Positions 1 through 37,417 of a stretch of DNA of 37,417 nucleotides are shown one piece after another. The position numbers and the translations under genes are program-made. The DNA comes from Burkholderiales bacterium (GTDB lineage: Bacteria > Pseudomonadota > Gammaproteobacteria > Burkholderiales > Burkholderiaceae_C), in assembly GCA_016192425.1 (NCBI GenBank), contig JACPUE010000019.1, positions 1 through 37,417 of the forward strand, given 5' to 3'. How positions within the stretch are numbered: the first letter of the stretch is position 1; every line of letters begins with the position of its first letter. Below the pieces are notes generated by a model, which was given only the letters and a program-made list of their open reading frames with translations, was not told the origin of the DNA and did not search any database.

Positions 1-145
<145 letters not shown>

Positions 146-153
146 TAGGGATT

Positions 154-229
154 AGGGGTATAGCTCAATTGGCAGAGCGTCGGTCTCCAAAACCGAAGGT
201 TGTAGGTTCGATTCCTACTGCCCCTGCCA
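154..229 (+). tRNA. trnW: tRNA-Trp (anticodon CCA)
   Basis: A 76-nt cloverleaf with a 7-bp acceptor stem (154-160 pairing with 219-225, one G-U pair), a five-pair anticodon stem TCGGT/ACCGA, the loop CTCCAAA with anticodon CCA, and the T-loop TTCGATT. Discriminator G is at 226 and CCA is encoded at 227-229. It sits directly after tuf and is probably processed from the tuf transcript, since no promoter fits in the 8-base gap. Confidence 0.97.
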
Positions 230-248
230 TCTGAAAGTGGCAAACAAG

Positions 249-272
249 GCCCGCCAGTCTCTGGCGGGCTTC
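249..272 (+). terminator. Hairpin after tRNA-Trp, possible weak terminator or processing signal
   Basis: GCCCGCCAG (249-257) and CTGGCGGGC (261-269) form a perfect 9-bp GC-rich stem with a TCT loop. Only two T residues follow directly, then CAGTGTCTT, so termination may be partial. This would let some transcription continue from tuf-trnW into secE-nusG. Confidence 0.6.
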
Positions 273-312
273 AGTGTCTTGAGCGGCACCGAAATATTGA
301 GGACAGGCAGTG

Positions 313-696
313 ATGGCCACTTCGCAAGTTGAAACAGTCAGCACCGGGCAGGACAAGGCCAAATTGGCGGCCGTTGTGTTGCTGGTGATTGGTTCCGTGG
401 CTGGTTTTTACCTGTTGGGCAAGCAGGGCCCCGTGGCGCAATGGGGGGCATTGATTGCTGGCCTGGTTGCGGCTGCAGCAGTGTTTTTGATGTCCGAGCC
501 CGGTCGGCAGCTTGTTGCTTTCTCGCGGGACTCCTGGCGCGAGGCCAAAAAGGTGGTCTGGCCCAGCCGCAAGGAAGCCATGCAGATGACGGGTTATGTG
601 TTTGCGTTTGCAGTAGTCATGGCGCTGTTCCTTTGGCTCACGGACAAGACCCTGGAATGGGTGCTTTACGACCTGATCTTGGGCTGGAGAAAATAA
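313..696 (+). CDS. secE: Preprotein translocase subunit SecE
   Basis: A 127-aa protein, the same length as the enterobacterial SecE. It is the small membrane subunit that clamps SecY in the SecYEG export channel. Three hydrophobic segments are visible (about residues 16-36, 42-60 and 95-115). The conserved amphipathic motif REAKKVVWPSRKEA precedes the last one. ATG 313 is preferred, with GAGGA at 299-303 as ribosome-binding site. A GTG directly before it (310) is also in frame and cannot be excluded. The stop TAA abuts the nusG ATG without a gap, so the two are cotranscribed and probably translationally coupled. Confidence 0.95.
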   Translation: MATSQVETVSTGQDKAKLAAVVLLVIGSVAGFYLLGKQGPVAQWGALIAGLVAAAAVFLMSEPGRQLVAFSRDSWREAKKVVWPSRKEAMQMTGYVFAFAVVMALFLWLTDKTLEWVLYDLILGWRK

Positions 697-1287
697 ATGA
701 GCGCTGATGTTGAACTGGGCGGCGCAGGGGTGGCGGGTGCTGCCGCTGCCAATCCTGATTTGCGCTGGTATATCGTTCATGCCTACTCCGGCATGGAAAA
801 AGCTGTGGAGCGCAACATCCTGGAGCGCATAGCGCGTTCCGGCATGCAGGACAAATTCGGCCGGATCCTGGTTCCGACCGAAGAGGTGGTCGAGATGAAG
901 AACGGCCAGCGCAAGACCACTGAGCGGCGTTTGTTCCCAGGCTACGTCTTCGTCGAGATGGTCATGGACGATGACACCTGGCATCTGATCAAGCACACCA
1001 GCAAGGTGACCGGTTTCGTGGGAGGTGCAAAAAACCGACCCGCTCCGATCTCTGAAGACGAGGTTCAAAAAATCGTCAGCCAGATGCAGGAAGGCACCGA
1101 CAAGCCCCGCCACAAGATCGAATTCATGGTGGGTGAAATGGTGCGCGTCAAGGAAGGCCCGTTCACGGACTTCAATGGCTCGGTGGAAGACGTCAACTAC
1201 GAAAAGAGCCGGGTACGCGTCTCCGTGATGATTTTCGGTCGCTCCACGCCCGTCGAGCTGGAATTCAGCCAGATTGAAAAAACCTGA
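697..1287 (+). CDS. nusG: Transcription termination/antitermination factor NusG
   Basis: A 196-aa NusG. The N-terminal NGN domain begins at [16 protein letters not shown] (about residue 24) and includes FPGYVFVEM. It binds the RNA polymerase clamp and suppresses pausing. The C-terminal KOW domain ([16 protein letters not shown], from about residue 145) contacts Rho or ribosomal protein S10. Length and both domains are normal for the family. It starts on the base after the secE stop and lies 120 bases upstream of rplK, the standard order. Confidence 0.98.
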
Positions 1288-1355
1288 ACGCAGCAGGTCG
1301 ATGGCGTCTCAACGACTCGGCGCCCTGCGTATGAATGAGTCAACAACCCCGGGGA

Positions 1356-1381
1356 GCCTGTCAGCAGCTTTTGCTGCAGGC
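1356..1381 (+). promoter_or_regulatory. Hairpin in the rplK leader, candidate L1 autoregulatory site
   Basis: GCCTG (1356-1360) pairs with CAGGC (1377-1381), and CAGCA (1362-1366) with TGCTG (1372-1376), leaving a single bulged T. The hairpin lies 13 bases before the rplK Shine-Dalgarno sequence. In enterobacteria L1 represses rplKA by binding this leader. The position fits, but I cannot confirm an L1-type internal loop, so the function is inferred. Confidence 0.4.
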
Positions 1382-1407
1382 GTCGGTACCCGTAAGGAGT
1401 CTTGAAA

Positions 1408-1839
1408 ATGGCGAAGAAAATCGTCGGCTTCATCAAGCTGCAAGTGCCAGCTGGTAAGGCCAATCCCTCTCCCCCCATTGGTCCTGCTCTGGGCCAGCGC
1501 GGTCTCAACATCATGGAATTCTGCAAGGCGTTCAACGCGCAGACCCAGGGTGTCGAGCCCGGCCTGCCGCTGCCTGTCGTGATCACAGCATTTGCAGACA
1601 AGAGCTTCACCTTCATCATCAAGACCCCCCCGGCGACCACGCTGATCAAGAAGGCGATCAAGCTGGAAAAGGGTTCTTCGAACGCACTGAAGACCAAGGT
1701 CGGCAAGATCACCCGCGCCCAGCTGGAAGAAATTGCCAAGACCAAGATGAAGGACATGAATGCAGCCTCCCTGGATGCTGCGGTCCGTACCATTGCGGGT
1801 TCTGCGCGCTCCATGGGCGTGACGGTGGAGGGTGTGTAA
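1408..1839 (+). CDS. rplK: 50S ribosomal protein L11
   Basis: A 143-aa L11, the normal length. The N-terminal domain has the signature [20 protein letters not shown]. The C-terminal domain, which binds the GTPase-associated centre of 23S rRNA, ends [17 protein letters not shown] 1408 has AAGGAG at 1394-1399, 8 bases upstream. An in-frame TTG at 1402 is less likely. The stop TAA touches the rplA ATG at 1840, so the pair forms the classical L11-L1 operon unit. Confidence 0.98.
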
Positions 1840-2535
1840 ATGGCCAAGCTGACCAAAAAGCAAAAAGCCCTTCAGGGCAAGGTGGAATCCACCCGTCTGT
1901 ACCCTTTGACCGAGGCTTTGTCCATTGTCAAGGATGCTGCCACCGCCAAATTCGACGAGTCGATCGACGTCGCCGTGCAATTGGGTGTGGACGCCAAGAA
2001 GTCCGACCAGGTGGTGCGCGGTGCCGTGGTGCTGCCGGCTGGTACCGGCAAGACCACCCGTGTCGCAGTGTTCGCGCAAGGCGCCAAGGCGGAAGAAGCC
2101 AAGGCTGCTGGCGCTGACATCGTAGGTATGGACGACCTGGCCGCCATGGTCAAGGCCGGTGACATGCCCTTCGACGTGGTGATTGCTGCGCCGGACGCGA
2201 TGCGTGTGGTGGGTACGCTGGGCCAGATCCTGGGCCCCCGTGGCCTGATGCCCAACCCCAAGGTTGGCACCGTGACGCCTGATGTGGCCACGGCCGTGAA
2301 GAACGCCAAGGCGGGTCAGGTGCAGTTCCGCGTGGACAAGGCAGGTATCGTGCACAGCACCATCGGCCGCCGCTCGTTTGACAACGACAAGCTCCAGGCC
2401 AACCTGTCTGCGCTGATTGAAGCGCTGAACAAGGCCAAGCCTGCCACGAGCAAGGGCCTGTACCTGCGCAAGGTGGCCCTGTCCTCGACCATGGGCGTCG
2501 GTGTTCGCATCGACACGCAGACCATCGCAGCGTAA
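1840..2535 (+). CDS. rplA: 50S ribosomal protein L1
   Basis: A 231-aa L1, which builds the mobile L1 stalk around the ribosomal E site and can repress its own mRNA. The conserved core [15 protein letters not shown] is present near residue 130, followed by [21 protein letters not shown]. Length and both ends match the family. It starts on the first base after rplK. The next gene, rplJ, is separated by a 222-base structured leader, the usual control boundary. Confidence 0.98.
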
Positions 2536-2757
2536 TTGCGCGAAATCTTGAGGTGCCGAAAGGTACCTCGGTGGTGGGCCGCCGCACCCGTGCGGTGGGC
2601 CATCCAAGACCGCTGGTGTGCCGACAGGCGCTTAATCCGCAAGGCCAGCGCAGATGGCGATCCCGCTGCAGATGGAATGATTGTTCCTCCACAGTTGGTC
2701 GCTGCAACAAGAGCGCACCGAGGGACTTGTCCCGAAGTGCATTTAAAGGAGTAGACC
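2536..2757 (+). promoter_or_regulatory. rplJL mRNA leader (ribosomal L10-leader type)
   Basis: A 222-base non-coding spacer between rplA and rplJ with several strong stems. There is an 8-bp stem capped by a GAAA tetraloop (2550-2557 with 2562-2569), and CCGCAC/GTGCGG (2582-2587 with 2590-2595). A two-part helix has GCAC (2714-2717) with GTGC (2737-2740) enclosing GGGAC (2722-2726) with GTCCC (2729-2733). The short internal loop CGA/GAA between those two helices could form tandem G-A pairs, as in kink-turns. The L10(L12) complex is known to bind a kink-turn in this leader in other bacteria; assigning it to this helix is my inference. The rplJ ribosome-binding site follows directly. Confidence 0.7.
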
Positions 2758-3258
2758 TTGAGTCTTAATCGCAGTGAGAAAGAAGCGGTCATCAATGAAG
2801 TGACCAGCCTCGCCGCTAAAGCTCAAACGCTTGTGATTGCGGAATACCGTGGCATCACGGTCGCCGACATGACCAAACTGCGCGTGGATGCACGCAGCAA
2901 GGGTGTGAGCCTGAGTGTTCTGAAGAACACCCTGGCACGCCGTGCTGTGGCAGGCAGCCAGTTTGACGTGGTGGCCGACCAGATGACTGGTCCGCTGATC
3001 TATGGCTTCTCCGAAGACGCTGTGGCCGCCGCCAAGGTGGTGGCCGATTTCGCGAAGACCAACGACAAGCTGGTCATTCGCGGCGGCGCCTTCGCAGGCA
3101 AGGCCCTGGATGTCGATGGCGTGAAGCAACTGGCCAACATTCCTTCCAAGGAAGTGCTGCTGGCCCAGTTGTGTGGCTTGCTGATGTCGCCCATCTCCCG
3201 TACCGCAGTGGTGCTGGGTGCCCTGGCGGCGAAAAAAGGCGAAGCAGCTGCAGCCTGA
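2758..3258 (+). CDS. rplJ: 50S ribosomal protein L10
   Basis: A 166-aa L10 that anchors L7/L12 dimers to the ribosome. It begins [12 protein letters not shown], the usual betaproteobacterial start, but the initiator is TTG at 2758. This start is supported by AAAGGAG at 2745-2751, six bases upstream, and by the family N terminus. The helix that binds L12 lies in the Ala-rich C-terminal part. Use of TTG may cap translation of this strictly balanced protein. The gene precedes rplL by 43 bases and is expressed with it under the leader upstream. Confidence 0.96.
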
Positions 3259-3301
3259 GTGCGCGCGGCAAACCTGTTAACCGATTTGTGAGGAAATTCA
3301 A

Positions 3302-3682
3302 ATGGCATTCGATAAAGACGCATTTCTGACCGCTCTGGACGGCATGACGGTCATGGAACTCAATGACCTGGTCAAGGCCATCGAGGAAAAATTTGGCGTG
3401 TCCGCAGCTGCAATGGCTGCTCCGGCCGCTGGTGGCGCTGCTGGCGGCGGCGCTGCTGCTGCTGAAGAGAAGACCGAATTCAACGTCGTGCTGACCGATG
3501 CTGGCGCCAACAAGGTGTCCGTCATCAAGGCCGTGCGTGAAATCACCGGTCTGGGCCTGAAGGAAGCCAAGGACCTGGTGGACGGCGCGCCCAAGAACGT
3601 CAAGGAAGGCATTGCCAAGGCCGACGCCGAAGCAGCCGTCAAGAAGCTGGTGGAAGCTGGCGCCAAGGCCGAACTCAAGTAA
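3302..3682 (+). CDS. rplL: 50S ribosomal protein L7/L12
   Basis: A 126-aa L7/L12 with the three expected parts. The N-terminal dimerisation helices cover about residues 1-35 ([16 protein letters not shown]). A flexible Ala/Gly hinge covers about 38-60 ([18 protein letters not shown]). The globular C-terminal domain, which recruits translational GTPases, contains [16 protein letters not shown]. Start ATG 3302 has GAGGAAA upstream. Several dimers per ribosome are needed, and rplL is usually translated more than its neighbours. Confidence 0.98.
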
Positions 3683-3945
3683 GTCGGCCTCTTTCAAGGG
3701 CTGGAGCGTCCTCTCAGGGCCTCCAGCCTTTGGTGCTTCCAGAGCACACCTGAAACCCCACCCGAAGTGCAAGGGTTTCAAGTGTCTTCTGACCCATCCG
3801 ACAACAGAAGGCGCCTTGGTCCGGGCGATGTGCAAGGCATCGCCGTCCGCCATGGTTGGTAGTGGCCAACCGCCAAGCCTGCGGCATATCCTTCCGCAGT
3901 TCCGTCGTCGAAGACCCAGGACCCCAGTCTTAGCCCGGAGATCTC
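3683..3945 (+). promoter_or_regulatory. Folded rplL-rpoB spacer (attenuator/processing region)
   Basis: These 263 non-coding bases hold six inverted repeats in series: GGCTGGAG/CTCCAGCC (3699-3706, 3721-3728), GTGCT/AGCAC (3733-3737, 3743-3747), TGAAACCC/GGGTTTCA (3751-3758, 3773-3780), GGCGATG/CATCGCC (3824-3830, 3838-3844), GGTTGG/CCAACC (3854-3859, 3866-3871) and CTGCGG/CCGCAG (3879-3884, 3894-3899). None ends in a long T-run. In E. coli this spacer holds a partial terminator and an RNase III site that lower rpoBC output relative to the ribosomal genes. The same role is inferred here. Confidence 0.65.
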
Positions 3946-8058
<4,113 letters not shown>

Positions 8059-8079
8059 TTCGGAAAGGGAAAGAGTCTT

Positions 8080-12324
<4,245 letters not shown>

Positions 12325-12349
12325 TCTGCAGGCGGCATGACCTACCGCG

Positions 12350-12390
12350 CTCCCGGCCTGTCTGGTTCCAGGCAGGCCGGGAGTTTTTTT
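12350..12390 (+). terminator. Rho-independent terminator of the rpoBC operon
   Basis: CTCCCGGCCTGTCTGG (12350-12365) pairs with CCAGGCAGGCCGGGAG (12368-12383), a 16-bp stem with one G-U pair around a TT centre. Seven T residues follow at 12384-12390. It is the clearest intrinsic terminator in the window and separates rpoC from rsmB. Confidence 0.95.
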
Positions 12391-12416
12391 ATGGGTCTCC
12401 TATTCTTTTCGAATCC

Positions 12417-13826
12417 ATGACCGGAAAAACCAGCAGCTCCCAGCGTCCCCGCGCAGACCTGCAAGCCCCCGGGGGCCGCACGGCTGCGGGCGCGGCGCCT
12501 GCACTGTCGGTGGTGCTGCAGTCGGTGGCGGCTTGCGTGCAGGCCGTGCGAGCGGGCCGCTCGGGAACCACGGCGCTGGAAACAGTTCCGACCGCTCTGC
12601 GCCCCGCTGTGCAGGCCTTGTTTTTCGAGACGCTGCGCCATCTGGGCATGGCGCAGGCGGTGCGCCGCCAGTTGGCACCACGCACGCCAGCGCCCCCGGC
12701 CGATGCGCTGTTGTGCACTGCGCTGGCACTGATGGCACCGGGCGCCAGTGCGGCTTACGAACCCCACACACTGGTTAATCAGACCGTAGAGGCGGCCAAG
12801 GCCCAGCGCAGCACGCAGGCACAGGCGGGGTTTGTCAACGCCTGCCTGCGGCGCTTTCTGCGCGAACGCCAGGCGCTGTGTGATACCGCCGCGCAGGATG
12901 GGCTGGCACGCTGGAACCACCCGCCCTGGTGGGTGCAAAGGCTGCGCCAGGACCACCCGCAGCATTGGCAGGACGTACTGCAAGCCCCCCGCTGCCAGGC
13001 GCCCATGGTGCTGCGGGTTAATAGGCAAAAAACGACTCCAGCGCAATACCAGCAAGCGCTAGTAGCTATCAATTTAGGAGTAACCTGCATTGGGGCCGAT
13101 GGATTGGTGCTCCAGCGGGCCGTGGCTGTGCAGGCCTTGCCGGGGTTCGCGCAGGGCGAGGTGTCGGTGCAGGATTCGGGCGCACAACGGGCCGCCCCCC
13201 TGCTGCTGCAGGGGCTGGCCTTGGACCAGCCCTTGCGTGTGCTCGATGCCTGTGCCGCGCCGGGCGGCAAGACCGCGCACCTGCTCGAATGGGCTGGGCC
13301 GCAGACGCGTCTGCAGCTCACGGCGCTGGATGTGGACGCGCAACGCTGCGAGCGCATCCGCGCCACGCTGGAACGCTGCCAACTTCAGGCCCAGGTGCTG
13401 GTCGCCGATGCCGGGCGCCCTGAGGATTGGTGGCAGGCGCACTGCGGCGGCGAGCCTTTCGACGCCATCTTGCTGGACGCGCCCTGCACGGCATCGGGCA
13501 TCGTGCGCCGCCACCCCGATGTGCCCTGGCTGCGCCGCGAGAGCGACGTGGCACAGCTGGCCGCCATCCAGGCCCAGCTGCTGCGCGCTCTCTGGCCCCT
13601 GGTACGCCCTGGGGGGCGCTTGCTGTATTGCACCTGCTCGGTGTTCCGGGCCGAGGGGAGCGATCAGATCCAAGCGTTTCTTGCACACAACACTGATGCA
13701 CGCTTGCTGCCGTCGCCGGGCCATTTGTTGCCAGGTGTGCCCCACAAGGCCGAGGGTGTCCCGGACAATCTGTCGGGTGAACATGACGGCTTCTTCTACG
13801 CGCTGCTCGGAAAACAGCCTGGCTGA
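12417..13826 (+). CDS. rsmB: 16S rRNA (cytosine-967-C5)-methyltransferase RsmB
   Basis: A 469-aa RsmB (Fmu/Sun). Residues ~30-155 form a NusB-like RNA-binding domain, and the rest is a SAM-dependent methyltransferase. The SAM loop is VLDACAAPGGKT (residues 275-286). The two catalytic cysteines are C357 in LLDAPCTASG and C407 in YCTCSVF; their 50-residue spacing matches E. coli C325/C375. Codons between VLRVNR and GADGLVL (about residues 204-221) derive from an interspersed repeat (13027-13078), yet the frame is intact. No clear Shine-Dalgarno precedes ATG 12417, and an earlier ATG at 12391 abuts the terminator. The end overlaps the DUF4390 gene if that starts at 13783. Confidence 0.93.
   Translation: MTGKTSSSQRPRADLQAPGGRTAAGAAPALSVVLQSVAACVQAVRAGRSGTTALETVPTALRPAVQALFFETLRHLGMAQAVRRQLAPRTPAPPADALLCTALALMAPGASAAYEPHTLVNQTVEAAKAQRSTQAQAGFVNACLRRFLRERQALCDTAAQDGLARWNHPPWWVQRLRQDHPQHWQDVLQAPRCQAPMVLRVNRQKTTPAQYQQALVAINLGVTCIGADGLVLQRAVAVQALPGFAQGEVSVQDSGAQRAAPLLLQGLALDQPLRVLDACAAPGGKTAHLLEWAGPQTRLQLTALDVDAQRCERIRATLERCQLQAQVLVADAGRPEDWWQAHCGGEPFDAILLDAPCTASGIVRRHPDVPWLRRESDVAQLAAIQAQLLRALWPLVRPGGRLLYCTCSVFRAEGSDQIQAFLAHNTDARLLPSPGHLLPGVPHKAEGVPDNLSGEHDGFFYALLGKQPG
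13027..13078 (+). repeat. Interspersed repeat family 1, copy A (inside rsmB)
   Basis: The copy shows a CCAGCGC arm (13038-13044), a 10-base spacer, then AAGCGCTAGTAGCTATCAAT (13054-13073). It shares this layout with copies B (29001-29054) and C (30467-30523, inverted). The shared core is AGCGCTAG[CT]AGCTATC. It is read in frame as part of RsmB. I associate this element with Comamonadaceae genomes from memory; the similarity between copies is seen directly. Confidence 0.75.
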
Positions 13827-14457
13827 TGCGACGGCCCCCGGCCCTGGGGTGCTGTGGCACCGGGCGCTTGCGCGTGGGATTTGCTGGGTGCTGGCGGGCC
13901 TGCTGGCCCTGTGCTGCGCAGCACAGGCCGCCAATCCGGCCGCCATACCGGAAATGGCCCTCGAACAGACCGATGAAGGCCTCTACCTGCATGCCGTGCT
14001 GCAGTTCGACCTGCCCACGCTGGCCGAAGATGCGTTGCGCAAGGGCATCCCCATGTACTTTGTCACCGAGGCCGAAGTGACCCGGCGGCGCTGGTACTGG
14101 TACGACCAGCACATCGCCACCGAAATGCGCTACCTGCGCCTGAGCTACCAGCCGCTGACGCGGCGCTGGCGGCTCAATGTGTCGTCCGAGCCGTTTGACT
14201 CCAGCGGCCTGGGCGTCGCACTGGGGCAGAATTTTGACGACCTGGCCGATGTGCTGCCGGCCATGCAGCGCATCGTGCGCTGGCGGGTCGCGCCTCCAGG
14301 GGCCATCGTGCCGCAGGAGCAATACCAGGTGCAGCTGCGCTTCCGGCTCGACCTGTCCCAACTGCCGCGCCCTTTGCAGATCGGTGCGATGGGCCGCTCG
14401 GGCTGGAACCTCTCGGTCACGCGCAGCCAGCGCTGGAGCCCGGAGCCCGCGCAATGA
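13783..14457 (+). CDS. Exported DUF4390 family protein
   Basis: A 224-aa protein. After a 30-residue head it has a hydrophobic stretch (GICWVLAGLLALCCAAQA) that looks like a signal peptide cleaved near AQA-AN. The mature part (LHAVLQFDLPTLAEDALRKG, RRRWYWYD, YRL-type beta strands) matches the DUF4390 family of unknown function that accompanies ntrY-type kinases in betaproteobacteria. ATG 13783 overlaps rsmB by 44 bases and has GGGTGA upstream. GTG 13849 would leave a cleaner signal peptide of about 25 residues but has no ribosome-binding site. The stop overlaps the kinase start as ATGA. The family link is from recognition of pattern and context. Confidence 0.8.
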   Translation: MTASSTRCSENSLADATAPGPGVLWHRALARGICWVLAGLLALCCAAQAANPAAIPEMALEQTDEGLYLHAVLQFDLPTLAEDALRKGIPMYFVTEAEVTRRRWYWYDQHIATEMRYLRLSYQPLTRRWRLNVSSEPFDSSGLGVALGQNFDDLADVLPAMQRIVRWRVAPPGAIVPQEQYQVQLRFRLDLSQLPRPLQIGAMGRSGWNLSVTRSQRWSPEPAQ

Positions 14458-16739
14458 GCGAAACGCAGAATGTGCAGCACCCCTCACGGGCGGTGCGCTG
14501 GTCTCTGGGGGTGGGCGTGGCCATCATGGCCGCCATAGCGCTGGTGCTGTTTTTCCTGCTGACCCTCACTACCAACAACCGCGTGCTGTACGAGCGCAAC
14601 TATGGGTGGCTGTTCGTCGTCAACGTGGTGGTGGCGCTGCTTCTGGCGGCTGTGCTGGCGTGGATGGCACTGCGCCTGTACATGCGGGTGCGGCGTGGCC
14701 GCTTCGGCAGCCGCTTGTTGGTCAAGCTGGCAGCCATTTTTGCCTTGGCGGGGCTGATGCCGGGCCTGCTGATCTACTATGTGTCGTACCAGTTCGTCTC
14801 GCGCTCCATCGAGAGCTGGTTTGACGTCAAGGTCGAAGGCGCGCTTGCGGCAGGCGTCAGCCTGGCCAGTGCCACACTGGAGATGCAGGCAACCGACACC
14901 GCCACACGCGCACGCAGCCTTAGCGCGCAACTGGCCCAAACCCCCGATGCCACTGCCGGTCTGGTGCTGGAGCGCATCCGGGATCAGCTTGGCGCCAGCG
15001 ACGTGCTGCTTTGGAATGCATCCGGCCAGCTGGTGGCGAGCGTGGGCCAGTCACGCTACCGGCTCGACCAGGAGCGCCCCACGGCACAGCAGCTGCGCAC
15101 GGTGCGCCAGCAAAGGGCCGTGGGGCAGATCGAAGGGCTGGACGAACTGGCCGACATCACCCGCCCCGAGGCCTTGGGCAATGTGCGCGTCAAGGCCATG
15201 GTGCTCGTGCCCAGCTCCGGCATGGGCCTGATGGTGGAGCCGCGTTATCTGCAGGCCATCGTGCCCTTGCCGACAGTGCTGGTGGACAACGCCGTGGCCG
15301 TGCAAGAGGCCAACCGCGAATACCAGGAACGTGCCTTGGCGCGCGGCGGCCTGCGGCGCATGTACATCGGCACACTGACGCTGAGCCTCTTCCTGGCGGT
15401 GTTCGGCGTCGTGCTGCTGGCAGTGCTGCTGGGCAACCAGTTGGCGCGGCCCTTGCTGGTTTTGGCGGAAGGGGTGCGCGAAGTGGCACAGGGCAACCTC
15501 AGCCCCAAGGCGGCATTGCAGGGCAAGGATGAACTGGGCGGGTTGACACGCTCGTTCGCCTCCATGACCCAGCAACTGGCCGACGCCCGCACCCAGGTGG
15601 AGCGCAGTATGGATGCGGTAGATACCGCCCGGGCGCGCCTGCAGACCATACTGGACAACCTCACGGCAGGGGTCATCGTGCTCGATGCTGAAGGCACCAT
15701 CCGCTCATCCAACCCCGGTGCGACACGCATACTGCGCCAGCCCATGGCTGCATTCCAGGGGCGGCCCCTGGGCGACGTACCGGGGCTGCAGGCCTTTGCC
15801 CATGCGGTACAGCAGCAGTTTGAAGCCTTCCAGAGCCACCGGGATCTCCACGGGCTGGACCACTGGCAGCAATCTTTTGATCTGCACGGCTCCGGCTCTG
15901 CCGAGGGGGCAGTGGCGCAACATGCCACCAGCATCGTCGCCCGGGGGGCAGAACTGCCCGATGCGGCCAGACTGTTGGTTTTTGACGACATCACCGAAAT
16001 CGTTTCGGCCCAGCGCGCGCAGGCCTGGGGCGAGGTCGCGCGGCGCCTGGCGCACGAGATCAAAAACCCCCTCACCCCCATCCAGCTGGCCGCCGAACGG
16101 CTGGAGATGAAACTGCACGCCAAGCTGCCCGCACCGGAGCAGGCGGTGCTTGCCAAGTCGGTCAAGACCATCGTGGACCAGGTTGATGCGATGAAACGCC
16201 TGGTCAACGAATTCCGCGACTATGCACGACTGCCGGCGGCGGAGCTCAAGCCTGTGGACCTCAATGCGCTCATCACCGACATCCTGCAACTCTACGAGTC
16301 CGAGCGTGCCATGGTGGCGGTGCAGGCGCAGCTTGATCCCGCCTGCCCGCGCATCATGGGCGATGCGCAGCAACTGCGCCAGATCGTGCACAACCTGCTG
16401 CAGAACGCGCAGGACGCCACCGAGCAGGCAAGCGCTGCGCGCGCAGATGGCCCCCCCCCGCCAGTCTGCATCAGCACCCACTGGAACGAAGCCTCCCGGC
16501 GCGTGCGTCTGCGCATCAGCGACCAGGGCGGTGGCTTCCCGGCGCACATCCTGCAGCGGGCGTTTGAGCCCTACGTCACCACCAAGGCACGCGGCACCGG
16601 CTTAGGGCTGGCGGTGGTCAAAAAGATCGTGGATGAGCACGGGGCGCGGATAGAACTTCTCAATCGACAAGAAGAAGGAGTAGTACGGGGTGCCCAAGTG
16701 TCGCTATCATTCGCCCCTGAGCAAATAGTTGCTTCCTGA
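14454..16739 (+). CDS. ntrY: NtrY-like membrane sensor histidine kinase
   Basis: A 761-aa kinase with four hydrophobic segments: near residues 20-43, 53-75, 87-108, and one ending the periplasmic loop at about 303-325. It continues with a HAMP domain (from LARPLLVLAEGV), a PAS domain (ILDNLTAGVIVLDAEGTI), and HisKA with phospho-acceptor His534 in RRLAHEIKNPLTPIQL. The HATPase domain shows IVHNLLQNAQDA, ISDQGGGFP and GTGLGLAVVKKI. This layout is that of NtrY, which in other proteobacteria responds to nitrogen or redox state. It overlaps DUF4390 by ATGA and lies 35 bases before its regulator. The signal is unknown. Confidence 0.9.
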   Translation: MSETQNVQHPSRAVRWSLGVGVAIMAAIALVLFFLLTLTTNNRVLYERNYGWLFVVNVVVALLLAAVLAWMALRLYMRVRRGRFGSRLLVKLAAIFALAGLMPGLLIYYVSYQFVSRSIESWFDVKVEGALAAGVSLASATLEMQATDTATRARSLSAQLAQTPDATAGLVLERIRDQLGASDVLLWNASGQLVASVGQSRYRLDQERPTAQQLRTVRQQRAVGQIEGLDELADITRPEALGNVRVKAMVLVPSSGMGLMVEPRYLQAIVPLPTVLVDNAVAVQEANREYQERALARGGLRRMYIGTLTLSLFLAVFGVVLLAVLLGNQLARPLLVLAEGVREVAQGNLSPKAALQGKDELGGLTRSFASMTQQLADARTQVERSMDAVDTARARLQTILDNLTAGVIVLDAEGTIRSSNPGATRILRQPMAAFQGRPLGDVPGLQAFAHAVQQQFEAFQSHRDLHGLDHWQQSFDLHGSGSAEGAVAQHATSIVARGAELPDAARLLVFDDITEIVSAQRAQAWGEVARRLAHEIKNPLTPIQLAAERLEMKLHAKLPAPEQAVLAKSVKTIVDQVDAMKRLVNEFRDYARLPAAELKPVDLNALITDILQLYESERAMVAVQAQLDPACPRIMGDAQQLRQIVHNLLQNAQDATEQASAARADGPPPPVCISTHWNEASRRVRLRISDQGGGFPAHILQRAFEPYVTTKARGTGLGLAVVKKIVDEHGARIELLNRQEEGVVRGAQVSLSFAPEQIVAS

Positions 16740-16774
16740 CAACACCCAGCACTGCAGACGCAAGGCAATCATTC

Positions 16775-17443
16775 ATGGCAAACATTCTTGTGGTCGACGA
16801 TGAACTCGGCATTCGAGACCTTCTGTCGGAGATCCTGAACGACGAGGGGCACAGCGTAGACCTTGCAGAAAACGCGACCCAGGCCCGCAGCGCACGCGTT
16901 GCCAATGTGTACGACCTGGTGCTGCTGGACATCTGGATGCCGGACACCGATGGCGTCACGTTGCTCAAGGAGTGGGCAGGAAGCGGCCTCTTGACCATGC
17001 CCGTCATCATGATGAGTGGCCACGCCACCATCGATACGGCGGTGGACGCCACGCGCATCGGTGCGTTTGCATTCCTGGAAAAGCCCATCACCATGCAGAA
17101 ACTGCTCAAGGCAGTGGAGCAAGGCCTGGCGCGCAATGCGGCGCGCCCCGCTGCATTGGCAGCGGCGGCGGTGGCGTCCTCCGACATGGCGCAGCAAGGT
17201 GCTGGCAACATGCCCATCACGATGGAGGCCGACCCTGGCCCGCTGGCACACCAGGGGTTCGACCTGGACCGCCCGCTGCGCGAGGCCCGCGATGGCTTCG
17301 AGAAGGCATACTTTGAATTCCATCTCGCACGCGAGGGCGGCTCCATGACCCGCGTCGCCGAGAAGACCGGACTGGAGCGCACCCACCTCTACCGCAAACT
17401 GCGCCAACTGGGCGTGGACCTGGGCCGTGGCAAGCGCAGCTGA
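16775..17443 (+). CDS. Short NtrX-like response regulator (receiver + Fis-type HTH, no AAA+ domain)
   Basis: A 222-aa regulator. The receiver (residues 1-~120) has DDE at its start, phospho-acceptor Asp52 in LLDIWMPDTDG, MMSGHA and Lys103 in LEKP. A short Ala-rich low-complexity linker follows. The C-terminal part from about residue 170 (PLREARDGFEKAYFEFHL, then TGLERTHLYRKLRQLGVD) is a Fis-type helix-turn-helix that resembles the end of NtrX. Full NtrX is more than 440 aa because a sigma-54 AAA+ ATPase lies between these parts; here it is missing. The protein therefore probably acts as a sigma-70 regulator or repressor. It pairs with the kinase just upstream. Confidence 0.88.
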   Translation: MANILVVDDELGIRDLLSEILNDEGHSVDLAENATQARSARVANVYDLVLLDIWMPDTDGVTLLKEWAGSGLLTMPVIMMSGHATIDTAVDATRIGAFAFLEKPITMQKLLKAVEQGLARNAARPAALAAAAVASSDMAQQGAGNMPITMEADPGPLAHQGFDLDRPLREARDGFEKAYFEFHLAREGGSMTRVAEKTGLERTHLYRKLRQLGVDLGRGKRS

Positions 17444-17457
17444 TTCTGCAGCGCCAT

Positions 17458-17487
17458 TTGTGACGGCTGCTTTTTTCGGGTTATAAT
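17458..17487 (+). promoter_or_regulatory. Sigma-70 promoter of tRNA-Phe
   Basis: A -35-like TTGTGA (17458-17463) and a consensus -10 TATAAT (17482-17487) are separated by 18 bases. The -10 ends 10 bases before the tRNA 5' end, a spacing typical of stable RNA genes with a very short leader. Confidence 0.75.
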
Positions 17488-17497
17488 TTATCTCTCT

Positions 17498-17573
17498 GGC
17501 CCGGTAGCTCAGTCGGTAGAGCAGAGGATTGAAAATCCTTGTGTCGGTGGTTCGATTCCGCCCCAGGCCACCA
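17498..17573 (+). tRNA. trnF: tRNA-Phe (anticodon GAA)
   Basis: A 76-nt cloverleaf with D-stem GCTC/GAGC, anticodon stem GAGGA/TCCTT, loop TTGAAAA with anticodon GAA, T-stem GGTGG/CCGCC, and CCA encoded at 17571-17573. The acceptor stem GGCCCGG/CCAGGCC has one mismatch, C5 opposite A68. It has its own promoter and terminator. Confidence 0.96.
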
Positions 17574-17581
17574 AAATTCAG

Positions 17582-17609
17582 CGCCCAACTGTTCTCAGTT
17601 GGGCGTTTT
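17582..17609 (+). terminator. Terminator after tRNA-Phe
   Basis: CGCCCAACTG (17582-17591) and CAGTTGGGCG (17596-17605) form a 10-bp stem with a TTCT loop, followed by TTTT. It also lies 10 bases beyond the rsmI stop on the other strand and may serve both directions. Confidence 0.88.
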
Positions 17610-17619
17610 GCTTTGGGCA

Positions 17620-18546
17620 TCAGTCTTCGTGCTGCGGGGCGTTTTTCCGCTGCAGTGCTGCGTCGTACAACTGGTTGCGCGGTACCCCGGTGATGTCGGC
17701 CGCGAGGCGCACCGCAGACTTCAGCGGCAACTCCTGCAGCAGGCGATCGAGCACGCGCAGTCCGGCATCCGGATCGCTGTGGACTGCCACAGGATGCAGC
17801 ACCACTACGAATTCACCCCGGCAGCGCTGCGGGTCTTCCTGCAGCCAGGCGGCAGCCTGGTGGGCGGGGAGGGTGGTGATCTGTTCGAACTGCTTGGTCA
17901 GCTCCCGCGCCAGGGTGATGGGGCGTTCCTCCAGCACCGCGAGGGCCTGCGCCAGATCGGCAATGCGGTGGGGTGCCTCCAGCAGCACGGTGCAGCGGGG
18001 TTCGCTGCGCAGCAGGTCCACGGCGGCCTTGCGTTCGGCGCTGCGGGTGGGTAGAAAGCCAGCAAATACAAAACCTTGGTCTCCTCCACCCTGCGCTACG
18101 GCGCCTGCCACGCTCAGTGCGGCGGTGATGCTGCTGGCGCCGGGCAAGGGCAGCACGCGCAAGCCTGCAGCCGCCACGGCAGCGGCAAGCCGCGCGCCTG
18201 GGTCGCTGATGCCGGGGGTGCCGGCATCGCTCATGTACACCACGCGCTGCCCAGCCTGCAGGCGGGTCAGCACTTCCTGCGCGGCCTGGGCCTCGTTGTG
18301 CTGGTGCACGGCGAGCCACTGGCTGGAGGGTTTGTCGATGCCGTAGGCGCGCAGCAGGCTGTGGCTGTGGCGTGTGTCTTCGCAGGCCAGGGTGTCGGCC
18401 AACTGCAGCACATGCAAGGCGCGCAGCGTGATGTCCGCCAGGTTGCCGATGGGGGTTGCCACCACGTACAGGGCGCCCTGGGGATAATGCTGCGAACCGG
18501 CTGCGTGGCGCGCAGCGTCCAGAACGGGGGCAAAAGAGGCGCTCAA
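17620..18546 (-). CDS. rsmI: 16S rRNA (cytidine-1402-2'-O)-methyltransferase RsmI
   Basis: A 308-aa tetrapyrrole-methylase-fold enzyme that 2'-O-methylates C1402 in the ribosomal decoding centre. Visible motifs are LYVVATPIGNLADITLRAL near the N terminus, LACEDTRHS, YMSDAGTPGISDPG, PLPGASSITAALSV and FVFAGFLP. The TTG start at 18546 is chosen because AAGGAA lies about six bases upstream. An ATG at 18585 would add 13 residues without a ribosome-binding site. With the TTG start, its first base pairs with the first base of the divergent yraN ATG. The tail ends beside the tRNA-Phe terminator. Confidence 0.92.
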   Translation of the reverse strand: MSASFAPVLDAARHAAGSQHYPQGALYVVATPIGNLADITLRALHVLQLADTLACEDTRHSHSLLRAYGIDKPSSQWLAVHQHNEAQAAQEVLTRLQAGQRVVYMSDAGTPGISDPGARLAAAVAAAGLRVLPLPGASSITAALSVAGAVAQGGGDQGFVFAGFLPTRSAERKAAVDLLRSEPRCTVLLEAPHRIADLAQALAVLEERPITLARELTKQFEQITTLPAHQAAAWLQEDPQRCRGEFVVVLHPVAVHSDPDAGLRVLDRLLQELPLKSAVRLAADITGVPRNQLYDAALQRKNAPQHED

Positions 18547-18941
18547 TGGGTTTCCTTGGCAAGAACAAACCGGATACGGCAGCAACTACCAACACGCGGA
18601 CTCAGGGCCAGTGGGCGGAAGACCGCGCGCTGGCCCATCTGCAGTCTGCGGGCTTGCGTCTGCTGGCACGCAATTATCGGACGCCGGGGCGGGGTGGAGG
18701 CGAGATCGATCTGGTGATGCGCGAGCCCGATGGCACGGTGGTGTTTGTCGAGGTGCGCAGCCGTTCCCGTCGGGACTGGGGCGGTGCGGGGGCCAGCATC
18801 GGCGTGACCAAGCAGCGGCGCATCGTGTTTGCCGCGCGGCATTACCTGCTGCGGCTGGGGGCGCAGCCCCCATGCCGGTTTGATGCCGTGTTGTTGGAGC
18901 CTGCCATCACCTGGATTCGTGGCGCCTTCGACGCAGGGTAG
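18546..18941 (+). CDS. yraN: YraN/UPF0102 family protein
   Basis: A 131-aa protein of the UPF0102 family, a restriction-endonuclease-like fold often found beside rsmI. It shows the core motif of that fold: GGGEIDLVMREPDGTVVFVE, then VRSRS, where the E-x-D ... E-V-R spacing corresponds to the putative nuclease centre. No biochemical role is firmly established. AGAGG lies six bases before ATG 18546. Starting the divergent rsmI at TTG 18546 means both initiation regions lie inside each other's gene. In E. coli lpoA sits between rsmI and yraN; it is absent here. Confidence 0.92.
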   Translation: MGFLGKNKPDTAATTNTRTQGQWAEDRALAHLQSAGLRLLARNYRTPGRGGGEIDLVMREPDGTVVFVEVRSRSRRDWGGAGASIGVTKQRRIVFAARHYLLRLGAQPPCRFDAVLLEPAITWIRGAFDAG

Positions 18942-18967
18942 CCATCGGCTACAGCGGGAGACCACAG

Positions 18968-19010
18968 AATGCTACAAAATTGATAACACGCAGCGGTTAT
19001 CATCAGGGCC
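18968..19010 (-). repeat. Degenerate repeat family 1 copy and inverted repeat upstream of the SIS gene
   Basis: The stretch shares ATGCTACAAAA, a CAGCG arm and GGGCC with copy C at 30467-30523 but is much decayed. It contains a perfect inverted repeat, TGATAAC (18981-18987) and GTTATCA (18996-19002) with an 8-base spacer. It starts 27 bases after the yraN stop and ends 29 bases before the next gene, so it could act as an mRNA hairpin or operator. The family assignment is tentative. Confidence 0.35.
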
Positions 19011-19039
19011 CTGCGCAAGGTTTTTGCATATAGTCGTCC

Positions 19040-19633
19040 ATGATCGAGCAACGCATCCAGCAGCAATTCATCGACAGCGCCGACCTGAAATACCAGGCCG
19101 CCCAGACCTTGGGCCGCCCCATTGCCGATGCCGTCCAGGCGCTGCTGGCCTGCGTGACGAGCGGTGGCAAGATCCTGGTTTGCGGCAGTGGCGTGTCGGC
19201 CCCCGATGCGCAGCAGTTTGCGGTCTGCTGTGTCGCCGGGTTTGAGCGTGACCGCCCGGAACTGGCAGCCGTGGCTTTGTGCACCGATGGTGCCTTGCTC
19301 ACCGCTGGCGGTGCCGACGCAACCCAGCAGTTTGCCCGCCAGGTGCGCGCGCTGGGGCAAACCGGCGACCTGCTGGTAGCGTTGAGCACCAGCGGCAACG
19401 ACCCCAGCGTGCTGGGCGCTGTGCAGGCGGCCCACGAGCGCGACATGTCGGTGGTAGCCCTGACGGGGCGGCTGGGCGGCGGTTTGGCGAACCTTTTGCG
19501 TGAAACAGATGTCTGTATTGCTGTACCCCACGACCGCGCTGCGCGGGTGCGCGAGGTGCATACCCTGGTGCTCAATTGCCTGTGTGATGGCATGGATGCC
19601 CAGTTGTTTGGTGAACAGGAGGTTTTGTCATGA
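19040..19633 (+). CDS. diaA: SIS-domain protein, DiaA/GmhA-like
   Basis: A 197-aa single SIS-domain protein. The phosphosugar-binding loops are KILVCGSGVSAPDAQQFA and LLVALSTSGNDPSVLGA, and a late helix reads VREVHTLVLNCLCDGMD. The order yraN-SIS-BON lipoprotein matches E. coli yraN-diaA-dolP. DiaA is a DnaA-binding tetramer that promotes timely replication initiation. Sequence alone does not separate DiaA from the sedoheptulose-7-phosphate isomerase GmhA, so the symbol rests on context. No clear ribosome-binding site precedes ATG 19040. The end overlaps the next gene as ATGA. Confidence 0.8.
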   Translation: MIEQRIQQQFIDSADLKYQAAQTLGRPIADAVQALLACVTSGGKILVCGSGVSAPDAQQFAVCCVAGFERDRPELAAVALCTDGALLTAGGADATQQFARQVRALGQTGDLLVALSTSGNDPSVLGAVQAAHERDMSVVALTGRLGGGLANLLRETDVCIAVPHDRAARVREVHTLVLNCLCDGMDAQLFGEQEVLS

Positions 19634-20307
19634 TGGTCAAGAGCTATCGGGCGGCGAGCGCCGCGTTGGCGGCTGCCGTGTTGGTGGTCGGTTTGTCGGG
19701 ATGCGCTGCGGCCGTGGTCGGCGGTGCGGCAGTGGGCGGCATGATGGCGCTGGATCGCCGCACCGTGGGCACGCAGGTGGAGGATGAGGGCATCGAATTG
19801 CGTGCCGGCAACCGCCTCCATGGCGCCTATGGCGACAAGGTCCATGTCAACGTCACAAGTTTCAACCGGCAGGTGCTGCTGACGGGCGAAGTGCCGAGCG
19901 CCGATATCCGCGACGAAGTTGAAAAAACGGTCTCGGGGGTGGAAAACGTGCGCAGTGTGGTCAATGACCTGGCAGTCATGCCGCTGAGCACGATCAGCCA
20001 GCGCTCCAATGACACCTTCATCACGGGCAAGGTGCGGGCCAGCCTGGTGGACGCCAAAGACCTGTCCGCCAACAGCTTCAAGGTGGTGACCGAGCGCAAC
20101 GTGGTGTACCTCATGGGCCGCGTGTCCCAGCGCGAAGCCGGTCGCGCCACCGCCATTGCGCGGGGTGTCACTGGCGTCAGCAAGGTGGTGCGGGTGTTTG
20201 AATACCTGACCGAAGAAGAACTGGCGCGCCTGAACGCCAGCAAGGCCGCCAAGCCTGCCAGTGCGGCCAATGGCGATGCGCTGGACAATTCACGCCCAGC
20301 GCAGTGA
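19630..20307 (+). CDS. dolP: BON-domain outer-membrane lipoprotein, DolP (YraP)-like
   Basis: A 225-aa lipoprotein. The signal peptide ends in the lipobox LSGC, with the lipidated Cys at about residue 26. Two BON domains follow, at about residues 58-125 (VNVTSFNRQVLLTGEVPSAD) and 136-205 (VVTERNVVYLMGRVSQREAG). The second residue after Cys is Ala, consistent with outer-membrane sorting. DolP maintains outer-membrane integrity at division sites in E. coli. Two consecutive ATG codons (19630 and 19633) could start it; the first overlaps the SIS gene stop. The Ala/Lys-rich tail is probably disordered. Confidence 0.88.
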   Translation: MMVKSYRAASAALAAAVLVVGLSGCAAAVVGGAAVGGMMALDRRTVGTQVEDEGIELRAGNRLHGAYGDKVHVNVTSFNRQVLLTGEVPSADIRDEVEKTVSGVENVRSVVNDLAVMPLSTISQRSNDTFITGKVRASLVDAKDLSANSFKVVTERNVVYLMGRVSQREAGRATAIARGVTGVSKVVRVFEYLTEEELARLNASKAAKPASAANGDALDNSRPAQ

Positions 20308-20311
20308 GACC

Positions 20312-20333
20312 GCGCCGCCTCTGCTGGCGGCGC
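20312..20333. terminator. Hairpin between convergent dolP and the reductase gene
   Basis: GCGCCGCC (20312-20319) and GGCGGCGC (20326-20333) form a perfect 8-bp stem with a 6-base loop. It starts 5 bases after the dolP stop and ends 10 bases before the reductase stop on the other strand. No clear T-run follows on either side, so it may be a 3'-end stabiliser or a bidirectional terminator. Confidence 0.55.
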
Positions 20334-20343
20334 ATTCCATTCC

Positions 20344-21258
20344 TCAGCGCAGCCGTTTGATCAGGCTGGACGTATCCCAGCGCTTGCCGCCCATCTGCTG
20401 CACGTCGCCATAGAACTGATCCACCAGCGCGGTGACCGGCAGGCGCGCGCCGTTGCGCTGCGCCTCTGCCAGCACCAGGCCCAGATCCTTGCGCATCCAG
20501 TCCACGGCAAAGCCGAAGTCAAACTGGCCGGCCACCATGGTCTTGCCACGGTTGTCCATCTGCCAGCTTTGGGCCGCGCCCTTGCCGATCACGTCCAGCA
20601 CCAGCGGCATGTCCAGGCCTGCACGCTGACCGAAGGCAATGGCCTCGGACAGGCCCTGCACCAGCCCTGCAATGCAGATCTGGTTGACCATCTTGGTGAG
20701 CTGCCCTGCGCCCGCGTCGCCCATGCGCGTGAACGCGCGTGAGAAGGCCATGGCCGCAGGCTGCACAGCGTCGAAGGCGTCCTGGTCGCCGCCGCACATC
20801 ACGGTCAGCAGGCCGTTCTGCGCGCCTGCCTGGCCGCCAGAAACCGGTGCGTCAATGAACCGCAGGCCCAGGGCCTTGGCCGCGCCGTAGAGTTCGCGTG
20901 CCACTTCGGCAGAGGCCGTGGTGTGATCCACAAAAATGCTGCCCGGTGCCATGCCGGCAAAGGCGCCATCGGCCCCCAGGGTGACCGAGCGCAAATCCTC
21001 GTCGTTACCCACGCAGCAAAACACGATGTCCGCCCCTTGCGCCGCCAGCCGGGGCGTGGCTGCCTGCCGCGGGCCTGCCGTATGGCCATACTCTGCACAC
21101 CAGGCCTGGGCCTTGGAGGCAGTGCGGTTGAACACCGTGACCGAATGCCCCGCCAGCGCCAGATGGCCGGCCATGGGGTAGCCCATGACACCCAGCCCCA
21201 GGAAGGCGACCTTGCGCGAAGCGGTGGCATCGTAGTTGCGAGGGTTGGTGCTTGGCAT
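20344..21258 (-). CDS. NAD(P)-dependent 3-hydroxyisobutyrate dehydrogenase family reductase
   Basis: A 304-aa beta-hydroxyacid dehydrogenase. The Rossmann motif VAFLGLGVMGYPMAGHL lies at residues 17-33, the substrate-binding motif DAPVSGGQAGAQNG at 136-149, and the catalytic lysine K189 in GAGQLTKMVNQI. Family members oxidise 3-hydroxyisobutyrate or reduce tartronate semialdehyde or short aldehydes. No neighbour fixes the substrate. ATG 21258 is chosen because the family N terminus starts about 15 residues later. The open frame further upstream only reads through repeat family 2. It is convergent with dolP. Confidence 0.88.
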   Translation of the reverse strand: MPSTNPRNYDATASRKVAFLGLGVMGYPMAGHLALAGHSVTVFNRTASKAQAWCAEYGHTAGPRQAATPRLAAQGADIVFCCVGNDEDLRSVTLGADGAFAGMAPGSIFVDHTTASAEVARELYGAAKALGLRFIDAPVSGGQAGAQNGLLTVMCGGDQDAFDAVQPAAMAFSRAFTRMGDAGAGQLTKMVNQICIAGLVQGLSEAIAFGQRAGLDMPLVLDVIGKGAAQSWQMDNRGKTMVAGQFDFGFAVDWMRKDLGLVLAEAQRNGARLPVTALVDQFYGDVQQMGGKRWDTSSLIKRLR

Positions 21259-21305
21259 GTGATGGGCTCTTGCAGGAAAAACGTTAGCGGGAGGTGTCAG
21301 CAATG

Positions 21306-21428
21306 GGCGTGGCCCAGGCCAGCGGACGCCGTGGAGCTGGCTTTGCCAGGCCACTGGCGTCGTCCCCCTTCCCGCATCGCGCAGCGAGGCGAGAGAAGGG
21401 GGAAGCGGCACAGCCGCTCAGGGGGTTG
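21306..21428 (-). repeat. Interspersed repeat family 2, copy A (3' flank of pilU)
   Basis: On the minus strand it begins CAACCCCCTGAGCGGCTG on the base after the pilU stop codon and ends near GGCCTGGGCCACGCC. It contains CCCCCTTC and GAAGGGGG arms that can form a long hairpin. It aligns with copy B at 28852-28966 over most of its length in the same order. It fills most of the 170-base spacer between pilU and the reductase gene. Confidence 0.8.
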
Positions 21429-22565
21429 TCACACAATCGCGAAATGCTCGGTACCCGAAGCCAGATCCGCACTCTTGGCGCGCTGGCTGGAGAGCTTGAT
21501 CTGCAGGCGCAGGTCGTTGAGGGAGTCGGCGTTGCGCAGTGCGTCTTCGTAGCTGATGACGTTGGACTCGAACAGATCGAACAGCGACTGGTCGAAGGTC
21601 TGCATGCCCAGGTTGCGGCTCTTTTTCATGATCTCCTTGATCTCGGCCACTTCGCCCTTGAAGATCAGGTCGGCAATCAGCGGGGTGTTGAGCATGATCT
21701 CCACCGCAGCAGCGCGGCCCTTGCCGTCCTGCTTGGGGATCAGGCGCTGGGAGACCATGCCGCGCAGGTTGAGCGACAAGTCCATCAGCAACTGGGCGCG
21801 GCGCTCTTCCGGGAAGAAGTTGATGATCCGGTCCAGGGCCTGGTTGGCGCTGTTGGCGTGCAGCGTAGCCAGGCACAGGTGGCCGGTCTCGGCAAAGGCC
21901 ACGGCGTGTTCCATGGTCTCGCGGTCGCGGATTTCGCCCATCAGGATCACGTCGGGCGCCTGGCGCAGCGTGTTCTTGAGCGCGGCTTCCCAGCTGTCGG
22001 TGTCCAGGCCCACTTCGCGCTGCGTGACCACGCAGTTCTTGTGCGGGTGCACAAATTCGACCGGGTCTTCCACCGTAATGATGTGGCCGAAGGAGTTCTC
22101 GTTGCGCCAGTCCACCATGGCGGCCAGCGAGGTCGATTTGCCCGAGCCCGTGGCGCCCACAAAGATGCACAAGCCACGCTTGGTCATGGCCACATCCTTG
22201 AGCACCTGGGGCAGGCCCAGGCCGTCAATGGTGGGAAGTGCGAGTGGAATCACGCGCAGCACCATGCCCACGCGTCCCTGCTGGATGAAGGCGTTGACGC
22301 GGAACCGTCCGATGCCCGAAGGCGAGATGGCGAAATTGCATTCCTTGGTGCGCTCAAATTCGGCAGCCTGCTTGTCGCTCATGATCGAGCGCGCCAGCGT
22401 CAAGGTGTGGTTCGGCGTGAGCGCCTGGGGCGATACCTTGGTGATTGCTCCGTCCACCTTGATGGCGGGGGGGAATTCGGCCGTGATGAACAGGTCACTG
22501 CCGTTGCGGCTCACCAGGAGCTTGAGCAGATCGTTGATGAATTTACTCGCCTGATCGCGTTCCAT
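21429..22565 (-). CDS. pilU: Twitching motility ATPase PilU
   Basis: A 378-aa PilT/PilU-type retraction ATPase of type IV pili, acting as a cytoplasmic hexamer at the pilus base. Walker A is GATGSGKSTS (Lys143), the Asp box is HIITVEDPVEFVH, Walker B is DVILMGEIRDRET, and the His box is HLCLATLHANSA. The PilU rather than PilT identity follows from the N terminus MERDQASKFINDLL, the longer C terminus (after NSLNDLRLQIK) and the pilT copy nearby. AGAGGGAGA precedes ATG 22565. The stop is directly followed by repeat family 2. Confidence 0.95.
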   Translation of the reverse strand: MERDQASKFINDLLKLLVSRNGSDLFITAEFPPAIKVDGAITKVSPQALTPNHTLTLARSIMSDKQAAEFERTKECNFAISPSGIGRFRVNAFIQQGRVGMVLRVIPLALPTIDGLGLPQVLKDVAMTKRGLCIFVGATGSGKSTSLAAMVDWRNENSFGHIITVEDPVEFVHPHKNCVVTQREVGLDTDSWEAALKNTLRQAPDVILMGEIRDRETMEHAVAFAETGHLCLATLHANSANQALDRIINFFPEERRAQLLMDLSLNLRGMVSQRLIPKQDGKGRAAAVEIMLNTPLIADLIFKGEVAEIKEIMKKSRNLGMQTFDQSLFDLFESNVISYEDALRNADSLNDLRLQIKLSSQRAKSADLASGTEHFAIV

Positions 22566-22604
22566 CTGTGTGTCTCCCTCTGAGGGTTCTTGCGGTCCAG
22601 GGGT

Positions 22605-23240
22605 TTACTTTTGGTTTTCACTCAGCCGTGCGCTCACGGCGCGCAGCCGCAGCGACAGCTTGCGTGCCAGCAGCGCCACCAGGCTGGCGGCCAGTTGGGG
22701 ATCCTTGGCCATCATCTCGTCCATGCCTTCGGCGCTGAGCACGGCGATTTCGCATTCGGTCAGTGTGGTGCAGGCCGAGAAGCGGATGCCGCTGTCCAGC
22801 AGGGACATTTCCCCCAGGATGTCGCCGGGGCGTGTTTCGGCCAGGCGCAGCTGTTCGCCCCAAGGCTGCAGGCGATCCACCGCGATGGTGCCGGACAGCA
22901 GCACGATCATGAAGTTGCCGTACTCGTCCTGGCGGATCAGGTCACGGTTGGGCGGCACCTGGGCAAACTCGAAGAAGTTTTCCATGCGGCGCACGGCGTC
23001 CTGGTCCAGGTGCGCCATGTACTTGTCCTTGGACCACAGCGCCTGCAGCAGCTTGCCTCCCTTGCTGGTGGGCATGCGCTTGGCCCCCACTTCCACTGCG
23101 CGCGCCTCCCAGGGCACGAGCATCGCCGGATCAACCCCCTGGTTGGCAAAGGCCGTGGAAAAGAAGACGGAATCGCTGTGGTCTTGCTGCGGCTTGTTGC
23201 TGCGCGAGGACATGCGCAAAAGACCAAGAATGCCTTTCAT
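22605..23240 (-). CDS. Cyclic-nucleotide-binding domain protein between pilT and pilU
   Basis: A 211-aa soluble protein. Residues 1-75 have no recognised domain. About 80-200 form a cNMP-binding fold: NFFEFAQVPPNRDLIRQDE, then FMIVLLSGTIAV, then the phosphate-binding cassette GEMSLLDSGIRFSA. The Glu and Arg of the cassette are kept, but the Arg spacing is slightly unlike CRP. There is no DNA-binding domain, so it is probably a ligand-sensing adaptor. It lies 60 bases after pilT and 39 before pilU, with GGAG seven bases before ATG 23240. An operon with both ATPases suggests a link between a cyclic nucleotide and pilus retraction, which is my inference. Confidence 0.85.
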   Translation of the reverse strand: MKGILGLLRMSSRSNKPQQDHSDSVFFSTAFANQGVDPAMLVPWEARAVEVGAKRMPTSKGGKLLQALWSKDKYMAHLDQDAVRRMENFFEFAQVPPNRDLIRQDEYGNFMIVLLSGTIAVDRLQPWGEQLRLAETRPGDILGEMSLLDSGIRFSACTTLTECEIAVLSAEGMDEMMAKDPQLAASLVALLARKLSLRLRAVSARLSENQK

Positions 23241-23300
23241 GGGGTGCTCCAGTGGGCCGTGTATGGCCGGTGTCGTGGATCGGTAGGGCGGGGGGTGTGG

Positions 23301-24344
23301 TCAGCCAGGGAAGTTTTCCGGCATCTTGGCCTTGGACCGTGCTTCGGCCGGGCTGATGATGTTGCGGCGCACCAGATCGGTGAGGTTCTGGTCCAGCGTC
23401 TGCATGCCCGCGCTGTTGCTGGTCTGGATGGTGGAGTACATCTGCGCCACCTTGGCCTCGCGGATCAGGTTGCGGATGGCGCTGGTGCCCAGCATGATCT
23501 CGTGCGCGGCCACGCGGCCCGAGCCGTCCTTGAGCTTGCACAGCGTCTGCGAGATCACGGCCTGCAGCGACTCGGACAACATCGCGCGCACCATTTCCTT
23601 TTCTTCAGCAGGGAACACGTCGATGACCCGGTCAATGGTCTTGGCCGCACTGGACGTGTGCAGCGTGCCGAACACCAGGTGGCCCGTTTCAGCGGCCGTC
23701 ATGGCCAGGCGGATGGTTTCCAGGTCGCGCATTTCGCCCACGAGGATGGCGTCCGGGTCTTCGCGCAGGGCAGAGCGCAGTGCGGCGCTGAAGGACAGTG
23801 TCATCGGCCCCACCTCGCGCTGGTTGACCAGGCACTTCTTGGAGTCGTGGACGAATTCGATCGGGTCCTCGATGGTGAGCACGTGGCCGTACTCGGTTTC
23901 GTTGAGGTGGTTGACCATGGCCGCCAGCGTGGTGGACTTGCCCGAACCCGTGGGCCCCGTCACCAGCACCAGGCCGCGCGGCTTGAGCGCGAGGTCGGCA
24001 AAGATCTTGGGGCAGTTGAGCTGTTCCAGCGTGAGGATCTTGCTCGGAATCGTCCGGAACACGGCGGCCGCGCCGCGGTTCTGGTTGAAGGCGTTGACCC
24101 GGAAGCGCGCCAGGCCCTCGATCTCGAACGAGAAGTCCACCTCCAGGAATTCTTCGTAGGTCTTGCGCTGCGCATCGCTCATGATGTCGTACACCATGGC
24201 GTGCACCGTCTTGTGATCCAGCGCTTCGACATTGATGCGCCGCACGTCGCCGTGCACACGGATCATGGGCGGCAATCCCGCAGAGAGGTGCAGGTCCGAT
24301 GCTTTGTTCTTGACACTGAAGGCCAGCAGTTGGGTAATGTCCAC
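23301..24344 (-). CDS. pilT: Twitching motility ATPase PilT
   Basis: A 347-aa PilT, the main motor for type IV pilus retraction. It starts VDITQLLAFSVKNKASDLHL, the conserved PilT N terminus. Walker A is GPTGSGKSTT with Lys136, the same number as in Pseudomonas PilT. The Asp box VLTIEDPIEFVH, Walker B DAILVGEMRDLET and His box HLVFGTLHTSSA are intact, and the PilT-type tail IREAKVAQMYSTIQTSNSAG is present. The start is GTG 24344, supported by AGAGGG four bases upstream and by family length; the open frame further upstream overlaps yggS. It heads the pilT-cNMP-pilU operon, diverging from yggS 36 bases away. Confidence 0.96.
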   Translation of the reverse strand: MDITQLLAFSVKNKASDLHLSAGLPPMIRVHGDVRRINVEALDHKTVHAMVYDIMSDAQRKTYEEFLEVDFSFEIEGLARFRVNAFNQNRGAAAVFRTIPSKILTLEQLNCPKIFADLALKPRGLVLVTGPTGSGKSTTLAAMVNHLNETEYGHVLTIEDPIEFVHDSKKCLVNQREVGPMTLSFSAALRSALREDPDAILVGEMRDLETIRLAMTAAETGHLVFGTLHTSSAAKTIDRVIDVFPAEEKEMVRAMLSESLQAVISQTLCKLKDGSGRVAAHEIMLGTSAIRNLIREAKVAQMYSTIQTSNSAGMQTLDQNLTDLVRRNIISPAEARSKAKMPENFPG

Positions 24345-24380
24345 GGTTCCCTCTGACGTTTGGTACGCTCGACAGCCATT

Positions 24381-25112
24381 ATGACCACGATTGCCGACAA
24401 GCTCCAACAGGTACAGCACCGGGTGGCACAGGCCTGCCAACGTGCCGGGCGCGACCCTGCCAGCGTTTTGTTACTGGCTGTATCCAAAACCTTCGGGCCC
24501 GAAGCCGTGCTCGAAGCCGCCCGTGCCGGGCAGCAGGCCTTCGGCGAAAACTACCTGCAGGAGGCCGTCGAGAAAATGGCGGCGCTGCGCCAGATGGGCG
24601 CGCCCACACTGCAATGGCACTGCATTGGCCCGGTGCAAAGCAACAAGACCCGGCTGGTGGCCGAGCACTTTGATTGGATGCACACCGTGGACCGGCTCAA
24701 GGTCGCGCAGCGCCTGTCGGATCAGCGGCCGGCCCATCTGCCGCCGTTGCAGGTCTGCATCCAGATCAATGTGGACGGGGGCGCCAACAAGTCGGGCGTG
24801 GCCCCGCAGGAGGCCCTGGTCCTGGCGCAAAGCGTGGCGGCCTTGCCACAGTTGTGCCTGCGCGGGGTCATGAGCATCCCCGAACCCACCGCCGGATTTG
24901 ACGCCCAATACGCCCTGCACCTGCGGGCGCGGGAGGTGTTTGACGCCATCCGTGCCAGCGGTTTTCCGGGAATGGCGGGGTTTGACACCCTGTCCATGGG
25001 CATGACGGACGACCTGGACGCTGCCATTGCGGCTGGCAGCACCATGGTGCGCGTGGGCACGGGGATTTTTGGAACCAGGGTGCGTACCACGCCCGCGCAA
25101 GAGGTTCGCTGA
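24381..25112 (+). CDS. yggS: YggS/PLPBP family pyridoxal-phosphate homeostasis protein
   Basis: A 243-aa single-domain PLP-binding protein of the fold of bacterial alanine racemase domain 1. The PLP lysine is K36 in LLAVSKTF, the same number as in E. coli YggS. Family motifs FGENYLQEAVEKM, WHCIGPVQSNKTR, HTVDRLKVAQRLS and LSMGMTDDLDAAI are present. It buffers B6 vitamers and amino- and keto-acid pools and has no known enzymatic activity. ATG 24381 fits the family; an in-frame TTG at 24360 is less likely. It is divergent from pilT, the common arrangement in proteobacteria. Confidence 0.94.
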   Translation: MTTIADKLQQVQHRVAQACQRAGRDPASVLLLAVSKTFGPEAVLEAARAGQQAFGENYLQEAVEKMAALRQMGAPTLQWHCIGPVQSNKTRLVAEHFDWMHTVDRLKVAQRLSDQRPAHLPPLQVCIQINVDGGANKSGVAPQEALVLAQSVAALPQLCLRGVMSIPEPTAGFDAQYALHLRAREVFDAIRASGFPGMAGFDTLSMGMTDDLDAAIAAGSTMVRVGTGIFGTRVRTTPAQEVR

Positions 25113-25146
25113 ACGCGCCGTGCGCTGAAGGATCTGTGCGGGTTGC

Positions 25147-26391
25147 CTATTGCGGGCGGGCCATTTGGCACGGTGTGCCTTGCGCCAGCTCGTTGCCGGT
25201 GTAGGCCGCGTCGGTGCGGAAGCCGTAGTTCGTGCCTTCCCAGCCCACTTTCACCGCCTTGCCGTCCACCGGGGCGATGGTGTTGACCACCTGGGGCAGC
25301 AGCAGCTGGTGGTCGTCGCCGCGCATGCGCACCGGGCCGACCACGGAGTCGAGCGTGAGGTCTTCCAGGGCGCGCGCGATCTTCACCGGGTCGGTGGACT
25401 GGGCCTTGTTGATGGCGGCGGCCAGGAAGCGCGGCGTCATCTCGATGCGCGGTGCCAGGAAGTCCTTGCCCGTCTTGGCCTTGTAGGCCTTGGCCAGCGC
25501 GTCCACCTTGGGTGTTTCGGCCTGGCCGGGGTGCCACTCGGCCACCCAGGTGAGCTGCCCCAGCTTGGCCTGCGACACAGCCAGCACCGTGCCGGGAATG
25601 GAGCCCGCGCTGTGGTTGAAGTAGCGCAGGTTGTAGCCCGCGTCGCCCGCCGCCTTGAGCAGCAGCACCATGTCCTGGCCCCAGTTGCCGGTGATGACCG
25701 AGTCGGCCTCGCTGCTCTTGACCTTGGCGAGGTAGGGCGCGAAGTCCTTCACGCGGCCGATGGGGTGCAGCGCCTCGCCGGTGAACTGGATGTCGGGCCG
25801 CGCCAGGCCCACCAGTTCGCGGCCGTAGTGCGCCCACTGCTTGCCGTGCGCGTAGTCCTGGTTCAGCAGGTAGACCTTCTTGATGTCCGGCTGCTTCTTG
25901 ATGTAGTTGGCGATGGCCTTCATCTTCATGGCCGTGTTGGCCTCGAACTGGAAGTGCCAGAAGCTGCAGGCCTTACCGGTCAGCTCGGGGTCGATGGAGG
26001 AGTGGTTGAGCACCAGGATCTCCTTGCCCGGGTTGCGCTGGTTGTGGCGCGCCGCCGCCTGCACCAGCGCCGTGACCACCGACGAACCCGAGCCACCTGT
26101 GACGATGGCGCGCGCGCCCTGGTCGATGGCGGCCTGCAGCGCGCTCTGGCTTTCCTGTGCCGAGAGCTTGCTGTCGAACTGCAGCAACTGCAGCTTGGTG
26201 CCCTTGAGCACGCCGCCCTTGGCGTTGATGTCCTCCACCGCGTACTGCGTGTGCGTGAGCATCAGCTCGCCCACGTTGGCGAACGGACCCGAGAGCGGGT
26301 CGATGTAGGCGATCTTGAAGGTGTCTTGTGCCAAGACGTTGCCCGCGCAGAGCAGGGCTGCGGCGGCGAGCGGGGTGAACAAGGCTTTCAT
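25147..26391 (-). CDS. Periplasmic substrate-binding protein, branched-chain amino acid ABC type (orphan)
   Basis: A 414-aa type I periplasmic binding protein (LivK-like). The signal peptide MKALFTPLAAAALLCAGNV is cleaved after VLA. The mature part opens FKIAYIDPLSGPFANVGE, typical of the Peripla_BP_6 family, and continues with GGSGSSVVTALVQAAARHN and YLLNQDYAHGKQWAHYG. These proteins deliver amino acids, amides or aromatic and short-chain acids to an ABC permease. No permease or ATPase genes are nearby, so it must use one encoded elsewhere or act as a sensor. Its ATG overlaps the tetR stop by four bases (ATGA). GGAG lies eight bases upstream. Confidence 0.92.
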   Translation of the reverse strand: MKALFTPLAAAALLCAGNVLAQDTFKIAYIDPLSGPFANVGELMLTHTQYAVEDINAKGGVLKGTKLQLLQFDSKLSAQESQSALQAAIDQGARAIVTGGSGSSVVTALVQAAARHNQRNPGKEILVLNHSSIDPELTGKACSFWHFQFEANTAMKMKAIANYIKKQPDIKKVYLLNQDYAHGKQWAHYGRELVGLARPDIQFTGEALHPIGRVKDFAPYLAKVKSSEADSVITGNWGQDMVLLLKAAGDAGYNLRYFNHSAGSIPGTVLAVSQAKLGQLTWVAEWHPGQAETPKVDALAKAYKAKTGKDFLAPRIEMTPRFLAAAINKAQSTDPVKIARALEDLTLDSVVGPVRMRGDDHQLLLPQVVNTIAPVDGKAVKVGWEGTNYGFRTDAAYTGNELAQGTPCQMARPQ

Positions 26392-27116
26392 GGGTTTGTC
26401 TCCGTGGGTGGTTTGTGGGGTGTGGCTGCTCGCGCGGGCCGTCGGCGCGCCGTGCGCAGGCCCAGCACGCGCCAGGCCAGTTGCGAGAGTTCGCGCACCA
26501 CCTCGGCCGGCGACAGGCGTCCGTCGGGCCGGTACCAGTGGTACAGGAAGCCCGGCAGGCTGCAGGCGGCTTGCGCGGTCAGGCGCGTTTCCTTGAAGTC
26601 GAGCATGCCGTCCGCGCGGGCCTCCTCCATCAGCGCGCAGAGGCGTTCGTAGAAGTGGTTGGCCAGTTTCTTCTGCATGACCAGGTATTCGGGGCGGAAC
26701 ACCTGCGGCTCGCGGTACGGGAAGAAGGCCGCCGGGTGGTGTTCGATGGTGGCGCGGATCAGCCGCTCTATGCCCTCGGTGACCTTGACATGCGCGGGGC
26801 GGCGGTCGTCCTCGGGGAAATCCATGGCCGTGAAGCAGGCCACGGAGGGGCGCCAGCACAGCGTCTCGAAGATTTCCTGCTTGTTGTGGAAGTAGTAGTA
26901 GACGTAGGGCTTGGTCACGCCCAGCTGCTGCACGATCTGCTCCATCGTGGTGTGGGCGTAGCCCTGCCGGTCGAACAGCGCCTCGGCCGCCTGGAGGATG
27001 CGCTCGCGCTTCTCGTCCGTGCTGGGCGTGCTCGCCTTCTGGCGGCCGCGCGCCTTCACGGGCGGCGCGCCCAGCGCGCCGGGCGCGGTGCTTGGTGTCG
27101 CTTTGGTTATACCCAT
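26388..27116 (-). CDS. TetR-family transcriptional regulator
   Basis: A 242-aa TetR regulator. The N-terminal DNA-binding domain follows a basic head: RERILQAAEALFDRQGYAHT, TMEQIVQQLGVTKPYVYYYF, HNKQEIFE (about residues 35-85). The C-terminal ligand domain is of the type often seen with acyl-CoA-responsive members, but the ligand is unknown. ATG 27116 lies inside a palindrome; an upstream in-frame ATG at 27125 is possible. Neither has a good ribosome-binding site. It is translationally coupled to the substrate-binding protein and diverges from the acyl-CoA ligase, so it probably controls both units. Confidence 0.92.
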   Translation of the reverse strand: MGITKATPSTAPGALGAPPVKARGRQKASTPSTDEKRERILQAAEALFDRQGYAHTTMEQIVQQLGVTKPYVYYYFHNKQEIFETLCWRPSVACFTAMDFPEDDRRPAHVKVTEGIERLIRATIEHHPAAFFPYREPQVFRPEYLVMQKKLANHFYERLCALMEEARADGMLDFKETRLTAQAACSLPGFLYHWYRPDGRLSPAEVVRELSQLAWRVLGLRTARRRPARAATPHKPPTETNP

Positions 27117-27142
27117 GGGTAGCATTGTTCTACCGAGCGGTA
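27110..27142. promoter_or_regulatory. Pair of palindromes, candidate TetR operator
   Basis: TACCCATGGGTA (27110-27121) and TACCGAGCGGTA (27131-27142) both fit TACC-N4-GGTA. Their centres are 21 bp apart, two helical turns. The first covers the tetR start codon and the second lies just upstream of it, in the tetR/ligase intergenic region, beside an AT-rich TATATATT. This is the expected layout of an autoregulatory, divergent TetR operator. Binding is inferred. Confidence 0.6.
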
Positions 27143-27235
27143 TATATTGGCAAGACGCTGGCCGATGTCCGACCCTATGGCAAACCCTGATGCGGCACCG
27201 AGAACCGGCGGTTTTTGACACTCTGGAGACACCCC

Positions 27236-28846
27236 ATGGCCCCCAACGCCGCCCTGCTGCCCCTGCACGAACACCTGCGCCGCCACGCGCGCGCCACCCC
27301 CGACCGCACGGCCTACCTCTGGTACGGCCGCCCCATCACCTGGGCCGAACTCGACGCCGCCAGCGACGCCTTCGCCGCGCGCCTGCAGGCGCTGGGCGTG
27401 CAAAAGGGCGAGCCCGTGGCGCTGTTCATGAACAACTGCCCGCAGTACCTCATGGCGCACTACGGCATCCAGAAGATCGGCGCCATCGTCTGCCCTTGCG
27501 GGCCGCTGAACAAGGAACACGAGCTGCAGTACCAGCTCGACGACCTGAAGGCGCGCGTGATCGTCGCCGCCGACGTGCTGCTGCCCGTGGTCGAGCAGGT
27601 GCGCGCGCAGACGGCGCTGCAGCATGTGTTCGTGGTGCGCTACGCCGAGCTGCTGCCGGGCGGCGAACCCAGCATCACCGTGCCGGCCGAACTGCTGGCC
27701 ATGCGCGCCAGCGCGGCACCGGCGCCCGCGGGCTGCGAGGACTTCCTCGCCGTCGTGCGCGCGGGCGGCCAGCCCGCGCCCGTGGAGCTGTCCATGGACG
27801 ACGTGGCGCTCATGACCTACACCTCGGGCACCACCGGGCTGCCCAAGGGCGCCATGCTGAGCTACGAGAACGCGCGCTTCAAGACGGCGGCCTCGGCCGA
27901 CTGCAACGGCATGTCGCAGAGCGAGGTGCTGCTGGCCGTGGCGCCGCTGTACCACATCGCCGGCATGGTGATGGGCGTGAACCTGCCGGTCTACACCGGG
28001 GCCACCTGCGTGCTGCTCTACCGCTTCGACCCCCTGGGCGTGGCCCAGGCGCTGGAGCGCCACCGCATCACCTGGTGGTACAGCATCGCGCCGATGAACG
28101 GCGCGCTCATGCAGGTGCCCGGCGCGCGCGACATGGACTGGAGCGCGCTGCGCCGCAACCCGGTGACGAGTTTCGGCATCACCTTCACCGAACAGCTCGC
28201 GCAGCAGTGGCGCCAGTTCGCGCCGAACTGCGTCTCGCACGAGGCGGCCTATGGCCTGAGCGAGACGCACACCGTGGACACCGCCATGCCCGTGGACGCC
28301 ATCCGCTGGGGCACGCAGGGCAAGCCCGTGCCGGGCAACCAGATCCGCATCGTCGACCCCGACACCGGCGCGCCGCTGCCGGTCGGCACCGTGGGCGAGA
28401 TCACCATCCAGGGCTCCGGCAACTTCAAGGGCTACTGGAACAAGCCCGAGGCCACGGCCAAGACGCTGCGGGACGGCTGGGTGTTCACGGGCGACATGGG
28501 GCAGATCGACCAGGAGGGCTACCTCACCTTCATCGGCCGCTTCAAGGAAATGATCAAGGTCTCGGGCTACAGCGTATTCCCCGAAGAGGTCGAGACCATC
28601 CTCATCAAGCACCCCGCCGTGGCCCAGGCCGCAGTGATCGGCGTGCCCGACGCCGAGAAGGGTGAAGTCGTGCGCGCCTTCATCGTGAAGAAGCCGGGGC
28701 AGGAGGTGGAAGGCCCCGCGCTCGTCGCCTGGTGCCGCGACAACATGGCGCCCTACAAGGCGCCGCGCGAGGTGCGCTTCATCGCCCAGCTTCCCGCCAC
28801 GGGGGCGGGCAAGGTGCTGCGGCGCATGTTGAAGGAGGAGGCGTGA
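27236..28846 (+). CDS. AMP-dependent acyl-CoA synthetase/ligase
   Basis: A 536-aa adenylate-forming enzyme that activates a carboxylic acid to its CoA thioester through an acyl-AMP. The P-loop-like motif YTSGTTGLPKGAML lies near residues 195-208, an A5-type motif reads YGLSETHT, A7 is WVFTGDMG, and A8 is GRFKEMIKVSGYSVFPEEVE. The C-terminal catalytic lysine is K526 in GAGKVLRR. GGAG sits seven bases before ATG 27236; the open frame upstream is not needed. Acyl chain preference cannot be read from sequence. The stop is followed by repeat family 2, then by the carboxylase gene. Confidence 0.93.
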   Translation: MAPNAALLPLHEHLRRHARATPDRTAYLWYGRPITWAELDAASDAFAARLQALGVQKGEPVALFMNNCPQYLMAHYGIQKIGAIVCPCGPLNKEHELQYQLDDLKARVIVAADVLLPVVEQVRAQTALQHVFVVRYAELLPGGEPSITVPAELLAMRASAAPAPAGCEDFLAVVRAGGQPAPVELSMDDVALMTYTSGTTGLPKGAMLSYENARFKTAASADCNGMSQSEVLLAVAPLYHIAGMVMGVNLPVYTGATCVLLYRFDPLGVAQALERHRITWWYSIAPMNGALMQVPGARDMDWSALRRNPVTSFGITFTEQLAQQWRQFAPNCVSHEAAYGLSETHTVDTAMPVDAIRWGTQGKPVPGNQIRIVDPDTGAPLPVGTVGEITIQGSGNFKGYWNKPEATAKTLRDGWVFTGDMGQIDQEGYLTFIGRFKEMIKVSGYSVFPEEVETILIKHPAVAQAAVIGVPDAEKGEVVRAFIVKKPGQEVEGPALVAWCRDNMAPYKAPREVRFIAQLPATGAGKVLRRMLKEEA

Positions 28847-28851
28847 GTGAG

Positions 28852-28966
28852 CAACCCCCTGAGCCGCTGCGCGCCTTCCCCCTTCTCTCACGCTGCGCGT
28901 GGGAAGGGGGACGCTCCCGGCGCGGCGGGGCGGCCCTTGCGCGGGAGCCCTGGCCTGGGCAGCGCC
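28852..28966 (+). repeat. Interspersed repeat family 2, copy B (3' flank of acyl-CoA ligase)
   Basis: It begins CAACCCCCTGAGCCGCTG five bases after the ligase stop codon and ends near GGCCTGGGC. The core hairpin has CCCCCTTC (28878-28885) with GAAGGGGG (28903-28910) enclosing CACGC/GCGTG. It matches copy A (21306-21428, minus strand) in order and orientation relative to the upstream gene. The middle portion is the least conserved. Confidence 0.8.
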
Positions 28967-29000
28967 TGCTTCATGCGCAGCGCCATGGATCAATGAGATA

Positions 29001-29054
29001 CAAGCGAAATCGGCCGCTGGCGCATATGCATCAAGCGCTAGCAGCTATCAAAAC
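29001..29054 (+). repeat. Interspersed repeat family 1, copy B (carboxylase 5' leader)
   Basis: A CTGGCGC arm (29017-29023) is followed by AAGCGCTAGCAGCTATCA (29033-29050). The spacing and flanks are as in copy A. It ends 12 bases before the carboxylase ATG, in the place where a ribosome-binding site would be expected; only the weak AGAAGC follows it. Confidence 0.8.
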
Positions 29055-29066
29055 AGAAGCAAAACC

Positions 29067-32000
29067 ATGAACACGCCGGTCTTTTCCAAAGTCCTGATCG
29101 CCAACCGCGGCGAGGTGGCGCTGCGCATCGTGCGCGCGCTGCACGACCTGGGCATTCCCAGCGTTGCGGTGTACGCCGACGACGATGTCGGCGCGCCCCA
29201 CGTGCAGGCGGCCACCGAGGCCGTCGCGCTCGGCGCCACGGGCCCGGCGGCCTACCTTGACGGCGCACGGCTCATCGCGCTGGCGCGCGAGCGCGGCTGC
29301 GACGCCGTCCACCCCGGCTACGGGTTCCTGAGCGAGCGCGCCGACTTCGCCCAGGCCTGCCAGGCGGCGGGCCTGCGCTTCATCGGCCCCACGCTCGAGC
29401 AGCTCGCGCTGTTCGGCGACAAGGCCCAGGCGCGCGCGCTGGCGGCGCGCTGCGGCGTGCCGCTGATACCCGGCACACAGCACGGGGTCACGCTCGAAGA
29501 GGCCCAGGCCTTCTGGCGCGCGCAGCAGGGGGAGGGGCAGAAGGTGGGCATCGTCATCAAGGCCATCGGCGGCGGCGGCGGGCGCGGCATGCGCGCCGTG
29601 CAGTCCGAGGCCGAATTGCCCGCCGCCTACGACACCTGCCGCCGCGAGGCCCAGGCCGCCTTCGGCGTGGCGGGCGTGTACGTCGAGCGCCTGATGGTGA
29701 ATGCGCGCCATATCGAGGTGCAGGTGCTGGGCGACGGCGTGGACGTGGTCGCCCTGGGCGAGCGCGAATGCACGCTGCAGCGGCGCTTCCAGAAGCTGGT
29801 GGAGATCGCGCCTAGCCCGTCGCTGCCGGAAAGCCTGCGCCAACGCATCATCCAGGACGCTCTGGCCATGGCGCACGAAGTGCGCTACGAGGGCCTGGGC
29901 ACCTTCGAGTTCCTGGTGGACCTGGCGTCCAGCGACCTGCCCTACGTCTTCATCGAATGCAACCCGCGCCTGCAGGTGGAGCACACCATCACCGAAGAGG
30001 TGACGGGCGTGGACCTGGTGCAGGCGCAGATTGCATTGGCGGCGGGCCGCCACCTGCGCGACCTGGGCCTGGACCCGGCGCAGCCGCCGCGCGCGCTGGG
30101 CCATGCCATCCAGTGGCGCATCAACGCCGAAACGCTGGACGCCCAGGGCCAGGCCCAGCCGGGCAGCGGCACCATCGCGCGGCTGGCGCTGCCCATGGGG
30201 CCGGGCGTGCGCGTGGATACGCACGCGGTGGCGGGCCGCGCGCCCTCGCCGCACTACGACACGCTGCTGGCCAAGCTCATCGTCTCCACGCGCGGCGGCA
30301 GCTTTGCCGACGTGCTGCGCCGCTCGCAGCGCGCGCTGGCCGAGTGCCGTATCGACGGCCTGGCGACCAACGTCACGCTGCTCCAGGCCCTGGCCCAGCG
30401 GCCCGAGATGGAGCGCCAGCAGGTGCACACGCGCTGGGTGGAAGAGGTGCTGCCTGCATTGCTGGATGCTACAAAAATAATAGCTGCCAGCGCATGTCAG
30501 ATAAGCGCTGGAGGCCAAAATCATTCAGAAAACATCGCCGCACCGGAGGGTGCCGACCCGCATGCCGTGCGCGCCCCCATGCCCGCGCGCCTGGTGCAGT
30601 ACGCCGTGGCCGAGGGCGACATCGTGGCGGCCGGTGCCGAGCTCGCCGTGCTCGAAGCCATGAAGATGGAGCATGTGCTGCTCGCGCCGCACGCGGGCCG
30701 CGTGCTGGACCTCGCCGCCGCGCCCGGTGCCTACGTGGCGCAGGGCCATAAACTGCTGGCGCTCGAACCCGTGCACGACGCCGCGCTGGACGCCGCCGGG
30801 CCGGAGGAGGCTCAGGACCCGGACCACATCCGCCCTGACCTGCAGCGCGTCATCGACCGCCACGCCTTCACGCTCGACGCGAACCGCCCGGCCGCCGTGG
30901 CCAAGCGCCACGCGCAGGGCCAGCGCACGGCGCGCGAGAACATCGCCGACCTGTGCGACGCGGGCAGCTTCATCGAATACGGTCAGCTCGCCGTGGCCGC
31001 GCAGGCGCGCCGCCGCAGCATTCATGATCTCATCGCCAACACCCCGGCCGACGGCATGGTGACGGGCATCGGCGCCGTCAACGGCGCGCAGTGCGGTGAG
31101 GAGAAAGCGCGCACCGTGGTCATGGCCTACGACGCCACCGTGCTCGCGGGCACCCAGGGCGCGCGCAACCATGCCAAGACCGACCGCATGCTGGGCATCG
31201 CGCTCGACCAGCAACTGCCCGTGGTGCTGTTTGCCGAGGGCGGCGGCGGCCGCCCGGGCGACACCGACATTCCCGTGGTCGCGGGCCTGCATGTGCACAC
31301 CTTTGCCAGCCACGCCGCGCTCTCGGGCCAGGTGCCCGTGGTGGGCATCGCGGCGGGGCGCTGCTTCGCCGGCAACGCCGCGCTGCTGGGCTGCTGCGAC
31401 GCCATCATCGCCACGCGCGCCAGCAACATCGGCATGGGCGGCCCGGCCATGATCGAGGGCGGCGGTCTGGGCGTGTTCAAGCCCGAGCAGATTGGCCCGA
31501 GCGCCGTGCAGCACGCCAACGGCGTGATTGACGTGCTGGTCGAGGACGAACGGGAAGCCGTGGCTGCCGCGCGCCACTACCTGTCGTTCTTCCAGGGCCG
31601 CGCTTCGCAATGGACCGCTCCCGATCAGCGCGCCTTGCGCGCCGTGGTGCCCGAGAACCGCCTGCGCGTGTACGACACGCGCGCCGCCATGGCGGGCCTG
31701 GTGGACGAGGGCAGCCTGCTGATGCTGCGCACGGGTTTTGGCGCCGGTATCCACACGGCTTTTGGGCGCATCGAGGGCCGCCCCGTGGGCCTGATCGCCA
31801 ACAACCCGCTGCACCTGGGCGGCGCCATCGACGCGCCGGCCGCCGACAAGGCCGCGCGCTTCATGCAGCTGTGCAACGCGCACGGCCTGCCGCTGGTGAG
31901 CCTGGTGGACACGCCCGGCTTCATGGTCGGCCCCGAGGTCGAGCAGACGGCCCAGGTGCGCCATGTGAGCCGATTGTTCGTCACCGCCGCGCACCTGCGC

Positions 32001-32372
32001 GTGCCGTTCTTCAGCGTGGTGCTGCGCAAGGGCTACGGCCTGGGCGCCATGGGCATGGCGGCCGGGGGCTTCCATGCGCCGGTGTTCACCATCGCCTGGC
32101 CCACGGGCGAGTTCGGCGCCATGGGGCTGGAGGGCGCGGTGCGGTTGGGCTTCCGCAAGGAGCTCGAAGCCCTGCCCGAAGGCGCCGAGCGCGACGCGCT
32201 GTTCCGCAAGCTCGTGGCCAAGTCCTACGCCAATGGCGAGGCCATGCACATGGCCGCCACGCTGGAGATCGACGCCGTCATCGACCCGGCGGACACGCGC
32301 GCCTGGCTGGCGCGCGGCCTGGCCTCGGCGCGCGTGGGCGCGCTGGGTGCGCGCTTCATCGACACCTGGTGA
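29067..32372 (+). CDS. Single-chain biotin-dependent acyl-CoA carboxylase (BC-BCCP-CT fusion)
   Basis: An 1101-aa fusion of all catalytic parts of an acyl-CoA carboxylase. Biotin carboxylase spans about residues 1-465 (KVLIANRGEVALRIVRA, ATP-grasp loop AIGGGGGRGMRAV, ECNPRLQVEHTITEEVTGVD). The biotin carrier spans about 490-565, with biotinyl Lys533 in LEAMKMEH. The carboxyltransferase covers about 590-1101 (FAEGGGGRPGDTD, SNIGMGGPAMIEGGG, VDTPGFMVGPE, KGYGLGAMGMA). Single-chain carboxylases of this type are known for long-chain acyl-CoA; the substrate here is unknown. No separate BT domain is visible between BC and the carrier: that linker is encoded by repeat family 1 copy C. No strong ribosome-binding site precedes ATG 29067. 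Confidence 0.93.
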   Translation: MNTPVFSKVLIANRGEVALRIVRALHDLGIPSVAVYADDDVGAPHVQAATEAVALGATGPAAYLDGARLIALARERGCDAVHPGYGFLSERADFAQACQAAGLRFIGPTLEQLALFGDKAQARALAARCGVPLIPGTQHGVTLEEAQAFWRAQQGEGQKVGIVIKAIGGGGGRGMRAVQSEAELPAAYDTCRREAQAAFGVAGVYVERLMVNARHIEVQVLGDGVDVVALGERECTLQRRFQKLVEIAPSPSLPESLRQRIIQDALAMAHEVRYEGLGTFEFLVDLASSDLPYVFIECNPRLQVEHTITEEVTGVDLVQAQIALAAGRHLRDLGLDPAQPPRALGHAIQWRINAETLDAQGQAQPGSGTIARLALPMGPGVRVDTHAVAGRAPSPHYDTLLAKLIVSTRGGSFADVLRRSQRALAECRIDGLATNVTLLQALAQRPEMERQQVHTRWVEEVLPALLDATKIIAASACQISAGGQNHSENIAAPEGADPHAVRAPMPARLVQYAVAEGDIVAAGAELAVLEAMKMEHVLLAPHAGRVLDLAAAPGAYVAQGHKLLALEPVHDAALDAAGPEEAQDPDHIRPDLQRVIDRHAFTLDANRPAAVAKRHAQGQRTARENIADLCDAGSFIEYGQLAVAAQARRRSIHDLIANTPADGMVTGIGAVNGAQCGEEKARTVVMAYDATVLAGTQGARNHAKTDRMLGIALDQQLPVVLFAEGGGGRPGDTDIPVVAGLHVHTFASHAALSGQVPVVGIAAGRCFAGNAALLGCCDAIIATRASNIGMGGPAMIEGGGLGVFKPEQIGPSAVQHANGVIDVLVEDEREAVAAARHYLSFFQGRASQWTAPDQRALRAVVPENRLRVYDTRAAMAGLVDEGSLLMLRTGFGAGIHTAFGRIEGRPVGLIANNPLHLGGAIDAPAADKAARFMQLCNAHGLPLVSLVDTPGFMVGPEVEQTAQVRHVSRLFVTAAHLRVPFFSVVLRKGYGLGAMGMAAGGFHAPVFTIAWPTGEFGAMGLEGAVRLGFRKELEALPEGAERDALFRKLVAKSYANGEAMHMAATLEIDAVIDPADTRAWLARGLASARVGALGARFIDTW
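30467..30523 (-). repeat. Interspersed repeat family 1, copy C (inside the carboxylase gene)
   Basis: In the minus orientation it reads CTCCAGCGCTTATC, then GCGCTGGCAGCTATTATTTT, the same arms and spacing as copies A and B. On the plus strand it is translated in frame as ATKIIAASACQISAGGQ, forming the linker between the biotin carboxylase and biotin carrier domains. It is inverted relative to copy B, 1.4 kb upstream. Confidence 0.8.
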
Positions 32373-32384
32373 TGCGCGGGGATA

Positions 32385-32996
32385 TCAGCGTGGGAGCAGC
32401 GCCAGCTTTGTGCCTAGCCCGATGAATGCAGCAGCAAAACCTCGCTGCAACCACTGCAAGACGTTGGGGCGTTGCAATATCCGATTCCGAAAACGCGAGG
32501 CAAAGATCCCATAGCCCATAAAAACTGCGAACGTCAGCGCCATGAACACCATCGAAAGCTGGGCCATGCGCCAAGTGGGATGTGATTCTGTTGGGGCGAT
32601 GAATTGAGGCAGAAAAGTGAGGAAGAACAGCGATAGCTTGGGATTGAGCAGGTTGACTAGTACCGCTTCCGCGATGCGTTCGCCTGCTGATCGTGTGGGT
32701 GCATCAGGCATAACCTCCAGGGTCATGGTTGAGCGCCACGTAGCCCAGCCCATGTATAAGAGGTAGGCAGCTCCAACATAGCGGACGAGTTCGAAGGCGG
32801 TAGCGCTGGTGTTGAGTAATGAAGCCAGCCCGGTGATGGCCGCGAGCAGGTGCGGAATGATTCCCAAAGTGCAGCCCAGAGCGGTGGCTAGAACTGCCAC
32901 TGTCCTGCCAGAGAGGCCGGCAGCTACTGTCAGCAGAGCACCCGGCCCCGGAGAGATGATGACGATGAGGGATGTAAGGAGAAAGTCGAGTTCCAT
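32385..32996 (-). CDS. LysE/RhtB-family amino acid exporter
   Basis: A 203-aa inner-membrane protein with about six hydrophobic segments. The family signature SPGPGALLTVAAGLSGR is near the N terminus (residues ~15-31), and NLLNPKLSLFFLTFLPQF lies in the middle. RhtB-type exporters expel homoserine, threonine, leucine or similar amino acids. ATG 32996 starts at MELDFLLTS; the open frame upstream adds an unlikely head. It lies 95 bases downstream of an araC gene on the same strand, which probably controls it. Its stop is 12 bases from the carboxylase stop (convergent). Confidence 0.92.
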   Translation of the reverse strand: MELDFLLTSLIVIISPGPGALLTVAAGLSGRTVAVLATALGCTLGIIPHLLAAITGLASLLNTSATAFELVRYVGAAYLLYMGWATWRSTMTLEVMPDAPTRSAGERIAEAVLVNLLNPKLSLFFLTFLPQFIAPTESHPTWRMAQLSMVFMALTFAVFMGYGIFASRFRNRILQRPNVLQWLQRGFAAAFIGLGTKLALLPR

Positions 32997-33091
32997 GGCG
33001 CAAGTACCACGCAAAGCGCAGCGGGGTGTGGACAAGCCCATAGCATGGGCCTGTATCAGCACAATTGTCTTGGATGAAATTGCAGGGCGGT

Positions 33092-33895
33092 TCAGCGCTG
33101 CGCGCGCAGGTATGCGCCCGGCGTAATCCCAAAGCTGCGCACGAAGATGCGGGTAAGGTGGCTTTGGTCGGCAAACCCACTGGCGGCGGCCACGGTGACC
33201 AAGGACGTACCAGCACGCATCAGTTGGCGTGCGTGGTGCAGGCGGCGCTGCAGTAGATAGGCATGCGGAGTGAGGCCTGTGGCGCGGCTGAATTGGCGCA
33301 CGAGCTGGAAGCGGCTCATGCCCACCTCTTGGGCCAGTTGGGCCAGGCTCCAGGGCGCAGTGGGATCATCGTTCATCATCGCAAGAGCCGATGCGATGGA
33401 TGGCGCTGGCTGTGGGCGCGTCGTGGGGCACAGGAGGAGGTGAATCACAAGCAGCAGGCATTCCTCAATCTGCAGCCTAGACGTTGGCGATGGCTCGGTG
33501 GTCGTCGCACTGTGTAACGCCCGCACGAGTGCACGTAGCCGCACATCGCTGATGGAAGGCGTATGGAATTCGAACGCGCCTTCCGGCGAATTGCAGAGCA
33601 CATCGGCGGCCAGGGCATCTACCAGGAGTGGGTCAAGGTAGAGCATGCGCCAAGCGCGTCCACTCTCGCTGAGCGGTATGCCATCGTGCACTTCGCCAGG
33701 GTTGACCGTAATGGTGTCGCCTGGCCCTGATTCGACAATGCCCCTCCCGCTGGCGGATTTTTGGGCGCCCCGGTCGATGACACCCAAGCCGAACTGCAGG
33801 TGTGTATGTCGCCCAAAGCTCAGGGCAGAATCCGCCTGCATCGCCTCAATACCGGGGTACACACTGGGTAGGATTTGGAACGACGGGTGCTTCAT
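33092..33895 (-). CDS. AraC-family transcriptional regulator
   Basis: A 267-aa AraC regulator. The N-terminal half is a cupin-like ligand domain (HTHLQFGLGVIDRG, then GPGDTITVNPGEVHDG). The C-terminal ~100 residues hold two helix-turn-helix units (SLAQLAQEVGMSRFQLVRQF and VTVAAASGFADQSHLTRIF), ending with the family tail GITPGAYLRAQR. AraC genes beside LysE/RhtB exporters commonly sense the exported amino acid; that role is inferred. ATG 33895 is preferred over upstream in-frame codons that run into the divergent promoter region. Visually, this gene and lysE use fewer GC-rich codons than the flanking carboxylase and aminotransferase. Confidence 0.92.
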   Translation of the reverse strand: MKHPSFQILPSVYPGIEAMQADSALSFGRHTHLQFGLGVIDRGAQKSASGRGIVESGPGDTITVNPGEVHDGIPLSESGRAWRMLYLDPLLVDALAADVLCNSPEGAFEFHTPSISDVRLRALVRALHSATTTEPSPTSRLQIEECLLLVIHLLLCPTTRPQPAPSIASALAMMNDDPTAPWSLAQLAQEVGMSRFQLVRQFSRATGLTPHAYLLQRRLHHARQLMRAGTSLVTVAAASGFADQSHLTRIFVRSFGITPGAYLRAQR

Positions 33896-33919
33896 GGCTT
33901 CTTGCGCTGAAGAGCTGTG

Positions 33920-33939
33920 GGGCCATGATAAGCTGGCCC
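33920..33939. promoter_or_regulatory. Inverted repeat in the araC/aminotransferase intergenic region
   Basis: GGGCCA (33920-33925) and TGGCCC (33934-33939) flank 8 bases in the 86-base divergent spacer. It could be an operator for the AraC protein or a hairpin in one leader. There is no independent support. Confidence 0.3.
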
Positions 33940-33981
33940 GCTCATATCTTCCCATCACAACGCACTTACGCGGAGTACCCC

Positions 33982-35112
33982 ATGCCCGGCCTTCTGCCTG
34001 ACATCGATCCCGACGGCTTGCTCGAATTCTCGGTCGTCTATACCGACCGCGCGCTCAACCACATGTCCAAGCGCTTCACCGGCGTCATGCAGGACATCCT
34101 GGCCACGCTCAAGGAGGTGTACCACGCCCACACCGCCGTGCTGGTGCCCGGCAGCGGCACCTTCGGCATGGAGGCCGTGGCGCGCCAGTTCGCCAACAAG
34201 CAAAAGGTGCTGATCGTGCGCAACGGCTGGTTCAGCTTCCGTTGGAGCCAGATTTTTGACTCCGACACCGGCCTGGGCGGCGGCGCCGTGGTCTGCAAGG
34301 CCCGCAAGCAGGGCGATGGCCCGCAGGCGCCCTGGGCGCCGTGCCCGGCCGAGGAAGTGGCCGCCACCATCCGCGCCGAGCAGCCCAAGGTGGTGTTCGC
34401 GCCGCACGTGGAAACGGCCAGCGGCATCATCCTGAGCGACGACTACATCCGCACCGTGAGCGCCGCCGCGCACGAGGTGGGCGCGCTGTTCGTGCTGGAC
34501 TGCATCGCCTCCGGCGCCATGTGGGTGGACATGCAGGCCACCGGGGTGGACGTGCTGATCTCGGCCCCGCAAAAGGGCTGGAGCGGCTCGCCCTGCTGCG
34601 CCATGGTGATGCTCAGCGAGCGCGCGCGCCAAGCCATCGACGGCACGACGAGCAGCAGCTTCGCGTGCGACCTGAAGAAGTGGATGCAGATCGCCGAAGG
34701 CTACGAAAAAGGCCAGCACGCCTACCACACCACCATGCCCACCGACGCGCTGGTGCGCCTGCGCGACGTGATGCTGGAGACGCGCGCCTACGGCTTCGAG
34801 AAGGTGCGCCAGGAGCAGATCGAACTGGGTGCCCAGGTGCGCGCGCTGCTGGAAAGCAAGGGCTTCCCCAGCGTGGCCGCCGAGGGCTGGAAGGCGCCCG
34901 GCGTGGTGGTCAGCTACACCACGGACCCCGGCATCCAGAACGCCAGCAAGTTCGCCGCCGTGGGCCTGCAGACGGCCTCGGGCGTGCCGCTGCAGTGCGA
35001 CGAGGGGCCGGACTTCAAGAGCTTCCGCATCGGCCTGTTCGGGCTGGAGAAGTGGCACAACGTGGAGCGCACGGTGGGCCACCTGCGCTCGGCATTGGAT
35101 CAAATCGCCTGA
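33982..35112 (+). CDS. Class V PLP-dependent aminotransferase (serine/alanine-glyoxylate type)
   Basis: A 376-aa fold-type I aminotransferase. The phosphate-binding GSGTFGMEAVARQF is near residues 53-66, the PLP aspartate is in LFVLDCIASGAMWVD, and the Schiff-base lysine is K198 in SAPQKGWSG. The C-terminal domain ends FRIGLFGLEKWHNVERTV. Relatives use alanine or serine with glyoxylate or pyruvate. No pathway partner lies nearby, and the product is unknown. ATG 33982 has GGAG at 33972-33975; the open frame upstream overlaps araC. ogt follows after 13 bases. Confidence 0.92.
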   Translation: MPGLLPDIDPDGLLEFSVVYTDRALNHMSKRFTGVMQDILATLKEVYHAHTAVLVPGSGTFGMEAVARQFANKQKVLIVRNGWFSFRWSQIFDSDTGLGGGAVVCKARKQGDGPQAPWAPCPAEEVAATIRAEQPKVVFAPHVETASGIILSDDYIRTVSAAAHEVGALFVLDCIASGAMWVDMQATGVDVLISAPQKGWSGSPCCAMVMLSERARQAIDGTTSSSFACDLKKWMQIAEGYEKGQHAYHTTMPTDALVRLRDVMLETRAYGFEKVRQEQIELGAQVRALLESKGFPSVAAEGWKAPGVVVSYTTDPGIQNASKFAAVGLQTASGVPLQCDEGPDFKSFRIGLFGLEKWHNVERTVGHLRSALDQIA

Positions 35113-35125
35113 CCAGCTCCGGCCC

Positions 35126-35644
35126 ATGGCCTTGCTCGCGCGCCAGCTCTCCACCCCCTTGGGTGAGATGCTGGCCGCGGCCTCGCCCCAGGGCCTGTGC
35201 CTGCTCGAATTCGTGGGCCAGGGCGGCGTACAGCGCGAGCTGGCCCAGGTCGAGGCCGCGCGCGGCGGCCCGGTGCAGCCGGGCGACAGCGCGGTGCTGG
35301 CGCAGGCGGCGCAGGAACTCGCCGAATATTTCGCCGGGCAGCGCCAGCGCTTTGGCGTGCCGCTGGACCTGGTGGGCACCCCCTTCCAGCTCAGCGCCTG
35401 GCAGGCCCTGCTGGCTATCCCCTACGGGCAGACGCGCAGCTACGCCGAACAGGCCCGCGCCATCGCCCGCCCCAGCGCCACGCGCGCCGTCGCTGCAGCC
35501 AACGGGCAGAACAAGGTCTCCATCATCGTGCCCTGCCACCGCGTGATCGGCAGCGACGGCAGCCTCACCGGCTTTGGCGGCGGCCTGCCGCGCAAGCGCG
35601 CGCTGCTGGCGCTGGAGTCGCCGCAGGGGCGTGGCTTGTTTTAG
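35126..35644 (+). CDS. ogt: Methylated-DNA-[protein]-cysteine S-methyltransferase
   Basis: A 172-aa O6-alkylguanine-DNA alkyltransferase, a suicide repair protein. The active-site motif is IVPCHRVIG with acceptor Cys137. The helix-turn-helix region contains QLSAWQALLAIPYGQTRSYAE (from about residue 91), and the Arg finger lies in ATRAVAAANGQNK. Length fits Ogt rather than the two-domain Ada. No ribosome-binding site is clear before ATG 35126; it probably depends on translation of the aminotransferase 13 bases upstream. A remnant of cas1 follows 19 bases after the stop. Confidence 0.94.
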   Translation: MALLARQLSTPLGEMLAAASPQGLCLLEFVGQGGVQRELAQVEAARGGPVQPGDSAVLAQAAQELAEYFAGQRQRFGVPLDLVGTPFQLSAWQALLAIPYGQTRSYAEQARAIARPSATRAVAAANGQNKVSIIVPCHRVIGSDGSLTGFGGGLPRKRALLALESPQGRGLF

Positions 35645-35663
35645 GAAGAAGAGGAGGGTGGTG

Positions 35664-36071
35664 ATGGATGATCTGGCACCCACCGATCTCAAATCGGTAC
35701 TGCACTCCAAGCGTGCCAACATCTATTACCTGGAGCACTGCCGCGTGCTCGTCAACGGCGGCCGGGTGGAATATGTGACCGATGCAGGCAAGCGCAGCCT
35801 GTACTGGAACATCCCCATCGCCAACACCACCAGCGTCCTGCTGGGCACAGGCACCTCCATCACCCAGGCAGCGATGCGTGAGCTGGCTACAGAAGCTCCC
35901 CACTTTAGACTCGAAGCCCAGAAGTATGAATCCGTTCAGGCTGAACCTGTCAGAGCTCTTTCAGTGGCCCTTCGATATGCCCAAGGCAGGCAGTCTTGTT
36001 TTGCAAGTTTGAGTTCAGGTATCGAAAAGCAGAAGAGGTATTGGCATGCACTTTCCGGCGTATCGCGATAA
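35664..36071 (+). pseudogene. cas1: N-terminal fragment of type I-F CRISPR-associated Cas1
   Basis: The frame starts MDDLAPTDLKSVLHSKRANI and includes LEHCRVLVNGGRVEYVTD, YWNIPIANTTSVLLGTGTS and ITQAAMRELA, which I recognise as residues 1-75 of type I-F Cas1, the spacer-integration nuclease (about 320 aa when complete). Similarity ends near 35888. The metal-binding residues and catalytic domain are absent. The remaining 60 codons read through repeat-like DNA to a stop at 36069-36071. A good GGAGGG ribosome-binding site five bases before ATG 35664 is kept. No cas2-3, csy genes or repeats are in the window. The frame overlaps the GGDEF gene start by 26 bases. Confidence 0.85.
35895..35985. repeat. 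Degenerate REP-like palindrome at the cas1 break
   Basis: The stretch contains CCGTTCAGGCTGAACCTGTC (35930-35949) and, further on, GGCCCTTCGATATGCCCAAG. These look like decayed arms of the widespread proteobacterial CTGAGCCTGTCGAAGG palindrome; the comparison is from memory. It follows directly after the point where Cas1 similarity stops. Confidence 0.5.
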
Positions 36072-37417
36072 GAATGAATGGCTTGCAGGTGCGTTGTCGC
36101 TGTGGCGTGTGTTGTCGCGGTGCTGGCATGATCCATTGGCTTCGCCCGAAGATTCTGCGCACTACCGGCATCGACAATTCCTGGCAGTGGTGCAGCAGTT
36201 GCCGCTGGCAAGTTTGGCAACGTATGGAGTGATCCCAGCTGGTTTTTATGCTTCCTGGGGTGTGGCCAATTGGTGGGTGTTGGCCGGTTGGTCGTTGTGC
36301 TTGCTGATGATCGCGACGGTCAATATCGCAATCTGGTTCCGTTATGTGCACCGTCCACGACCGGGATTCGTCAGCAAAGCAACGTCGGCTCTGCTGTCGC
36401 TGGATCTTGGATTGGCTGCGCTCATGTACGCCATGCTTGCGGGCTACTTGTTTGGCATCTTGGCCGATGGGCCGCCGCGCGTGGTTCTGACCGGCGTAGT
36501 GGCTGCCTTTATCGCGGCGGGCACCTGGATGTTTGCGCCGCTGCCTTTGGCTGCGATTTTCTGGGCACAAGGTTTTTGCATCGGCATGGCGGGTTCCCTG
36601 CTGTTCTTCACTGCAGATGGGTATGGCTTGCTAGCGGCGCTATCGCTGTTGTACGGGGCGTTTCTGGTGGGAACCACCTTGGTGACCTCACACCGGTTCG
36701 TGGATATGCTTAAAGCTGAGAGAGAACTTGAGCGCCAGCATGAGGTGGTCAGCCTGCTGCTGCGCGATTTTGAAGATAACGCCAGCGATTGGCTTTGGGA
36801 GACGGACTACTTGGGGCGCTTGTCCCATGTTTCCGCGCGTCTTGCGGAGTGTTTCAACATCCCTGCATCCCGTTTAAAAGACCGTACGCTGGTGGACGTG
36901 TTGCGCCTGCTTGGTGCAGATCAAGGTGAGCCTGCGGTTTTGCTGGCGCGGCTGGAGTCACGACTGAGGGCGCAGCAATCATTTACGGAAGTCATCTCGG
37001 GTGTGGTGGATGGGCAGCAGCGGTGGTGGTCGGTCTCTGGAAAGCCCCTGTTGGACGCGGATGCGGCCTTCGTCGGTTGGCGCGGCGTGGGCAGCGATGT
37101 CACTGCGGCCCGCGAGCATGAGCGTGAAATGGAGCGATTGGCGATGAACGACAGCCTGACGGGGCTTGCCAATCGGTATTGTTTCAACCTGCGCTTGTCG
37201 CAGTTGTTGTCGGGGGATTCAGAGGGACAGCCTTGTACTCTGCTGATGCTTGATCTCGACAATTTCAAGATGGTGAATGACTCGCTGGGGCATGCTGCGG
37301 GCGATTCCCTGCTGCGTGAGGTGGCGTTGCGGCTGGCTGGCGAAGTGCCTCCTCAGGGATTGCTGGCCCGCTTGGGTGGTGACGAATTTGCAGTGCTGTT
37401 GCCAGGTGTCTTGGGCG
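36046..37417 (+). CDS. Membrane PAS-GGDEF protein, putative diguanylate cyclase (3' end beyond window)
   Basis: An open frame of 457 codons without a stop. About six hydrophobic segments span residues ~50-220 ([39 protein letters not shown] and others). A PAS-like region follows ([19 protein letters not shown]). The GGDEF domain begins at [11 protein letters not shown] and has [20 protein letters not shown] and the active-site GGDEF. Such enzymes make cyclic di-GMP. The inhibitory RxxD site is not present five residues before GGDEF. An EAL domain could follow outside the window. ATG 36046 has AGAGG seven bases upstream and overlaps the cas1 remnant. Its codon use looks less GC-rich than the preceding genes. 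Confidence 0.9.

Follow-up and report, generated by a model that had tools for sequence, protein, structure and literature searches.

A cas1 remnant beside ogt as the probable scar of a lost type I-F CRISPR system in a Burkholderiales genome

Introduction

How does the start of a type I-F cas1 come to stand by itself between ogt and a GGDEF gene? The question is raised by a 135-codon open reading frame in the 37,417-nucleotide stretch of DNA analyzed here (the window), which covers positions 1 to 37,417 of contig JACPUE010000019.1 in assembly GCA_016192425.1 of a Burkholderiales bacterium. The initial annotation offered two answers: the scar of a lost I-F system, or an N-terminal Cas1 domain retained for a new use. 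A literature search for Simplicispira and CRISPR returned no paper with either term in its title or abstract. We compared the locus with the other 25 genomes of a 26-genome set from its genus, probably Simplicispira, and propose, with a probability of about 0.9, that 35664-36071 is a pseudogene scar of a lost type I-F system, left by ordinary CRISPR turnover.

A Cas1f amino terminus that ends after codon 75

The frame lies on the forward strand, running from an ATG at 35664 to a stop codon at 36069-36071. Directly before the ATG is a purine-rich stretch, GAAGAAGAGGAGGGTGGTG (35645-35663, forward strand), a leader in which the ribosome-binding site noted earlier is plausible and which resembles the sequence upstream of cas1f in the nearest relative, genome G017. 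Codons 1 to 75 (35664-35888, forward strand) are the 5' remnant of a type I-F cas1, as evidenced by two kinds of protein search. Residues 12 to 77 of the frame match positions 1 to 66 of the 307 in the type I-F Cas1 profile TIGR03637 (E 3.7e-34), and residues 1 to 76 match the Cas1 sequences of PDB entries 9p11, 3god, and 8flj in phmmer (E about 5e-38). The profile score of 118.5 bits is below the family cut-off of 150, as expected because the frame holds a fragment, and there is no Pfam-A match for the 135-residue frame. These searches confirm what had been read from the letters alone, namely, that the frame opens with a real Cas1f N terminus, well above chance. A DNA search found 35645-36080 as a single copy in its own genome.

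The Cas1f homology ceases within one codon. Codon 76 already disagrees with the nearest relative, in which the protein has 334 residues, and the match ends at residue 76 or 77. The frame has the N-terminal homology of Cas1f and lacks the C-terminal catalytic domain of a full-length Cas1, including E189, H253, and D264 (numbered as in the relative), which we take to be catalytic in Cas1f.

The open frame beyond the break

The initial annotation described a break into unrelated DNA, and the remaining 3' extension (35889-36071, forward strand, stop codon included) bears this description out. From codon 76 on there is no alignment with G017, and a search of the 25 other genus genomes with the last 60 codons gave no match at E 1e-3. 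DNA 35880-36900 has no match in those genomes, in plasmids, or in phages; the sole match of the extension outside itself among the fetched loci is 37 bases of locus L052 (E 0.18), and the 22-mer across the junction is absent from viral contigs. Codons 76 to 135 show no coding signature: their GC content is 0.58, 0.50, and 0.42 at codon positions 1, 2, and 3, the last figure comparing with third-position values of 0.79 in the cas1 part and 0.66 in the GGDEF gene. The extension overlaps that next gene by 26 bases, and 155 of 2,000 dinucleotide shuffles leave its 60 codons free of stops. We read the 135-codon frame as a cas1 start running by chance into unrelated, noncoding open DNA.

Two repeat candidates were considered beyond the break. 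A decayed I-F repeat of the kind that follows the fragment in Halomonas korlensis reaches at best 14 of 28 bases in 35889-36045, a score equaled in 453 of 500 shuffles, and 17 bases in the GGDEF gene or the first 2,177 bases of the overlapping contig C62, where shuffles do equally well; we rejected this candidate. A decayed dispersed palindromic repeat has a site at 35969 with three mismatches; the window holds two sites in total, a count equaled in 8 of 100 shuffles, and this candidate is not supported. An exact copy of the palindromic repeat is absent from 75 loci. No deletion end point was identified.

A full-length cas1f at the corresponding site of the nearest relative

Evidence for what may once have lain here comes from G017, which carries a full-length cas1f directly 3' of ogt in the same layout, with 94% DNA identity over window positions 33971-35887. 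A truncated form where a relative holds the intact gene, within shared ogt-cas1f synteny, is what one would look for in a decayed remnant. Over cas1f codons 1 to 75 (35664-35888) the two genomes differ at 13 sites, all synonymous and none nonsynonymous. The neighboring ogt, compared over 173 codons with the stop counted, differs synonymously at 17 codons and nonsynonymously at 11. Outgroups G003, G022, and G001 assign only a few of the 13 synonymous changes to the window branch, and because of this a recent loss fits the pattern equally well. The all-synonymous pattern is therefore what one would see after a recent loss and also under selection on the fragment, and it favors neither.

The same site seems to be eroding in the relative too, at a less advanced stage. 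Its Cas2-3 covers only profile positions 1 to 232 of 1,110, with homology to about residue 239 to 249, and ends at 263 residues; the contig stops about 90 bases away from the break in cas2-3. No Csy1 was found in this genome, nor any I-F repeat with one pattern at up to 3 mismatches. On the contigs concerned (C138, 1-884, and the end of C115 of G017; loci L011 and L074), where cas2-3 is cut near residue 240 to 250, the other flank ends in what, judged by eye, resembles a toxin gene of the RelE/HigB type together with an insertion sequence.

In the genus as a whole, a cas1f match occurs in 8 of the 26 genomes, that is, in 7 of the 25 others. All seven matches stop at residue 76 of the window frame, while their own frames run to 365 to 424 codons, and no short-frame form occurs in the 25. 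Csy1 was found in 4 of the 25; G014 and G024, like G017, have cas1f and no Csy1, but they are only 64% and 67% complete. Another carrier is Simplicispira hankyongi (G003, NZ_QXJC01000007.1). Its complete I-F locus lies in the same neighborhood, without ogt, in the order cas1, Cas2-3f (full, 1191.5 bits), Csy1, Csy2, Csy3, Cas6f, and array; about 25 kb beyond the locus there follow a second array, a gene related to the small gene discussed below (139 residues, 75% DNA identity), and the gene for a thiamine pyrophosphate (TPP) enzyme. On its left the locus is bordered by the same aminotransferase, with other genes after it. The stretch of S. hankyongi DNA examined, up to 19.5 kb, showed no ogt, and neither did those of the five further cas1f genomes besides G017. 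Since, in these stretches, ogt is seen near cas1f only in G017 among the seven, an ancestral position after ogt draws no support from the other six.

A variable site between ogt and a TPP-enzyme gene

The left flank, ogt (35126-35644, forward strand; O6-methylguanine-DNA methyltransferase, Pfam PF01035 and PF02870), is syntenic in G017 and in six genomes with no cas1f match. On the right, the frame runs into a PAS-GGDEF(-EAL) gene (36046-37417, forward strand; PF08448, PF00990, and PF00563) that extends past the end of the contig. The last 141 bases of the window (37277-37417) match one end of contig C62 base for base, and C62 carries the gene on into its EAL domain; the gene is split by the assembly. 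Farther along C62 lies a small gene and then, about 2.18 kb into the contig and on the opposite strand, the 3' end of the TPP-enzyme gene.

Comparing the ogt interval among relatives, as had been suggested, sets these genes in context. The distance between the ogt and TPP-enzyme matches is about 0.12 kb in G002, G006, and G008, 0.73 kb in G009, and 0.66 kb in G023; G021 carries both flanks on separate contigs. In the window's genome, about 3.8 kb separate the ogt stop codon from the TPP-enzyme gene (over contigs C14 and C62). Given the 0.12 to 0.73 kb in five relatives, the stretch between the two genes is a variable site. GC content within it is uneven: ogt has 0.737, the cas1 remnant 0.604, the GGDEF gene 0.585, and the extension 0.49. 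The N-terminal part of the GGDEF protein was found in 3 of 250 family genomes, its own included (E 1e-40), and viral contigs yielded no relative of it.

About 100 bases of C62 (locus L048, about 9741-9841), lying between the small gene and the TPP-enzyme gene, are a dispersed repeat. Among the matches listed, it has at least five copies in G021 (93 to 99% identity) and at least one in G020 (97%).

The rest of the genome

The initial annotation had also stated that nothing else of a CRISPR locus is visible. That holds for the type I-F parts sought: in this 68-contig draft, given as 99.99% complete, neither Csy1 nor Cas2-3f has a match, there is no further stretch of cas1f beyond the remnant, and a repeat search of the rest of the genome found no I-F array, the pattern, which does find arrays in the relatives' loci, having no match with up to 3 mismatches. 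Csy2, Csy3, and Cas6f are all present in S. hankyongi. The genome does carry CRISPR of another type. The sole Cas1 detected by Pfam profile is a Cas1c on contig C52 (G000; L161, 10300-19764), beside Cas3, Cas5c, Cas8c, Cas7, Cas4, and Cas2; inspection by eye shows repeats where the contig ends. This type I-C system looks complete, and the species is therefore not without CRISPR. A gene with a BRO-N domain lies between its cas7 and cas4.

Origin of the remnant

We propose that an ancestor would have carried a type I-F cas1, presumably with a whole I-F locus, directly 3' of ogt. The lineage of the window would then have lost everything from cas1 codon 76 on, by deletion or replacement and probably recently, and the break would now adjoin lower-GC DNA with the GGDEF-EAL gene and the small gene, followed by the conserved TPP-enzyme gene. 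What is left is probably without function. The initial suggestion, that an I-F system was lost from the interval bounded by ogt and the GGDEF gene, thus gains from the full-length cas1f at the same place in G017, from the I-F locus in the S. hankyongi neighborhood, even though no ogt was seen there, and from the negative searches for Csy1, Cas2-3f, and I-F repeats in the rest of this genome.

The other initial suggestion was that the N-terminal domain of Cas1 survives as a small protein put to a new use, such as a decoy Cas1 partner or a product translationally coupled to the GGDEF gene. An intact start codon and ribosome-binding region, 75 residues unchanged relative to G017, and the 26-base overlap with the GGDEF start would all suit such a protein, but beyond the unchanged residues the idea found no positive support. 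The last 60 codons lack a coding signature, no truncated form occurs in the 25 other genus genomes, and the only full Cas1 found in the genome is of type I-C, which is not a natural partner. We consider a new use very improbable and give slightly less credence still to a free Cas1f N-terminal domain that, ahead of and overlapping the GGDEF-EAL gene, interferes with Cas1 assembly or has another role. A chimeric assembly, in which the break at 35888 is an artifact and the real genome has a full cas1f, is similarly improbable. The assembly is a draft of 68 contigs, and the contig ends only 1.5 kb further on, at the 141-base overlap with another contig; nevertheless, C62 reaches the TPP-enzyme gene, and since five relatives have its match near ogt, the two sides of the break are parts of one locus. 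In the nearly complete genome, moreover, no other part of a Cas1f and no Cas2-3f, Csy1, or I-F repeat was found.

How the I-F system was lost is a separate matter. Foreign DNA with the GGDEF-EAL gene could have inserted into cas1, with the rest of the I-F system lost separately and not in one deletion, a course of events that is compatible with a scar. The GC content of the extension and the GGDEF gene, lower than that of ogt, and the rarity of the GGDEF N-terminal part among family genomes are consistent with an insertion. Yet the GC content of the remnant is close to that of the GGDEF gene, so composition does not separate cas1 from GGDEF DNA; no second stretch of cas1f turned up in the genome; and one deletion within a larger island, in which the GGDEF gene was already present, accounts for the same facts. 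We therefore regard an insertion as a tentative possibility only.

Read as a scar, the locus adds another case of type I-F loss; its value for measuring CRISPR turnover is modest, and it implies no new mechanism. Around one site in the genus, the stages of erosion can be laid side by side: a full locus in the neighborhood, cas1 with a cut cas2-3, the start of cas1 only, and an empty site.

Comparison with known systems

Residues 1 to 75 are those of an ordinary type I-F Cas1 (Cas1f; TIGR03637; PDB 3god, 9p11, and 8flj), whereas the other three quarters of the protein, including the residues taken as catalytic, are missing from the remnant. In a wider sample, made up of the best 80 of at least 543 confirmed Cas1f matches in genome contigs and hence of best matches and not random ones, 73 have frames of at least 300 residues, and among the remaining 7 there are 3 whose frames continue past the end of the stretch examined. 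One match (L094) has a stop within an otherwise long alignment, and another (L146) breaks 53 bases from its own contig end.

Like the window, H. korlensis (L139, 3001-3363) and Salinicola peritrichatus (L095, 3001-3390) hold truncated 5' ends of cas1f, encoding 111 and 114 residues; the next 2.9 kb or so downstream contains no more cas1 matches in either. Their break points are almost identical in codon position, and a single I-F-like repeat lies within about 2 and 20 bases after the fragment, respectively (agreeing with a genus repeat at 25 and 24 of 28 bases), as if a deletion had run from cas1 to the last repeat. The window remnant differs in that no such repeat trails it.

The locus also bears comparison with isolated and orphan cas loci, for which the passages on such loci in the survey by Zhang and Ye (2017, PMC5294841) name nonfunctional remnants as one explanation. 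As described there, these loci have cas sequence without a companion CRISPR array, as does the window; they differ in that the survey admitted only loci with three or more cas genes, whereas the window keeps a fragment of a single gene.
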